Virus record (IMG/VR): IMGVR_UViG_3300009130_001833
Coordinates: 1-58,740 of that record
Strand: one strand, 5' to 3'
DNA: 58,740 nt
Source: a virus
Position numbers and translations under genes: made by a program. Positions 1-58,740 of this stretch are shown here, piece by piece. Under the pieces are notes generated by a model. The model was not told where the DNA came from, did not search any database, and saw nothing but the letters and a program-made list of their open reading frames with translations. How positions within the stretch are numbered: the stretch's first letter is position 1; each line of letters starts with the position of its first letter.

Positions 1-26
1 GAGTTCAAGTCTCTGGTCCCCTACCA
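1..26 (+). tRNA. 3' end of a tRNA cut by the window edge
   Basis: Only the T-arm and acceptor 3' half are inside the window. A T-loop TTCAAGT (4-10) is followed by a T-stem half (11-15), a seven-base acceptor half GTCCCCT (16-22), discriminator A23 and an encoded CCA (24-26). The anticodon lies upstream and cannot be read. It sits three bases before the next tRNA, so the window opens inside a tRNA array. Confidence 0.6.
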
Positions 27-29
27 TTA

Positions 30-104
30 GCCGCTTTAGCTCAGGGGTAGAGCTTCGGTTTTGTAAACCGATGGTCATCCGTTCAAATCGGATAAGCGGC
101 TCCA
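30..104 (+). tRNA. trnT: tRNA-Thr (anticodon UGU)
   Basis: Complete cloverleaf: acceptor GCCGCTT (30-36) pairs with AAGCGGC (94-100), T101 is the discriminator and CCA 102-104 is encoded. The anticodon stem TCGGT/ACCGA closes a seven-base loop TTTGTAA whose centre reads TGT, which decodes ACA threonine codons. The T-loop is TTCAAAT. It is one base from the next tRNA, so both are probably processed from one transcript. Confidence 0.93.
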
Positions 105-105
105 T

Positions 106-181
106 GCGGGCATAACTCAATTGGTAGAGTGTCAGCCTTCCAAGCTGAATGTTGTGGGTTCGAGACCCACTGCCCGCTCCA
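106..181 (+). tRNA. trnG: tRNA-Gly (anticodon UCC)
   Basis: Acceptor GCGGGCA (106-112) pairs with TGCCCGC (171-177), followed by discriminator T178 and encoded CCA (179-181). The anticodon stem TCAGC/GCTGA closes the loop CTTCCAA with anticodon TCC, reading GGA/GGG glycine codons. The T-arm GTGGG-TTCGAGA-CCCAC is perfect. It is the last tRNA of the array and abuts a terminator. Confidence 0.93.
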
Positions 182-210
182 AGCCTCACCTTCGGGTGGG
201 GCTTTTTATT
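182..210 (+). terminator. Rho-independent terminator after the tRNA array
   Basis: A nine-pair stem (182-190 with 195-203, one G-U pair) is closed by the stable tetraloop TTCG (191-194) and followed by a T-rich tract. It starts directly after the CCA end of tRNA-Gly and should end the tRNA transcript. Confidence 0.9.
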
Positions 211-255
211 TAACATATGTTTTTTTGTGCCGTAAACTTGAGATGGAGAAATATG

Positions 256-456
256 ATGAATAAACTTCTTAAAGCAGCGTTGAGTCAATACGAAGCACAA
301 CGAGATGAAGCTCTGGCCGTGCTCGAAGTTTACTTTAATAATTCTGTAGGAATTGGCGATCATTCTAACTTGTTAAAAGAGATTTTAGAGTGGACTCAAA
401 AACTTACGGAAGCAGAAGAAAATATATCTACATTAAAGACTCACTTTTGTGAATAA
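256..456 (+). CDS. Small helical phage protein, unknown function
   Basis: A 66-residue protein, mostly helical and charged, with a central NNSVGIGDH segment between two helices. It resembles small proteins I associate with marine T4-like phages, but I cannot name a function. An in-frame ATG lies at 253 and another at 256; GGAG at 245-248 is four bases from the first and seven from the second, so 256 is chosen. A longer reading from 217 would begin inside the terminator tail and lacks a ribosome binding site. It stands alone between the tRNA terminator and the leader of the next gene. Confidence 0.65.
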   Translation: MNKLLKAALSQYEAQRDEALAVLEVYFNNSVGIGDHSNLLKEILEWTQKLTEAEENISTLKTHFCE

Positions 457-627
457 AAGACCTACTTAAAACGTATAAGGGTTGCTCGTTAGACTAACTT
501 CAGCGAGCCATCATAACTAAGGTTATGAAACAGTTTCCTACAAAGAGTTCCAATAGTTGCCGTTTTGGCGGCAATGGTTTAAAGAAAAAGTTATAATAAT
601 TTCTTTATTTCTTTAGGAGGAAATAAA
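457..627 (+). other. Intergenic leader before the appendage gene
   Basis: This 171-base stretch holds two small hairpins: CATAAC/GTTATG (512-527) and TTGCCG/CGGCAA (557-574, six-base loop, no T tract). A 23-codon frame at 525-596 begins with MKQFPTKSS, but its only ribosome-binding-like sequence is two bases from the ATG, so it is not called as a gene. AT-rich TTATAATAA at 591-599 could be part of a promoter for the gene at 628. An AGGAGG at 615-620 serves that gene. Confidence 0.4.
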
Positions 628-1719
628 ATGGCTTTAAATATAGTCTCGGGTAGTTTTGCTCTACCCAAACAGATCCACGCATCAATGCTTGGTGGTTACA
701 TGGAAAACGACGCCGTGGCGAATAGCTACGCCGGCCTGCCGGTTCAAGGACAAAACGGCGCTACGGCTGCTGATGTAACAGCAGGTGCTGCGTTGGGTAC
801 CGCCTTTCTCGGCAAAAATAGTTCTATCCTTCAGGCGATTGAGCACGCTGCTTCGTCAACCACTTATTCGGAAGGTCCCGGTATTGACATTACGGCGCAG
901 GAAGTCAAGCTTGACTTTGCTGGCGCTGGTGATTCGACGTTGCCGGCTCATACTCTGGCTGCGACCAGTGTTTTTGCTGCTGCCTCGTTGGGGGGCGCTA
1001 CTGGGAAATTCTCGGAATCCGAGTTGGCTGAATTCCTGGCTGGCACCGTTGCTTCGACAGGTATTGCTGCATCGGCAGGTGTATTAGCGATTGCTGGTGA
1101 TGGTTCTTCGGTCCAGTTAAACGGATCGGGACTGATTGAAGTGAAAGATGGCGGAGTTAGTCTCGCTAAGATGGCCGACCTTTCTCAGGGTTCTCTTATT
1201 GTTGGTGGTCCCCTCGACGCTCCGACTGCTTTGGATGCCAAGGGTGATGGTAAACTCCTTATCGGTAACGGTACGGATCTGAACTCTGTGGAAGTGACTG
1301 GTGATGTGACTCTTACCAACGCTGGTGTTTCGGCAATTGGTACTGGCAAAGTGTTGACAGCTATGCTCGCTGATGATGCTGTCACCCCTGCTAAGATGAG
1401 CCTCTTTGATGATGCTCTGGCAGCTACTGACACGCACATCTTGATCGCTGACGGCACTGACTACAGTTCGTTTGCGATGAGCGGCGATGTTACTCTTAGC
1501 AACGCTGGTGTTTCGGCAATTGGTGCTGGTAAGGTTGATCATGCAATGCTCAACGCTGACGTTTCGACGAGCGGGTTTACTTTCACAACCGAGCCGGTCA
1601 AGTTTGATACGGACATTCTTCGAATCAAAGGTTCGGATGCTGCCGGCAACGCCGACCAAGCATTCAGCCTCAAGGTTGAAGGTGGTATCTTGGTGCTTAC
1701 GGATCAGGGCAACTTCTAA
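628..1719 (+). CDS. Repeat-bearing virion appendage/fibre-like protein
   Basis: 363 residues, rich in Ala, Gly, Ser, Thr and Val, with no signal peptide. Two similar units centre on GDVTL(T/S)NAGVSAIG at about residues 225 and 286, a 61-residue period of the kind seen in beta-rich phage fibre and decoration proteins. The C-terminus (FSLKVEGGILVLTDQ) resembles that of the protein encoded at 6265-6612. A perfect AGGAGG lies seven bases before the ATG and a strong terminator follows, so it is probably a separately and highly expressed virion gene. Its codons are richer in G/C than the flanking genes. A receptor-binding or decoration role is inference. Confidence 0.7.
   Translation: MALNIVSGSFALPKQIHASMLGGYMENDAVANSYAGLPVQGQNGATAADVTAGAALGTAFLGKNSSILQAIEHAASSTTYSEGPGIDITAQEVKLDFAGAGDSTLPAHTLAATSVFAAASLGGATGKFSESELAEFLAGTVASTGIAASAGVLAIAGDGSSVQLNGSGLIEVKDGGVSLAKMADLSQGSLIVGGPLDAPTALDAKGDGKLLIGNGTDLNSVEVTGDVTLTNAGVSAIGTGKVLTAMLADDAVTPAKMSLFDDALAATDTHILIADGTDYSSFAMSGDVTLSNAGVSAIGAGKVDHAMLNADVSTSGFTFTTEPVKFDTDILRIKGSDAAGNADQAFSLKVEGGILVLTDQGNF
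1318..1524 (+). repeat. Direct repeat inside the appendage gene
   Basis: A 24-base identical segment occurs at 1318-1341 and 1501-1524, in the same reading frame and 183 bases apart (61 codons). It encodes NAGVSAIG in both copies, and flanking codons are similar but diverged. This points to an internal duplication of a fibre-repeat unit and to a possible site for repeat-number change by recombination. Confidence 0.8.
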
Positions 1720-1751
1720 TAGCTTAGAAGTTTTACTAAAGGTTATTTTAA

Positions 1752-1779
1752 ACAGGGGGCTTCGGCTCCCTGTTTTTTT
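1752..1779 (+). terminator. Rho-independent terminator after the appendage gene
   Basis: A nine-pair stem (1752-1760 with 1765-1773, one G-U) with a TTCG loop is followed by seven Ts. It has the same design as the tRNA and tmRNA terminators in this window. It separates the appendage gene from the J-domain gene. Confidence 0.9.
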
Positions 1780-1794
1780 ATGTCTATTTATATT

Positions 1795-2412
1795 ATGTCC
1801 AACAAAATTAAGATCAAGAAACACCTCCTCCAATATGGATATCTCCAATTGGAAAAACAAGAAGTTGATGACATTTGTGGAAATGTAGAAAAAGAAATAA
1901 GAAAGTTTTTCGAAAAAGAATTCCCCGAAGAGTTTAAAAAATTCAACACCAAAAAGGAAAACGAAGAAAAGGAACGATTAAAAAAGACAATAAGTGATCC
2001 TGAAGAGGAAACACAAGATATAAAAGAGAATTCCGAAGAAACAGAGGATAAAAAAGAAAAGAGTTCAGGCAAGAACCCGGATGTAAAAAAGATATATAGA
2101 AAAATAGCAGAAAAATCTCACCCGGACAAAACCGGTGATAACACCCATGCAGATATTTTCAGTGCTGCCGCCGAAGCTTACAAATCTAACAATGTGGCAA
2201 AGCTGTTAGATTTGGCAGCTTTGCTCAATATTGAGTTTACGGATCTGTCGGAAGATACGATAAATATATTAGAAAATAACATCACTTCCTTAAACAAGTA
2301 TATACATAATAAGAAGACTTCAACAGGGTGGAAGTGGCATACCTCCAAATCTGATGAAGAAAAGGTAGAGATTATAACTTTTATTTTAAAAACAGAGGGA
2401 ATAATAAAATGA
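1795..2412 (+). CDS. J-domain (DnaJ-like) phage protein
   Basis: 205 residues from the ATG at 1795. An N-terminal helical part and a very acidic/lysine-rich linker precede a J-domain-like segment (about residues 97-145) with the diagnostic HPD at H109-P-D. That motif activates the ATPase of Hsp70 (DnaK), so the protein may recruit host DnaK to virion assembly or replication. The zinc-finger and C-terminal domains of true DnaJ are absent. An in-frame ATG at 1780 overlaps the T tract of the preceding terminator, so 1795 is preferred; neither has a Shine-Dalgarno. Its stop overlaps the start of the next gene, suggesting coupling. Confidence 0.75.
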   Translation: MSNKIKIKKHLLQYGYLQLEKQEVDDICGNVEKEIRKFFEKEFPEEFKKFNTKKENEEKERLKKTISDPEEETQDIKENSEETEDKKEKSSGKNPDVKKIYRKIAEKSHPDKTGDNTHADIFSAAAEAYKSNNVAKLLDLAALLNIEFTDLSEDTINILENNITSLNKYIHNKKTSTGWKWHTSKSDEEKVEIITFILKTEGIIK

Positions 2413-2726
2413 AAAGAAAAAAATTAAGCTTCTCGGTACCAGTCGAAGATGTTCGTGCTATCGCTAATACAGTGGTTGGATTACAACTTACTCGTTTTGG
2501 GAAAAGATATACTGAAATAGGAATAGAACTGGATGAAGCCTCACGAGATGGAAATAATATTGATATTTTAGAAAAATTACAGTCATTAGTAGACCTTTTC
2601 GAAGTATCTATAGAAGAGATTGAAAGGGTGTCGGAACTTATTGAGTGTGTTCCTCCTATAGAAGAAGCCGAAGAAGAAGACGCCGAGGAAGAGCCAAAAA
2701 AAAGGCTTCCCAAGAGTAAGAGATGA
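2409..2726 (+). CDS. Small protein with acidic C-terminus, unknown
   Basis: 105 residues with a basic N-terminus, a helical middle that could form a short coiled coil, and a tail of consecutive Glu/Asp followed by a basic KKRLPKSKR end. It overlaps the J-domain gene by four bases (ATGA), with a GAGGG upstream of the ATG, so the two are probably translated together. I recognise no family. The alternating acid and base tail suggests a nucleic-acid or protein-binding accessory of the J-domain protein, which is inference only. Confidence 0.6.
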   Translation: MKRKKLSFSVPVEDVRAIANTVVGLQLTRFGKRYTEIGIELDEASRDGNNIDILEKLQSLVDLFEVSIEEIERVSELIECVPPIEEAEEEDAEEEPKKRLPKSKR

Positions 2727-2748
2727 TGGAACGACGGAACTGTGTGCG

Positions 2749-2868
2749 ATGGGTCCGGCGGGAGCTTATATGACCCCCGATGGGAAATGGACTCCTATGG
2801 ACTATCCCGACCAACACAGAGATCTTCAAAAATCTGACGTATCTGAAGAAAAACTGTCTCGGAGTTAA
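2749..2868 (+). CDS. Possible 39-residue micro-protein
   Basis: An open frame of 39 codons beginning MGPAGAYMTPDGKWTPMDYP, rich in Gly, Pro, Asp and aromatic residues. It starts 23 bases after the preceding plus-strand gene. Its last 74 bases overlap the 3' end of the minus-strand lipoprotein gene. There is no clear Shine-Dalgarno. The composition of the first half looks like a real protein, but the frame is short and the overlap is convergent. Confidence 0.25.
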   Translation: MGPAGAYMTPDGKWTPMDYPDQHRDLQKSDVSEEKLSRS

Positions 2869-4063
2869 CAGCGGGGGTGAATAACCGATCCTGTTCTCCT
2901 CTTACCATCTGAATAAAAGATGCGTGATGTTCAGGGAGAGCAAAAACAAATATTTCAAAACCGTGTTCCACCGCAAAAGCATTTACCTGAGGTGTGTTGG
3001 AATTAGTAATGGTCTGAGCGATTTCATCAGTCATTAGAATTATTACCTTTTGGTTTCCCGGCGTCCAACTAAAAGGATACATCCCGTTCATAGACCATAA
3101 GGTAACATCGATAGAGGGCTCAATGCCGCCATCATCTATCATCCGAGCCGCTTCTAAATAATGTAAAAATTCATCAGCAGGAACGAAGTCAGTTATTAGC
3201 TCGGAATGGCGGTGTAACGGCGGCTCAAAGTTGCCCCGGTTCTGCCTGCCTATGACAGCCAGTCCAAATCGAAAATTGCTCGTCAAAGGGTCGTCTAAAA
3301 GCGGTGTAATACCTTCTATCATCGATCCTATCTCATCATCAAACGAACCAGAAATATCGAGAACAAAAACTAAATCTACACCACGAGTATCAAACCCTTC
3401 ATCGACTTCGCCGTCACAATCATTATCTAAATTGTCACAAAGTTCTCCGGCTGGTAGGATTTGTCCATCACAGGGTCCATCGAACCCACCATCTGTACAA
3501 TAGCGAACACCCGCCCGGCATTCTCCCACAGCCATTGTCCCTTCGGGTCCTTCATAGCATACGATTGCCGTAGTATTAGCAATGCCTTCATCCACGGATC
3601 CGTTGCAGTTATTATCCAAACCATCACATGCTTCTTCAGCAGGACCCACATGTCCCTCACAATGTAGTGCGCCATTATCACATTTCATAACTCCAGGGGT
3701 ACAAAGACCTACACCATAGTCGGCCCCTTCGACAAACCCACAGAGTTGGTGTTGCTCGGGAAACTTGTCATCGATGCCGGCACTACAGTCGTTGTCTATG
3801 CCGTCACATATCTCTTCTGACGGACCCATTGCACCGACACATTCTGACCAACCTTGAAAAGTACAAGTTTTCAATCCATAAGCACATTGACCCGGCTGTT
3901 GAGGGATAGGGTCCGTTACGGCATTTGGAAAAGACTCTCCGTTATGGTTGCAGACCATCTTATGTCCGGGGGTACACTCAAGTCTTACCAGTTCCTCATC
4001 ATCTATACACGCAGTACAAGCAGTCAAAAACAAGGGCACAAAAAATAAAACAAAGCGTTTCAT
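2795..4063 (-). CDS. Lipoprotein with MopE-type repeats and a VWA domain
   Basis: 422 residues. The N-terminus is a lipoprotein signal with lipobox LTAC (lipidated Cys16). Three cysteine-rich repeats follow, each ending in a CDG/N-LDNDC-type motif (about residues 84-100, 144-160 and 207-224), the putative metal-binding MopE motif common in Myxococcota-like exported proteins. A von Willebrand A domain runs from about residue 230 to the end, with MIDAS residues D236-x-S238-x-S240 and TD at 345-346. It should sit in the outer membrane or periplasm and bind a protein ligand through a divalent metal. It is the last gene of a three-gene minus-strand operon (ATGA overlap with 4060-4530). Its role in a phage is unknown: host adhesion change, superinfection exclusion or cell-surface binding are possible. 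Confidence 0.85.
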   Translation of the reverse strand: MKRFVLFFVPLFLTACTACIDDEELVRLECTPGHKMVCNHNGESFPNAVTDPIPQQPGQCAYGLKTCTFQGWSECVGAMGPSEEICDGIDNDCSAGIDDKFPEQHQLCGFVEGADYGVGLCTPGVMKCDNGALHCEGHVGPAEEACDGLDNNCNGSVDEGIANTTAIVCYEGPEGTMAVGECRAGVRYCTDGGFDGPCDGQILPAGELCDNLDNDCDGEVDEGFDTRGVDLVFVLDISGSFDDEIGSMIEGITPLLDDPLTSNFRFGLAVIGRQNRGNFEPPLHRHSELITDFVPADEFLHYLEAARMIDDGGIEPSIDVTLWSMNGMYPFSWTPGNQKVIILMTDEIAQTITNSNTPQVNAFAVEHGFEIFVFALPEHHASFIQMVRGEQDRLFTPAVNSETVFLQIRQIFEDLCVGRDSP

Positions 4064-4530
4064 TCCATTGTAGCCTCAACACAAGCCTCGTGAGAGGAAT
4101 ACAGAATCATGGATAACACCGTGCTGCCAAAAACACGAAATCTTACTTTTCTAAGAGGTAATTGGTCAGGGGTATAAGATGCCGTCATGATAATGGGCGG
4201 CGTGTCGTCAGATTGTGTAGGAAGTTTGAACGCAAAAAGTAATGAATTGCCAGGACCATTTTGAAGAATGCCGGCAATATATCCTTCTTGGATAACTTCG
4301 GGAATACCTATTTGGGTAGGGGAATTAGAACCCGGCTCTGTTGTAATTCGATCACTTATGTGTACGACCCATTTACAGTTGCCGTTTTGACCAGGCGTAT
4401 AAAACGCAGATTTTTTGGCAATAACAGTCTGGTAAAGATTATTGGCTTTAGTTTGATAATACAAAGCAACCGCGCTTGAGACGGCTAATAAACATAACAA
4501 TATAAGTCGTTGGCTAATTTTACCCAACAT
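4060..4530 (-). CDS. Membrane-anchored exported protein, unknown
   Basis: 156 residues with one N-terminal hydrophobic segment (about residues 8-24) that could be a signal anchor, followed by a beta-rich soluble part with two cysteines (in GNCKW and HEACVE) that could pair outside the cytoplasm. A strong AAGGAGG lies seven bases before the ATG. Its stop overlaps the start of the MopE/VWA lipoprotein gene by four bases, so the two are probably co-translated and may act together at the envelope. No family is recognised. Confidence 0.65.
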   Translation of the reverse strand: MLGKISQRLILLCLLAVSSAVALYYQTKANNLYQTVIAKKSAFYTPGQNGNCKWVVHISDRITTEPGSNSPTQIGIPEVIQEGYIAGILQNGPGNSLLFAFKLPTQSDDTPPIIMTASYTPDQLPLRKVRFRVFGSTVLSMILYSSHEACVEATME

Positions 4531-4543
4531 TTAAAGACCCTCC

Positions 4544-4798
4544 TTATGGAAGAGGTTCTAAATTGAGTACCTCTCCGGTGGGGGATAAAGTAATAAAAGG
4601 CATCTTCTTTATCTCTTTATTAAGTATCTGGTTATTCGGAGTTTTTGTCTTCTTTTCTATCCAGACAAGAATTTGGGTTTTCTCTTTTACTTGTCCCACA
4701 TAGGACCATTTGCCCTCTATTTTTTGCCAAATTTGTGGAAAGTCAACAGTTTGTCCCGCTAACAACAGGAGACCCGAGATTAATATAGTGTTTAACAT
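4544..4798 (-). CDS. Small exported protein, unknown
   Basis: 84 residues. Residues 1-17 look like a cleavable signal peptide (hydrophobic core, small residues before a Gln). The remaining part of about 67 residues is lysine-rich and beta-strand-like (KWSYVGQVKEKTQILVWIE). It is the first gene of the minus-strand operon, 13 bases ahead of the next gene. It might be a periplasmic partner of the two proteins that follow. It is not obviously a spanin or holin. Confidence 0.55.
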   Translation of the reverse strand: MLNTILISGLLLLAGQTVDFPQIWQKIEGKWSYVGQVKEKTQILVWIEKKTKTPNNQILNKEIKKMPFITLSPTGEVLNLEPLP

Positions 4799-4881
4799 TT
4801 AGTTCTTCTAATCCTTTCTGGAAATCCGTCGAGCAGATTTACTATGGATAATTAGTCCCTCTTCAATCTACTTACTATATT
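4799..4881. promoter_or_regulatory. Divergent intergenic region between exported-protein units
   Basis: These 83 bases separate the minus-strand operon (start 4798) from the plus-strand protease gene (start 4882), so they must hold at least the minus-strand promoter. An AAGGA in minus orientation lies before the 4798 start. AT-rich TACTATATT immediately precedes the plus-strand ATG. I cannot assign convincing -35/-10 pairs. Confidence 0.35.
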
Positions 4882-5778
4882 ATGATGAAAAAAACCCCTT
4901 TTTACGTTAAGTTTCTTATAGTTGGGCTCCTCAGCCTTGCCAGTTGCGTCAGTGGTTGTTCAACAGTTAATATCACTCAGTCGGCTAATAAAGAATTACT
5001 CCCTCGGCATTCTTTTGTGCAAATTCAGCAATCCGTTCAATTGGAAGGATGTGGAGTTGATAAAAAAACAAATGAAGTCCGGTGCCAGACGGCTGTGATG
5101 AGATATGTGTCGTCGGGAGCTTATGTATTTCATAGTGAAGTGGCAGAAGGTTATTCTTATGTCCTGACAGCAGGTCATTCCTGTCAAACCTCAGTCCCTA
5201 AAGAACAAAACATTAATGGTTATAGAATCTTAAATAAAGGATCTCTCTTTAAAGTCGTGAATTTACAAGGAAATAGTCATACGGCTGAAGTAGTAGAGAT
5301 AAATGATCGGTTTGATCTGTGCCTCATGAAAGTAGCGGATGTTTATAAGAGACCGGCAGTTCTAAAGGTAGCTCCGTCCGAGCCTCTACGTGGCGAGACG
5401 GTTTTTAATATGGCTGCCCCTCATGGACTTTTCTGGCCCGGAACCGTCTTGATTTTCAAAGGACAATTTTCTGGATATCATACGAGGGGTTTTTCAGTTT
5501 ATACACTCCCCACTAAGCCTGGATCAAGTGGGTCACCTATATTAAATTCAATGAACCAGTTGGTCGGAGTTATTTTTGCCGGGTATCCCACAATAGAAAA
5601 TGTAGGCTTATCATCTCCTTTGGTAGCTATTAAAGTCTTCTTAAAACGCTCCATTGCAAAAGGAGAGATGAAAATGTGGGAAAAAAACAATAAGCCCGCA
5701 CCAAATACTTCGGTAGAAAGGTTGTGGATTAAACAAAAATTAAAAAGCAAATTAGGTGAATTCTTTAAAACTGAATAG
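4882..5778 (+). CDS. Trypsin-like serine protease, lipoprotein
   Basis: 298 residues. A hydrophobic N-terminus ends in a lipobox (LASC, Cys22, or VSGC, Cys26), so the enzyme is probably anchored in the envelope. The chymotrypsin-fold triad is visible: H99 in TAGHS, D145 in FDL and S216 in GSSGSP. The family cleaves peptide bonds C-terminal to residues set by its S1 pocket; the substrate here is unknown. The C-terminal 60 residues are basic and have no PDZ domain, unlike DegP/HtrA. It is divergent from the minus-strand exported-protein operon and close to it, so the four genes form an envelope-directed island. It differs from the self-processing prohead proteases, which stay cytoplasmic. ATG 4882 or 4885 is the start; neither has a Shine-Dalgarno. 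Confidence 0.85.
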   Translation: MMKKTPFYVKFLIVGLLSLASCVSGCSTVNITQSANKELLPRHSFVQIQQSVQLEGCGVDKKTNEVRCQTAVMRYVSSGAYVFHSEVAEGYSYVLTAGHSCQTSVPKEQNINGYRILNKGSLFKVVNLQGNSHTAEVVEINDRFDLCLMKVADVYKRPAVLKVAPSEPLRGETVFNMAAPHGLFWPGTVLIFKGQFSGYHTRGFSVYTLPTKPGSSGSPILNSMNQLVGVIFAGYPTIENVGLSSPLVAIKVFLKRSIAKGEMKMWEKNNKPAPNTSVERLWIKQKLKSKLGEFFKTE

Positions 5779-5788
5779 GTAAGTTACT

Positions 5789-6268
5789 ATGGCGGAAAAC
5801 GATTTTCAAAATATAGGTCGTCCCAAAGGCTGGAATTCATCGACGTGGGGGGCAGCGAGGTTCCCCTTATCTGCAAGTCCTTTAGGTGAGCCAATTAATA
5901 TTCCATCCGGGTCTGTAGGGGGTGGAACTATTGTACACACAGTAGCTACTAATGTTAATTCACTGGAGGAAATTTATATCTATGCCTCCAATTATAGCAC
6001 CGCGGCACAGAACATTACTATGTCGTTAGCGACAAGTTCAGCGGGAGCGTTTACTGGCTCTAATCAAATAATCGCCCCCGTAGCTGCTCAAAATGGACCT
6101 ATTCTATGCTTTCCTGGGATCCCAATTCATAGTCCCGCTGATAATGCTGTCAACTTGTATATTACTACTAATGCCAGTAACGCTATCAATATTTTTGGCT
6201 ATGTCTTGCGCTATTATCCTAAATCTACTAATCGTAATGATACCACTTATGGGTACGTTTTAGAATGA
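5789..6268 (+). CDS. Beta-rich virion-type protein, unknown
   Basis: 159 residues, rich in Ser, Thr, Asn, Ala and Ile, with alternating hydrophobic strands (EEIYIYASNYS, AVNLYITTNASNAINIFGYVLRYY). This composition is typical of phage decoration or fibre domains with a jelly-roll fold. No signal peptide. It starts ten bases after the protease gene and its stop overlaps the next start (ATGA). A structural role is inferred from composition and the neighbouring small structural-like gene. Confidence 0.6.
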   Translation: MAENDFQNIGRPKGWNSSTWGAARFPLSASPLGEPINIPSGSVGGGTIVHTVATNVNSLEEIYIYASNYSTAAQNITMSLATSSAGAFTGSNQIIAPVAAQNGPILCFPGIPIHSPADNAVNLYITTNASNAINIFGYVLRYYPKSTNRNDTTYGYVLE

Positions 6269-6612
6269 GTCGCGGATTAAGCGTACGACGGATGTTGGGT
6301 CCAGTCAATGCCGTTATGGGCGGAGAAATGTCTTCTTCTGCGGGCGGTGGAGGCGGTGGAGGCTCTTTAACCATCACCAATAACGTTAATGGTTATTTAT
6401 TAAAGGCAACCGGCGAGAATAACAAAATAGAAGGCATCCCAGCCATGCAATATGATTCTTCTACTACTACGTTATCTTCGAGTGCTAATTTGTATGTTTC
6501 AGGCTCAACACACTATTTATATTTACACGGTGTAGATGAAACGGGACAGCCTGCTAAATTCAAGGTAGCTATTGAAGGAGGCATCCTGACTATTCCAGGC
6601 TCTCAAGCATAG
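6265..6612 (+). CDS. Small Gly-rich structural protein
   Basis: 115 residues. A basic N-terminus is followed by a run of seven glycines (about residues 28-34), then a beta-rich part ending in FKVAIEGGILTIPG. That end matches the C-terminus of the appendage protein encoded at 628-1719 (LKVEGGILVL), so the two may share a C-terminal trimerisation or attachment unit. It overlaps the previous gene by four bases. A short fibre or fibre-tip protein is plausible but not proven. Confidence 0.6.
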   Translation: MSRGLSVRRMLGPVNAVMGGEMSSSAGGGGGGGSLTITNNVNGYLLKATGENNKIEGIPAMQYDSSTTTLSSSANLYVSGSTHYLYLHGVDETGQPAKFKVAIEGGILTIPGSQA

Positions 6613-6620
6613 GGGATACA

Positions 6621-6860
6621 ATGTTTAGGAAAATAACAAAAACTTTTCTATTAAACGAAGCACTAAAAGTCGATCCGGGTGCATCGATCCAGGCTCTCTA
6701 CGACTTCATGTCTACGGTTAAGTTTCCCAACAAAAGAGATAACAACAGATTACAAGTAGCGAAAGAACACCTGAGATCTATCAAACAGCATGTAAGAAAG
6801 CTGAATGAACAAGTCAACAACTTAGAAGAACAACTACGAGTCCTAAACGAGGAGAAGTAA
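6621..6860 (+). CDS. Small coiled-coil protein, unknown
   Basis: 79 residues. The last 40 form an evident heptad coiled coil (HLRSIKQHVRKLNEQVNNLEEQ). A GGGGATAC upstream provides a weak ribosome binding site. It lies one base from the start of the 1105-residue nucleotidyltransferase gene, and the GAGGAGAAG that serves that gene is inside its last codons, so the two are probably coupled. Function unknown. Confidence 0.55.
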   Translation: MFRKITKTFLLNEALKVDPGASIQALYDFMSTVKFPNKRDNNRLQVAKEHLRSIKQHVRKLNEQVNNLEEQLRVLNEEK

Positions 6861-6861
6861 T

Positions 6862-9800
6862 ATGGGTGGCGTTGCTGGGCACATGTCCCATCTTTATGAT
6901 AATCCCGACCTAACTTTTGCAAAAATCAAAGAGATTTTAGCCGCGGCGTCTGATGGGCAATTAGAAGCCGAAGAGAAAGTAGATGGACAAAACCTCTTTT
7001 TGTCTTATTCTATTCCTGAAGGGAAAGCTAAAGGTGCGCGCAATAAAGGGAATTTAAGAGCAGGGGGCTTGGATGCCGCCGGTTTGGCTAAAAAGTTTGC
7101 CGGGCGAGGGAATATTGAGCGTACCTTTACGAAAGGGTTTTCCGCTTTTGAAGATGCGGTAGAGGAACTCACTCCGGGCGAAAAGACTCGCATTTTTGGA
7201 CCTAATGCTAATATTTGGTATAACGCTGAAATTATGGACCCTGGTAGCCGCTTAGAATCTGGGGAAATGAATCCGGACGATCCGGGATCTACGAACGTTA
7301 TCAAATATGACGGAAAAACTTTAAAGATCCATGATGTGGGACATTTCCTTTTTGATCCCGAAACTGGGGAGAAAAACCCCATTCCCGAAGGTTCTCTGGA
7401 AGCGTTAGATGATGTCGTAGAAGACATGCAACAACAACTCCACAATCATGATTTTGCCCTCGTGCGCAGGGCTGCTATAAACCTCAATAAACTTGAAGAT
7501 GATGAAGCCCTTCAGGTGGCTACTCGCCGCATTAACAACGCCGTAAATTCGGAAGGATTGGGCGACAACAATACTATCCGAGATTATAATTATGTACGGT
7601 TAGTGAATGGTCTTGATGGCGATCTCTCCCGCACAAAAAGAGAAGAGTTGGCCAAATATCTCCTTAAAATGCCTGATAATATTGGTCTGCGTGCCATCAA
7701 AAAGGGACTTAAACCTGAAGATGTGGCAGATGTAAGTCGCATTGTAGATCGCAAGAGGATGATTTTATTTCAAGCGATTCAGCCCATAGAAGAAGCTATT
7801 CATGATTTTACAGTAGAAATTCTCCGGGGATTAGAGAGTCGCTTCATTGTGGACAGTAAATCCGAAGTAAAAAGGCTTCAACAAGAGTTAGGGAAGGCAG
7901 TCAAAGCAATAACGGATAAAGGAAAGGAAGATCCTGAAACAATGGCGTTAATGCAACAACATCTGAGAAAAATTAAAGATTATTCTAATATTAATACTCC
8001 CACCGAAGGTATAGTTTTTGTATATGATGATCACATTTATAAATTCACCGGTAATTTTGCTCCCCTGAATCAGATCTTAGGAATGTTCAAGTACCCCAGA
8101 GGTGGTAAAACGAGTGCTCTGACAAGCGAATCACGCCATATATCACCGCCCATCCGAACCATAACCGAAGACGAAGATTCTATTAGAACTGAAAAAGCTC
8201 AAAACTTTGTCCTTTCTCTTCCTAAATTTACTCCCACTGAAGCTTGGGGTAATCCCTCTTCTATGGAGCGCCAACAAATTCAACGAATTTTTGACACTAT
8301 TGGTGGGGGTGCCACTATCTCCGAAAAGTTGGCTTTTTTAAACCAATCTATTAAGAACCCATCTGGAAATATTCGTTCACCGCGGCGCATTATCAGTACC
8401 TTGATTATGTTAGAGTCTTTGGGCGCTGTTATTAGAAGCTTTAATGAGGCCAGTGCAGGATTCGTCTTTGAGGGATTCTTAGCGGCATTATTCCGTGGTC
8501 AACAAGTAGCAGGTCGTAGTGAAAAAGGAAATTTGCCCATTCAAGATTTGATCGCTTTTACGGAACTAAAGAGTGGAAAAACCGTTCCCATTAGTTTAAA
8601 ACTCCTTAATCAAAGAACTTCTATCGAAGGGAGTTATACTAATTTAGTAGATGCTTTGGATGAGTTTGGCGAAATGGTGTATATTGTTGGACGGAAAGAT
8701 GGTGAAAAGATTGTATTAGAGAAGTTCACTTTTGATCGAGACAATTTTATTAGTGCCTTATCAGCAGGGGCAAAAGGTGGACTGGTTAAAGAAAAGAATC
8801 TTTTCACATTGCCTGGAAAAACACCGGAAGAATCTATTTCCCTCTTAAACTCCTTACAAGGAGAGAGTAATTGGCCCCAAAAATATCAATTGCTTGTTTC
8901 TTCTGCTGGTTATGACCCTAAAGAACGAGCACGGAAAGAAAGAGAAGCCGCCAAACACGAAGAAGAGATGGTAACCGTTACGGACGAAATGCCTGATGGG
9001 GAAAATGTTGAAGCCACTGCCAACAGACGAGATTACACCGTTCAAGAAAACAGACTACTATGGGAAAGTTATGTTTTAACCGAAAGTTCTCAAAGACAGT
9101 GGGCAATACACCCCCCTCAGTTGAAGGCGATACAAGATTCGGTGGACTATGAGCCGCTGGGGTCTCTGCCATATAGTCCGGATAGTGTGGTACAGGTTGC
9201 TAAAATGTATATGGATAGATTAGGTGATAACCTATTGAATGTATTTCAAGCATCTAAAGATCTCTCTGAGGAAATTACTTCCTACTTTACCCAGAAAAAA
9301 AGAAGTGCAGCAATTGCCTCGGCTCAACAAGCAATTCAGAGTTCTGATGAAATTGGACGAGAGATGACGGCCCATATCTCCCAAGACCAAGAGACCAATG
9401 AAAGTGTCTTAAAAGAAGATCAGCGGGTTGTTTCTGCAAATCCAGCTACTGGTAAGAGGATTGCATTATTCCCAGGGAAATTTAAACCTCCGCACCAAGG
9501 ACATTACGAACTCGCTAAAAGTATCGCTACAAGACCTGATCTCGCTGTTGATGAAGTAGTGATATTAATTTCTCCCTCCTCTAAGCCGGAAGTTAATCCG
9601 GAACAGTCATTAGAGATGTGGAACAAATATCTGCAAGCTGAGGGTGCACCTGATAATATTAGTGTAGAAATTGCTGACTATCGGAGTCCTATCACTTCTG
9701 TCTATGAATTCGTGGCGGATCCAGTAAAAGCCCGTCCTGGCGATACGATACTTCTATTGAAAAGTTCAAAGGATATAGGAGATACTCGTTATAAGGGCGC

Positions 9801-10179
9801 GCAATCCTACGCCGAACGTAATAATAAGGGGGTCAACGTCGATTTAATTGAGGCTGATCCGGTGGAGCGATCGCCCGGTGTGCCATATCATGGAGAAGAT
9901 GCACGAGAAGCCATAGCACAACAAAATCGGAAAATATTTAATACTTTTCTTCCTTCTCACGTAGACAGTGATGAGGTCTGGAATATATTTCACCCTAATG
10001 CGCCACTAGATTCTTTTATTGATGAAATTAGTCTCGGTGGAAGTATAGAGGGATCTTCTGGAGCCGGATCGTGGGGACCGCCAAATACTTTCGATCCTTA
10101 TAAGAGATCAACTAACGAAAAACCCCCTAAACCCAAGCGTGCCTCAAGAAAAAGGGCAAAACGTCAAAGACGAAGATAA
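6862..10179 (+). CDS. Multidomain nucleotidyltransferase (ligase-like plus HxGH domain)
   Basis: 1105 residues. The N-terminal third carries motifs of covalent nucleotidyltransferases (ATP-dependent ligase/capping superfamily): K39-x-D41-G42 as motif I, YNAEI (E123) as motif III, EGIVF (382-386) as motif IV and YKFTG (K394) as motif V. A middle region has E537, D562 and SLK (K580) in a spacing that could be a degenerate PD-(D/E)xK fold; this is weak. Residues about 868-1050 are a cytidylyltransferase/NMN-adenylyltransferase-like Rossmann domain with GKFKPPHQGH (H878, H881) and a later GEDAREAI (R1015) like the SxTxxR motif. The tail is highly basic. Cyanophages have proteins called cytitidyltransferase that I think are related. 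Products could be NAD-type dinucleotides, an adenylated intermediate or repaired RNA; the true substrate is unknown. Confidence 0.75.
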   Translation: MGGVAGHMSHLYDNPDLTFAKIKEILAAASDGQLEAEEKVDGQNLFLSYSIPEGKAKGARNKGNLRAGGLDAAGLAKKFAGRGNIERTFTKGFSAFEDAVEELTPGEKTRIFGPNANIWYNAEIMDPGSRLESGEMNPDDPGSTNVIKYDGKTLKIHDVGHFLFDPETGEKNPIPEGSLEALDDVVEDMQQQLHNHDFALVRRAAINLNKLEDDEALQVATRRINNAVNSEGLGDNNTIRDYNYVRLVNGLDGDLSRTKREELAKYLLKMPDNIGLRAIKKGLKPEDVADVSRIVDRKRMILFQAIQPIEEAIHDFTVEILRGLESRFIVDSKSEVKRLQQELGKAVKAITDKGKEDPETMALMQQHLRKIKDYSNINTPTEGIVFVYDDHIYKFTGNFAPLNQILGMFKYPRGGKTSALTSESRHISPPIRTITEDEDSIRTEKAQNFVLSLPKFTPTEAWGNPSSMERQQIQRIFDTIGGGATISEKLAFLNQSIKNPSGNIRSPRRIISTLIMLESLGAVIRSFNEASAGFVFEGFLAALFRGQQVAGRSEKGNLPIQDLIAFTELKSGKTVPISLKLLNQRTSIEGSYTNLVDALDEFGEMVYIVGRKDGEKIVLEKFTFDRDNFISALSAGAKGGLVKEKNLFTLPGKTPEESISLLNSLQGESNWPQKYQLLVSSAGYDPKERARKEREAAKHEEEMVTVTDEMPDGENVEATANRRDYTVQENRLLWESYVLTESSQRQWAIHPPQLKAIQDSVDYEPLGSLPYSPDSVVQVAKMYMDRLGDNLLNVFQASKDLSEEITSYFTQKKRSAAIASAQQAIQSSDEIGREMTAHISQDQETNESVLKEDQRVVSANPATGKRIALFPGKFKPPHQGHYELAKSIATRPDLAVDEVVILISPSSKPEVNPEQSLEMWNKYLQAEGAPDNISVEIADYRSPITSVYEFVADPVKARPGDTILLLKSSKDIGDTRYKGAQSYAERNNKGVNVDLIEADPVERSPGVPYHGEDAREAIAQQNRKIFNTFLPSHVDSDEVWNIFHPNAPLDSFIDEISLGGSIEGSSGAGSWGPPNTFDPYKRSTNEKPPKPKRASRKRAKRQRRR

Positions 10180-10189
10180 TTAGAATACC

Positions 10190-10999
10190 ATGACTATTAA
10201 TCGAGATACTTTAGTTGCAGAACAGCTTATTCGTGAGCATGTACGGAAACGCATCCTTCAAAACCTCAACCAAGCAAATATTCAGGAACAAAAACTCCGT
10301 GAAGCTATCCGAATTTTGATTCGTGAAAAGACTGAAACTGGAACGTCGGAACCGAGTACATATACTGGCATCAATGTTTTAGCTGATCTTCTTAAAGCTA
10401 TTATCCCTGTCATTGGTGATGATTATAAATTACTAACCACATCGGACGAGCAGCGAGAATCTTTTCGAAACCACATTATCCATGCGGTAAAAAATTCCTT
10501 ACGCCCCATCGAAGTCAACAACGCAGTAGAGGATATGGCAGAAAATGCTGTATTTGAAATTGACCGCGGTCTCCTCAAAGAACTGGTACAGGTTGATGTC
10601 GATGAAGAACCAGGGAGTGAAAATGCAGAAACCCTGGAAGGGGAGTTTATTGATATCGATGATGGTGCTGAGGAAGAGGAAGAATTTGTACAAATTAAAG
10701 ACCAAAACGAGACAGGGAGAAATTTTGCGGCTGATACTTTTAACCAAGTAGAAAAACAAATTGTAGATGCTTATGATATGTTGGCAGATGAAGAGGATCA
10801 AAACCTTTTTTACGATTATCTATTAACCAACCTCCTCCTTTATTTTGATAAATTTGAAGACGAGCTACAAAATGAGCTACCCGATGTTTCAACACCAGAA
10901 TACGAAGAAGAGAAAAGGGCAGATGAAGAAGCAGTGGAGGCAGAAGATTCGTTAGATGCCAGCGATGAAGAGGAAATGGATCTCGACGTCGGCTTTTAA
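10190..10999 (+). CDS. Acidic helical protein, unknown
   Basis: 269 residues, helical, with a strongly acidic middle (EEEEEF region near residue 165) and an acidic C-terminus ending in DLDVGF. No membrane segment or catalytic motif is visible. It follows the large nucleotidyltransferase gene by ten bases and closes that transcription unit. Acidic helical phage proteins can be assembly chaperones, scaffold-like proteins or DNA mimics; I cannot choose among these. Confidence 0.6.
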   Translation: MTINRDTLVAEQLIREHVRKRILQNLNQANIQEQKLREAIRILIREKTETGTSEPSTYTGINVLADLLKAIIPVIGDDYKLLTTSDEQRESFRNHIIHAVKNSLRPIEVNNAVEDMAENAVFEIDRGLLKELVQVDVDEEPGSENAETLEGEFIDIDDGAEEEEEFVQIKDQNETGRNFAADTFNQVEKQIVDAYDMLADEEDQNLFYDYLLTNLLLYFDKFEDELQNELPDVSTPEYEEEKRADEEAVEAEDSLDASDEEEMDLDVGF

Positions 11000-11021
11000 T
11001 TCAGTATTTTTACAATTTAAA

Positions 11022-11050
11022 TTTAACACTTTTTTAATTACTATTATACT
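11022..11050 (+). promoter_or_regulatory. Candidate upstream sigma70-type promoter
   Basis: TTTAAC (11022-11027) and TATACT (11045-11050) are separated by 17 bases in a very AT-rich stretch just after the stop of the acidic protein gene. It would transcribe toward the tmRNA gene. It is weaker than the promoter at 11100-11128. Confidence 0.4.
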
Positions 11051-11077
11051 GCTATTGTCAGCTTTTAAAACCTTGCC

Positions 11078-11089
11078 AGCTATATAGCT
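11078..11089. promoter_or_regulatory. 12-base perfect palindrome upstream of the tmRNA promoter
   Basis: AGCTATATAGCT is a perfect palindrome ending ten bases before the -35 box of the tmRNA promoter. It could be a site for a dimeric regulator or chance in AT-rich DNA. Confidence 0.3.
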
Positions 11090-11099
11090 CTTAAATAAG

Positions 11100-11128
11100 T
11101 TGACAAGTATTGCGTATTATTGTATAGT
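11100..11128 (+). promoter_or_regulatory. Sigma70-type promoter of the tmRNA gene
   Basis: A perfect TTGACA (11100-11105) and TATAGT (11123-11128) are spaced by 17 bases. The expected start point (about 11134-11137) lies only a few bases before the mature 5' end of the tmRNA at 11140. It is the best housekeeping-type promoter in the window and suggests expression by the unmodified host polymerase. Confidence 0.85.
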
Positions 11129-11139
11129 ATTAACTAATG

Positions 11140-11464
11140 GGGGGTAACCGGTATCGATTGATGGGAAAGGAGAAAAGGTGCAAGGGTGAGGGAAGCGTGG
11201 CTCACTAAAAACGCTTAAATTTTAATCGCAAACGACGATTTTAACATGGAGATGGCAGCTTAATAACCTGACCCCTCTTGAGGCGGCGGCAGCCAATAAA
11301 CAGAAAGCCGTATTGTGTCCTTATGAGTGCTTTTGATTATCTCAGCCATAATAAGATGATCTAGTCAAGCGGTCTGTTCGACGATAAAAAACAGTTCTAA
11401 CCTTGTGAATGACCTTTCTGTGGAACCAAGCAAGACGGGAGTTCGATTCTCCCTACCTCCACCA
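11140..11464 (+). ncRNA. ssrA: tmRNA (SsrA), phage-encoded
   Basis: A 325-base one-piece tmRNA that frees stalled ribosomes and tags the nascent protein for proteolysis. The 5' GGGGGTA (11140-11146) pairs with TACCTCC (11454-11460), giving the G3-U70-type wobble that marks alanine charging by AlaRS; discriminator A11461 and CCA 11462-11464 are encoded. The T-arm is GGGAG-TTCGATT-CTCCC. The tag frame starts at GCA 11228 and encodes ANDDFNMEMAA, followed by tandem TAA stops (11261-11266). The tag ends in MAA rather than the common LAA, keeping the small hydrophobic end read by ClpXP. It has its own promoter and terminator, between two protein-coding units. Confidence 0.95.
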
Positions 11465-11490
11465 GCCGCCTTCGGGCGGCTTTTTTCTTT
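11465..11490 (+). terminator. Rho-independent terminator of the tmRNA unit
   Basis: GCCGCC-TTCG-GGCGGC (11465-11480) followed by six Ts, starting right after the CCA of the tmRNA. It uses the same TTCG loop as the other two terminators of the window. Confidence 0.92.
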
Positions 11491-11532
11491 TCCGGAAGCT
11501 ATTTATTATAACTCCCCGGAATGAGGAATCTT

Positions 11533-12840
11533 TTGTCCAAAACTCTTATTCTCGACACTAACGTTTATTTAACTGACGCCCAAGCTTTGTTTTCTTTCGG
11601 TCGGGGGAATATCGCTATTCCCACTATTGTGTTGGACGAGATTGACAAACACAAACACCGCCAAGACACGGCGGGATTAAACGCTCGTACAATGAATCGA
11701 GTTCTCGACAAATTGAGAAAAAAGGGAAGTCTCTTCACTGGAGTAGCTCTTGGGAGCGGTAAAGGTAAAGTTTTTGCGGCACAGTATGATCCTCGCTATA
11801 TGCCAGCGGGAATGGAATCAGGAGATTCAGATAATAAAATAATTGCAATTGCCTTGCGATTAAAGATCGAAGGACATGATATTGCTGTAATTTCTCGCGA
11901 TTTAAATATGCGGGTAAAATGCGATTCCTTTGGTATAGAGTGTTATGATTATCAGCCTCAACAAGCTGTCAAATCGGTAGAGAGTTTATATGACGGATCT
12001 TCAGAGGTAGTGGTCGCCGATGATGTTATAGAAAATTTTTATGCCAATGGAGAAGTTTTCTTGCCTGAGCAGAAAACGAAGCTTTATCCTAATCATTATC
12101 TTATTTTGCGGTCAGCCGCTGATGAGAAAAAAACCGCTTTATGTAGGTTCAAAAGTTATGATATGCCTTTGAAGAAAGTTTTTTCGTATAAGGATATTTG
12201 GGGATTGTCTGCCAACAACAAAGAACAAAAATATGCGATGGATCTCTTATTCGATCCTTCAATTCAAATTGTATCATTAACAGGGCAAGCCGGTACCGGT
12301 AAAACTTTGATCGCCGCGGCGTGCGGCTTAGAACAAGTTCTTCATTCCACACTTTCCCAAGGGGGGTATGATAAGTTAATAATTACGCGCCCGGTTCAAC
12401 CCATGGGGCGAGATATAGGTTTTCTACCAGGGACTCTTGAAGAAAAGATGTTACCATGGATTGCACCACTCAGAGACAATTTAGAATATCTGTTTGGGGA
12501 TAAAACAGCCCTCCAGATGCATGTAGAACAAGGGGTGGTAGAGATTGAAGCCATGACTTATATTCGCGGCCGCTCTATTTCCAATGCTTTCATGATTGTG
12601 GATGAAGCCCAGAACTTAACAACTCATGAATTAAAGACTATAATCACCCGCGTAGGACATGGGACCAAATTAGTGCTTACCGGTGATATACAACAAATAG
12701 ACAACTCATATGTAGATGCGGTATCGAATGGGCTTACTCATGCTGTTGAGAAGTTTAAAGAATATGAGATTTCTGGGCATGTCACGCTATATAAGGGGGA
12801 GCGATCGAAGTTGGCCACCTTAGCCGCTGAAATATTATGA
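11533..12840 (+). CDS. phoH: PIN-PhoH protein (PhoH2-like ATPase/ribonuclease)
   Basis: 435 residues from the chosen TTG. An N-terminal PIN nuclease domain begins MSKTLILDTNVYL and has acidic residues D8, a conserved DEIDKH and SGDSDNKI. A PhoH ATPase domain follows with Walker A GQAGTGKT (251-258), Walker B IVDEAQN and a sensor-like LTGDIQQID. The fusion (PhoH2 type) is known as an RNA helicase/ribonuclease; PhoH genes are common in marine phages. The ATG at 11521 has no ribosome binding site, while GAGGA (11523-11527) is five bases before TTG 11533 and gives the usual PIN N-terminus, so TTG is preferred. It is coupled by ATGA to the metalloprotein gene. Confidence 0.9.
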   Translation: MSKTLILDTNVYLTDAQALFSFGRGNIAIPTIVLDEIDKHKHRQDTAGLNARTMNRVLDKLRKKGSLFTGVALGSGKGKVFAAQYDPRYMPAGMESGDSDNKIIAIALRLKIEGHDIAVISRDLNMRVKCDSFGIECYDYQPQQAVKSVESLYDGSSEVVVADDVIENFYANGEVFLPEQKTKLYPNHYLILRSAADEKKTALCRFKSYDMPLKKVFSYKDIWGLSANNKEQKYAMDLLFDPSIQIVSLTGQAGTGKTLIAAACGLEQVLHSTLSQGGYDKLIITRPVQPMGRDIGFLPGTLEEKMLPWIAPLRDNLEYLFGDKTALQMHVEQGVVEIEAMTYIRGRSISNAFMIVDEAQNLTTHELKTIITRVGHGTKLVLTGDIQQIDNSYVDAVSNGLTHAVEKFKEYEISGHVTLYKGERSKLATLAAEIL

Positions 12841-13514
12841 GCCTGAGAAGATACATTACTGAAAGAGTCGAGAAGACCCCAAAAGTCTTTTCATTTGCCG
12901 GCGCACGCGTAGAACAAGTAGATGAGATTCCTGCAAACTATGACTGTGAAGACATTTTTAAGAGGGTAGAAGATGCAATCCCGAGAAAATTCCTTAAAGG
13001 CTTAAAAAAAGTACGTATTGAGCATCGCGATGAATTCAAAAAAAGAAATCTCTCCGCACTTTATAACGATGATGTGTTGTATTTGTCTCCCACATTCATG
13101 AATGATGGATCATTATTTAATGATATTATCCACGAACTGGCTCATCATATCGAGACTTTGTATCCTGGGTTTATTTATGACGATGGAAGTATTGTACGCG
13201 AATTTCTTAAGAAACGCCATCAGGTCGAATTTGAGTTGAAGACAGAGGGATACTGGACGGACGACTATGACTTTGAGGATATTAACTACAGTGAAAACTT
13301 GGACAATTTCCTCTACCAGCGGGTAGGTCAGAATATGCTCCGTATGGTCACCGCAGGTATTTTTATCCGCCCTTACGCCATGGTATCAGTTAGAGAGTAC
13401 TTTGCTACCGGCTTTGAAGCTTATTATTTAGGGAAAAAAGAAAAACTTGACAAAGTGAGTCCGATGTTGTATGATAAAATACATGAAATGCATCATGAGG
13501 AAGACTTAACTTAG
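12837..13514 (+). CDS. HExxH zinc metallopeptidase-like protein
   Basis: 225 residues with a gluzincin-type motif IIHELAHHIE (zinc ligands H99 and H103, catalytic E100). A likely third ligand region is the downstream REYFATGFEAYY, whose glutamate fits a metallopeptidase of the putative phage/Zn-dependent peptidase type. No signal peptide, so it acts in the cytoplasm or is packaged. It overlaps phoH by four bases. The substrate is unknown; digestion of a host protein or maturation of a virion protein are options. Confidence 0.75.
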   Translation: MSLRRYITERVEKTPKVFSFAGARVEQVDEIPANYDCEDIFKRVEDAIPRKFLKGLKKVRIEHRDEFKKRNLSALYNDDVLYLSPTFMNDGSLFNDIIHELAHHIETLYPGFIYDDGSIVREFLKKRHQVEFELKTEGYWTDDYDFEDINYSENLDNFLYQRVGQNMLRMVTAGIFIRPYAMVSVREYFATGFEAYYLGKKEKLDKVSPMLYDKIHEMHHEEDLT

Positions 13515-13527
13515 AAAGTAGGTTATA

Positions 13528-14367
13528 TTGGCTGGAAAACACATTTCTTATTCCGAGTGGCGGAATTGGCATATCTGTCCCCACTACCACAAACTCACTT
13601 ATATTGATAAGGTTGCCCAGTTTGAGGGCAATATCTACACTGCTTTCGGGAAAGCCATTCACACTGTTTGTGAATTTACTTTGACTTCCCCCGAAAAGTA
13701 CAGAGAGCCGGGTAAGATCGAGGCGTTAGTTAAAGAGCAATTCATTGCCGAACTCAACGCGCTACCCGATGATACCCAATTGGAAGCCAAAAGGGATTTC
13801 GCCCTCAAAGAGTGGCTGCTAAATGGCGTTCAAATCATCCCTGACCTTTATCGCTGCCTTGCCGACAAGTTCGGTAAACTGGGTGAGGACTGGGAAGTGC
13901 TGGCAGCCGAAGAGCAACTCTACGAGCCCATCACAGAATTCACGGAAGCAGAAAAAAACTTCAAAGGCTTTATTGACCTCGTAGTCTATTCCAAGAAGGA
14001 TGAGAAAATCCACCTGATTGATTGGAAGACCTGCTCGTGGGGATGGCGGCGTGAAAAGAAGAGCGACAAAATCCTCGCCTACCAACTCGTATTCTATAAA
14101 CATTTCTATGCCCAGAAGTACGAAGTTGACCCGAAAGATGTTGACTGTCATTTTGTTTTACTCAAACGAACTGCGAAGGCTGGCAAGAAAGCCGAGTTCG
14201 TGCGGGTGACGGCAGCGAAAAAAAGAACAACAGACGCCCTTAACGCTTTGACAAAAGCATTGCATAATATTACGAAAGAGAACTATATCAAAAACCGTAC
14301 TGCTTGTACCAGTTGCAAAGACCGATTCGGAACTTGTGAATTTTACCAGACGGAACATTGTCCATAG
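13528..14367 (+). CDS. Cas4/RecB-like PD-(D/E)xK exonuclease with Fe-S cysteines
   Basis: 279 residues. The nuclease core shows GFIDLVV (D150), LIDWKT (D165-x-K167) and the following YQLVFYKHFY helix (RecB-type QxxxY-like motif). Cysteines C17 and C260, C263, C270 (CTSC-x6-C) match the 4Fe-4S cluster arrangement of Cas4/AddB-type exonucleases. No CRISPR array or other cas gene is present, so a role in phage recombination, replication or host DNA breakdown is more likely. It begins with TTG at 13528, five bases after a weak AGG. Its codon use is richer in C/G endings than its neighbours. Confidence 0.85.
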   Translation: MAGKHISYSEWRNWHICPHYHKLTYIDKVAQFEGNIYTAFGKAIHTVCEFTLTSPEKYREPGKIEALVKEQFIAELNALPDDTQLEAKRDFALKEWLLNGVQIIPDLYRCLADKFGKLGEDWEVLAAEEQLYEPITEFTEAEKNFKGFIDLVVYSKKDEKIHLIDWKTCSWGWRREKKSDKILAYQLVFYKHFYAQKYEVDPKDVDCHFVLLKRTAKAGKKAEFVRVTAAKKRTTDALNALTKALHNITKENYIKNRTACTSCKDRFGTCEFYQTEHCP

Positions 14368-14378
14368 GAGGTATTTCT

Positions 14379-15704
14379 TTGAAACCCAGTCCACATATTA
14401 GTCCGCTTATAGCTGCGCCCCATCAGAAAAAGATTAAAGTACTGACCATAGGTGATCATCCTTTGTTGCCTTCGGGTGTAGGGACACAAAGCCGCTACAT
14501 GATCGAATCCTTACTCAGGAGTGGAAAATTTCAAATATACTCCTTTGCTGGGGCTATGAAGCACCCGAATCACGACCCTTTTACCACTGTAGAATGGCAA
14601 CAAAATTGGATTTTACAGCCAGTGGACGGCTATGGTAATCCCTTGATGGTTCGTCAGATGATGTCCGAGTGGAAGCCTGATATTGTGTGGTTTATGACAG
14701 ACCCTCGTTTTTATGAGTGGTTGTGGGATATGGAAAGTGATATCCGGAGCATGGCTCCTTTGGTATATTATCACGTGTGGGATAACTATCCTTATCCTAA
14801 ATACAACAAACGGTTTTACGAGAGTAACGATATGATCGTCACAATTTCAAAAGTGACAAGTGATATTGTACAGACTGTCGCACCCGAGGTCAAAGAGAAA
14901 TATATACCTCATTCTTTACCCCCGAATTTATTTCATCAAATAACGGACGATGCAGTCAATCTTAAAGAAATGAAAAAAGAGATATTTGCTGGCATGGGGT
15001 TGAAAAAAATTCCTACTACGTTGTTCTTTTGGAACAATAGAAATGCCAGAAGAAAACAGTCTGGTTCTTTAATAAAATGGTATGCGGAGTTTTTAGATCA
15101 AGAGGATATTGATCGCTCAGATGTTACTTTATTGATGCATACGGACCCAGAGGACCAACATGGGCAACCGTTAGCCTTTTTGGCGGAAGAATTTGGACTA
15201 AGGAATGGAGAGTTTGTCATTTCTCCGAACAAGTTAGAAACACCACAAATGGCTCTTTTGTATAATATTGCCGATTGTACTATTAATATTGCAGACGCCG
15301 AAGGTTTTGGACTCTCTTCTCTTGAATCGCTTTCGTGCGGCACCCCAGTTATCTCCACTCTTACGGGAGGACTTCAAGAACAGGTGACAGATGGCGAGAA
15401 TTATTTTGGGATCGGGATCGAACCAGCCTCGAAAGCGGTTATAGGCTCTCAACAAGTACCTTATATTTATGAAGATAGGGTGTGCGGAGAGGATGTTAAA
15501 GCTGCTATGACGAAAATATATCATATGACTCCTGCGGAAAGAGAGCAACTTGGTGCTGAGGGCAAAAAACATGTTCTGAAGAATTATAATTTCGACGACT
15601 TCTCCGCCAATTGGGTTAATACGATGTTGGAAGTTCACGAAACTTTCGGATCTTATGAAACACGTAAAAATTATAATAACCGATGGGAAATGAAGAAATT
15701 ATGA
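14379..15704 (+). CDS. GT-B glycosyltransferase (GT4/GT1 type)
   Basis: 441 residues. The N-terminal half opens with KIKVLTIGDHPLLPSGVGTQ, a glycine-rich acceptor-side loop. The C-terminal half has the nucleotide-sugar-binding signature ADAEGFGLSSLESLSCGTPVI, with the E-x7-E of retaining GT-B enzymes, followed by a GGLQEQV loop. Start TTG 14379 is chosen because AGGAGG (14366-14371) is seven bases upstream; an in-frame TTG at 14358 lies before that site. It is the first gene of the decoration locus and overlaps the next glycosyltransferase by four bases. Donor and acceptor are unknown. Confidence 0.88.
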   Translation: MKPSPHISPLIAAPHQKKIKVLTIGDHPLLPSGVGTQSRYMIESLLRSGKFQIYSFAGAMKHPNHDPFTTVEWQQNWILQPVDGYGNPLMVRQMMSEWKPDIVWFMTDPRFYEWLWDMESDIRSMAPLVYYHVWDNYPYPKYNKRFYESNDMIVTISKVTSDIVQTVAPEVKEKYIPHSLPPNLFHQITDDAVNLKEMKKEIFAGMGLKKIPTTLFFWNNRNARRKQSGSLIKWYAEFLDQEDIDRSDVTLLMHTDPEDQHGQPLAFLAEEFGLRNGEFVISPNKLETPQMALLYNIADCTINIADAEGFGLSSLESLSCGTPVISTLTGGLQEQVTDGENYFGIGIEPASKAVIGSQQVPYIYEDRVCGEDVKAAMTKIYHMTPAEREQLGAEGKKHVLKNYNFDDFSANWVNTMLEVHETFGSYETRKNYNNRWEMKKL

Positions 15705-17071
15705 ATCAAGATCAATATAAGCCAAAAATTTTACTGGTTGGACCCATAAGCTTTATGTCGGGATACGGCGAACATGCACGCTATATCCTCAACATCCTAT
15801 TGAAACACCAAGATAAGTATGATCTTCACCTTGCTCCTACATCTTGGGCCAACGCTACCTTTAACGCCAATAGCCTGTTTAGCCGGGAGCAGTTAGAAGA
15901 AATAGAACGTCTTACTGTTAAAACTACGGAAGTGGTAAACTCGGCAAAAACAGACGCAACTCGCCAATTTGATTTAGCTATTTATATTTCAGTCCCTAAT
16001 GAGTGGGATTTTACTACTGCACATAAATTTATCGGAGTTACAGCGGGAATAGAAACAAATATTTGTCGGCTCGATTGGGTCCACGCAGTTTTAAAGGCAG
16101 ATCAAACCTGGGTAGTTTCCAAACATTCAAAATTTGCGTTTAAGACTGCATTGGATTCCTATCAAAGTATTCAAACAAATGCTTGGGGGTCGGCCGGCGA
16201 GATGCCAGAAGAAGCATCAGGTCATCAGCATAACGTTAACAAGATAGTATCTGATGTCAAAGTAATTGGGTTTCCAGTTCGCGAGCAATTGCCTAACTCC
16301 AAACCCCTAAAGATAGAACTCCCAACAACTTTCAACTTTTTAAGTATCAATCAGCTTGGTCCCCGCAAAAATGTAGGAACTCTACTAAAAGAGTTCTTAG
16401 AAACATTTAAAGACAATGAAGAGGTCGGGTTGGTTTTGAAATCACACACCCAAAATCATTCCGTTCCTGATAAATATCTTTGTGAAAAGATATTAAAACA
16501 ATGGATTAGTGGTATTACCGGCGGTAACGAATCTGAATACAAGTGTTCCGTATATCTATTACACGGAAATCTAAATGAATCCGAACTACGAAGTCTTTAT
16601 ATTAATGACAATATCCACTGTTATGTTAGTCCTACCCACGGAGAAGGGTTTGGGCTTCCTTTATTCGAGGCGGCATGTGCCGGAATGCCTATTGTGACGG
16701 TTCCCTGGAGCGGTCAGATGGATTTTCTGGGACTAAACGATAGTAAAGGGTATCTGTTTGAGAAAATACGTTATAGTTTAGATCCGGTCGGCGACGCAGC
16801 CGACAAGACCTATATTTATCCTAACTATAAATGGGCTCACCCTGTTCCGGGCGCTACTGGCAAGGCTATGAAAAAGGTTTTCACAACGTTTAGGATAAAA
16901 CAGAGACAAGCACAAAAACTTAAAACCCTTATTATGAAACACCCCTCTTTTGATAGTGGGGATATTGAACGGCGCATTCTCAAATCCATCGATAGCGTTT
17001 GTGGAGATATGACAGAATCATATTCGGCGCGCCTCACTACATCCCTCTTGGAAGGGCTGGAAAACTTATGA
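15701..17071 (+). CDS. GT-B glycosyltransferase (group 1)
   Basis: 456 residues from ATG 15701, which overlaps the previous stop by four bases; a GAAGAA precedes it. The N-terminal SGYGEHAR loop and the C-terminal PTHGEGFGLPLFEAACAGMPIV signature with E-x7-E place it in the retaining GT-B group. It resembles its neighbour in fold but is diverged in sequence, and the middle contains LSINQLGPRKNVGTLL, typical of the second Rossmann domain. It probably adds the second sugar of a glycan built by this locus. Confidence 0.87.
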   Translation: MNQDQYKPKILLVGPISFMSGYGEHARYILNILLKHQDKYDLHLAPTSWANATFNANSLFSREQLEEIERLTVKTTEVVNSAKTDATRQFDLAIYISVPNEWDFTTAHKFIGVTAGIETNICRLDWVHAVLKADQTWVVSKHSKFAFKTALDSYQSIQTNAWGSAGEMPEEASGHQHNVNKIVSDVKVIGFPVREQLPNSKPLKIELPTTFNFLSINQLGPRKNVGTLLKEFLETFKDNEEVGLVLKSHTQNHSVPDKYLCEKILKQWISGITGGNESEYKCSVYLLHGNLNESELRSLYINDNIHCYVSPTHGEGFGLPLFEAACAGMPIVTVPWSGQMDFLGLNDSKGYLFEKIRYSLDPVGDAADKTYIYPNYKWAHPVPGATGKAMKKVFTTFRIKQRQAQKLKTLIMKHPSFDSGDIERRILKSIDSVCGDMTESYSARLTTSLLEGLENL

Positions 17072-18018
17072 AGTTGACACACATTATTACAGGGCGAAAT
17101 GATAATTATGCAGGCTTCTTTGACGATAGGTTAATTTTGACGATGAAGTATAATTTTCACTTATATAAGCGCGCCGGGATTGATTGCGAATTTATATTTG
17201 TGGAATGGGCCTCTGATCCGAACCGGCCGCTATTGTGTGAAAAATTAAATAAAACGTTTGCCGACGTCGATTTCAAAGGATATGTGGTCGATCAAGATAC
17301 ACATGATCAGATCGTCGGAACTAGGGAGTGGATGACATTTTTAGAGTTTTTCGCGAAAAATGTGGGCATACGCAGAGCTAAAAATGACTATATATTGTGT
17401 TCAAACGCCGATATCTTTTTAGGAAAGGGCGTTCTTTCTACACTATTAGAGAATTTAGACACCAATACTGTATATCGGGCAGAAAGACATGATATCGAGA
17501 TGACCCAACTCAAAGCCCTCAATGATGAACAATTCAGTTTAGCCACTATTAAAAGACATGCCTTCCCATCTCATGATAAGGTTTTTGTGGATGGGTCTGG
17601 GGATTTCACCGCCGCTCATCGGAAATTGTGGCTCAAGACTGGTGGACACGACGAAAACCAACGGTTTGTCAAAATTCACAAAGATAGTAGATTCCTATTC
17701 TCTGCCTTCGAACACGGTGCAAAATTTAAAAATCTTGGGACCATTTATCACATTGATCATGGGACTTCTGTTCCTATGACTGGTTTATCAGCGCAGCGAT
17801 ACCGGCGCGCCAATGGACCCTATCATTGGAAATATATGCATAATCTTCCATATGTCAACCCTGATACTTGGGGGCTCACAGGGAGCAATGTGGAGGATGA
17901 GAAAATAAAGGATATGATCTTCCGAGTAAAAGTAAAAAACTTGAAGGATCTAACTTACCCAGACGATAAAGAGTATTTTATACCTACCGCACCGATGTCT
18001 GATAGATATCAGTGGTAG
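17068..18018 (+). CDS. GT-A-like glycosyltransferase
   Basis: 316 residues from ATG 17068 (ATGA overlap with the upstream gene). KLTHIITGRNDNYAG at the N-terminus and YILCSNADIFLGKG (NAD in the place of DxD) fit a GT-A fold related to family 2 glycosyltransferases. GDFTAAHRKLW resembles the conserved acceptor-helix region of such enzymes. It completes a run of three coupled glycosyltransferase genes. The reaction is inferred from fold only. Confidence 0.7.
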   Translation: MKLTHIITGRNDNYAGFFDDRLILTMKYNFHLYKRAGIDCEFIFVEWASDPNRPLLCEKLNKTFADVDFKGYVVDQDTHDQIVGTREWMTFLEFFAKNVGIRRAKNDYILCSNADIFLGKGVLSTLLENLDTNTVYRAERHDIEMTQLKALNDEQFSLATIKRHAFPSHDKVFVDGSGDFTAAHRKLWLKTGGHDENQRFVKIHKDSRFLFSAFEHGAKFKNLGTIYHIDHGTSVPMTGLSAQRYRRANGPYHWKYMHNLPYVNPDTWGLTGSNVEDEKIKDMIFRVKVKNLKDLTYPDDKEYFIPTAPMSDRYQW

Positions 18019-18044
18019 ATCTGATTTGAAAGAAGAAAGAAAGA

Positions 18045-19190
18045 ATGAATAATAATAATGTATCTGTTATAGGAGTAGGGCGACTTGGATTATGTTTTGC
18101 CCTTACTTTAGAAAAAGCCGGCTATACCGTGGTTGGACTCGATCTTCGAGAAGATTATGTTCAAGCATTGAACGATAAAACATTCCAGTCTCCTGAGCCA
18201 TATGTGAATGAATACCTCAGAAGGTGTTCTAAATTTGGCGCAACCACATCACTCAGTGACACCATTTCTCATGCACGCACCTTATATACAGTGGTCGCCA
18301 CCCCTTCTTTGCCGAATGGTCGCTACGATCACAGTCAAATGGATTCTCTTGTCGAATCCTTGATAGCTTTGGGCGCTCAGAAAGAAGAAAAACATTTAGT
18401 AGTATGCTGTACAACAATGCCTGGATATACTGACACGGTAGCTGACCGCCTAAGAGAATATAATTATGTTGTTAGCTATAATCCAGAGGTTATAGCACAG
18501 GGAACCATTATTCGCGACCAAGCAAACCCTGATATGGTATTAATTGGAGAGGGCAACGAAACCTGTGGAAATGAATTAGTAGAGCATTACCACAGAATGA
18601 CGGAGAATAGCCCACGGATTGCCCGTATGTCACCTTTAAGTGCGGAAATAGCCAAACTATCACTTAATTGTTTTTGTACGACAAAAATTGCATTTGCGAA
18701 TATGATAGGAGATTTAGCTATTCAGTCGGGCGGTGATCCTAATGCTATTCTGGATGCTATTGGGTCCGATTCTCGGATTGGCCATAAAAACCTGAGATAT
18801 GGATTTGGATATGGTGGACCGTGTTTCCCTAGAGATAACCGCGCCCTCGGCATCTTTGCGAGTGATATTGAAATGCCCGCCCTCATAAGCCACGCAACTG
18901 ATCAAATGAATGCCGCTCACTCTGTATTTCAAATAAACGAGTTTTGCAAACAAGAGCCCCAGGACAAGACTTATATTTTCTCCAATGATCCAGGCTATGT
19001 TTGTCAAGAGGGTGAGGTGAAAGTTGCTCCCATTACTTATAAGGCAGGCACTAATATCTTAGAAGAATCTCAACAAATGGCATTTGCTTATGGAATTGCT
19101 GATCAAGGCTTCAAAGTTAAAATTATTGATACGCCCGAAGTTTTAGAGAGATTAGAACCCCATAACAATATTACTCAAGCTGTAATATAG
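18045..19190 (+). CDS. UDP-glucose/GDP-mannose 6-dehydrogenase family
   Basis: 381 residues. NAD-binding G10-V-G12-R-L-G15 at the N-terminus, an acidic residue after strand 2 (GLDLRE) and the active-site signature FGYGGPCFPRD with catalytic C260 show a nucleotide-sugar 6-dehydrogenase, which oxidises the C6 hydroxyl to a carboxylate in two NAD-dependent steps (UDP-glucuronate or GDP-mannuronate). It is somewhat shorter than most members. A purine-rich GAAAGAAGAAAGAAAGA precedes the ATG. The GDP-mannose epimerase downstream makes a GDP-mannose route plausible, but sequence alone does not fix the substrate. Confidence 0.87.
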   Translation: MNNNNVSVIGVGRLGLCFALTLEKAGYTVVGLDLREDYVQALNDKTFQSPEPYVNEYLRRCSKFGATTSLSDTISHARTLYTVVATPSLPNGRYDHSQMDSLVESLIALGAQKEEKHLVVCCTTMPGYTDTVADRLREYNYVVSYNPEVIAQGTIIRDQANPDMVLIGEGNETCGNELVEHYHRMTENSPRIARMSPLSAEIAKLSLNCFCTTKIAFANMIGDLAIQSGGDPNAILDAIGSDSRIGHKNLRYGFGYGGPCFPRDNRALGIFASDIEMPALISHATDQMNAAHSVFQINEFCKQEPQDKTYIFSNDPGYVCQEGEVKVAPITYKAGTNILEESQQMAFAYGIADQGFKVKIIDTPEVLERLEPHNNITQAVI

Positions 19191-19208
19191 AAAAGAATAG
19201 AGAAACCG

Positions 19209-19946
19209 ATGCCCTCCTCAATATTTGATAAAAATGTCACATTCTGGAAAAAACTCCCAGCAGGAGGATCTACTCAGCATTTAGATACTCTTCAGAAAAT
19301 AGATGATGAAGACTTTATTGAAATGTATGAATATTTTACCCAGTTTTGGAAAATGGAGAGAGGTTGGGAATATGAGAGGTATATCCCTATGTTTCAGGGA
19401 CTTGATGTAGTTGAAATTGGAAGTGGTTTAGGTTATGATGGTATCAACTACTCTCAGTATTCAAAAACTTATACTTTCTGTGATATTAATCCGGACCAAC
19501 TCCAGACAGTGCAGCGTATAGCAGGACTTTTTAATGAAGGTCGTCTAATGGATCGATTCACTAATAGTAACCACGATTATCAACTGATTGAGGACCCTTT
19601 TACGCATGATTATAAGAGAAACTTTAACGCACTTTATTCTCATGGGGTTCTTCATCATGTTCCCTTTGAAACAGCACAGCGAGAATTTGCTCATGTAAAT
19701 AAATTTTTATTGCCCGGATCTAAGGTTGTATTATTGATGTATCCTCGTCAACGGTGGGAAAAAGCCGGAAAACCCGATCCAACTCTTTTTGGACGCCATA
19801 CGGACCCAGGCTGTCCGTGGTCTGATTGGTATGATGAGGAGAAGATTATGAAGCTTGTGGGTGAAGAATTTATCTTAGAAGAGAGTATTTATTGGGGCCA
19901 CGAAAATACCGAATTTGTAAATTTTGAGCTTACTAAGAAATCATAG
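19209..19946 (+). CDS. Class I SAM-dependent methyltransferase
   Basis: 245 residues. Motif I is VVEIGSGLGYDG, the acidic SAM-ribose residue follows in FCDIN, and YSHGVLHHVP is the motif IV region seen in small-molecule methyltransferases. It lacks the DPPY or PC motifs of DNA methyltransferases. It is clearly paralogous to the next gene (shared IFQG/MFQG-VVxIGxGLG, YPxxRW and PW-x-WY segments). Within the sugar locus it probably methylates a sugar or sugar-linked group. Confidence 0.82.
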   Translation: MPSSIFDKNVTFWKKLPAGGSTQHLDTLQKIDDEDFIEMYEYFTQFWKMERGWEYERYIPMFQGLDVVEIGSGLGYDGINYSQYSKTYTFCDINPDQLQTVQRIAGLFNEGRLMDRFTNSNHDYQLIEDPFTHDYKRNFNALYSHGVLHHVPFETAQREFAHVNKFLLPGSKVVLLMYPRQRWEKAGKPDPTLFGRHTDPGCPWSDWYDEEKIMKLVGEEFILEESIYWGHENTEFVNFELTKKS

Positions 19947-19960
19947 AAGGGAAAGGTAAG

Positions 19961-20722
19961 ATGAAAAAAACATGGGAAGAATGGGCCGCGCCCTTGAGAG
20001 AGAAGTGGCACAATGTGCCGGGTGGTACCACCACATCCTTATCTACAGCGACTTTTAAAACTTCTGGAGTCCCTATTGAACAAACAGTCAAAGACTGGGA
20101 AAAAAGACGAGATAGCGCCAGCCAAGGAACGTACCACGCAGTACGTGGATGGTATTATGAAAAATATAAACCCATTTTTCAGGGAAAGAAAGTCATGGAT
20201 ATTGGCTGCGGTCTTGGTATGGATGGAATTACCTATGCTCAGCACGGTGCAAAGGTAACGTTTGTGGATATAGTTGAATCAAATGTAGAACGTGTTAGAG
20301 AAATATGTGATTTTTACAATCTTTCAGATGTAGATTTTCTTTATATGGAAAATTTGGACTCTTTAGACGCACTCCCGAAAGATTATGATTTTATCTATGC
20401 GATGGGGTCACTGATGAATGCTCCCTTTGATGTTATGAAAGAAGAGTGCGCGGTTCTTTTAGACCACCTCAAAAAAGGAGGAAGATGGATAGAATTAAGC
20501 TACCCAGAATCAAGATGGATAGAAGATGGTTCCCCTTCGCTTGAAGACTGGGGATCCCGCACCGATCATGGCGCGCCATGGATGGAGTGGTACAGTGTGG
20601 AAAAACTTCTTGCTCGGCTTGCGCCTGTAGAATTTGAAGTCTTAGATTATCAAGAATTTGGCATATGTGACTTCCATGATCGAAAAGAATTTAACTGGTT
20701 TGATTTGAGAAGAAAATCTTGA
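19961..20722 (+). CDS. Class I SAM-dependent methyltransferase (tandem paralogue)
   Basis: 253 residues. Motif I VMDIGCGLGMDG, FVDIVESN and a YAMGSLMNAP motif IV region. The matching segments RTDHGAPWMEWY here and HTDPGCPWSDWY in the previous protein show a tandem duplication with later divergence, so the two probably methylate different positions or sugars. A GGGAAAGG precedes the ATG. Its TGA stop overlaps a TTG that opens a 37-residue frame. Confidence 0.82.
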   Translation: MKKTWEEWAAPLREKWHNVPGGTTTSLSTATFKTSGVPIEQTVKDWEKRRDSASQGTYHAVRGWYYEKYKPIFQGKKVMDIGCGLGMDGITYAQHGAKVTFVDIVESNVERVREICDFYNLSDVDFLYMENLDSLDALPKDYDFIYAMGSLMNAPFDVMKEECAVLLDHLKKGGRWIELSYPESRWIEDGSPSLEDWGSRTDHGAPWMEWYSVEKLLARLAPVEFEVLDYQEFGICDFHDRKEFNWFDLRRKS

Positions 20723-20832
20723 AACGAATACGGAGAGATATAATCTTAACTAAATCCACTTACAGGGACAAGAAGAAAACAGAATTTAAAAATGTTGAGT
20801 TAATCAAATCGCAGAAGAAAAGGATACAGTAA
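20719..20832 (+). CDS. Probable 37-residue basic protein bridging two genes
   Basis: A TTG start overlaps the preceding TGA (TTGA), and the frame of 37 codons ends in a TAA that overlaps the next ATG (TAATG), so it fills exactly the gap of 109 bases. The product starts MKRIRRDIILTKSTYRDKKK and is very basic. A GAGAAG lies a few bases upstream. Exact fit at both ends suggests a real coupled mini-gene, but the length is small and no family is known. Confidence 0.4.
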   Translation: MKRIRRDIILTKSTYRDKKKTEFKNVELIKSQKKRIQ

Positions 20833-21449
20833 TGCAACACGCCTTTAAAGACATATATTTGTTAGAAAATTTTCTACTTCTTAAAGAGAAACACAAATGC
20901 CATACTTTTTTCGAGACGGGAACATGGCACGGATTAACGGCGCGCGAAGTTTCCCGTCACATTGGTCAAGTAATTACTGTGGAAGTAGATGAAGGATTTT
21001 TCAAAATAGCGAAGAAGAATACATCCGCGATCGACAATATAACGATTCATCAGGGAAGCAGTCCTTTGGTTATGAACAGAATTCTAAATACAAAACAGGA
21101 GGGCTTAATATTTTTCTTAGATGCCCACTGGAATGAAAATTGGCCTTTGTTGGACGAGCTAAAAGTCATCGCAGAGAAACAAATTCGACCTGTGATTCTA
21201 ATTCATGACTTCTTTGTGCCGAATGATAAAGGTGATGCCAAATTTGGCTATGATTCTTATAAGGGGCAGCCATTGAATTTAGACTATGTGAGGGAGTCGC
21301 TCGATAAGATTTACGGAGAAAATCAATATAACTATTTTTATAGTGATAAGGTTGAGATTAATAGTGGATTAATATATATCGAGCCGGTTAGTGAGATGGA
21401 CATAAAAAATAGCCCGAGTGAAGGAGATAATAGAAATAAAAATGACTAA
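20832..21449 (+). CDS. Methyltransferase-fold protein of the decoration locus
   Basis: 205 residues. TFFETGTWHGLTAREV resembles motif I of class I methyltransferases of the cephalosporin-hydroxylase/TylF-like group, VITVEVDEG the acidic strand-2 residue, and IFFLDAHWNENWPLLDEL the metal-binding DAHW region typical of these metal-dependent enzymes. VILIHDF follows, as expected. The substrate is unknown, probably a sugar. AAAAGGA lies upstream of the ATG. The C-terminus overlaps the next gene by eight bases. Confidence 0.72.
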   Translation: MQHAFKDIYLLENFLLLKEKHKCHTFFETGTWHGLTAREVSRHIGQVITVEVDEGFFKIAKKNTSAIDNITIHQGSSPLVMNRILNTKQEGLIFFLDAHWNENWPLLDELKVIAEKQIRPVILIHDFFVPNDKGDAKFGYDSYKGQPLNLDYVRESLDKIYGENQYNYFYSDKVEINSGLIYIEPVSEMDIKNSPSEGDNRNKND

Positions 21450-22113
21450 TACCTCAACACAGACAATTGACCAGATAAGTATACCCATTCCTGGGTTTGG
21501 TAATATATTTCTGAAACAAGGATATAGCCTGCACACGGAGTGGTATAAAGCCGCCGAACGCCAGAGTAAGGCGTGGTGGGCGGCTAATGTAAAAGAAGAT
21601 TGGAACATTTTAGATATTGGAGCGAATGTTGGCATGTATTCGGTTTTGTTTTCTAAACTAGTACCCAAGGGAAAAGTGTTTTGTTTTGAGCCAACTCCTA
21701 CGGTTGAAATTTTAAAAAAGAATCTGGAACATATTGCTGCGCCTAATTGTGAAGTATTGGAATATGCAGTAGGGAATAGATGCGGCGTTATTGATGAGTC
21801 TATTCAAATGATCTGGAAAAGAGAGCTTTTAGAGCGACCGTTTAATTTTATTACTGTCGATGAATTTGTAAAAATGCGCTCACCCTTACAGATAGACGCC
21901 ATCAAAATAGATACCGACGGATATGACCCCGAAGTATTATATGGTTGTGTTGAGACGCTAAAATCCCAGACTCCAATCCTAATTGTCGAATTAAACCATG
22001 AAGCCCTCGGATATCGGGGACATACCGCCCAACAAGCTATTGATTTCATGAATAACCTTGGGTATAAAGTAGATCAAATTTTAGATCACGAAAATTACTT
22101 GTTTAGGAAATAA
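21442..22113 (+). CDS. FkbM-family methyltransferase
   Basis: 223 residues from ATG 21442. Motif I NILDIGANVGMYS (residues 55-67), FCFEP, and the family hallmark AIKIDTDGYDPEVLYG are clear. FkbM enzymes O-methylate sugars and polyketides and are frequent in capsule and phage glycan loci. A GTG at 21418 would give eight more residues but would place the AAGGAG inside the gene, so ATG is used; the distance from AAGGAG is long. It overlaps the previous stop by eight bases. Confidence 0.85.
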   Translation: MTNTSTQTIDQISIPIPGFGNIFLKQGYSLHTEWYKAAERQSKAWWAANVKEDWNILDIGANVGMYSVLFSKLVPKGKVFCFEPTPTVEILKKNLEHIAAPNCEVLEYAVGNRCGVIDESIQMIWKRELLERPFNFITVDEFVKMRSPLQIDAIKIDTDGYDPEVLYGCVETLKSQTPILIVELNHEALGYRGHTAQQAIDFMNNLGYKVDQILDHENYLFRK

Positions 22114-22115
22114 GG

Positions 22116-23033
22116 GTGTTTTTCATTGCAGGTACCGGTCATTGCGGGACACAATGGCTTTCAACTATCTTGACCTCGAAAAAGGACAAGTCTATATGTT
22201 ATCATGAATACCGAAATCCATTTTATAATCTGGACTGGAAAAATGGAATGCAGAAGTATGCTACAGAAGGATTACAGGGATATACAGAATATTTTAACTA
22301 CTTCAAGACGTTGAAAGAGGAGGGATTTAACTGCGGTGATTCAAATTCATTCCCCATGAGTATATTTGGGAATAAAGATCAGTCAAATGAACTAAAAACA
22401 CTCAGTGACGTAGATCATATCCATATTCTTATAAGAAATGGAATAAGAACTGTTAATTCGGTAACTCATCACAATCTCACCACTACAAGTTATCTGGACC
22501 TTTTAACGAGAACGACATGGTTGACAGAGACTATTAACAGGATTAATGAATTACAAAAAAGCAGCCAGGGTGAGTTTCGGTTTAGTAGTTTTGTTCCCGA
22601 CGAAGAGTTAGCCAAAATGAAAACAGTCTCGACCAATTTGAACCAGTACTCTATCCAGCATATTTATGAGACCTTGGCTCCCTTATTATACTTAGACGCT
22701 ATGATATCGTGGGGAAAACTATCTTGCGACGCCGAAAATATGAACAACATAAAAGAAATATGGAAAGACAAATTTTTTATATGGAAGTTGGAAGATCTAA
22801 CAGAGGACACCGAATCTATTAGAAAATTGTTGCAACTTTACGATATTGAATACAGTGATGCAGAATTGACTGCATTACAAAAAAACGATGTTAATAAAAA
22901 AGTGAACACAAAAGATATTGAGACTATTTTACGAGGATGGGACGTCCGATATCTACAATGGTTTAAAGAGATATGTGGAGAGACAATGAAATATCATAAT
23001 TATGATATGGACATTCTTGAGGATATGGTTTAA
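22116..23033 (+). CDS. Sulfotransferase-like P-loop protein
   Basis: 305 residues starting with GTG at 22116; AGGA (22105-22108) is seven bases upstream. MFFIAGTGHCGTQWLS matches the 5'-phosphosulfate-binding loop of PAPS-dependent sulfotransferases, and IHILIRNGIRTVNSV resembles the 3'-phosphate-binding segment. FIWKLEDLTED and the C-terminal helices are also typical. It would transfer sulfate from PAPS to a sugar hydroxyl. No PAPS-synthesis gene is in the window, so host PAPS would be needed. Confidence 0.68.
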   Translation: MFFIAGTGHCGTQWLSTILTSKKDKSICYHEYRNPFYNLDWKNGMQKYATEGLQGYTEYFNYFKTLKEEGFNCGDSNSFPMSIFGNKDQSNELKTLSDVDHIHILIRNGIRTVNSVTHHNLTTTSYLDLLTRTTWLTETINRINELQKSSQGEFRFSSFVPDEELAKMKTVSTNLNQYSIQHIYETLAPLLYLDAMISWGKLSCDAENMNNIKEIWKDKFFIWKLEDLTEDTESIRKLLQLYDIEYSDAELTALQKNDVNKKVNTKDIETILRGWDVRYLQWFKEICGETMKYHNYDMDILEDMV

Positions 23034-23276
23034 AAATAGTTTTAGATGGAGAAAAAAATATCTCTTTAAAAAAGTATTTAAGTGAGGTGTCCGCCGCTTT
23101 ACTGTTCTACGGCTCAAATTTCCATATTTGATTCCCAGCGCAGCGAAACCCTTTGTGAATTTTTTAAATTTAAAATAAGCTCCTTAAACTTTCTTTAACC
23201 TGTGATATATTATTGTGGGAGAACAAATAACAAGACTGATTGATATGTGTAACAAGAAAAAAAGAAAGAAAGATTA
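23034..23276 (+). promoter_or_regulatory. 243-base gap with a candidate promoter
   Basis: This is the only gap in the 14.4-26.2 kb locus. TTAAAC (23184-23189) and TATATT (23206-23211) with a 16-base spacer form a plausible promoter for the genes from 23277 on. A GGGAG follows at about 23217-23221, and a ten-codon basic frame (23245-23277, starting MCNKKKRKK) ends in TAATG on the start of the next gene, which could be a leader peptide. Short inverted repeats near 23054 and 23091 are too weak to call a terminator. No RNA gene is seen. Confidence 0.45.
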
Positions 23277-24290
23277 ATGAAACCTGTTATTGCCGCAGTT
23301 CTCCGAGAAAGAGGAGTATTTAAAGACAGCCCATTTAAAGTAATCGATGCCGGGTGTAGTATAGCGGACCAAACACCCCTTAATAAAAAATTGAGAAGCT
23401 ATTTTGGAAAAGATCTTTTTTTACATGGGTTTGATCCGTTAATTAAAGAATGTGATCGACTTAGAGAGGTCTTTGCAGACATTCCAGGTGAGTATGTTTT
23501 TGATTCTCTTTTTTTGGGTGCGGCTGATATGAATGAGCCTCCCCCTTCTTGGACAGATGGCGGAAATGATTTTTACTGGGAAAGAACACTGACTTGCAAA
23601 GTCGTGTCCGGGCGTGAAAAGGATGTCCCGATTATGTTACACCCAAACATAGCAAAAGATCCGAAGATGTCCACTATTTTTTCATGTATTGATGCTGAAT
23701 GTGAGAAATACACTTATGTTGATTTTATTAAGATCGATATTGATCAGGCTCACAATTTGGCACTAAGAGGTGCCCGTGAAACTCTTATGTCTAAAAATAT
23801 TCTGGCAGTAGAAATGGAGGTTACATTTGGGGGGGTTCGTTCCAAGTACAATAACGACATTTTTACTGTAGGTAATATGATGAGGGAGATGGGATTCACT
23901 TTTCTTAAAATGAAGGATATGTTACCGTACGCTCGCTCTCATTTTCCTTCTCCTTTTTTATTGGGCTTTCCCGCACAAACTATCAAAGGACAGATACGCC
24001 AAGCTGATTGTATCTTTGTAAAAGACTTAGCCCACAGAGATAATGTAAAAAATATTCCGGATCAATACAGTCCGGAGTCCATTTTAAAGCTATCTTGTAT
24101 TTATGAACTATATGGGTTGGAGGATTGTGCTGCGGAAGTTTTATTAACTTTTTCCGAATATCTTACACCACTTCTAACATCTCATAATTTATCTATATCG
24201 TATTTATTGGATAGACTGTCTACGGAACATAAAGGGATGCCTTACAATGATTTTATGATAAACTTTTTTAACAAAGAAGAAAACAAATGA
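23277..24290 (+). CDS. FkbM-like methyltransferase with C-terminal extension
   Basis: 337 residues. FKVIDAGCSIADQ is a motif I variant, HGFDPL the acidic strand-2 residue, and DFIKIDIDQAHNLALRGARE the FkbM hallmark near residues 150-170. After the catalytic domain, about 80 residues form a helical extension (SPESILKLSCIYELYGLEDCA). It probably methylates a sugar, as its neighbours do. It is preceded by a candidate promoter and its stop overlaps the next start by four bases. Confidence 0.77.
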   Translation: MKPVIAAVLRERGVFKDSPFKVIDAGCSIADQTPLNKKLRSYFGKDLFLHGFDPLIKECDRLREVFADIPGEYVFDSLFLGAADMNEPPPSWTDGGNDFYWERTLTCKVVSGREKDVPIMLHPNIAKDPKMSTIFSCIDAECEKYTYVDFIKIDIDQAHNLALRGARETLMSKNILAVEMEVTFGGVRSKYNNDIFTVGNMMREMGFTFLKMKDMLPYARSHFPSPFLLGFPAQTIKGQIRQADCIFVKDLAHRDNVKNIPDQYSPESILKLSCIYELYGLEDCAAEVLLTFSEYLTPLLTSHNLSISYLLDRLSTEHKGMPYNDFMINFFNKEENK

Positions 24291-25123
24291 CAACACTGAT
24301 ATATCAGATGGGTAAAGTTGCTTCACAATCAATTGAAGCAACTTTACGAAAGAGGAGTGATCTGAGAGGGCATACATTCCTCCGCCCTCATTTTATATCA
24401 GATGATGGGATTAAGTTTTACCAAGAATGGCATAAAAATAATCCGAACATGCCCCCCTATCAACAAAAATCAATACAACACCAACTAAATGTGGCGCTCG
24501 ACGCGCGAAAGATTTTAGCCAATCCCGAACGCACTAAAATTATAACAGGAGTAAGAGAACCGTGTTCACATCAAATAGCGGGATTTTTTCAAAACCTGCG
24601 CTCACACTTGGGTGAACGCTGGCGACCTATGAAACCGGGAGAAAAAATCCAAGACGATGTAATGGAAGCGATATATGACTGGTGGGAGGAAAAAGTAAAT
24701 AACTGGAAACCAGAATCTCAAGGTATCGACGCCCGAAGAGGCTTTATGAATCAGGCACCTTCTTTCTTTGACAAGGAGTTTAAACAAGCTACAGAAATTG
24801 ATGTGTATGAGCACCCCTTTGATCATAATAAAGGATATTCGATTCTTCGCCTGGCACGCACGGATTTACTAATATACAAATTAGAAAACGGACCACAATC
24901 GATTGAGCAAGGTCTTTCTGAATTTTTTAATATACCTGCTCTGCAATTGTCTAAAACTAATGTTGGTGCAGCTAAACCATATTCTTCGTATTATGAGAAA
25001 TTTATTAACACGGTAAATGTTTCTTCGGAAATTTTAGACGCAGTATATGATTCAAAATATGTTAAGCATTTTTATCGTCCAGAGGAAATTTTGAGCTTCC
25101 AGAACAGATGGAAGAAAATTTAA
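24287..25123 (+). CDS. Capsular-type sulfotransferase
   Basis: 278 residues. MTTLIYQMGKVASQSIEATL matches the 5'-phosphosulfate loop of the putative capsular polysaccharide (NKWYS-like) sulfotransferase family, and KIITGVREPCSHQIAGFF the 3'-phosphate segment. The family is expected to put sulfate on surface polysaccharide. It is coupled (ATGA) to the FkbM-like gene and is only distantly similar to the sulfotransferase-like protein at 22116-23033, so the locus has two independent sulfation candidates. Confidence 0.8.
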   Translation: MTTLIYQMGKVASQSIEATLRKRSDLRGHTFLRPHFISDDGIKFYQEWHKNNPNMPPYQQKSIQHQLNVALDARKILANPERTKIITGVREPCSHQIAGFFQNLRSHLGERWRPMKPGEKIQDDVMEAIYDWWEEKVNNWKPESQGIDARRGFMNQAPSFFDKEFKQATEIDVYEHPFDHNKGYSILRLARTDLLIYKLENGPQSIEQGLSEFFNIPALQLSKTNVGAAKPYSSYYEKFINTVNVSSEILDAVYDSKYVKHFYRPEEILSFQNRWKKI

Positions 25124-25148
25124 TTATTAAAAGAAATAAGGAGAGCAA

Positions 25149-26162
25149 ATGAAAAAAATATTAGTTCTTGGTGCCGGAGGTTTCATCGGCGGAGCAATGT
25201 GCAAACGCCTCAAGGACGAAGGACACTGGGTCAGGGGGGTAGATTTAAAGTTTCATGAATTCTTTGATATCACACAAGTAGTAGATGAATTTATTCAGGG
25301 CGATCTTCGAGATCCCCGGTTATGCGATTCGGTTGTAACCCGCGACATTGATGAAATCTATCAGTTCGCCGCAGACATGGGCGGTGCAGGCTTTGTATTT
25401 ACCGGAGAAAATGATGCAGACATTATGCACAACTCTGCAATGATCAATCTTAACATTGCCGAACAGTGTGTGAAGAAGAAGATTAAGAAAGTCTTCTACT
25501 CGTCGTCGGCGTGCATGTACCCGGAATACAACCAACTCGACCCAGACAATCCGAAGTGTTCCGAAGACACAGCGTATCCTGCTGCCCCCGATAGTGAATA
25601 TGGATGGGAAAAACTCTTTAGCGAAAGATTGTTCTTTGCGTTCCATCGCAATTATGGGGTAGATGTTAGGGTCGCGCGATATCATAATATTTTTGGACCT
25701 CATGGGACCTGGGATGGCGGCCGCGAGAAGGCCCCGGCTGCCATGTGCCGAAAGGCAGCTTTGGCTCTCGAAGGTGAAACCATCGAGGTCTGGGGTGACG
25801 GAAAACAGACCAGATCATTCCTATATATTGATGAATGTATTGAAGCCACTCGACGCTTGATGGACTCCGACTTTATTGGACCGGTAAATATCGGCTCGGA
25901 AGAGATGATCGCTATTAACGACTTTGCCCAAATGGCTATTGATATCTCCGGAAAAAATACGACCATTAAAAATATTGATGGACAAGAATTCCAAGATAAG
26001 TATGGATTTCCGTGTCCCGTCGGCGTACGCGGCAGAAACTCCGACAATGAGTTAATCCGCCAAAAGTTAGACTGGGATTATAACCAACCACTTAGAATTG
26101 GCATGGAAAAAACTTATGAATGGATTTGCACGCAAATAGAAAAGGAAAACAACAATGAATAG
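25149..26162 (+). CDS. GDP-mannose 3,5-epimerase-like SDR
   Basis: 337 residues of the extended short-chain dehydrogenase fold: NAD-binding GAGGFIGG (residues 8-15), SSSACMYPE and the catalytic Y151-x3-K155. The segments AADMGGAGFVFTGENDA, RYHNIFGPHGTWDGGREKAPAA and GDGKQTRSFLYIDE closely resemble plant-type GDP-D-mannose 3',5'-epimerase, which makes GDP-L-galactose and GDP-L-gulose. Other epimerases share the fold but not these loops. GGAGAG precedes the ATG. It overlaps nadE by eight bases. It could feed a rare L-sugar to the glycosyltransferases upstream. Confidence 0.85.
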   Translation: MKKILVLGAGGFIGGAMCKRLKDEGHWVRGVDLKFHEFFDITQVVDEFIQGDLRDPRLCDSVVTRDIDEIYQFAADMGGAGFVFTGENDADIMHNSAMINLNIAEQCVKKKIKKVFYSSSACMYPEYNQLDPDNPKCSEDTAYPAAPDSEYGWEKLFSERLFFAFHRNYGVDVRVARYHNIFGPHGTWDGGREKAPAAMCRKAALALEGETIEVWGDGKQTRSFLYIDECIEATRRLMDSDFIGPVNIGSEEMIAINDFAQMAIDISGKNTTIKNIDGQEFQDKYGFPCPVGVRGRNSDNELIRQKLDWDYNQPLRIGMEKTYEWICTQIEKENNNE

Positions 26163-26946
26163 CTCCAAAGTCAAGGATCACTTGGTGCAGTGGCTCTCGA
26201 CCCGGTTGAGACAATCAGGACTCAAAGGGTTTGTGGTAGGAGTATCAGGAGGAATCGATTCAGCGGTAACATCAACTCTGTGCGCCGAGACAGGCGCGCC
26301 GGTCATTGTACTGAATATGCCTATCCATCAAAATCCCAACCATGTCGCCCGATCAGATGAACATATTGCGTGGTTAAAGAACAATTATAGGAATGTTACA
26401 TCCCATACGGTGGATCTAACCGACACATTCGAGGTTTTTTGTGATCAACTCCCCAACGCGGCTCTCGGTGGTTTTTCCCTGGCGAATACCCGCTCCCGAC
26501 TACGGATGGTGACGCTGTATGCCTTTGCCAACTCTAACAATTTCTTAGTTGGTGGCACAGGGAACAAAGTGGAAGATTATGGCGTTGGATTCTTTACAAA
26601 ATATGGCGATGGGGGGGTGGACCTATCTCCAATCGCCGATCTCCTTAAATCGGAAGTTTATGAACTGGCGTCTTATTTAGGAACGGTTCATTCTATTCAA
26701 ACGGCGGTTCCTAATGACGGACTATGGGATGATGGCAGATCTGACGAGGATCAGATCGGTGCTACTTATAATGAGTTGGAGTGGGCGCTGGAATATTACG
26801 ATACCTATGGAGATGTTTGGGCATCTGGGGAATTATCCGATCGTGAAACAGAAGTGATGAAAATTTATTTAGATCGCCATTTTGGCAATAAACACAAATT
26901 AGAGGTACCTCCCATATGTGAAGTGCCTGAGGAGATAAAAGGATGA
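26155..26946 (+). CDS. nadE: NAD synthase (NH3-dependent)
   Basis: 263 residues. The ATP-pyrophosphatase loop SGGIDS (residues 31-36) and FLVGGTGNKVEDYGVGFFTKYGDGGVDLSPIADLLKSEVYELA are diagnostic of NadE, which amidates nicotinate adenine dinucleotide to NAD. The length fits the ammonia-dependent form with no glutaminase domain. It overlaps the epimerase gene by eight bases and the next gene by four. With the HxGH adenylyltransferase-like domain of the 1105-residue protein, the phage may control the last two steps of NAD synthesis. Confidence 0.93.
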   Translation: MNSSKVKDHLVQWLSTRLRQSGLKGFVVGVSGGIDSAVTSTLCAETGAPVIVLNMPIHQNPNHVARSDEHIAWLKNNYRNVTSHTVDLTDTFEVFCDQLPNAALGGFSLANTRSRLRMVTLYAFANSNNFLVGGTGNKVEDYGVGFFTKYGDGGVDLSPIADLLKSEVYELASYLGTVHSIQTAVPNDGLWDDGRSDEDQIGATYNELEWALEYYDTYGDVWASGELSDRETEVMKIYLDRHFGNKHKLEVPPICEVPEEIKG

Positions 26947-27146
26947 AACTATCTAAACAAGCAACAGGTGCACTTTTAATGACTTTGCAGAAATGCCTAT
27001 CAGAACAGGTGGACATTACAGAACTCCTAAATCAGTGGATTCTTGAAGAGCGAGATGGAGAGATATTTGTACTCAACCCTCCCTTTATCAAGAGTGATCC
27101 CAACACTTCTCTCAATGCTTCGAAATCTGAAATTTTGATACCATAG
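26943..27146 (+). CDS. Small phage protein, unknown
   Basis: 67 residues. An amphipathic N-terminal helix (KLSKQATGALLMTLQKCL) leads to a short strand ending in FVLNPPF. I think close relatives occur in T4-like phages of marine bacteria, always as short proteins near replication or late-gene regulators, but no function is known. It overlaps nadE by four bases. Confidence 0.6.
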   Translation: MKLSKQATGALLMTLQKCLSEQVDITELLNQWILEERDGEIFVLNPPFIKSDPNTSLNASKSEILIP

Positions 27147-27162
27147 AGAAGAAAAGTTTATT

Positions 27163-27426
27163 TTGCCCATCTATGATTATATATGCACTGAGTGCACTCA
27201 CGCTTTTACTCTGAGGCACCCCTATAAATGTAAAATGGGTGTTTGTTTGAAATGCGGTTCAGCGAAAATAAAAAAAGATTTATCTAAACCTATTCAGCAT
27301 AATATTAAGCCATTTAGAACAGTGGATGAGAAAGCAGGAACGCAAGTAAATCAGGCTATCCGGGACAACCAAGCCGAACTTGCCAAGACACGCAAAAAGA
27401 TATCTAAACGGGTCTATAAGAAATGA
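27163..27426 (+). CDS. FmdB-type zinc-ribbon protein
   Basis: 87 residues starting at TTG 27163. MPIYDYICTECTHAFTLRH and VCLKCGS carry two CxxC knuckles of a FmdB/regulatory zinc ribbon, followed by a basic C-terminal helix. The upstream GAGAAG is weak. It shares a four-base overlap with the following membrane protein gene. A nucleic-acid or transcription-related role is likely by family resemblance only. Confidence 0.75.
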   Translation: MPIYDYICTECTHAFTLRHPYKCKMGVCLKCGSAKIKKDLSKPIQHNIKPFRTVDEKAGTQVNQAIRDNQAELAKTRKKISKRVYKK

Positions 27427-27731
27427 TCTATTTTTTATCGACAGTTACTATCGTAAGTGTGACCCTCGTCATTATAGGGATATGGTATATTCGGAATTTA
27501 TTGCGGTATTCTCACTCTTTGGTCGTGGACTTTATTGAAATTAGTGAAAATTTAAAATCTTTTACTGAACACTTAGAGAGCGTATATTCTATGGATCGCT
27601 TTTACGGCGACGGCACCTTAGAAGGCTTGCTTCAACATGCCAAAGAAATTAGTAGTGAGGTAGGAGATTTTGTCTCCGAAAAAAACGATTTATTTGAAGA
27701 TGAGGAAAATGAAAAAAAAGAAGCGCAATAA
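27423..27731 (+). CDS. Single-pass membrane protein, unknown
   Basis: 102 residues. One N-terminal membrane segment (about residues 3-24) is followed by a cytoplasmic-type helical domain with acidic end (DLFEDEENEKKEAQ). It resembles short membrane proteins that precede the late sigma factor in T4-like phages. The last 20 or so bases overlap the 5' end of the sigma factor gene. A holin is unlikely with one segment and this long soluble tail. Confidence 0.6.
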   Translation: MIYFLSTVTIVSVTLVIIGIWYIRNLLRYSHSLVVDFIEISENLKSFTEHLESVYSMDRFYGDGTLEGLLQHAKEISSEVGDFVSEKNDLFEDEENEKKEAQ

Positions 27732-28398
27732 AAACCACTACTTTACAAAACAGACCGAGGAAGCCATTATTGCTTATTGTGCCACTGACGATACCGCCGA
27801 GCGTTCCCGGTTGTATGTGGCAGAAATACAACCTGCATTTAATGAGTTGGTAGATAAAATTGTCTACACTTATAAATTTACATCCCTTGAAAACATTGAC
27901 TACCTGAAAGATGACTGTAAAATTTGGTTAACCACTATTTTGGGTAAATTTAATCCCAATCAAGGTACCAAGGCATTTTCCTATTTTTCCGTGGTGACCA
28001 AGAATTGGTTCACTCATAAAGCCAAAAAGCAAACCAAGAAAAACCGGCGTGAAGTTAATTATGATGCCATGATTCGTGAAGTGGAAGCCATTTCTGGTGA
28101 CGGACTGAACACCATTTATGATAAGGCTGAAGAGCACCAATACTGGATACACCTACTTCAAGAAATAGACTCATGGAAGAAACTACGTCTCAAACCTAAT
28201 GAAGAAAAGGTATTAAATGCCATTCAGACGTTGATGGAAAACATTGACCAAATAGAGATTTTTAACAAAAAAGCTATTTATCTCTATATGCGCGAAATAA
28301 CAGGCTTAAATACCAAACAGATTGTCAGTTGTTTAAATAAAATGAGAGAACGCTATCGCCTTTTTAAGAAGAAGTGGGACGAGGGAGAAATTAAGTAG
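27709..28398 (+). CDS. 55: Late-transcription sigma factor (T4 gp55-like)
   Basis: 229 residues from ATG 27709. NHYFTKQTEEAIIAYCATDD, then ERSRLYVAEIQPAFNELVDKIV and TKAFSYFSVVTKNWF, match the conserved parts of gp55, the small sigma factor that directs host polymerase to phage late promoters. The C-terminal part is longer than in T4 gp55 (185 residues) and lacks an obvious sigma4 domain. An ATG at 27700 in the same frame is also possible; GAGGA is only three or four bases before 27709, so the exact start is uncertain. It overlaps the membrane protein gene by 23 bases. Confidence 0.85.
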   Translation: MKKKKRNKNHYFTKQTEEAIIAYCATDDTAERSRLYVAEIQPAFNELVDKIVYTYKFTSLENIDYLKDDCKIWLTTILGKFNPNQGTKAFSYFSVVTKNWFTHKAKKQTKKNRREVNYDAMIREVEAISGDGLNTIYDKAEEHQYWIHLLQEIDSWKKLRLKPNEEKVLNAIQTLMENIDQIEIFNKKAIYLYMREITGLNTKQIVSCLNKMRERYRLFKKKWDEGEIK

Positions 28399-28413
28399 GC
28401 GACTATTTACACT

Positions 28414-28704
28414 ATGAAAAAGAACCTTGAAGCCCTCATAGAACAAGCCCTGGAAAATATTAACAACGATCGCCAGGAGACAGAAACTCTCTTATCTAAT
28501 TTGAAGGAGTATATGTCAGTATCCTCAGAACGATATTCCGACGCCGGCTCGACGGCTGCCAAATTTGTGGAAACTCTTCAGAGGAGTAATGAACAATTGG
28601 TCAAATTAGCAACTCTAGTATATAAAAAGGAAAGTGCTAATACCCAAGCTGGACTATCTGATGATGATAAAAAGCAGCTTTTTGATATCATAAAGGATAA
28701 CTGA
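28414..28704 (+). CDS. Small helical protein, unknown
   Basis: 96 residues, almost wholly helical, with hydrophobic heptads that suggest a coiled coil (ALIEQALENINNDRQETETLL and FVETLQRSNEQLVKLA). It follows the sigma factor by 15 bases, and the upstream CTATTTACACT leaves only a few bases to the ATG with no Shine-Dalgarno. It may be a partner of the sigma factor or an assembly protein. Not recognised. Confidence 0.55.
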   Translation: MKKNLEALIEQALENINNDRQETETLLSNLKEYMSVSSERYSDAGSTAAKFVETLQRSNEQLVKLATLVYKKESANTQAGLSDDDKKQLFDIIKDN

Positions 28705-28705
28705 T

Positions 28706-29929
28706 GTGTCTAAAAACAAAAAAGGACTGCCCAGTGTAAGTAATCCTAATCATTCACCTACCCGTGGCAAATCATCTGTTAAGAATAGAGCCTACATAGA
28801 GGGAAGAAATTCCTCTTCTCATGCTCTGCGCACCATAATCCGAAACTTTTATAGTGATCGTCCTTATGATGATAAATCTATTTGTAGGGCAGTAATTGTA
28901 AAAAATTCCTTAACCATGGTGGAAGAAAAGGGGATGTTGGATACATTCTGGTCGTGGCTTGGTATTGATCCCCCGAAGAAAGTCCAAAAGTACCGAGTGA
29001 GAATAATTGATGACCCTCGTCATTATCCATTGCCCGTGCCCGCAGGAAATGATTCTATAGAAACTGAGTTTTATCCTATGGTAATAGATTTTCGCGATGG
29101 CGCGCCGCAATTAAAAATCGGAGCTCATGTTGAAGTTCAATTTTATGATATAGCTTCGCAATGGAGTTCGATACCGTATTTGAGCAGTGGCTGGATCAAT
29201 GGCGTTCTTGAGAATCCTAAGTATGACCGTGATCTCACAGACCTTTTTAGTAATTGTGTTACCCCTCGCCCCACTAAAGGCGGAAAACAAAAAACAACAG
29301 TAGGGAAAGCGTGTCGAGGGGTAAATTTCGCACCCGGACGAATTTGGCGCGCACCGCCTGTCCCCCCCGCGGGCACCGACAAAAATAAAGTCAACCATCC
29401 GGCTCTTCCTGTGGCTCCTGGGGGGATAACCTTTCTTGATCCCTATCTGGACAAGTCAACCAACATGTTAGACCCAGCCAAAAAAGAAGATGCAGTACAC
29501 GAGTTGAATAAATATGTAACTTCGGGGGTGGGGATGCGAGCCGCTGGACCCCACAAAGGAACAGATTTCAGAGCCAAAATGGGAGACTCGATCTTTTCAG
29601 TGTTTGATGGGACAGTTGAACGTGTGAAAGAACAGACGGAGGGGTTTGGGTGGTATATAGTAATTAAGCACACACAGTTTACGGGAGATGCTTTTTATAC
29701 CTTGTATGCCCATCTAAAAGAGCCAGACGCTACCAAGTGGAAAGCGGGGACCAAAGTTAAAAAAGGGGAAAAAATCGGCGTGAGCGGCGCAACCGGCGTG
29801 ATACGACCACGGGGAGAAGAAGGCGCGCATTTACATTTTGAAGTACTGTATGATCTTAAGTTTGAGGGTACCACAGAAGCCCTAGACCCCGAGGCTTTCT
29901 TTTTAATGACTGGGTATGTTAAGAGATGA
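28706..29929 (+). CDS. Tail/baseplate M23 endopeptidase
   Basis: 407 residues starting at GTG 28706; AAGGA is eight bases upstream. The N-terminal 200 residues are strand-rich and may form an OB-like virion domain. The C-terminal LytM/M23 peptidase domain has zinc ligands H283 and D287 in PHKGTDFRA and H375-x-H377 in HLHFEV, with TLYAHL between. M23 enzymes cut glycyl or meso-DAP peptide bridges in peptidoglycan, so this is probably the lysis-through-the-wall enzyme of the tail tip at infection. Its position at the head of the tail module agrees. Confidence 0.88.
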   Translation: MSKNKKGLPSVSNPNHSPTRGKSSVKNRAYIEGRNSSSHALRTIIRNFYSDRPYDDKSICRAVIVKNSLTMVEEKGMLDTFWSWLGIDPPKKVQKYRVRIIDDPRHYPLPVPAGNDSIETEFYPMVIDFRDGAPQLKIGAHVEVQFYDIASQWSSIPYLSSGWINGVLENPKYDRDLTDLFSNCVTPRPTKGGKQKTTVGKACRGVNFAPGRIWRAPPVPPAGTDKNKVNHPALPVAPGGITFLDPYLDKSTNMLDPAKKEDAVHELNKYVTSGVGMRAAGPHKGTDFRAKMGDSIFSVFDGTVERVKEQTEGFGWYIVIKHTQFTGDAFYTLYAHLKEPDATKWKAGTKVKKGEKIGVSGATGVIRPRGEEGAHLHFEVLYDLKFEGTTEALDPEAFFLMTGYVKR

Positions 29930-29940
29930 TGAGAATATAG

Positions 29941-30873
29941 ATGGCCGGAATGAATGTAAAAGCAATCATCGAAGGATTGGTAAGCACAGCTACCAACGAG
30001 ATGCGCAACCTTGACCCTGGCGGTATAGCACGCCACGCACCTGGGATCAGGCAAAAGCCTATCTTTGAGCCTCATGTAAATTATAACATGGGTCCCAATG
30101 AGACCGTGATGAGAGGGAAAGCCAATACAATAATAGTACAGGGATACGACCGCCCAGGGAGTATAGATTCGGGAACGGGAGCAATGGTCACCAGTCATCG
30201 TGGCTGTATTGATATTATAGCTGGATTGTCAGGAGTTCAGGCCCGCGAAGCTAATTCTAAAGGAGAAAGGCTGGCTACTAATAAGAGTACCGAATTGGAT
30301 TCCTCGCGCATTTACATAACCCAAAAAGCTAAAGATATTGATAGCCCAGAATATTTTAACTTAGCAAAGGGTAAGGTGGGATCACCCACATTCACTTCAG
30401 CGATTGCAATTAAATCCGATTCGGTAAGAATTATCGGACGCCAGGGGATTAAGTTGGTTACTTCCACCGATGTTTATCAAGGGTCCGTGGGTATGAATGT
30501 GGATGGTGTGATACAGGGAATAGACCTTATTGCAGGTAATGACGACTCAGATCTTCAGCCGATGGTCAAAGGGGACGACTTAGTAAAAGTACTGGATGAA
30601 ACTGTTGATCTTATTGCTGATTTAAATGCTTCGGTAACTTATAATTTTGAGTTAGTTATCATGTTGGCTTTATCTTTTGTGGACCCCACAGGCATGGCTG
30701 CTCGAAAATTGAACCAACTAATCTCCAGACTCCCTATGGCAGCCTTGGATTTATATACTAATAATTTAAACTATGTATTCCATAAAGCAAATTACGGCGG
30801 CGGCGGAGAAGATGGTATTAAGAATCCTTTTCCTCCATGGAATTTCCGCAGTAAATATAATCATGTAAATTAG
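29941..30873 (+). CDS. Baseplate/tail structural protein (putative)
   Basis: 310 residues. A strand-rich middle (AIAIKSDSVRIIGRQGIKLVTST) looks like the repeating turns of a gp5/VgrG-type beta-helix or hub domain, and the C-terminus has a long hydrophobic helix (FELVIMLALSFVDPTGM). There is no signal peptide. The PAAR-type motifs are absent. It lies between the M23 peptidase and the 2063-residue virion protein, so a hub or plug role is likely by position. Confidence 0.6.
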   Translation: MAGMNVKAIIEGLVSTATNEMRNLDPGGIARHAPGIRQKPIFEPHVNYNMGPNETVMRGKANTIIVQGYDRPGSIDSGTGAMVTSHRGCIDIIAGLSGVQAREANSKGERLATNKSTELDSSRIYITQKAKDIDSPEYFNLAKGKVGSPTFTSAIAIKSDSVRIIGRQGIKLVTSTDVYQGSVGMNVDGVIQGIDLIAGNDDSDLQPMVKGDDLVKVLDETVDLIADLNASVTYNFELVIMLALSFVDPTGMAARKLNQLISRLPMAALDLYTNNLNYVFHKANYGGGGEDGIKNPFPPWNFRSKYNHVN

Positions 30874-30883
30874 GATATGTAGA

Positions 30884-33800
30884 ATGCCTTTGTCTGAACA
30901 GCAAAAAAACATTGTTAACCCGTTTGCGGAACAAACATATATTACCCTGAGTCCGGTGGATGGAGAGGGGAATGTACCCGCTTATGATTATGATGACGGG
31001 CGAAATCGGTTTGTTCTGGATGGGATCCATGAGAGTTTTTTATATTTTGCTGAATTTCCTAAGGCAGGGTTGCTGTTAAATCGGGAAGGAATCCCCGATA
31101 GTTTAGTGGGGGAACGCCGCTATGTGACGGTGGCTGATCTTCTGGCATATTCGGCTCTTTATCCTCAGAATGGAAAAGTTGTAGAAGGAAATCTGGAATA
31201 TCTCAGTGATGAAGAAATACGGAATAAATTAGAACACTTAGTAGAACGATTAGAAGAATCCTCCCCCGCCGCGCTCTATGCTTATAGTAGTTTAACCAGC
31301 CGTGATGCTGCGCAGCCCGAGAATCAGTCGGGTATGGCGAAGAAAATCTCTAACTTAATTTCTATTGCCCCTAATCATTCGCCAGAATACCGCAATCGAC
31401 TTTATTCTGCCTTTGGTTTGGATCCGGGTATTATGATATCTCTTGAGGACAACATTGATGCCCAAATGGAATTGGCGGGACTCAGTTCTACTAATAGTGT
31501 TTTTTATAACACTGATCCCACAGTAGATGTGTTTGAGTGGACTAACAATTGTCTTCCCGGAAAGAAGAAAGAGCGGGTTTATTTTAATCCGGCAGATGAT
31601 AAATTCTACTACACCTTAAGAACGTCTTATACTTCTAATGATGCTTTGGATATAGGGCTTATATCCGAGGATGATCCCCAACGTCGCCAACTCGGGCTTT
31701 ATGATGAATCCGCCAGTCAGACTATTAAAGAGAGATATGAGCGAATAGCTCATATTGGTATTAGAGAAATTCTTAAATTTACAGGAAAAGATTCTAATAT
31801 TAACAGAGGGCACGTGAGCGATACCCGACCCACGATAGTAGAAGGTGGTGCAGAGCCTCTATTTTTACAGCCTCGTGAGGAGGAATCACCGCGGGAAAAT
31901 CGTGCTTGGGATATTGTCGCGTTTAAAGATCCGCGCCCCGCTTCTCATTGGGTCTGTGCAGTCACTATATCTCAGAAAATTATGGAAACCCTCACATCTG
32001 AAACAAGTATAGGTTTTCAAGAATATGAACTCACCCCTTTACAAAAATCGAAGATATTAATAGATCCTACCAAAACTCCGGTCCTCACACACAAACCAGT
32101 GATTTTTACGCCCCCACGCTTGCTGAGGAATTCTATTGCCACGGCGGCACTGCTGGAAGAATACTATGACACTACGTTAAGCGAGGGGATAACACCTGCT
32201 GTCCTTCGCGGGATAGATTTGAGCGAAGAATCCCAGAGGGTGGGTTCTATAGTAGAAGTTTTAGGAAATTTTTATACTTACAATGACTTAACAATAGCCG
32301 ACAACGATCAAGTTCAATTTTATGTAGATAGAGAGTATAACTTATTATATGTGGTAATAAATGGAGTTTTGTGTGCGCGAGCTACGGGTAATCGTTTTTT
32401 AGCCACATTAGACCCTCCTCCTTCAACTCCCAATTACACAGAATACCTTTTAAATGCCTTTTCTTTTCAGAATTCAACCACCTTTTCCTATATTTATCAT
32501 TCGGATGAAATAGCAAATAGTTATTTTGAAAGTAATGTAGAGACCCGAGAACCCTGGTTGGAATTTCTTCAAAAGTACACTTATCCGGCTCTTACATTAA
32601 CACCTGGCGATATAACTGAGGCTCAAGACCGTGCCAGTAACGATCCTCTTCTTTCTATAGACTTATCGGGGATACGAGCCGCTGCGCAGCAACTACGCAC
32701 CGCCAAACAAGTATGGAACACCGCAACGACCATCTATGACGAAGAGAAGAAGCTTACGCCCGAGGAATCCGCCAAAGCATATAACCGCGCCAAAAAATAT
32801 CTAAATGTTAAAAAAGGGTTCCAAACAGCTAACTGCTCGACGACCATGGCGCGCATAACCAAGCACGCACTGAACCTAGAGGAGGTCTTCAATGGTAAAA
32901 TAGCCATGAGGATCAAAATCCGCCAACTTATATTTGCGTTAAAATCGGAAATCATGGCAAACGAAACTCTGCGGCGGGAATGTGCACCATATATGCCTTA
33001 TGCTGACGTTGCGATCAACGCAGAGGCCAATCCAGCTCAAGCACGAAGAGCCTTGGAGCGAGAAATTAATGATCAAATTTTTTGCGGTTTAGATGTTTTG
33101 GGTGGCACCCTGATGGATTCCATTCTTGACCCGATGGTTGAGGAGGCATTCGGGGCGGAGACAGGCAAATATTCCTCCAAACAACAAAACCCAGCGCCTT
33201 TGAAAATTGAACTTAAAAAAATCAAAGGAATGAATAAGAGCCGCGCGTCTATGGCTATTTGGGAAAAAGTTATTAATCGTCTGGTGCGCCAGTTTCTCAC
33301 AGCAATGATTAATTCTATAGCTCAAGACTTGATAAATGCGATGCTCGGCTGCGGGCCTGCTCAAAATAACGCTCCTAGTTTACCAATGCCACGCCATGAT
33401 TATGGACGCTCATCGTTGCGAGAACTGGTAGAGTCCGCCACTTTAGACCTTACAGGTATCGCCGGAGAATCTCTCCTCTTTTACACTACCGAGGAAGTGG
33501 TAGATGGAGAAATTGTGATAACGGAGAGACCGATACCTGAAGCTATGTTGCTTCAGTTGTTGGCGGACATTTCCGCGATGACTACCCCAGAAGAACAAGA
33601 ACAGTTGTTGTATGGGGAAGGTGAGAATTTTCTTTATGCTCATATAAGTTCGGCATTAACCGACCCACGTCCCACCGTTAAGTGGCCCACAGGATGGGTC
33701 CAGCCTGAATATGCTAACGAGTCGGAACGCCATATGGCAACGGTTCGCCGAATTTGGGACAATAACGGTGAGACCGAAGCAGGAGAGATGATTCTGCGGT

Positions 33801-36800
33801 ATTATATCATGGAGACCTATCCCGGTTTCCGTAAGGTACAAGATTTAGATAAAAAAATCCGAGAGTTTATTTTTCTTATTGGACAGTCACTGGATCTTCC
33901 GGATGATGAGGATAGTAGTGAATCTCCTTTAGCTGCTTATTGTCGAGATTTAAAGGCGGACGTTAGCTCGCTGGGTTTCCAATTTAGTATTGAGCAACTA
34001 ACTGCACAACAACAAATGATTGTTTCGGAGAAAATTGATAAAATCAATGCTTATTGTTCCTTTTTGCGATCGCTCGAAGGGTTAGAACTCAGGCTAAACC
34101 AATTTTTAAATTCTTTGCCCGTGATGAAATTTTACGAGGATCTTTTAAAATTGATCGCCGCTCTCTCACTGGCATTCCAGTCGTATTTGGGAGAACAATT
34201 AGCAGCCCGCTTTGCGAAACCACCGGATCACCTCATAGAATTGGTGTATAATTTCTATTCCACAAAAATGGGATCGGAAATGTTTTTTCAAAGCTATGAT
34301 TTTCTACGGTTGGGTATTCCGGTATCATTTGTAACATCCCCTAAAGGAATGGGACCCGTCCCGATGGACGAACAAACAAATTACGTTTATCGCCAATTCC
34401 CCACCCGAAAAGGAGGAAGTGGAACAAATCTGGGAGGAAACCCGGAAATAAATCAGTTAGTCACCGGCGAGCTTGTGTACGCACTTAACAACTATCTTCC
34501 ACTTCCTTTCGAAGAACCAGGCGCGCGCAACGGCGAAGGCGCTCGTGTTCCTGCCACTCTTAACCAGAGAGTTGGTAGTTATGGCAAGCGTGTGGGTCCC
34601 TTGCATATTAAGGATGAAATAGCCAGAGAATATCTCGATCCCAAAAGACATCCCGGAGCGGATACACAACCCGAGATTTTAGATAAACAGGCCGGGTATA
34701 ATAATAAACTGTGTCAGGATGTGATCTATCCCGCGTACCAGCACAAAGAATATAGTGCGTCTACTTCTTATAGTGGTTATTATCCTCGTATTTTTATGCG
34801 GTGGAATAATTCCAGGGTAGCTCCCGAAGATAATCCTGGGGTTTCCATCGTTACCGCCTTTGGTGATGATCCGGGGAATGAATTTGCTTTTATTCCAAAT
34901 TTTAAAAACCTTGACAATCCGGAGTACCCTGTGCCTGATATTTTAGCATCTTATGTGCCGCTAAATAGGGAAACGTCCACCGAGCCCGGAACGGAAGGTT
35001 ATGACGTACCTGTCAATTATGCGTATTTAATGGCTACCCCTGGTGTGACCGGAGAACTTATTCAAAACAATGGAGATTATATTTTCAATGGGGTTAAATT
35101 TCCCTCTCTCGCTCAAACCACGTTGGAAGACAGTATTTTATCTTTAGTCAACCCATTCATGTTCGGTATTCAAGGACGCATTGGGCACAACCCCGAGTAC
35201 CTTACTTCTACCGGGGTAAAAAATGTTGATCGCTCCGGTCGTGCGCTGGACTGTGTGGTGTTGGGAAATTATACGGTTAAAATTGATGAGACCCTGGATC
35301 GTGGCTTCGCTTCTCCCGTAGCCCGTCGAAGGATGACTAAATATCTCCAAGGTACCAACGTTTTCCCTTTTAAGGAAAATGACGATGAATGTGTGAGTGC
35401 CGATGACATCTATATAGCCAAGTCGTGGGTAACAGTACTTCAAGCTCGCTTACAGAGATTTTTTATCAATGTTTTGCCCTTAGGTACCGTATACACCCAA
35501 TGGGGGTCCTTGGGGACTATTGAACTTATTTCGAATTATATGACGCGCAAGATTATAACAGAGTTGAGCGATCGTGCGTTGCTCGGAAAAATATATAGTA
35601 AGTTTGATCTAATAGACAAGGTGTATGGTGGGTACCCCGAGGAGATGCCTCAAGTATTTTTTAATCCCAGTGATACTCCGCAACAAAAATTGCACACCAC
35701 CGTCAAAGCGTTGATGAGAAAAATGTTAGAGAACATAGGTCGTTTAAGCGAATATAATACTATCCACAGAGGGGCTTACGAAGACTGGGACTTCGGTGAA
35801 CACCTCCAAACGAATATCCAATTGCAACGATATCGAAAAGCTGTAGGAAGATTTTTTGGATACCTTAATATACATTTAGAAACTCAAACGTTTGGATTAT
35901 CTGCCGCGGAAGCTAACGCTTGTGCAGCCGAGATTGGGAGAAGCCTAATTACTTATGAGGATCCACCACCCCGCGGTGATAATGAAGCCGCAGACCCTGA
36001 GGAGGAATGGCACCGTGCACGCCTCACCGACACAGGAATTACCGCCGCCCAATATTATTTTCCAGTCCCACTATTAATTGGACAGGCTTTGATTTTTTAC
36101 GACCATTCAGTACGCCCTAGTGAGAGATATAGTGAGACCCAATCTAAATTACTTTTTGAGACCGCCATCGCCGATGATGCATTCTTGACTGCCCTGTCCG
36201 GACAAATGGTCGATCGATTTACTGCCCAATATCGCGGCTTCCCAGTAGCCGTCATGCAGTGGGACCAAACCAATCATATCACTTATTATAATCGCAGCGA
36301 GGTTGAGGCGCGCATACGTGTTTTGGATGAAGAGATGGCAAACTTCCAAGAAGAACTTCAAAGTCGCCAAATTCTTTACACCCCTCAACAATTAGTGGAT
36401 ATATCACGGGTAGGAACCCTCAAACAATCTTTTTCAGAATCTGGTTTCTTTAGGTCTCCCGGACTTAGGTTTGCGGATAATAGGTGGGTTCACCGCATTC
36501 TTCCGACTGATGACTCAGAGCACTCCAAACTCACCCGCGCGATGTTTAGCCAAGGGAATTTTGACATCGTTCGTGATAAATTAGAAGCTTGGTTTGTGAA
36601 CGATTTCGATCCGGTATTTATGACACCTGCCCCAGGGCAAGATCTTCACGATAGTTTGACCAATTATGCATCCAATTGGATCACTAATCAATATACTTCA
36701 TATGCATCGGGTTTGAGCGGTTTTATCCCCACGTGGGAAGAATGGACTCTAAGAGGCTATCGCGGCGCTACAGGACCATCTATTACCGATGCCACCGGAC

Positions 36801-37075
36801 ACTACTATGAGTTGCTCGGAAGTGTTTTTGACAAAATGGGAACAGCCGGCTGGAACAAGGGCGGACTTGTCAGCGTGACCCTGGAGCCTGAATACAATGG
36901 AATATATGATGAATGGGCACGTGCGGATGAAATCTTTCAAATAAAAGTAGTAGAATACCAGCCGAACCTACAGAGGGACTTTTTATCGTTTTTAGGATAT
37001 CAGTATAATTATTCTCGCCGCTTCCAGGCTGATCTTTTGAATGAAAAAATGATTTTAGAGGCGCTACTTACATAG
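30884..37075 (+). CDS. Very large virion protein (2063 residues)
   Basis: No catalytic motif or signal peptide is seen. Residues about 600-820 are helix-rich (SAKAYNRAKKYLNVKK, ARRALEREINDQIFCGLD), as is about 1040-1120 (EKIDKINAYCSFLRSLEGLELRLNQFL). The rest is mixed and rich in Tyr, Asn and Pro. It begins AGGA-AT-ATG-like nine bases after a good ribosome binding site and ends 11 bases before the gp25-like gene. By position it belongs to the baseplate or tail; a tape measure is unlikely since coiled coil is not dominant. No known family is recognised. Confidence 0.65.
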   Translation: MPLSEQQKNIVNPFAEQTYITLSPVDGEGNVPAYDYDDGRNRFVLDGIHESFLYFAEFPKAGLLLNREGIPDSLVGERRYVTVADLLAYSALYPQNGKVVEGNLEYLSDEEIRNKLEHLVERLEESSPAALYAYSSLTSRDAAQPENQSGMAKKISNLISIAPNHSPEYRNRLYSAFGLDPGIMISLEDNIDAQMELAGLSSTNSVFYNTDPTVDVFEWTNNCLPGKKKERVYFNPADDKFYYTLRTSYTSNDALDIGLISEDDPQRRQLGLYDESASQTIKERYERIAHIGIREILKFTGKDSNINRGHVSDTRPTIVEGGAEPLFLQPREEESPRENRAWDIVAFKDPRPASHWVCAVTISQKIMETLTSETSIGFQEYELTPLQKSKILIDPTKTPVLTHKPVIFTPPRLLRNSIATAALLEEYYDTTLSEGITPAVLRGIDLSEESQRVGSIVEVLGNFYTYNDLTIADNDQVQFYVDREYNLLYVVINGVLCARATGNRFLATLDPPPSTPNYTEYLLNAFSFQNSTTFSYIYHSDEIANSYFESNVETREPWLEFLQKYTYPALTLTPGDITEAQDRASNDPLLSIDLSGIRAAAQQLRTAKQVWNTATTIYDEEKKLTPEESAKAYNRAKKYLNVKKGFQTANCSTTMARITKHALNLEEVFNGKIAMRIKIRQLIFALKSEIMANETLRRECAPYMPYADVAINAEANPAQARRALEREINDQIFCGLDVLGGTLMDSILDPMVEEAFGAETGKYSSKQQNPAPLKIELKKIKGMNKSRASMAIWEKVINRLVRQFLTAMINSIAQDLINAMLGCGPAQNNAPSLPMPRHDYGRSSLRELVESATLDLTGIAGESLLFYTTEEVVDGEIVITERPIPEAMLLQLLADISAMTTPEEQEQLLYGEGENFLYAHISSALTDPRPTVKWPTGWVQPEYANESERHMATVRRIWDNNGETEAGEMILRYYIMETYPGFRKVQDLDKKIREFIFLIGQSLDLPDDEDSSESPLAAYCRDLKADVSSLGFQFSIEQLTAQQQMIVSEKIDKINAYCSFLRSLEGLELRLNQFLNSLPVMKFYEDLLKLIAALSLAFQSYLGEQLAARFAKPPDHLIELVYNFYSTKMGSEMFFQSYDFLRLGIPVSFVTSPKGMGPVPMDEQTNYVYRQFPTRKGGSGTNLGGNPEINQLVTGELVYALNNYLPLPFEEPGARNGEGARVPATLNQRVGSYGKRVGPLHIKDEIAREYLDPKRHPGADTQPEILDKQAGYNNKLCQDVIYPAYQHKEYSASTSYSGYYPRIFMRWNNSRVAPEDNPGVSIVTAFGDDPGNEFAFIPNFKNLDNPEYPVPDILASYVPLNRETSTEPGTEGYDVPVNYAYLMATPGVTGELIQNNGDYIFNGVKFPSLAQTTLEDSILSLVNPFMFGIQGRIGHNPEYLTSTGVKNVDRSGRALDCVVLGNYTVKIDETLDRGFASPVARRRMTKYLQGTNVFPFKENDDECVSADDIYIAKSWVTVLQARLQRFFINVLPLGTVYTQWGSLGTIELISNYMTRKIITELSDRALLGKIYSKFDLIDKVYGGYPEEMPQVFFNPSDTPQQKLHTTVKALMRKMLENIGRLSEYNTIHRGAYEDWDFGEHLQTNIQLQRYRKAVGRFFGYLNIHLETQTFGLSAAEANACAAEIGRSLITYEDPPPRGDNEAADPEEEWHRARLTDTGITAAQYYFPVPLLIGQALIFYDHSVRPSERYSETQSKLLFETAIADDAFLTALSGQMVDRFTAQYRGFPVAVMQWDQTNHITYYNRSEVEARIRVLDEEMANFQEELQSRQILYTPQQLVDISRVGTLKQSFSESGFFRSPGLRFADNRWVHRILPTDDSEHSKLTRAMFSQGNFDIVRDKLEAWFVNDFDPVFMTPAPGQDLHDSLTNYASNWITNQYTSYASGLSGFIPTWEEWTLRGYRGATGPSITDATGHYYELLGSVFDKMGTAGWNKGGLVSVTLEPEYNGIYDEWARADEIFQIKVVEYQPNLQRDFLSFLGYQYNYSRRFQADLLNEKMILEALLT

Positions 37076-37086
37076 GGAGAAAATAG

Positions 37087-37494
37087 ATGAGTAACAAAGG
37101 GTTAGGAATTTCAGTCGCTGTTCCACTCCGATACAGTCCAATCGATGGACCTTATCAATTGAATAAAACTGTAGGCCAAGCCATCCGTCAAAATTTTAAA
37201 ACTCTTATACTAACTGCTCCAGGCGAGCGTCTCATGGACCCTATGTTTGGAGTAGGTCTCAGGCAGTATTTATTTGAACCACTCAGCGGACCAGTGATGG
37301 ATGATTTGGTTAAGAAAATTCGTGAACAAAAATCAATTTATTTACCGGCGATTAATATTGAAGAGATCCAATTCATCACAAGTGACGAAAACAGCGTGCT
37401 TGCCTATAATGAGGTTCAGTTAATCATTAACTATAATTTATCCCCATATGTGGGGTCTGACCAACTGGTAATAACTTCAGCCGTGACTATTTAA
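37087..37494 (+). CDS. 25: Baseplate wedge protein, gp25-like
   Basis: 135 residues. VGQAIRQNFKTLILTAPGERLMDPMFGVGLRQYLFEP is the conserved GPW/gp25 signature of the wedge subunit that links the baseplate to the tail sheath. The length matches the family (about 130 residues). GGGAG lies ten bases before the ATG. The next gene is the gp6-like partner, the same order as in T4-like baseplates. Confidence 0.93.
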   Translation: MSNKGLGISVAVPLRYSPIDGPYQLNKTVGQAIRQNFKTLILTAPGERLMDPMFGVGLRQYLFEPLSGPVMDDLVKKIREQKSIYLPAINIEEIQFITSDENSVLAYNEVQLIINYNLSPYVGSDQLVITSAVTI

Positions 37495-37512
37495 ACTTAG
37501 AGGCGACCATCT

Positions 37513-39306
37513 ATGTCTAAACGACCCATAAACTATACGAGCAGAGACTTTGATTCTATCAAGGAAGACTTAGTTAATTATGCTAAACGTTATTACCCTA
37601 CTACTTTCAAGGATTTTAGTGAGGCATCTTTTGGTGCAATGATGCTTGATTTAGTAGCCTATGTTGGAGATCAGCTTTCTTTTTATACGGACTTTCAAGC
37701 AAATGAGAGTTATATGGATAGTGCCATCCAATACGGCAATGTTTTGCGTATGGCAAGAGTATTGGGATATAAGATGCCAGGCTCTGCGCGCTCATCTGGT
37801 CAAGTAGCTTTTTATATATCGGTTCCTGTCAACACTTCTACACGTGGACCCGATGTAAATTATATGCCTATCCTTCAGGCGGGAACACTTCTTCAATCCA
37901 CCAGTAATGCCCCTTTTACTTTAGTGGAAGATGTAGATTTTACAAATCCCAACAATGAAGTTACCGTGTCCCAGGTCGATAACACGACAGGAAATCCTAC
38001 CTATTTTGCGATAAAAGCCTATGGTACCGTTATATCCGGACAACAATATAGAGATACTTTCACTATTGGAGACTACACCCGCTTTCGTCATATTGAACTG
38101 AAGCGTAAAAATATAACTGAAGTAATGTCTGTCAAAGACTCCCAGGGTAACGACTATTATGAAGTGGATTATCTGACTCAGGATGTGGTCTACAAACAAG
38201 TGCCGAATTATAATACTAATAAAGCCGATGTGCCATATGTGTTACGTTTAATACCAGCCGCCCGCCGGTTCGTGACTATAAATAATGCAGTGGGATCTAC
38301 CTTTTTACAATTTGGTTACGGCTCGGAGGAGAATTTAACCAGTAATTTAATAGCAGACCCGGCAGATGTAGTGTTGGATGTTAATGGGAAAAATTATGTG
38401 TCGGAAGAAACATTCGACCCCGCCAACCTCATTCAAACTGATAAATTTGGTGTAGTTCCGGTCAACACTACGTTAACTGTTTCTTATTATGCCAATAGAA
38501 CCAATGGCATTAACGCCGCCGTCGGAGCGATTAACGCAGCGACAAATCCTCAATTCTCTTTTAAGAATAGAGCCTCTTTGGCAGGCTCGCTGTTGAATAC
38601 TGTTATTAGTTCACTGGAACTGGAAAACGAACAGCCTATTATGGGAGATATATCCTTCCCGTCTTTAGAGGAACTGAAGCAACGCGCCTACGCCACTTTT
38701 GCATCTCAGAACCGCGCCGTTACCCGAGAAGACTACACAAGTCTTTTATATCGAATGCCTGCTAAATTTGGAAAAGTAAAACGGTGTAATGTGGTAAGGG
38801 ATGTAGATTCAATCAACAACAATTTGAATATTTATGTATTATCGGAAGCTGCCACTGGCAACTTGACTGCCCCTAACAGCACTTTAAAAGAAAATATGCG
38901 AACATGGTTAAATCGCTATCGGATGATTAATGACACCATAGATATTATTGATGGACGTATAATCAATTATGGTATACGTTTTAAGGTGTTACCAGCCCAA
39001 GATGTAAATAGGTACACCTTGTTACAGAAATGTATTTCTAAGCTTCAAGATGACTTTTTAAATGTTACCCCTGACATTGGGCAGGCAATTCATATCGCTC
39101 AAATTTACAAACTTCTCAATGAAGTGCCGGGAGTGGTAGACACTACTGATGTAGAGTTGTTTAATAGGTCCGGGGGCAAATATAGTGATGTGGTATATGA
39201 CATCGAGTCTAACCTTACGGATGATGGACGGTATCTTATAATCCCTCAGGATGCCGCGGCAGAATTGTTGTTTGATAGCGCAGACATTGAAGGAGTGGTA
39301 ACATAA
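37513..39306 (+). CDS. 6: Baseplate wedge protein, gp6/J-like
   Basis: 597 residues. The N-terminal YTSRDFDSIKEDLVNYAKRY and SEASFGAMMLDLVAYVGDQLSFY segments, the FASQNRAVTREDYTSLLYRMP part and the helical C-terminus are typical of T4 gp6/baseplate J proteins of marine myoviruses. The protein forms the inner wedge ring with gp25 and gp53-type partners and triggers contraction. A GAGG lies nine bases before the ATG. It is 18 bases after the gp25-like gene. Confidence 0.92.
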   Translation: MSKRPINYTSRDFDSIKEDLVNYAKRYYPTTFKDFSEASFGAMMLDLVAYVGDQLSFYTDFQANESYMDSAIQYGNVLRMARVLGYKMPGSARSSGQVAFYISVPVNTSTRGPDVNYMPILQAGTLLQSTSNAPFTLVEDVDFTNPNNEVTVSQVDNTTGNPTYFAIKAYGTVISGQQYRDTFTIGDYTRFRHIELKRKNITEVMSVKDSQGNDYYEVDYLTQDVVYKQVPNYNTNKADVPYVLRLIPAARRFVTINNAVGSTFLQFGYGSEENLTSNLIADPADVVLDVNGKNYVSEETFDPANLIQTDKFGVVPVNTTLTVSYYANRTNGINAAVGAINAATNPQFSFKNRASLAGSLLNTVISSLELENEQPIMGDISFPSLEELKQRAYATFASQNRAVTREDYTSLLYRMPAKFGKVKRCNVVRDVDSINNNLNIYVLSEAATGNLTAPNSTLKENMRTWLNRYRMINDTIDIIDGRIINYGIRFKVLPAQDVNRYTLLQKCISKLQDDFLNVTPDIGQAIHIAQIYKLLNEVPGVVDTTDVELFNRSGGKYSDVVYDIESNLTDDGRYLIIPQDAAAELLFDSADIEGVVT

Positions 39307-39307
39307 G

Positions 39308-40792
39308 ATGGGTATCAAAAAATATTTTGCGTCTCAGGATAACACTATTACGAATGCGTATAAAAATAATTTAGTATTGCGCGGCACTGGTTCTAATATG
39401 GGCGCTGCGGATATATTGGAAACTTTTGTCATCCATGGGCAAACAAATGCCCCCATTAGTGCCAGCAATGCCGAACAATGCCGTTTTCTCATTCAATTTC
39501 CTGTCTCTAACATTTCAGCAGATATGACAGCCGGAGCCCTTCCAAATGATTCGGGGAGTATAAAATTTTACCTTAATTTGTACAACGCTCCCCATGGAAA
39601 TACAACTCCGCTGAGTTATAGTCTCGATGTTTGTATGGCTTCTCAACCCTGGAATGAAGGTCGGGGTCTGGATATGAACAACTATACAGATCTTGGCGCA
39701 TCTAATTGGGTTTCTGCTTCTGTGGGTACCGCCTGGACTTCAGCCGGCGGCTCTATATTAACAGGGTCAGGAACTTCTGGCAGCGTCTTTTTTGAAACAG
39801 GCTTGGAAAACTTACGACTGGATGTGTCCGAGCAGGTTTATAAATGGCTCAATGGCACTACTAATGCGGGATTTCTCATCAAGTATCCAGACTCCGTGGT
39901 GTCCGGAAGCACCACAATGTATACGAAAATGTTTTTTGCCCGTACAAGTGAATATTATGACTACCGCCCAACGATCGAGGCGTGGTGGGACTCAACGAGG
40001 CGTGATAACCGGGGAGATTTTGCTATTAGCAGCAGCTTGGCACCTGCTTCAGAAAATTTAAATACCCTCTACATGTACAATGTTATTCGCGGACAACTCC
40101 AGAATATACCCAATCTTAGTAGTGACACTCTGAATGTAGAAATATATTCGGGCAGCACGACTCCTGTCGGTGATCCTCTTACTATAGTTTCGGCGGATGG
40201 ATCATCGGGCACAAGTGTAACTGCTGGACTACTGGTGGAAAATAATATAACAGCTACGGGCATTTATACAGCGTCTTTCGCTTCGACGAGTAGTTATAGT
40301 CCCGTATTTGATGTATGGTCAACTGGTTCGGGAGGGAGTCGTGTAGAGTTCTTTACCAGTTCTTATACACCGAAAGAGGTGGCCACGTCTGAATTATTAT
40401 ATAATCAAAAATATGTAACGTCCATGCCTAATTTGGAAGCGTCGTATGTCAAAGGACAGAAGCCTACTCTAAGGGTTTTTGCGCGCCAAAAGAACTGGAG
40501 CCCAAACATATACACCAAAGCCACCTCCAAGATAGTTCCAGAAATTATCGAAAATGCTTATTATCGTGTTTTTAGAATGGTAGATGATCTCGATATTATT
40601 CCTTATGGAACCGGGAGTGCTGCCAACAATTATAGCCGCTTATCTTATGATGTGAGCGGAAACTATTTTGAGTTAGATACTAACGAAATAGAGTCAGGCT
40701 TTGCATATGGAATTAAGTTTGCATACTATTTACAGGGTACCTATCAAGAGCAGCCTGAAGTGTTCAAAATCAGAATAGAAGAAGATAAATGA
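39308..40792 (+). CDS. DNRLRE-like baseplate/appendage protein
   Basis: 494 residues. The first 220 residues resemble a DNRLRE (carbohydrate-adhesion-like) domain: RFLIQFPVSNI, IKFYLNLYNAPHG, CMASQPWNEGRG and later VSEQVYKWLNGTTNAGFLIKY. The C-terminal half is strand-rich and ends with GFAYGIKFAYYLQGTYQEQPEVFKIRI, probably a dock for the next protein. It may bind surface glycans or lock wedge proteins. Its stop overlaps the next start by four bases. Confidence 0.72.
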   Translation: MGIKKYFASQDNTITNAYKNNLVLRGTGSNMGAADILETFVIHGQTNAPISASNAEQCRFLIQFPVSNISADMTAGALPNDSGSIKFYLNLYNAPHGNTTPLSYSLDVCMASQPWNEGRGLDMNNYTDLGASNWVSASVGTAWTSAGGSILTGSGTSGSVFFETGLENLRLDVSEQVYKWLNGTTNAGFLIKYPDSVVSGSTTMYTKMFFARTSEYYDYRPTIEAWWDSTRRDNRGDFAISSSLAPASENLNTLYMYNVIRGQLQNIPNLSSDTLNVEIYSGSTTPVGDPLTIVSADGSSGTSVTAGLLVENNITATGIYTASFASTSSYSPVFDVWSTGSGGSRVEFFTSSYTPKEVATSELLYNQKYVTSMPNLEASYVKGQKPTLRVFARQKNWSPNIYTKATSKIVPEIIENAYYRVFRMVDDLDIIPYGTGSAANNYSRLSYDVSGNYFELDTNEIESGFAYGIKFAYYLQGTYQEQPEVFKIRIEEDK

Positions 40793-43700
40793 GTATAAAA
40801 AAACTATTCGACAATAACAAGCAGGCAGCCACTGTTAGCAAATATTTAAGAAGTACCTCGGCGGATACTGTGGGTGCCGGCGTCGAATCCGAAGCCCATC
40901 TGACTGAACTTGTTGAGAGGCAGAAATATTTCCTCCCTCCTGTAAATTATTCCGATCCTTCAAACTTTGTACGGTTTGGTTCCGCGGAACAGTACTATAA
41001 CAACACTTTTACTTATATTTCGAGCTACTATCCTTATGATGGTTCGGGACTTGAAAAAACTAAATTTTACAATGACTTAAACCCTTTAGAAAAATATATG
41101 TTGGAAGAGACTTACCCTCGCTCTACGGGCTATATTTCTAACGGCACCACTTATGGAACTATTACCCCTCACGCAAGTGGTTACTATTCATCCACGAGCG
41201 AATATATTCAAACCAAGGGCGGACCCCACAAAGATACGCTGTTCGATGAAAGCAAGAACCGTACTTCCAATTTAACCTTCGGTGGGACACATGGAACAAC
41301 TGTAGAGTTTTTCTATAAGAAGGCAGCAAGCCTGGACGCCGCGTCAGAATCTCCTCGCCAAGTCATCTTTGATTTGTGGAATGGAGCCGGCACAGGCTCC
41401 GCAGGTTACGGGCGATTACGCATCGAAATAGCCACCGGCTCTGCCGATCATTTTGAGGTGACGATGTTATCGGGCACCTCGGGATTTTCCAACATCTCTA
41501 TTCCTACGGGCTCGATATCGATCAATGATGGCGTTTGGCGAAACTACGCTTTCGCCTTTGATACTACTGAGTCCACGCCTACTTTAGATTTTTATATAAA
41601 CGGCGTATGTACGCATACGGGGCTAACTGGATCTGGGCTTATAAGTGAAGTTACCGGAACGATGATCTCCAATATCGGGGGACTTCGGGTTGCGCCATCG
41701 GGCACCACAGGTGTTGCAGAAGGAGCGGGCAAATTTTCGGGATCTTTGGATGAGTTCCGCTTCTGGAAAAAAACCAGAAATGCCGAACAGATTGGACAAC
41801 ATTGGTTTACCCATGTTAACGGGGGGTCCAACAAATATGATGCCAATATTTCTCTTGGCGTCTATTATAAATTTAACGAAGGGATCACAGATGACACCAG
41901 TACAGATTCTGTTGTACTGGATTATTCGGGTCGCGTTTCTAACGGACTTTACATAGGATATAATTCATCCAGTCGCAATACTGGGTCCGCTATTGATGAT
42001 CTCTCTCTTAAATCAGTGCGAGAAATAGCCGACCCTATCATCAGAACTTCTAATCCTCGCTACATTAGTACTAAAGACACCTATGAATTAAGCGGTAGCA
42101 ACTATGACGCTCAGAATAATGCCCGGATGATCAATCATTTGCCGGCATGGGTGATAGAAGAAGAGGAAGCAGGATCTAACGAGCTTTTAAAAATAACACA
42201 GGTCATGTCCACGTATTTTGATACGTTATATAATCAGGCACAGGGACTTAAGAACTCCCGTTCAGTCGATTATCTATCTGGTAGTTTGACGGGTTCTATA
42301 AATGAGATGCCATATAATGAGCGGCTTATTGAGAATTTGGGTATCGACGCCCCTGAACTCTTTGCCAATATTGATTCCTTGGGACAATTCTTGGAACGAG
42401 ATCAACAAATAAACTTTGATAACCGTCTTGAGGACGTTAAAAATGTTATTTATAAGAACATTTACAACAATTTGTCCCAAATTCTCAAATCCAAAGGAAG
42501 TGAAAAATCCGTTCGGAATTTTATACGATGTCTGGGGGTGGATGATGAAATAATCTCTCTCAATACTTATACCGATAACGCTGATTATAAACTTCTGGAC
42601 TCTTATAAAACAACTACGAGCAACAAGAAGTATGCTGATTTTACAGGACTCCTCCAGCAATCCGACGACGAAGCCACTTTGTATCAGTATTATGATGCTA
42701 CAAATAGCAATTCTGTGGGGTTAATAACTGGGTCGGTCTCCAATAGTCAAGACCAATCCTTATCACTTCAGGCAGAAGTGGTTTTTCCGGATAAGCAAAA
42801 TTATCTCTATCTTGATTATGAGATGCCAAGTGTGGTTTCTTCTTCTTTGTTCGGCTTTCATACGCCTTTGGATGCCTCTCAAACTTCTACGGATTTGACG
42901 TGGACAACAGCCGCTAACGATTATGGACTTCAAGTATATGCGGTAAAATCACCCGGCGAATATGCCGAAGTATATCAGCCTTTAAAAAATGTCAAAGATG
43001 CTTATTTTGTAGTAAAAAATAGGGCTGGCGACACCCTGTTGAGTAGCAGTATTTATAATAATGTATATGAAAACAAAAAGTGGAATTTCACTTTATCTTT
43101 ACGTCCTCAGAAGCACCCTTTTGCGGATAGTGTTTCCGGCTCAAGTGCTGCCACTACGGGCTATTGGTTAGAATTGTATGGGGTAAATTATGAGTCTGGG
43201 ATCAAACAACAAAGCTTCTCCGTCTCGTCTTCCTATACATACGCGAGCGGATCTACAGTGTTGGCCGGCGCAAAACGGATATATGTGGGCGCACACAGGA
43301 CCAACTATACGGGCAGTGTTCTCACCGCTACAGACATAAAAGCTTCCAGTATCCGCTATTGGACCGATTACCTCCCAAGCACTACTTTAGACCTTCAGGC
43401 AAAAACCTCAGACGCCTTTGGTCGAAACAATCCTTATAAGAACGCTTATTCTTTCCAAACAACTGTTCCCGCGGTTTTTATCCCCAAGATTGCTACCCTG
43501 GCTATGAATTGGGATTTAGCAGATGTTTCTCAATCAAATGCCTCAGGGCAATTTACAATCTCCGATTATTCTTCCGGATCTAACACAGGAGATTATCCCT
43601 CCTCTTATCAGGGTGACTTAAGTCCTATAAACCTTCGACAACATACTGGTCGAGGGGATTTCTTTTCTGCCAACTATACTCCAGTGCGCAAAGCCTACTT

Positions 43701-46700
43701 ACAGACCGAGAAATTACAACCCCCCGAATATGCAGCCGATGATAACATGGTGCGGGTCTTAAGCACTAACGAAGAGACTTTCGGCATATACGCACGCCCC
43801 ACCAGCTTCTTTTTTGCTGTGGAACGGAGCATGTATAAAGGAATTTCGGATCGCATTTTAGAAATGTTTGCATCGATTGACGAGTTTAATAACCTCATCG
43901 GTGAACCGGTTAACAAATATCGGGCAAATTATAAAAAGATGGAGCACATCAGAGCGTTGTTCTTTCAAAAAGTGCAGAACAATATTCCTGATTTAGAAAA
44001 ATATGTAGATTATTACAAATGGCTCGACAGTGCTATTGGAACGATGATAGAGCAGCTATTACCAGCTTCAGCACGCTATGCTAAAAATACCCGTAAAATG
44101 GTGGAAAGTCATGTTCTTGAAAGACCAAAGGTAAAATATCAAGCCTCTATTACTCGATCCCGCCGTCCCGGACGCAACGATGGTCGCCGTGGTGGACCAG
44201 AAGGGTCGATAGGAGGACCAGAGCCGCTACTGGGATTAGAAGGAGATCCACAAGATTCTCAACTACCCAGAGTAATTCCGGGAGGAACCATCCCCGAGTC
44301 TATTCCTATAGAAGTTTCCGGGGGAATAGAAAGACCGAGAACCCCTCGCCCTGGAGGAGGAGTTGGAAGAGGGATCACAGGGGGCGGTGCGGGACTCCGA
44401 CGTGGTATTGTGTCCAATTTGTACACCTCTACCTGGCGCTATAACCATCGCCCGATTAGTAATCTTCAATCTGAACATGCCCCTTACTGGCAACGCCGCG
44501 CTGAGCGTTATACTTTACCCCTTTCTTCATCGGGGAACATTCTTTATACGCGCCAAGCATCCAAGAAAGCTTTGTCCCGAGATCTTGCACCAGAGGCTAT
44601 ACGCGCTCTAAGGTCTGATTTTACCCTCAATATAGGTGGGGGTGATAACTTGGCATTGAATAAAAAACTAAGTTTTCAGAACTTCACCTTTGATAGGTTT
44701 GAGTCTCTAAGATCTATAAATGATGTTATTATCCCTAATCAGAAGAAAAGGATTCCTTTTCGAGCTACGCTGGATAATGTAAATTATACCGGAGAACAGA
44801 TCGCCCCATTTAGTGTTTTTCAGTCCACCTTAAACACGGGGTACAATGCGGTATTATCCGCCGGAGGATTAACATCTCAGACAATTACTAATCTTCACCA
44901 TGATAATGTTATGCCTTCAGCGCGCCAAGGCACTCCTCTCCAGGGTCCGTTTACGGAGCGTTGGGTCGGCGGTCACCAAGCCCGACACGTAAGCCCTATG
45001 AAAACGGTGGATCGTAAAGAGGAATTTACTTTATCTGTAACTGCCGGAACGGGATCTTTTAATAGAATTGCGCCCGGCTCTACTCCCTCGGGTTATTATT
45101 TACGAGGATCGGCTGCCAAAGCCCCTGTAAATATTACGAATATTTCTACCCAGGTAGCCGGACATGTTGCCAGTGATGGCGTACGTCAGGTAGGAAATTA
45201 TCTTAAGAAATATCAAGTGGTTCAGACAGCAGATCGTTCTTTAACTAATATGGATTTCATTACCAATACGTCACGGTATGCTTATACACTGCCCACTGCT
45301 TTTGTGACACCTCCTTCTCGACGCTCGGCGGGATTAACCGGATCCGCCGACTACCCCGCACCACGTCAGATCGCTGACCGCCGCACAAATGAAACTATTT
45401 TTGTAGATAGGTTTTCTGCTCCGGGCGGCAAACAAACTTCTAAACAACAATTTAGGGATGTGAACTCCGACCAGTATGCTCCTAATAATGCGCTCCCATT
45501 CAGAAATTTAATAGTAAGACAACCTTATAATAAATTGTTAACAGCCCATGTAAAATGGGGGGGATATAGTTCTCTCACTAACCTGCCGGCCCCGGTTCAG
45601 ACTCAACGAAATACGCGCCCAAGGGTGGAATTTGGAACCACCGATCCCACTGTTACTTATATTACAGCAAGCGTCTATGACAATGCGTATGTAACTCATC
45701 CCGTTCCAGCGGCTGATCGAGCGCAGTGGACATCCTATATTTCTGGTGGCGACAACCTCAATACTTATAACGCTTATGTGGTTCGAGGAGATAGATACCC
45801 GGAGAATATCTATTTCGTTACACAGAGTAGTGATGCTTATCCCTCCTCACCTGCCACCTTTGACAATTCTTTAATTGTGGGCTTGGATGGGTCTAAAGAA
45901 TTTAAATGGGCAAACTATAGAGATTTTGTTCCCTGGAAACAACTCAGGAGTAGTGAAACTGCGGCAGGAAAGTATTACTCGAAGAACAATGTGTATGAAA
46001 TATTGCCCAACATCTCATTGACTTCGCAAGCTATGTTATCAGCCCCCATTAGTAATTTTTATTCGAGTAATGATGCTACAATAATTGATACCAAGACTCG
46101 CACCGAGTATGACCGAAATAATTTTGCGGAACCTTACTATTACTCCCAAAGATATCGCGAAGCCCCAGTTACTTCCCGGTATAAGCCTTTAATTCATCAT
46201 GTCCGAACTCTTATAGGAACCCCTTCGAAGACGAGCAATCATCGGACAGACGTCAACTTAGAATATTCTTATGGCAACGCCTTGATGGGGTTTGCGAACC
46301 GGCAGCTTAACTATGAACTGGCGGGAGATGTTAAATTTGCTTATGGTAAAATAAAGCGACCCTATGAAGTGATACGAGAAAAGTTTGTAGATAATGTAGA
46401 CCGCGCCGTCACGGGCATTGATTTATTAAAACTCACCAGTTATCAAGAGACTATCCATCCCAAGGAAATTTATACTTATTTGTCCGGATCACGAGCACGC
46501 CAGGCATTTGTGAATGATTTTTGGAAAAATGATCAAATGGTGATCTCTACTGATATGAGCGCCTTTACCAATTATTCTCAAGTAACTGGAACAGTGCCGA
46601 TTTCTACTTATAATCGACAATACCGCCGTCTGGTTTACCCATATAAAACAAGCCAAGATTATTCAGTTATGCTTCAGGACCAGACGCCTGTCAGCTATTT

Positions 46701-49700
46701 AGACCCTGCCGCCTCTGTTACAGGGTTTGGACAAGGATCGAGGTGGCCCCTCGACTCGTATCTCTACGCCGATTCGCGTGATTCGTTAGTCACGGTATTG
46801 ACGGGCGGTGTGCCGGTGTTGTTAGCTGATGTTGGAACCATGGCAGCCGGCGAACTTATGATGACACATTATGGTCGGGTTTATGACCAGGCAACCTATA
46901 ATCCATATAAGACTTCCCCCATTACAGCAATGTATGAGTCGGCAAAAACTATCTCAGCCCAATATGTGTATAATGTCCCCTCGACTTACAATACTTGTTC
47001 AACTACACCAGCGGTGTGTGCCACCAGTTATATAGACGCTCTTCGTTGGCAGAACGAGCCAAAAACACTTGGGGACACTTACATAGATATTTCAAATCCC
47101 CCCGTCCCACCGGTGGCTGCTACGGGTAGTTTTGTGGTCCAAATCATCGCCGATCGCACATCCCTGAATGGAGAATCGGTCACAGTGGAAGATCTTACGA
47201 CGTCTATTGAATTTGTGTTTGATGAAACAACTGGAACTACAAGTTACGACGGCGCTACCAATCAATATACTGTCGGATTATCTGGGGCATTCGGGGGGAC
47301 TGTTGAAGAGATTAGGGATACTCTCCTTATCGCTCTTGGTGATTCAGTAGCCACACCAACCGTGCCGTTAAGTATCAGCGTGGCAGACTCCGGAACGGAC
47401 ACCATTAATGTTACGGCATGGCAGTCAGGGTCTCTGATGAATGCTAAGCTATTATCTTCTACTCGGGTCGATACCGCCGGCATCGTGGCGGCAGGCTTCG
47501 GCGGCGGTGCTGACCGAGCAGACACCCTACACAACACAACTCTTGCACTTTCTTCCTCGGATCCCACCAATTTCCCTGCCACTGTCTATAGTTTCTATTT
47601 TAATTCGGGCTCGGATTTCTATGATCCTATGAATATCGGTTATCAATCTCTTACAACCACTGCTCAGTTAGCAAGCCGTATTTCTTCTTCGGTAGAAGCG
47701 GCGTATACATCTTCAGCCTTGGCCATCCGACCTCATATTGATCCCGGAACTCCATCCCGAGTATATTTTTACCAGACTTCCTTGGACCCCACGGAGTGGA
47801 ATCGGAGCACCATCACTGGTAGCTGTTTTTATGCTCAATCAGATACCGGCGGAGGATATGCTCAGATGATTTTGGGGGAAAACGGGCCTTCCTTTGTAGA
47901 CTCAACTTTTAATGGAACATTTTGGGATTATGGTAAGAGTGCTTATGACCTTGAACTAAACGATGTAGCTCACGGCGCGGTCTCGTTTACATTTAATAAT
48001 TCTGTGGCTTATACTACGGTGGCTAGTTCCCCTGGGTGGACTATCGGGACTCTTGGTGCTGACAGTACCGCGAAAATATGTGAAGCCATCGGTGATGCGG
48101 TCACCGCACGTCAAGTGGCAGGAGATGTAAATATTTCGGTAACTTCAGTGGTAGACCCCCGAGTTAGTTTGATAGCTGATGTCTGCGGAACGGGGATGAA
48201 TGGTAAAGCAATCACCGGCTCCGCAGAAGTCAATGGGTTCATTTATGGTCCAGACTTTGGCGGAGGTACAGCTTCGGTTTCCTCATGTCAGGAATTGGTC
48301 GAACCCCGCTCGCCAGGATCAGTATATACTCGACCACCTTGGACGGCTGCCACAGGTCGCAAATATATTCAAGGCCCCGACAAGGGGACAACAGCGGGCG
48401 CAGTATTTCCTTTTTATGATAATTATGAGACATATGTAGAGGATATTCGTAGAGTTGGTAAAGCCTATACCATTTTGCCGGAATATCGCATTAGTGAACA
48501 TATAGCAGAATTCCGGTCTAACGGCTCATTGACCTCTATTGTAAAATCCTCTTTGGAATTGACAGGTGCATCAGAATCAATGTTTGATGGAACCAACACT
48601 GATTTTTATGAACGGTATGCCGAAACTGATAAGATGGAATTCTTAGAGAACTTCATGCCCAATGATAAGCAGAATAGGAATTATATATTTAACAAGTATC
48701 CCCGTCATTTTGAGATGAAGTCAGATGCATTATTGAAGATTTTGCCCTATAATGGCTTCTACCCAGTTAACCGCACTCTTCAAATAGCTTCCCTCTTTCA
48801 TGGCGCATATGCCGGGCACATGACTTATGATGGAGCTAATAAAACTGCCACTTCCGCTTGGAGGTCCATGCTGAGACCATTCTTCGCTCCCGGCATTCTT
48901 TATAACTCTATCAAGGCCGGCGTGGCTGTGGATTATCCTATTCGCAGAGAAACTCGCAATACTACACAATACTTGAGTAGTTCTAACACGACGCCTTTAC
49001 ACGGCTGTTTATCGGGAACACTTTCCTCTACTGCCTCTGGGAGTATTCCCGGCAACACTCGGCGCAACAATAGTACTTTTGACTGGTCAAATACTGATGT
49101 AAATGCTTTCTTTTGGGCTGATCGCCTACCTTTTGAATCTATTATGAATCCCACCGCTGTCATGGAAAGTGGATCCAATTTAGGAACCGTACTTTCAGAT
49201 ATTAACCATACATTATATTTAGATGTGACGGGATCCTTGACTACTACTCCACAAGATAGTTTTTATCGGAAGTCTATATCTAACTTTTTAGCCAATGTTC
49301 CCAAATTCTTTCTTACCAAGAAATACAATAGATTGGGGAACGAAGGCTATCTAACCAAGTTTGTCTCTCAATTTGGGTACCCACCGAAAGATTCTCAACA
49401 GTCCACTCATCCAGTCCGTACCGTACAAGTTGAAGACAATGCTGCGTATATGATGGAAGTGGGATTATTCAAGACCAGTGAAACTAATCTCTATAGCAAT
49501 CCTTATGCTTTTGGGATGCCAACTGCAACAGGGTCTTCTGATTGGGAAGACCTTTCAGCGGCATATTTGCCTAACGGCGGCGCATTAGAATGGCCACAGC
49601 ATCGCGGGGAATTTGCTCCCTATACGCCGCCTTATTATTATGGACCGTCTTTAGTTCGAATTTTGTTTATGCCCCAAGGAGATAAGACAGAATACACTCT

Positions 49701-51345
49701 GGATGAAATTTTAGATAACCGCCGCGGCGAGTTGTTTATTCAATATCTTAATGAAAGTGGCAGTTATTATGATATGACATCTGGCTCCTATATTGATCGG
49801 GACGGCAATACCGTCACATCAGTAGCTACCCCCACTTATGGCTGGAACCGTGCATGGCAAAATCGTATGGACCTTGATGCTTCTATATCTTTGTATAATA
49901 AATTTCCCATCGATGGCGGGACCTATACTCCACTGGATCCCAATAAATGGACAATTATGCCTAAGTGGGAATGCCCCATCTTAGACTTTCCCCAAACAGG
50001 ATCAGGAAATTACAATTTTTCTTCGTCTGTAACCCCTTCACAATACCTCTCGGAGACCCAGGGAATGTGGCACCAATATGGTGTAATGCCTGACGATAAT
50101 CAAGGTGTTTATTTGTATATAAAAGATATTCCGACAGGAGAGCAGGAAGAATACGATTATATAGCCCAAAGTTATGTCGATTATATGGGCGGCGGCAACA
50201 CAGGATATTACTCTGTTTATGTCAAGAAAGTACCCAAAGTGGTAGTTGATTCAGGACGAGAAGTTCAATCTTTAGCAGATTTGTGTGGGTTTGACCCGGA
50301 TGAAATTATTCGCAGCGGCATGGATCTTACCAAAGCTAAGCGGTTGGGAGAACTGGGAGAAGATAAAGAAAAGACTCTTTCGGAAGCAATATTAGCTCTT
50401 CCGTTCTATCTCGATGAAAAAAATGAAGCCCACCTTATCCCCCTAAGGGCTTCGGCTGACAAGTTGGGTCCCCAAATTAAAGCCTTTCGCAAGCAGTTTA
50501 CTCGATTTTCGTTGCCTCCCACTTTAGCCTCCAAACTTCTTGGACTCATTCCGCAAGGATATCCCCATATTTCAGATACGATTAATCCTTTTGGTGGCGA
50601 TAATTATGATGAAATTTTAGAGGGTGAGAAAATAATCACTACGCCGGCAGTCTATCTTTTGGAACACAAAGTAACGCTATCACGACAAGACCTTGCCGAC
50701 ATGTGGCAAGGAATTATGCCCCACTTAGGACATAATTTCACCACCAGCTATGCAGCTATAGACCATTATTTGCCGGGAGATAATGTAGAAGAAGACATGA
50801 CTCAATTTCCCGAAGTATTGAAGAAACAAATTGAATTGGGAGTCGAAAGAACGGGACACCCACGATATGATATCATAGACATTTCTCGAATGCCTGATAA
50901 ACGAGGACTGTTCCCTGACATTAAATGGATTGTCTTCAAGGTTAAAGAAAGAGGTTTGGTGGATTATTCCCAAATGGTCATGGAGGAAGTTGACGGACCC
51001 GAAGCCCTTACTTATGACAATGTGAGAGGTTATTTTTCCAGCCAAGGTCTTTCCGCAGCCCAAATGGATAAATTGATGGGTACCCGAGACCAGTATTCTA
51101 AAGATATTTATAAAGTTAAGCACTCGCTTGGGGATGGTTCTTATAATTGGCCTTACGATTATTTCTCGCTCATCGAATTAGGGAAACTGGATACTAAGGT
51201 GGTTTTCCGACCGGAGTTACATAAAGAATACCAAGAAGCACAAAATTCTGGACAAGTACGACTAAGTGTACAAAATCCAGACGACGCTTCGTCTCCCCCT
51301 TCCCCCGCTATCTTTTCGGCAATCTCAAAAATCAATGATGAATAA
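40789..51345 (+). CDS. Giant modular virion protein (3518 residues)
   Basis: The N-terminus (FVRFGSAEQYYNNTFTYISSYYPYDG, PLEKYMLEETYPRSTGY) resembles large structural proteins of uncultured marine myoviruses. A LamG/concanavalin-like domain spans about 164-340 (VEFFYKK...DGVWRNYAFAFDT...LDFYINGV). A helical unit near 984-1115 (FFAVERSMYKG, FNNLIGEPVNKYR, DYYKWLDSAIG) is followed by a Gly/Arg/Pro linker at about 1123-1205. Three beta repeats near 2111-2505 end in FGGG(A/T) or TGGG. The C-terminus has DGSYNWPYDYFSLIELGKL. It is probably a tail/baseplate surface protein with glycan-binding parts. It is translated from an ATGA overlap with the upstream gene. Confidence 0.75.
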   Translation: MSIKKLFDNNKQAATVSKYLRSTSADTVGAGVESEAHLTELVERQKYFLPPVNYSDPSNFVRFGSAEQYYNNTFTYISSYYPYDGSGLEKTKFYNDLNPLEKYMLEETYPRSTGYISNGTTYGTITPHASGYYSSTSEYIQTKGGPHKDTLFDESKNRTSNLTFGGTHGTTVEFFYKKAASLDAASESPRQVIFDLWNGAGTGSAGYGRLRIEIATGSADHFEVTMLSGTSGFSNISIPTGSISINDGVWRNYAFAFDTTESTPTLDFYINGVCTHTGLTGSGLISEVTGTMISNIGGLRVAPSGTTGVAEGAGKFSGSLDEFRFWKKTRNAEQIGQHWFTHVNGGSNKYDANISLGVYYKFNEGITDDTSTDSVVLDYSGRVSNGLYIGYNSSSRNTGSAIDDLSLKSVREIADPIIRTSNPRYISTKDTYELSGSNYDAQNNARMINHLPAWVIEEEEAGSNELLKITQVMSTYFDTLYNQAQGLKNSRSVDYLSGSLTGSINEMPYNERLIENLGIDAPELFANIDSLGQFLERDQQINFDNRLEDVKNVIYKNIYNNLSQILKSKGSEKSVRNFIRCLGVDDEIISLNTYTDNADYKLLDSYKTTTSNKKYADFTGLLQQSDDEATLYQYYDATNSNSVGLITGSVSNSQDQSLSLQAEVVFPDKQNYLYLDYEMPSVVSSSLFGFHTPLDASQTSTDLTWTTAANDYGLQVYAVKSPGEYAEVYQPLKNVKDAYFVVKNRAGDTLLSSSIYNNVYENKKWNFTLSLRPQKHPFADSVSGSSAATTGYWLELYGVNYESGIKQQSFSVSSSYTYASGSTVLAGAKRIYVGAHRTNYTGSVLTATDIKASSIRYWTDYLPSTTLDLQAKTSDAFGRNNPYKNAYSFQTTVPAVFIPKIATLAMNWDLADVSQSNASGQFTISDYSSGSNTGDYPSSYQGDLSPINLRQHTGRGDFFSANYTPVRKAYLQTEKLQPPEYAADDNMVRVLSTNEETFGIYARPTSFFFAVERSMYKGISDRILEMFASIDEFNNLIGEPVNKYRANYKKMEHIRALFFQKVQNNIPDLEKYVDYYKWLDSAIGTMIEQLLPASARYAKNTRKMVESHVLERPKVKYQASITRSRRPGRNDGRRGGPEGSIGGPEPLLGLEGDPQDSQLPRVIPGGTIPESIPIEVSGGIERPRTPRPGGGVGRGITGGGAGLRRGIVSNLYTSTWRYNHRPISNLQSEHAPYWQRRAERYTLPLSSSGNILYTRQASKKALSRDLAPEAIRALRSDFTLNIGGGDNLALNKKLSFQNFTFDRFESLRSINDVIIPNQKKRIPFRATLDNVNYTGEQIAPFSVFQSTLNTGYNAVLSAGGLTSQTITNLHHDNVMPSARQGTPLQGPFTERWVGGHQARHVSPMKTVDRKEEFTLSVTAGTGSFNRIAPGSTPSGYYLRGSAAKAPVNITNISTQVAGHVASDGVRQVGNYLKKYQVVQTADRSLTNMDFITNTSRYAYTLPTAFVTPPSRRSAGLTGSADYPAPRQIADRRTNETIFVDRFSAPGGKQTSKQQFRDVNSDQYAPNNALPFRNLIVRQPYNKLLTAHVKWGGYSSLTNLPAPVQTQRNTRPRVEFGTTDPTVTYITASVYDNAYVTHPVPAADRAQWTSYISGGDNLNTYNAYVVRGDRYPENIYFVTQSSDAYPSSPATFDNSLIVGLDGSKEFKWANYRDFVPWKQLRSSETAAGKYYSKNNVYEILPNISLTSQAMLSAPISNFYSSNDATIIDTKTRTEYDRNNFAEPYYYSQRYREAPVTSRYKPLIHHVRTLIGTPSKTSNHRTDVNLEYSYGNALMGFANRQLNYELAGDVKFAYGKIKRPYEVIREKFVDNVDRAVTGIDLLKLTSYQETIHPKEIYTYLSGSRARQAFVNDFWKNDQMVISTDMSAFTNYSQVTGTVPISTYNRQYRRLVYPYKTSQDYSVMLQDQTPVSYLDPAASVTGFGQGSRWPLDSYLYADSRDSLVTVLTGGVPVLLADVGTMAAGELMMTHYGRVYDQATYNPYKTSPITAMYESAKTISAQYVYNVPSTYNTCSTTPAVCATSYIDALRWQNEPKTLGDTYIDISNPPVPPVAATGSFVVQIIADRTSLNGESVTVEDLTTSIEFVFDETTGTTSYDGATNQYTVGLSGAFGGTVEEIRDTLLIALGDSVATPTVPLSISVADSGTDTINVTAWQSGSLMNAKLLSSTRVDTAGIVAAGFGGGADRADTLHNTTLALSSSDPTNFPATVYSFYFNSGSDFYDPMNIGYQSLTTTAQLASRISSSVEAAYTSSALAIRPHIDPGTPSRVYFYQTSLDPTEWNRSTITGSCFYAQSDTGGGYAQMILGENGPSFVDSTFNGTFWDYGKSAYDLELNDVAHGAVSFTFNNSVAYTTVASSPGWTIGTLGADSTAKICEAIGDAVTARQVAGDVNISVTSVVDPRVSLIADVCGTGMNGKAITGSAEVNGFIYGPDFGGGTASVSSCQELVEPRSPGSVYTRPPWTAATGRKYIQGPDKGTTAGAVFPFYDNYETYVEDIRRVGKAYTILPEYRISEHIAEFRSNGSLTSIVKSSLELTGASESMFDGTNTDFYERYAETDKMEFLENFMPNDKQNRNYIFNKYPRHFEMKSDALLKILPYNGFYPVNRTLQIASLFHGAYAGHMTYDGANKTATSAWRSMLRPFFAPGILYNSIKAGVAVDYPIRRETRNTTQYLSSSNTTPLHGCLSGTLSSTASGSIPGNTRRNNSTFDWSNTDVNAFFWADRLPFESIMNPTAVMESGSNLGTVLSDINHTLYLDVTGSLTTTPQDSFYRKSISNFLANVPKFFLTKKYNRLGNEGYLTKFVSQFGYPPKDSQQSTHPVRTVQVEDNAAYMMEVGLFKTSETNLYSNPYAFGMPTATGSSDWEDLSAAYLPNGGALEWPQHRGEFAPYTPPYYYGPSLVRILFMPQGDKTEYTLDEILDNRRGELFIQYLNESGSYYDMTSGSYIDRDGNTVTSVATPTYGWNRAWQNRMDLDASISLYNKFPIDGGTYTPLDPNKWTIMPKWECPILDFPQTGSGNYNFSSSVTPSQYLSETQGMWHQYGVMPDDNQGVYLYIKDIPTGEQEEYDYIAQSYVDYMGGGNTGYYSVYVKKVPKVVVDSGREVQSLADLCGFDPDEIIRSGMDLTKAKRLGELGEDKEKTLSEAILALPFYLDEKNEAHLIPLRASADKLGPQIKAFRKQFTRFSLPPTLASKLLGLIPQGYPHISDTINPFGGDNYDEILEGEKIITTPAVYLLEHKVTLSRQDLADMWQGIMPHLGHNFTTSYAAIDHYLPGDNVEEDMTQFPEVLKKQIELGVERTGHPRYDIIDISRMPDKRGLFPDIKWIVFKVKERGLVDYSQMVMEEVDGPEALTYDNVRGYFSSQGLSAAQMDKLMGTRDQYSKDIYKVKHSLGDGSYNWPYDYFSLIELGKLDTKVVFRPELHKEYQEAQNSGQVRLSVQNPDDASSPPSPAIFSAISKINDE
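47119..48303 (+). repeat. Three tandem beta repeats in the giant virion protein
   Basis: Each unit of about 130 residues has a strand pair, a helix of type EIRDTLLIALGDSV / TAQLASRISSSVEAAY / TAKICEAIGDAVTARQ, more strands and an end of type FGGGAD / DTGGGYAQ / FGGGTASV. The units lie at about 47119-47520, 47521-47920 and 47930-48303. The repeat is diverged at DNA level, so it is visible only in protein. The pattern is known from phage fibre proteins with variable copy number. Confidence 0.65.
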
Positions 51346-51369
51346 TAACAGTGTTGAGATATTTAAGTT

Positions 51370-52290
51370 ATGACAACGTTTTTTAATCAAAAAGAAGAAG
51401 TATTAAATATTGAGCTAACGCCCTATGGTAAACAAAAGTTTGCTGCCGGGCATTTTAAGCCTCAATATTATGCCTTTTATGATACGGATATTCTCTATGA
51501 CGGAGAATATGGAAACATTTCAGAATCTCAAAATGAGATTGTTACTCGCATCAAAAACGAAACACCACGGGTAAAGCCTCTAACAAGATTTACGGGAAGT
51601 TCCCAAGGGGTCGTATCCCTCCAGACGGCTGATTTAATTAATCAACATTTCCAACTAGCGGAATTTAATGCCCCCTATCAGCGTTATTTGGGGAGTAGTA
51701 GCCCTTGGAGTGATTATTATCCTGCTTGGAATTTAACGCTCATGGAGGGAAGTCCTACCGAATTAAATCCTGGGGTTACTTACCAGTTTAACAATACAAT
51801 ACCGATGATGAGTGCCTCCAACGATACTGTCTATTATCGCAGTGGCACCATGGGGCAAGATCCGCCTTTTCCCATCACTAACCACAAGGTTGAAACGCTA
51901 AATTTGGATGTGCAAGAACTAAACACCCTTTTTAAGTTGAATGGAAATTTTGATATAGAAGTTTTCGAACAAAGTGAAGACAACACTATGCGCAGACTTT
52001 ATTTTATCAACCAAAATCTTCAAGATAACGGAACTGTCTCCCTGCGCCAGCAAACTAACCCTCGTCAACTCGCACAAACTATTGAGGGCAACGAGGAACA
52101 AATTGCAGCAGCGTTCCCGGTATTGGATGAAAATTATGTAGAATTTTATTTAAAAATATTAGTAGACACTGAGATTGAGGGAATATCAATGCCTTCACAA
52201 TCTACCCTTTACCGTGGTGAGCGCGACCAGGCCACGGGCGACCTGTGTGATGCTCTTGATGAGGGGTATATTGTGCCTTCGGACGTTTAA
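51370..52290 (+). CDS. Virion protein of the marine myovirus tail module
   Basis: 306 residues. The N-terminus TFFNQKEEVLNIELTPYGKQKFAAGHFKPQYYAFYDTDILYDGEYG is conserved, to my memory, in structural proteins of uncultured marine phages next to giant LamG-type proteins. The rest is strand-rich with no enzyme motif. No Shine-Dalgarno is seen; ATATTTAAGTT precedes the ATG. Probably a connector in the baseplate or tail completion region. Confidence 0.65.
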   Translation: MTTFFNQKEEVLNIELTPYGKQKFAAGHFKPQYYAFYDTDILYDGEYGNISESQNEIVTRIKNETPRVKPLTRFTGSSQGVVSLQTADLINQHFQLAEFNAPYQRYLGSSSPWSDYYPAWNLTLMEGSPTELNPGVTYQFNNTIPMMSASNDTVYYRSGTMGQDPPFPITNHKVETLNLDVQELNTLFKLNGNFDIEVFEQSEDNTMRRLYFINQNLQDNGTVSLRQQTNPRQLAQTIEGNEEQIAAAFPVLDENYVEFYLKILVDTEIEGISMPSQSTLYRGERDQATGDLCDALDEGYIVPSDV

Positions 52291-52301
52291 TCGGATTTAT
52301 T

Positions 52302-55300
52302 ATGCTGTTAGATATTATTAAAAACATTCGCTTTGAATCAATCACATCCGAAGTGATACCAACTGTGGGGCAGCCTAATTTCTCTCTTACGATAAATTGG
52401 AGTGCATATAAGCAACATGTCCCACACGAATCTTCTGATACGTTGCTTCAAGGGGTTAGATTAAGATGTTTTGTGGCCACCACACCCCAGTCCGCAGCCG
52501 CGTTAGACTTTATTACTCAAAGATTTAATGAGTACTTGGTGGCGGAACAGAGCGAAGGGAGTAGTATTGAGGTTTCTCATGAGATGTTTACTAATTTCGT
52601 AAGAAATAGTTTGTCTCCCCAAGATCAACAATATCTTTCCTCCACTAATCCAGTCTCTCCCTACAGTGTATCCGCCCCGGTGGTCACGGAATTATTCCGC
52701 AACCCCCATCCCCCTATGGGACAAGGGGAAAGAATCTCTGACGGTGTGGTCATGTATGATGAGCCGCTGGTCAATTTGGCCGCGAAAGACGCCGATGGGG
52801 GTATTTTGGAGTTGGCTTCGGAAGGTGAAGTGGCTGTACCACTGGCTCAGCCAACTCCTCCGACTTCCGCCCGAAGTATATTAGAAACAATCCCTCCAGA
52901 GATGAGGGAGGCACTTAACGGCGCACTCATAAACAAAATACTCAGGCGCTCTTCCACCACCAACAAAACGGATAAAGTTTTTTTGACTCCCATAACCCTT
53001 CCATTTGTGGGAAAAAGTATAGAAGTAATTTCTCAGCTTAGTCTGTATGTTTATGCTTATGTTCCTTCTAGTAGGAGAGGACAGTCCAATACCGCCCTTG
53101 GAGTACCTATTACTCCTATTACAGCCATCAACCTTAAAGGGGTTCAGAATTTGTGGATGCCGGCTACGGCTGACAGGCTCTTGGTACGAAAGCGCGCCGC
53201 TACTCCAGGTGTTATGTATGCGCCCCAGGATGGGCTGTTGCACATCTTGGATAACCAAGCTGCTACTAAGGTTAGGGAGAAAATTACTATGGGATGGAAT
53301 AGTTTTTTTAGCCAGCCTCAGGATATCATTACTCAGGAAAATTCTCATTTGATGGGGTTGTTTCAGCCGGATGCTCCCTATTCGAAATTGTGGGCAACGG
53401 TTGATCACAACAAATCGGTTCGTTTTAGCTTTGCTATCGATCAGGCAGAATTTTTAAAATCTAAAAGTGTGCTCCCCTACTTTTATTCAAATAGTTCTAT
53501 GGTAAGAAAGTTGCTGACTTCTTCTACATTAAATACTGATCAGCCTATAATGCCTTCAGCTATTCGATCGATTAAAGTAAAGAGGCACTTATGTGATCGA
53601 ACTGCTACGATGCCAGGTAACGATGTAAGCACCAGTGCTCACCTCTCTCCTTTGGTGCCTGATGACACATATAGGGCAGAGTATGTTTCTAACCCCAAAG
53701 AGGTGGAAGGAATTATCGGCTTCAGTTCTCAACCTAAAATTAAATTTTTTGAGGGAATGGATAAGTCGGTCGCGACCAAGACTCAGAACTCGATTTTTTA
53801 CAGTGTGGATATCGAAGCATATGATGCTGCTCCCGCATATCTTCGCCAAATAGTTAAGAAACTTTTCTCCTTCCAATCCTCTTTTAACCGCCTTTATTCT
53901 CATCTGGTAGACATTCATGATCGCTCAGCCGCGGCAGACATGGTTCTTGTTTCGCTCCAAAACTATACGCTCCGTTTGGGTAATACCGACGAAAGGTATG
54001 ATTCTTTTATCATTAGAATGTTAGAAGAATATGTAACAATTCTAAACGATACTCTACCGGGCGACCCCATAAATATAACACCCTACCTTGAGTCTATTCG
54101 TTCACTGGCTGAGAATATACCTCTAAAATGGTTGTCAGATATTCAGAATATGTTAAATTTGGGAGTCAATCTTTACTTTAACAAATTGAAGAGTATATTT
54201 CCTCAGGATCCGTTGGGAGACATTCCTAATAATAAATTAATGGCACTCGAATCGGTAGGTTTAAAACAAACACTTTATCCCATCGTCCGCGGGGAACATA
54301 AGTTTTCTGAAATCATCACTCCTGCTTCTCAGGTTAGCTACGGTCAAGATTTTATTTTTTCTCCCGACCAACAAACAAGAGGGCAAAAACACCGGACAGG
54401 ACTCATGAGATTAGAGATATCAGAAATGTTCGATCGGTTCTCCTTAGAATTTAGTAAATATTTTCAGCCTGCTGGTACGGATGAGACGATACCTTTAGAT
54501 CCTAATCCAATAGTGCCTGATCTTACCAATTCTATTCCCACAAGCATGTCTTATTTGAGTCCTCGAACTATTACAATGCCCTCTAAAAAGCCCCTGGATC
54601 AGACCTCTGTATTTCAAAAACGCGGCGCGTCCTATATTTATTATGATTTAAATAGGTACGGAGACCTTTTTGTTGAACTGGTTCGAACAAAGTCCGCCAT
54701 CTCTCAACTGTATTATGGGACGCCTGTAATCACCAACGCTACCACTACATCAGAAGAGGATTGTGGTGATATTACCACTGGCGACGAGGAGAATTTATAC
54801 TCTTCTCTGGTGGCCGACTTAGGACAAACTCATGCAATTTTGTTGGATGGGACCCTGACGCCCCAATATTCGGGACCTCGCATAGTCTCGGGAGAATATG
54901 AACCAACCGAAGGATTGACATCCACGGTTCCGTATCTCCCCGGTCCTTTAGCCGTTCCATCTATTATTGGGGGGCTCGGAGCAACTTCTAAATCTACTGA
55001 GACTTATATTTCGTCTGTGGATACAACCTTTGTCAATGTTGCCCAAGATCAGGAAGATGCAGACAAGGGACAGTCCGAAAAAGAAGAATTCCAGCGCCCT
55101 ATCAAATTCCCCTTTGCTATTTTCGGAGAAATGTCAATAGACCGTAGAATCAACTTAGATGTGTCTTATCAAGATGAAGATTTTAATTCTATGCGTGGGT
55201 TGGTGAACGCATTTGGAATTAATAATGTTAATGTCCGAGAAATGATCGAAGGTCCATTTGGCGCTCTCCCATTTCAACTGAAAAGTATGTTGGTGGTTGC

Positions 55301-55901
55301 AGCGTCAAGTGAAGGCGCGCTTTTATTCCCCGCCTCGCCGCGCGGACCTTTTAATGCCACACGTCCAGTATTATATGATCATAACCCGTCCACAGATAAA
55401 AACCAGATGGTTAGTTTTTGGGAGTCTGGGCTCGACCAACCAGACTATGGAACAACTTTGGATCCCATGAAAATGTATTCTAAATTCCTGGCATTTTGGC
55501 TCAATTATAAACAACTGGGAACCATCGAGTGTTTAAATCAATTTGCCACCACATCCAAAAGTGAAGACCCAAACGTAGTTTTAGATCAGTGGATTCCCTT
55601 TTCGGCGGCGGTGGTGGAAGACCTGGGCCCCAATGAAAAAATGTTGTGCCGTGTCCGACCGTTGACTAAATCTACTTATAAGGAGCTATTACCATCTGGA
55701 GAAAGTTGCGAGACATATATTAAGACGAGTTATGGCGAAACTGCCGACGTTTTAGCTTTACCTATTTATAATCAATATTTTGTCATTGAGAAATCTATTC
55801 CTCAGACCGAAGACGCTCCCCTGGGACAAGAGACAACTTCTCAGGACGAAGAATCAAGCACCGCAGGTGTATTGTATTCTGGTACCCAGACTACGTATTA
55901 A
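52302..55901 (+). CDS. Large virion protein (1199 residues)
   Basis: No signal peptide or catalytic motif. The sequence is mixed alpha/beta, with a helical middle (about 520-660, YLRQIVKKLFSFQSSFNRLYSHLVDIHD, DSFIIRMLEEYVTIL) and an acidic C-terminal tail (QTEDAPLGQETTSQDEESST). It has many segments that look like beta-sandwich edges (VISQLSLYVYAYVPSS). It is in the middle of the tail module, 11 bases after the previous gene, so it is structural by position. No ribosome binding site is obvious before the ATG at 52302. Confidence 0.62.
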   Translation: MLLDIIKNIRFESITSEVIPTVGQPNFSLTINWSAYKQHVPHESSDTLLQGVRLRCFVATTPQSAAALDFITQRFNEYLVAEQSEGSSIEVSHEMFTNFVRNSLSPQDQQYLSSTNPVSPYSVSAPVVTELFRNPHPPMGQGERISDGVVMYDEPLVNLAAKDADGGILELASEGEVAVPLAQPTPPTSARSILETIPPEMREALNGALINKILRRSSTTNKTDKVFLTPITLPFVGKSIEVISQLSLYVYAYVPSSRRGQSNTALGVPITPITAINLKGVQNLWMPATADRLLVRKRAATPGVMYAPQDGLLHILDNQAATKVREKITMGWNSFFSQPQDIITQENSHLMGLFQPDAPYSKLWATVDHNKSVRFSFAIDQAEFLKSKSVLPYFYSNSSMVRKLLTSSTLNTDQPIMPSAIRSIKVKRHLCDRTATMPGNDVSTSAHLSPLVPDDTYRAEYVSNPKEVEGIIGFSSQPKIKFFEGMDKSVATKTQNSIFYSVDIEAYDAAPAYLRQIVKKLFSFQSSFNRLYSHLVDIHDRSAAADMVLVSLQNYTLRLGNTDERYDSFIIRMLEEYVTILNDTLPGDPINITPYLESIRSLAENIPLKWLSDIQNMLNLGVNLYFNKLKSIFPQDPLGDIPNNKLMALESVGLKQTLYPIVRGEHKFSEIITPASQVSYGQDFIFSPDQQTRGQKHRTGLMRLEISEMFDRFSLEFSKYFQPAGTDETIPLDPNPIVPDLTNSIPTSMSYLSPRTITMPSKKPLDQTSVFQKRGASYIYYDLNRYGDLFVELVRTKSAISQLYYGTPVITNATTTSEEDCGDITTGDEENLYSSLVADLGQTHAILLDGTLTPQYSGPRIVSGEYEPTEGLTSTVPYLPGPLAVPSIIGGLGATSKSTETYISSVDTTFVNVAQDQEDADKGQSEKEEFQRPIKFPFAIFGEMSIDRRINLDVSYQDEDFNSMRGLVNAFGINNVNVREMIEGPFGALPFQLKSMLVVAASSEGALLFPASPRGPFNATRPVLYDHNPSTDKNQMVSFWESGLDQPDYGTTLDPMKMYSKFLAFWLNYKQLGTIECLNQFATTSKSEDPNVVLDQWIPFSAAVVEDLGPNEKMLCRVRPLTKSTYKELLPSGESCETYIKTSYGETADVLALPIYNQYFVIEKSIPQTEDAPLGQETTSQDEESSTAGVLYSGTQTTY

Positions 55902-55921
55902 AAAGGGATATAAAGAAATTT

Positions 55922-58740
55922 ATGAGTAATACTCCAAAAAGTACTATCTGGGTATATGCACTGGCTCCAACTACTCAAGTGGACCCACTTCTCTCTTATT
56001 ATCAGAATAAGATTAATGGACCAGTACGATCTCCGGCTTATTATTATGAGCCAGGCTCTAATGATGGTCGCCTCGCCTTAATTGAGTCTTATCGAACCGA
56101 GGATAATACTCAGCAACATGAGCGGGTTCGTTGGTCCTTGGGAGGATACAGGCTCAGTGGTCTAAGTCCAACATCTATCGCCGAGGGTGTTGAACAAGGG
56201 GTGATTCGAGAGTGGGGGACCTCCCTTAAATATGCCCCAGGATCTCCGGAGACATTAGCAGCAGGAGTTTCTCCGAATCCTTTCATTTATCAACACTCCC
56301 TTCCCCGTCGCCCCCGCGATGGACAATGGCATAGCTTTTCACGGGATCTATATGCGGCTACTATTCGAGGATGCATTTTTCTTCTTGGTTCTCCTTATAT
56401 TTACGAGTTCCTTGATGGGATCCCTTTGGCATCTTCTCATGATTCTCATATTCGGGCGGTTAATAAATTCCTTTACCCCATTGCTGATAGACGGACAGGC
56501 TTGTTAACCGTTAATGCGGATCAATATACTGATGATAATTTATCAAACGATGCTGATCGCACACTTGGAAATGTGTCACAGGATGCACATGAATGGGCGA
56601 GGGAGCTTGGTGATAACGCGTCTCTGGGAGATCTGGTTCGCTTGCTTGTCGGACTCCGCGATGGACAAGTAGAAGCCCCAGTAGCAGGAATTTGGACCGG
56701 AAACTCCGGCGGACAATGGAACTGGATTATACATCACCCTCCTTATGGCACTAGCGACTGGGGCGCTCATAATATTTTGGTCCTGGGGGATGCTGTCTTG
56801 CGGGCGATTGAGGAGGTACGAGAGTCGTTTGTAGATATTTATGATGCTCTGGCCTACGCCGACACATCCAACTATCGCAACTTGTTAGATCCTGCAATCT
56901 ATTCTAAACACAGGGAATTTAGATTTGTACAGGAAGTTCCTTTTGTACGAAATTATTATACCTATGACTATCTCGATAAAAATGTAAGCACAGATAATGG
57001 CGGCGCTATTACCGACCCTGATTATTTATTTTATCACGAAAACTATGAAGAAGGTATTTCGGGCTCTAATGTTCCAGAAGGAGTCCTTCCTAATCGCTAC
57101 ATTTACAAGATATGCAACCAGGCGACCGGACTTAACGGGGGAGTTCCGGCTAAATGGGATCCCCCTCCTGCGGACGCTCCACCGGAGGACAAAGCAGATA
57201 AGGGTCGAGCTTATTTGGATAATCACTATAAACCTCTTTTGACTATGCAAAATTCCTTTAGATTGGATGACGCCGACGAATCTCTGCGCACCTACTTAAA
57301 TGCTTTTACTACGTGGATTCCCGCCCTCAGTTCCTCAGTCCCGAATGAACCCGTTAATCGACAAGAGCAAATAGAATCCCAACAGGGGGTTTTACTAATT
57401 CCGGCGGCTGATGTGGATTTATTGACAGACAGAGTTAAATTTTTCCCTATGACTAACACAGTGAACTTTCAAATGGAGAGTCCTGGGCCGGCAACTCTTG
57501 CTATGAATAACATAGAGGTTCAGGATAGTCCGCCCCCTCATCAAATAAGTTCTCTGATTTTAGACGCTTTACGTGTAGCTTTCCCTCATCGTGACCCCGC
57601 TCCGGAATCTACATTAATAACCAATAATCCTCTCTACATTGAGGCACTTAAATCGCGCTTCTGGTCTCCCACAAAAGCCACTTATGTGGGCAGCAATATG
57701 CAGATGTCTAAATATGACACCTTGTCTCTGAGGAGGACTGATATAACCAGAATTTTAAACCATGGAGTACTTGATGACGATGAGTTTGTGATGAATCCCT
57801 TGGTGTTGACCGAGCGTGGGTTAGATGTTTTAACAGGAATGACGCCAAGTACATCCCAAAAGCTCGCCCTTGGGACTGTTTTTAGGGGCGATATGAGCCG
57901 AATTGCAAAGGAAGAGTTTTTAAATTATACGGACTATCTCACTAATAATGCTCACGGACCCAAGACTCCATCGGAAGCCCTTGCTTATAAAATAGTCAAA
58001 AAGAACCATGACGACGAGGTGGTACAAGAAATTTATGTTGCTAATGGACTGCGTGAGAATCAAGGCAACGACGAGAGTCGCAATAGAATGTTCGCATATA
58101 TTGACTCTCAAGTAAAATACAATACGTCTTACGTTTACGAACTCTACGAATATCGGGTCGTATACAGTACCGAATATAAATCAATTGTTTTACCAGCACC
58201 ACGGAATCGTATTTTTAGATTACCGCCTTGGATGACCGTCGCCCTTGGGAATGGGACCGAGGATTCATATGCCCTGAGTGGGTTTCCACATATCACCATC
58301 CCAGAGTCCCGAGCCCTTGGGTTACAAGATCCTATCGCCTTTGACTCTTATTCTGTATCGTCCCCGGTTATCCAACTTTATGAGGTGCCGATTTATCAGA
58401 GTTCAGTCTATAAAGACAAGATCAGGAAACGGAGAAGAAGCCCGTTTAGTTCCCGCGCTGCCTCTTATAAGCCCAACGGGCGTTATTATACTCCGACCAA
58501 GATTTTAGATTATCCACCACCACCACCAGATCTGGCGATATACCCTCTTAAGGGGAATTACCGCCAAGTGAAGGTTGGTGTAGATCTCTCCGTTGGTGAG
58601 TTCATGAAAGAGAGGTCTCTTAAAACAATAGGTATAGATCCCGACGATCACAGGCGTCAGTGGATATACCAAAGGGAATTGGAATATTTTTCTCTTCCTG
58701 TTGGCTTCCTCCAATTTAAGAATGAATCCTTAGCGGAGAT
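55922..58740 (+). CDS. Large virion protein, cut by the window end
   Basis: An open frame from ATG 55922 runs past the right edge (939 codons and two bases seen, no stop). The product begins MSNTPKSTIWVYALAPTTQV. It is rich in Pro, Asn, Tyr and Asp, with a five-proline run (about residue 866) after a basic KIRKRRRSPFSSR segment. An AGGGA is 14 bases upstream. No family is recognised; position in the tail module and composition suggest a structural protein like its two neighbours. Confidence 0.7.
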   Translation, partial: MSNTPKSTIWVYALAPTTQVDPLLSYYQNKINGPVRSPAYYYEPGSNDGRLALIESYRTEDNTQQHERVRWSLGGYRLSGLSPTSIAEGVEQGVIREWGTSLKYAPGSPETLAAGVSPNPFIYQHSLPRRPRDGQWHSFSRDLYAATIRGCIFLLGSPYIYEFLDGIPLASSHDSHIRAVNKFLYPIADRRTGLLTVNADQYTDDNLSNDADRTLGNVSQDAHEWARELGDNASLGDLVRLLVGLRDGQVEAPVAGIWTGNSGGQWNWIIHHPPYGTSDWGAHNILVLGDAVLRAIEEVRESFVDIYDALAYADTSNYRNLLDPAIYSKHREFRFVQEVPFVRNYYTYDYLDKNVSTDNGGAITDPDYLFYHENYEEGISGSNVPEGVLPNRYIYKICNQATGLNGGVPAKWDPPPADAPPEDKADKGRAYLDNHYKPLLTMQNSFRLDDADESLRTYLNAFTTWIPALSSSVPNEPVNRQEQIESQQGVLLIPAADVDLLTDRVKFFPMTNTVNFQMESPGPATLAMNNIEVQDSPPPHQISSLILDALRVAFPHRDPAPESTLITNNPLYIEALKSRFWSPTKATYVGSNMQMSKYDTLSLRRTDITRILNHGVLDDDEFVMNPLVLTERGLDVLTGMTPSTSQKLALGTVFRGDMSRIAKEEFLNYTDYLTNNAHGPKTPSEALAYKIVKKNHDDEVVQEIYVANGLRENQGNDESRNRMFAYIDSQVKYNTSYVYELYEYRVVYSTEYKSIVLPAPRNRIFRLPPWMTVALGNGTEDSYALSGFPHITIPESRALGLQDPIAFDSYSVSSPVIQLYEVPIYQSSVYKDKIRKRRRSPFSSRAASYKPNGRYYTPTKILDYPPPPPDLAIYPLKGNYRQVKVGVDLSVGEFMKERSLKTIGIDPDDHRRQWIYQRELEYFSLPVGFLQFKNESLAE

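Follow-up and report, generated by a model that had tools for sequence, protein, structure and literature searches.

The window analysed here, a virus record of 58,740 bases (IMGVR_UViG_3300009130_001833) that is probably partial, contains a compact cassette of four genes, which an uncultured T4-like phage lineage carries as a core module. Its products are a lipoprotein with MopE repeats and a VWA domain, a trypsin-like lipoprotein and two small proteins that are secreted or sit in the membrane. Because fuller genomes of the lineage add a second, membrane-embedded protease of the site-2 (M50) type, the lineage probably runs its own programme of protein cutting in the host envelope. We tentatively propose that the four genes and the M50 protease form a phage-made module acting on envelope proteins of the infected cell, a reading that we hold plausible, if somewhat short of an even chance.

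A conserved four-gene cassette

The earlier note had described four open reading frames at positions 2795 to 5778, three of them on the minus strand, and each was found with the same coordinates and orientation. The minus-strand operon runs in the order 84-aa gene, 156-aa gene, MopE-VWA, and the trypsin gene diverges from it across a gap of 83 bp; in a related 190-kb contig the cassette is the only clear minus-strand operon. Predicted signals and lipoboxes support the suggestion that this is an envelope-directed gene set. The gene content of the window also includes PhoH, baseplate wedge proteins, an M23 peptidase and sugar enzymes. The terminase of the 190-kb contig is nearest to those of Flavobacterium phage immuto and Microcystis phage Mel-JY01 (~45% identity).

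IMG/VR was queried with MopE-VWA and with the trypsin-like protein (E-values in these locus searches are relative to the candidates only). The relatives are contigs from uncultured phages, mostly partial; 52 loci were tested, representing 51 distinct sequences, some of them the same virus from different samples. Conservation of the genes together had been set beforehand as a test of the set, and MopE-VWA, the 156-aa gene and the trypsin gene occur in the same divergent arrangement in all 52 loci, with the 84-aa gene detectable by profile in nearly all. Among 50,697 phage records, tblastn returned no isolated phage matching either MopE-VWA or the trypsin-like protein, and we found no paper describing this gene set in a phage; the view that no described phage system possesses it therefore stands. 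A search against PADLOC defence models gave only weak, generic protease matches (best 6.5e-4).

The position and divergence of the cassette bear on its status. Within clade A, whose 34 loci have their flanks in common, median identities against the window are 68% for MopE-VWA, 67% for the trypsin-like protein, 69% for the 84-aa gene and 63% for the 156-aa gene; for nearby genes they are 30, 41, 47, 58, 61 and 62%, and for PhoH 78%. Clade B (PhoH about 71%) has the complete cassette too, now 57-60 kb away from PhoH and flanked by homologues of two genes from the replication region of the 190-kb contig. A sister lineage (PhoH 52-56%) has the trypsin gene beside PhoH and, in two cases, a long MopE-VWA gene elsewhere on the same contig. 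The earlier note had regarded the genes as moron cargo. This view is unsupported, because every clade A locus with coverage contains the set, which is better conserved (63-69%) than its neighbours (30-62%) and has been relocated complete in clade B.

The gap between the operon and the trypsin gene contains the element TTACTnnGGATAAWTAGT (positions 4839 to 4856, plus strand). It occurs exactly in 26 of the 52 loci, all of them in clade A, and has one copy each in the window and the 190-kb relative; clades outside A have different gap sequences. Since the element is single-copy, we rejected the idea that it is a genome-wide phage promoter. It is likely to be a promoter or operator specific to the cassette.

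The proteins of the cassette

The MopE-VWA lipoprotein (422 aa; positions 2795 to 4063, minus strand) was characterised by Pfam searches, an alignment of 33 sequences, and a structural model with fold search. It has a lipobox-like signal. The stretch at 3398 to 3814 (minus strand) holds three MopE repeats (3770-3814, 3587-3634 and 3398-3445), identified by Pfam and in the sequence; Cu-binding_MopE matches in three stretches with an E-value of 5e-11 and 43.1 bits against a cut-off of 27, which bears out the MopE assignment. The VWA domain (positions 2813 to 3388, minus strand) lies below the Pfam cut-off (0.004), but its fold is borne out by an AlphaFold model and PDB fold matches: residues ~227-417 match integrin I and VWF A domains (E ~1e-8, TM-score to target ~0.7) and show the expected alternation of strands and helices. 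As a whole the model has low confidence (pLDDT 59.6), since it does not resolve the repeat region, and the VWA part alone is interpretable.

The MIDAS residues D236, S238, S240, E315 and D346 are invariant in A1, and their equivalents are invariant in 16 distant VWA domains. Among VWA domains down to 21% identity the invariants include DxSGS and the Glu and Asp of GGxEPxxD; the same comparison adds the Asp-Glu of TDExxQ and a terminal Cys. The E315 position we take to be the site of the acidic residue in integrin-beta-like metal sites. The VWA fold, as supported by the model, comes with a predicted integrin-like metal site.

The trypsin-like lipoprotein (298 aa; positions 4882 to 5778, plus strand) matches Trypsin_2 in Pfam (5e-15). 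Its triad, H99, D145 and S216, and its lipobox cysteine, C22, are invariant in an alignment of 26 sequences, in agreement with the original description of a lipidated serine protease with an intact triad. The relatives of the protein in the PDB are HtrA, DegP and Spl proteases; a PDZ domain was not matched, and curated HtrA/Do models scored far below cut-off. Both folds on which the earlier note had staked its reading, VWA and protease, are supported.

The two remaining genes match no family in Pfam, PADLOC, NCBIfam or PHROGs. The first gene of the operon (positions 4544 to 4798, minus strand) is an open reading frame for a small protein of 84 aa with an N-terminal signal, conserved in the same place in clade A and detected by profile in clades B and C. 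The second (positions 4060 to 4530, minus strand) encodes a membrane-anchored protein of 156 aa, defined by its open reading frame, an alignment and a model (pLDDT 89) in which an N-terminal helix (residues 2-32) is joined to a small beta domain; C52 and C150 are invariant in the alignment, and the model gave no confident fold match. A pilin reading of this protein was rejected: the lone PDB profile match had an E-value of 0.56, and no fold match was obtained.

A site-2 protease linked to the cassette

The M50 protease matches Peptidase_M50 with E-values of 1e-55 to 1e-57 and carries HExxH and LDGGH motifs in the alignment; no PDZ domain was matched. In clade B a gene for a single-pass membrane protein and the M50 gene lie directly 3' of the trypsin gene, and in clade C the M50 gene abuts MopE-VWA. 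In clade A some 75 kb separate the M50 gene from the cassette, and the same membrane partner lies upstream of the protease gene. Seven of the eight cassette contigs longer than 120 kb contain the protease; the eighth (G014) just fails to cover the place where the 190-kb contig predicts it. The gene was found in none of four related contigs of 155-190 kb that are without the compact cassette. Nor is it present in the 58.7-kb fragment that forms the window, which is why the earlier note missed the link.

Each of the 33 IMG/VR loci matching the M50 profile either contains the cassette or has flanking genes in common with the lineage, although the search patterns derive from this lineage and would miss distant M50 proteins of phages. 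M50 matches among the 50,697 phage records are few, extend over no more than 75% of the query and mostly lie in short faecal contigs or in records that look host-derived. A review of site-2 proteases never mentions phage (PMC10202637), and we found no paper describing a site-2 protease in any phage.

The membrane partner of the M50 protease weakly resembles an Rz-like spanin (phrog_739, 7e-5 and 1.7e-4), which raises the possibility of a module that detects superinfection, contact or another envelope event and then times or aids lysis and release by cutting membrane or outer-membrane proteins. Consistent with this, nine candidate proteins of the 190-kb relative yielded no other recognisable lysis gene product. 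However, the resemblance to a spanin rests on a transmembrane and coiled-coil stretch, neither a holin nor an endolysin gene adjoins the cassette, and the M23 peptidase gene adjoins the tail genes. We consider a role in lysis very unlikely.

The combination of proteases could also be read as an envelope cascade of the phage's own, in which the VWA protein would be the sensor, the lipid-anchored trypsin the site-1 protease, the M50 protein the site-2 protease and the single-pass protein a substrate that reports an envelope event. The event might be superinfection or surface contact, and the report would reach the infected cell or phage gene expression. We think this reading unlikely; our literature search found no description of an envelope cascade of this kind in any phage.

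Exchange of VWA alleles and pairing with trypsin elsewhere

Trees of the VWA and trypsin genes were compared after grouping loci by gene context. In the trypsin tree clade B forms one side of a single branch. In the VWA tree it is scattered, forcing at least five changes (AU p 9.8e-24). Loci L033 (clade B) and L034 (clade A), for example, share 89% in VWA and 38% in trypsin. The VWA gene has moved between sub-lineages while its partners stayed. Because VWA was swapped and trypsin follows descent, VWA looks like the specificity part of the module, although a gene that evolves slowly also recombines more readily.

The main rival to a module for envelope proteolysis is superinfection exclusion, in which an outer-membrane VWA protein would recognise the receptor, or the adsorption protein of an incoming phage, and the trypsin would clip or block it, the M50 protease serving the lineage in another function. 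The swapping of VWA between lineages fits a specificity part of this kind, and the genes flanking the cassette in clade A include fast-evolving proteins. Against this, exclusion genes tend towards variable accessory genes and the MopE-VWA gene is strongly conserved; the linkage to M50 in clades B and C is left unexplained as well. Phage lipoproteins such as Llp of T5 do block outer-membrane receptors (PMC9586334), but proteins of the Llp type are small, single lipoproteins. On balance we regard superinfection exclusion as somewhat unlikely.

Genes for exported VWA and trypsin-like proteins also adjoin each other in other phages, in different orders. In L060 a MopE-VWA gene (740 aa) is followed by trypsin, and the same order is seen in L140, a phage-like contig in an Acidiferrobacteraceae MAG; in L113 trypsin is followed by a VWA lipoprotein without MopE. 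Among other phages with a long MopE-VWA gene, a trypsin neighbour was found only in L060 and L140, and in several sister phages no VWA gene adjoins the trypsin gene. The pairing of MopE and VWA had been called typical of Myxococcota-like secretomes. It does exist in bacteria, on one chromosome (L342), but Myxococcota-type MAGs match the MopE repeats and not the VWA part. A VWA profile had no hit among five genomes from one phylum and hits in four of 193 from another, one of these with the full architecture.

The VWA lipoprotein of L113 weakly matches NF052240 (2.9e-5; 23.4 bits against a cut-off of 700), the curated model of Bdellovibrio MIDAS lipoproteins, which work at a cell-cell junction and depend on their MIDAS residues (PMC11003981). 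The VWA lipoprotein might be displayed so that the infected cell sticks to cells or surfaces, with the trypsin maturing or shedding it. The window protein itself, however, gave no match to NF052240, and adhesion offers no clear reason for an adhesin that is present throughout a lineage with three fixed partner genes. Of the readings considered we hold surface adhesion to be the least probable.

A proposed module for processing envelope proteins

If the cassette and the M50 protease do form a module that processes envelope proteins, then its action might proceed in four steps. All four cassette proteins would be exported, as their signals and lipoboxes suggest. The VWA protein would bind an envelope target in a metal-dependent manner, for which it has the MIDAS residues, and set the specificity. 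The lipid-anchored trypsin, whose catalytic residues are in place, may then cut first, at the periplasmic or surface face, and the M50 protease and its co-encoded single-pass partner, linked to the cassette as described, may cut in the inner membrane. The 156-aa and 84-aa proteins could be substrates, scaffolds or inhibitors of the protease. The purpose would most likely be to change proteins of the host envelope in favour of the infection.

Several observations favour a joint module: the fixed arrangement, relocation of the set intact, the M50 linkage, the invariant residues, the recurrent adjacency of VWA and trypsin, the exchange of alleles and the element in the gap. Against it stand the distance of ~75 kb between M50 and cassette in clade A, the lack of an M50 gene in the window fragment and the fact that trypsin and VWA genes are often unpaired in other phages.

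What is known of phage action on the host envelope comes mainly from single small lipoproteins or inner-membrane proteins. A conserved set that combines an integrin-like binder with a serine protease, and to which an intramembrane protease is linked, suggests that some widespread large phages regularly process envelope proteins, and ties these phages to a family of MopE-VWA lipoproteins of bacterial chromosomes. That VWA is exchanged like a specificity module offers a direct handle on the search for its target.

Comparison with known systems

The proteases recall the sigma-E pathway, in which DegS and RseP are a periplasmic and an intramembrane protease acting in series (PMC7728848; PMC10202637). 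As with DegS, RseP and RseA, a trypsin-like envelope protease, an M50 protease and a type II single-pass protein are encoded in one genome. Unlike that system, the phage protease is a lipoprotein with no PDZ domain matched, and no anti-sigma or sigma partner was found with the phage proteases. With no PDZ domain matched in either phage protease, serial cutting of the DegS/RseP type is not implied, and SpoIVFB, which is also PDZ-less, works without a first cut (PMC10202637); accordingly, we do not impose the DegS/RseP order on the phage proteins. The phage M50 protease resembles SpoIVFB in lacking PDZ and in having a co-encoded membrane protein; it differs in that neither the CBS domain of SpoIVFB nor its substrate pro-sigma-K was found here.

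Among phage proteins, Llp of T5 and Cor are similar in being phage-encoded lipoproteins directed to the outer membrane, but they are small single proteins, whereas the cassette comprises four genes, including a protease and a VWA protein of 422 aa.

The Bdellovibrio proteins Bd0875 and Bd1483 (NF052240) share with the window protein a lipobox, a VWA domain with DxSxS and an acidic residue in a later loop; the Asp of DxSxS and the acidic residue of loop 3 matter for their function, and neither MopE repeats nor a trypsin partner is reported for them in the passages of PMC11003981 consulted. The chromosomal protein of L342 (820-2049; about 410 aa) has the same architecture of three MopE repeats and VWA, and, like the window's protein, DWSGS, GIEPS and TDE motifs in the VWA domain and a terminal Cys; unlike the cassette, it is encoded by a single gene between purL-like and CoA-ligase-like genes, with no trypsin or small partners. 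The closest bacterial parallels to the cassette are these Bdellovibrio MIDAS lipoproteins and the chromosomal MopE-VWA lipoprotein.

Genes of the window and of cassette-bearing relatives

Chaperone-type genes are found in the vicinity of the cassette (the minus-strand operon with the MopE-VWA lipoprotein gene and two small genes, and the divergent trypsin-like lipoprotein gene) in all three clades: a DnaJ-domain protein in clade A (window 1780-2412), a Cpn10-like gene in clade B (L349:8454-8771) and DnaJ in clade C (L265:14377-15402). The M50 site-2 protease of related genomes is co-encoded, with slight gene overlap, with a partner, a single-pass coiled-coil membrane protein (L263:5879-7206, in the 190-kb cassette-bearing relative, and L349:11746-13007), in which a cytosolic EPxxxDVxP motif is conserved.

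The 190-kb relative also encodes approximately 10 small proteins that share the N-terminus MKITKSQLRQIIKEE and are positioned close to both contig ends (the start of L254 and the end of L263). A further ORF in this contig (L258:11678-12079) has a prepilin-like N-terminus, MNRRGMTLILVLMMSAFIG, and returned no PHROG match.

The window carries tRNA-Thr and tRNA-Gly genes (30-181) and, on the plus strand, flanked by PhoH and by the gene at 10190, a tmRNA (11140-11464); its tag peptide, ANDDFNMEMAA, might aid identification of the host.

Related genes in other loci

In four distantly related phages (L103, L110, L111 and L114) a large gene of the type found at window 6862-10179 is followed by a membrane-anchored trypsin-like protein. 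In the phage contig L060 and in L140 (PBOB01000020.1), the MopE-VWA and trypsin pair is adjoined by a gene for a long exported protein that carries GEGEGE linkers (L060:10912-12618; L140:8830-10419); in the L060 copy there are LDLR-like cysteine repeats. L140 is binned in an Acidiferrobacteraceae MAG and its gene content is similar to that of L060; it is possibly a misbinned phage contig, or possibly a clue to a host.

One clade B phage encodes a second exported MopE protein of 681 amino acids (L264:573-2618, on the same contig as L025), apparently a beta-propeller lipoprotein of a type known from Myxococcota-like secretomes.
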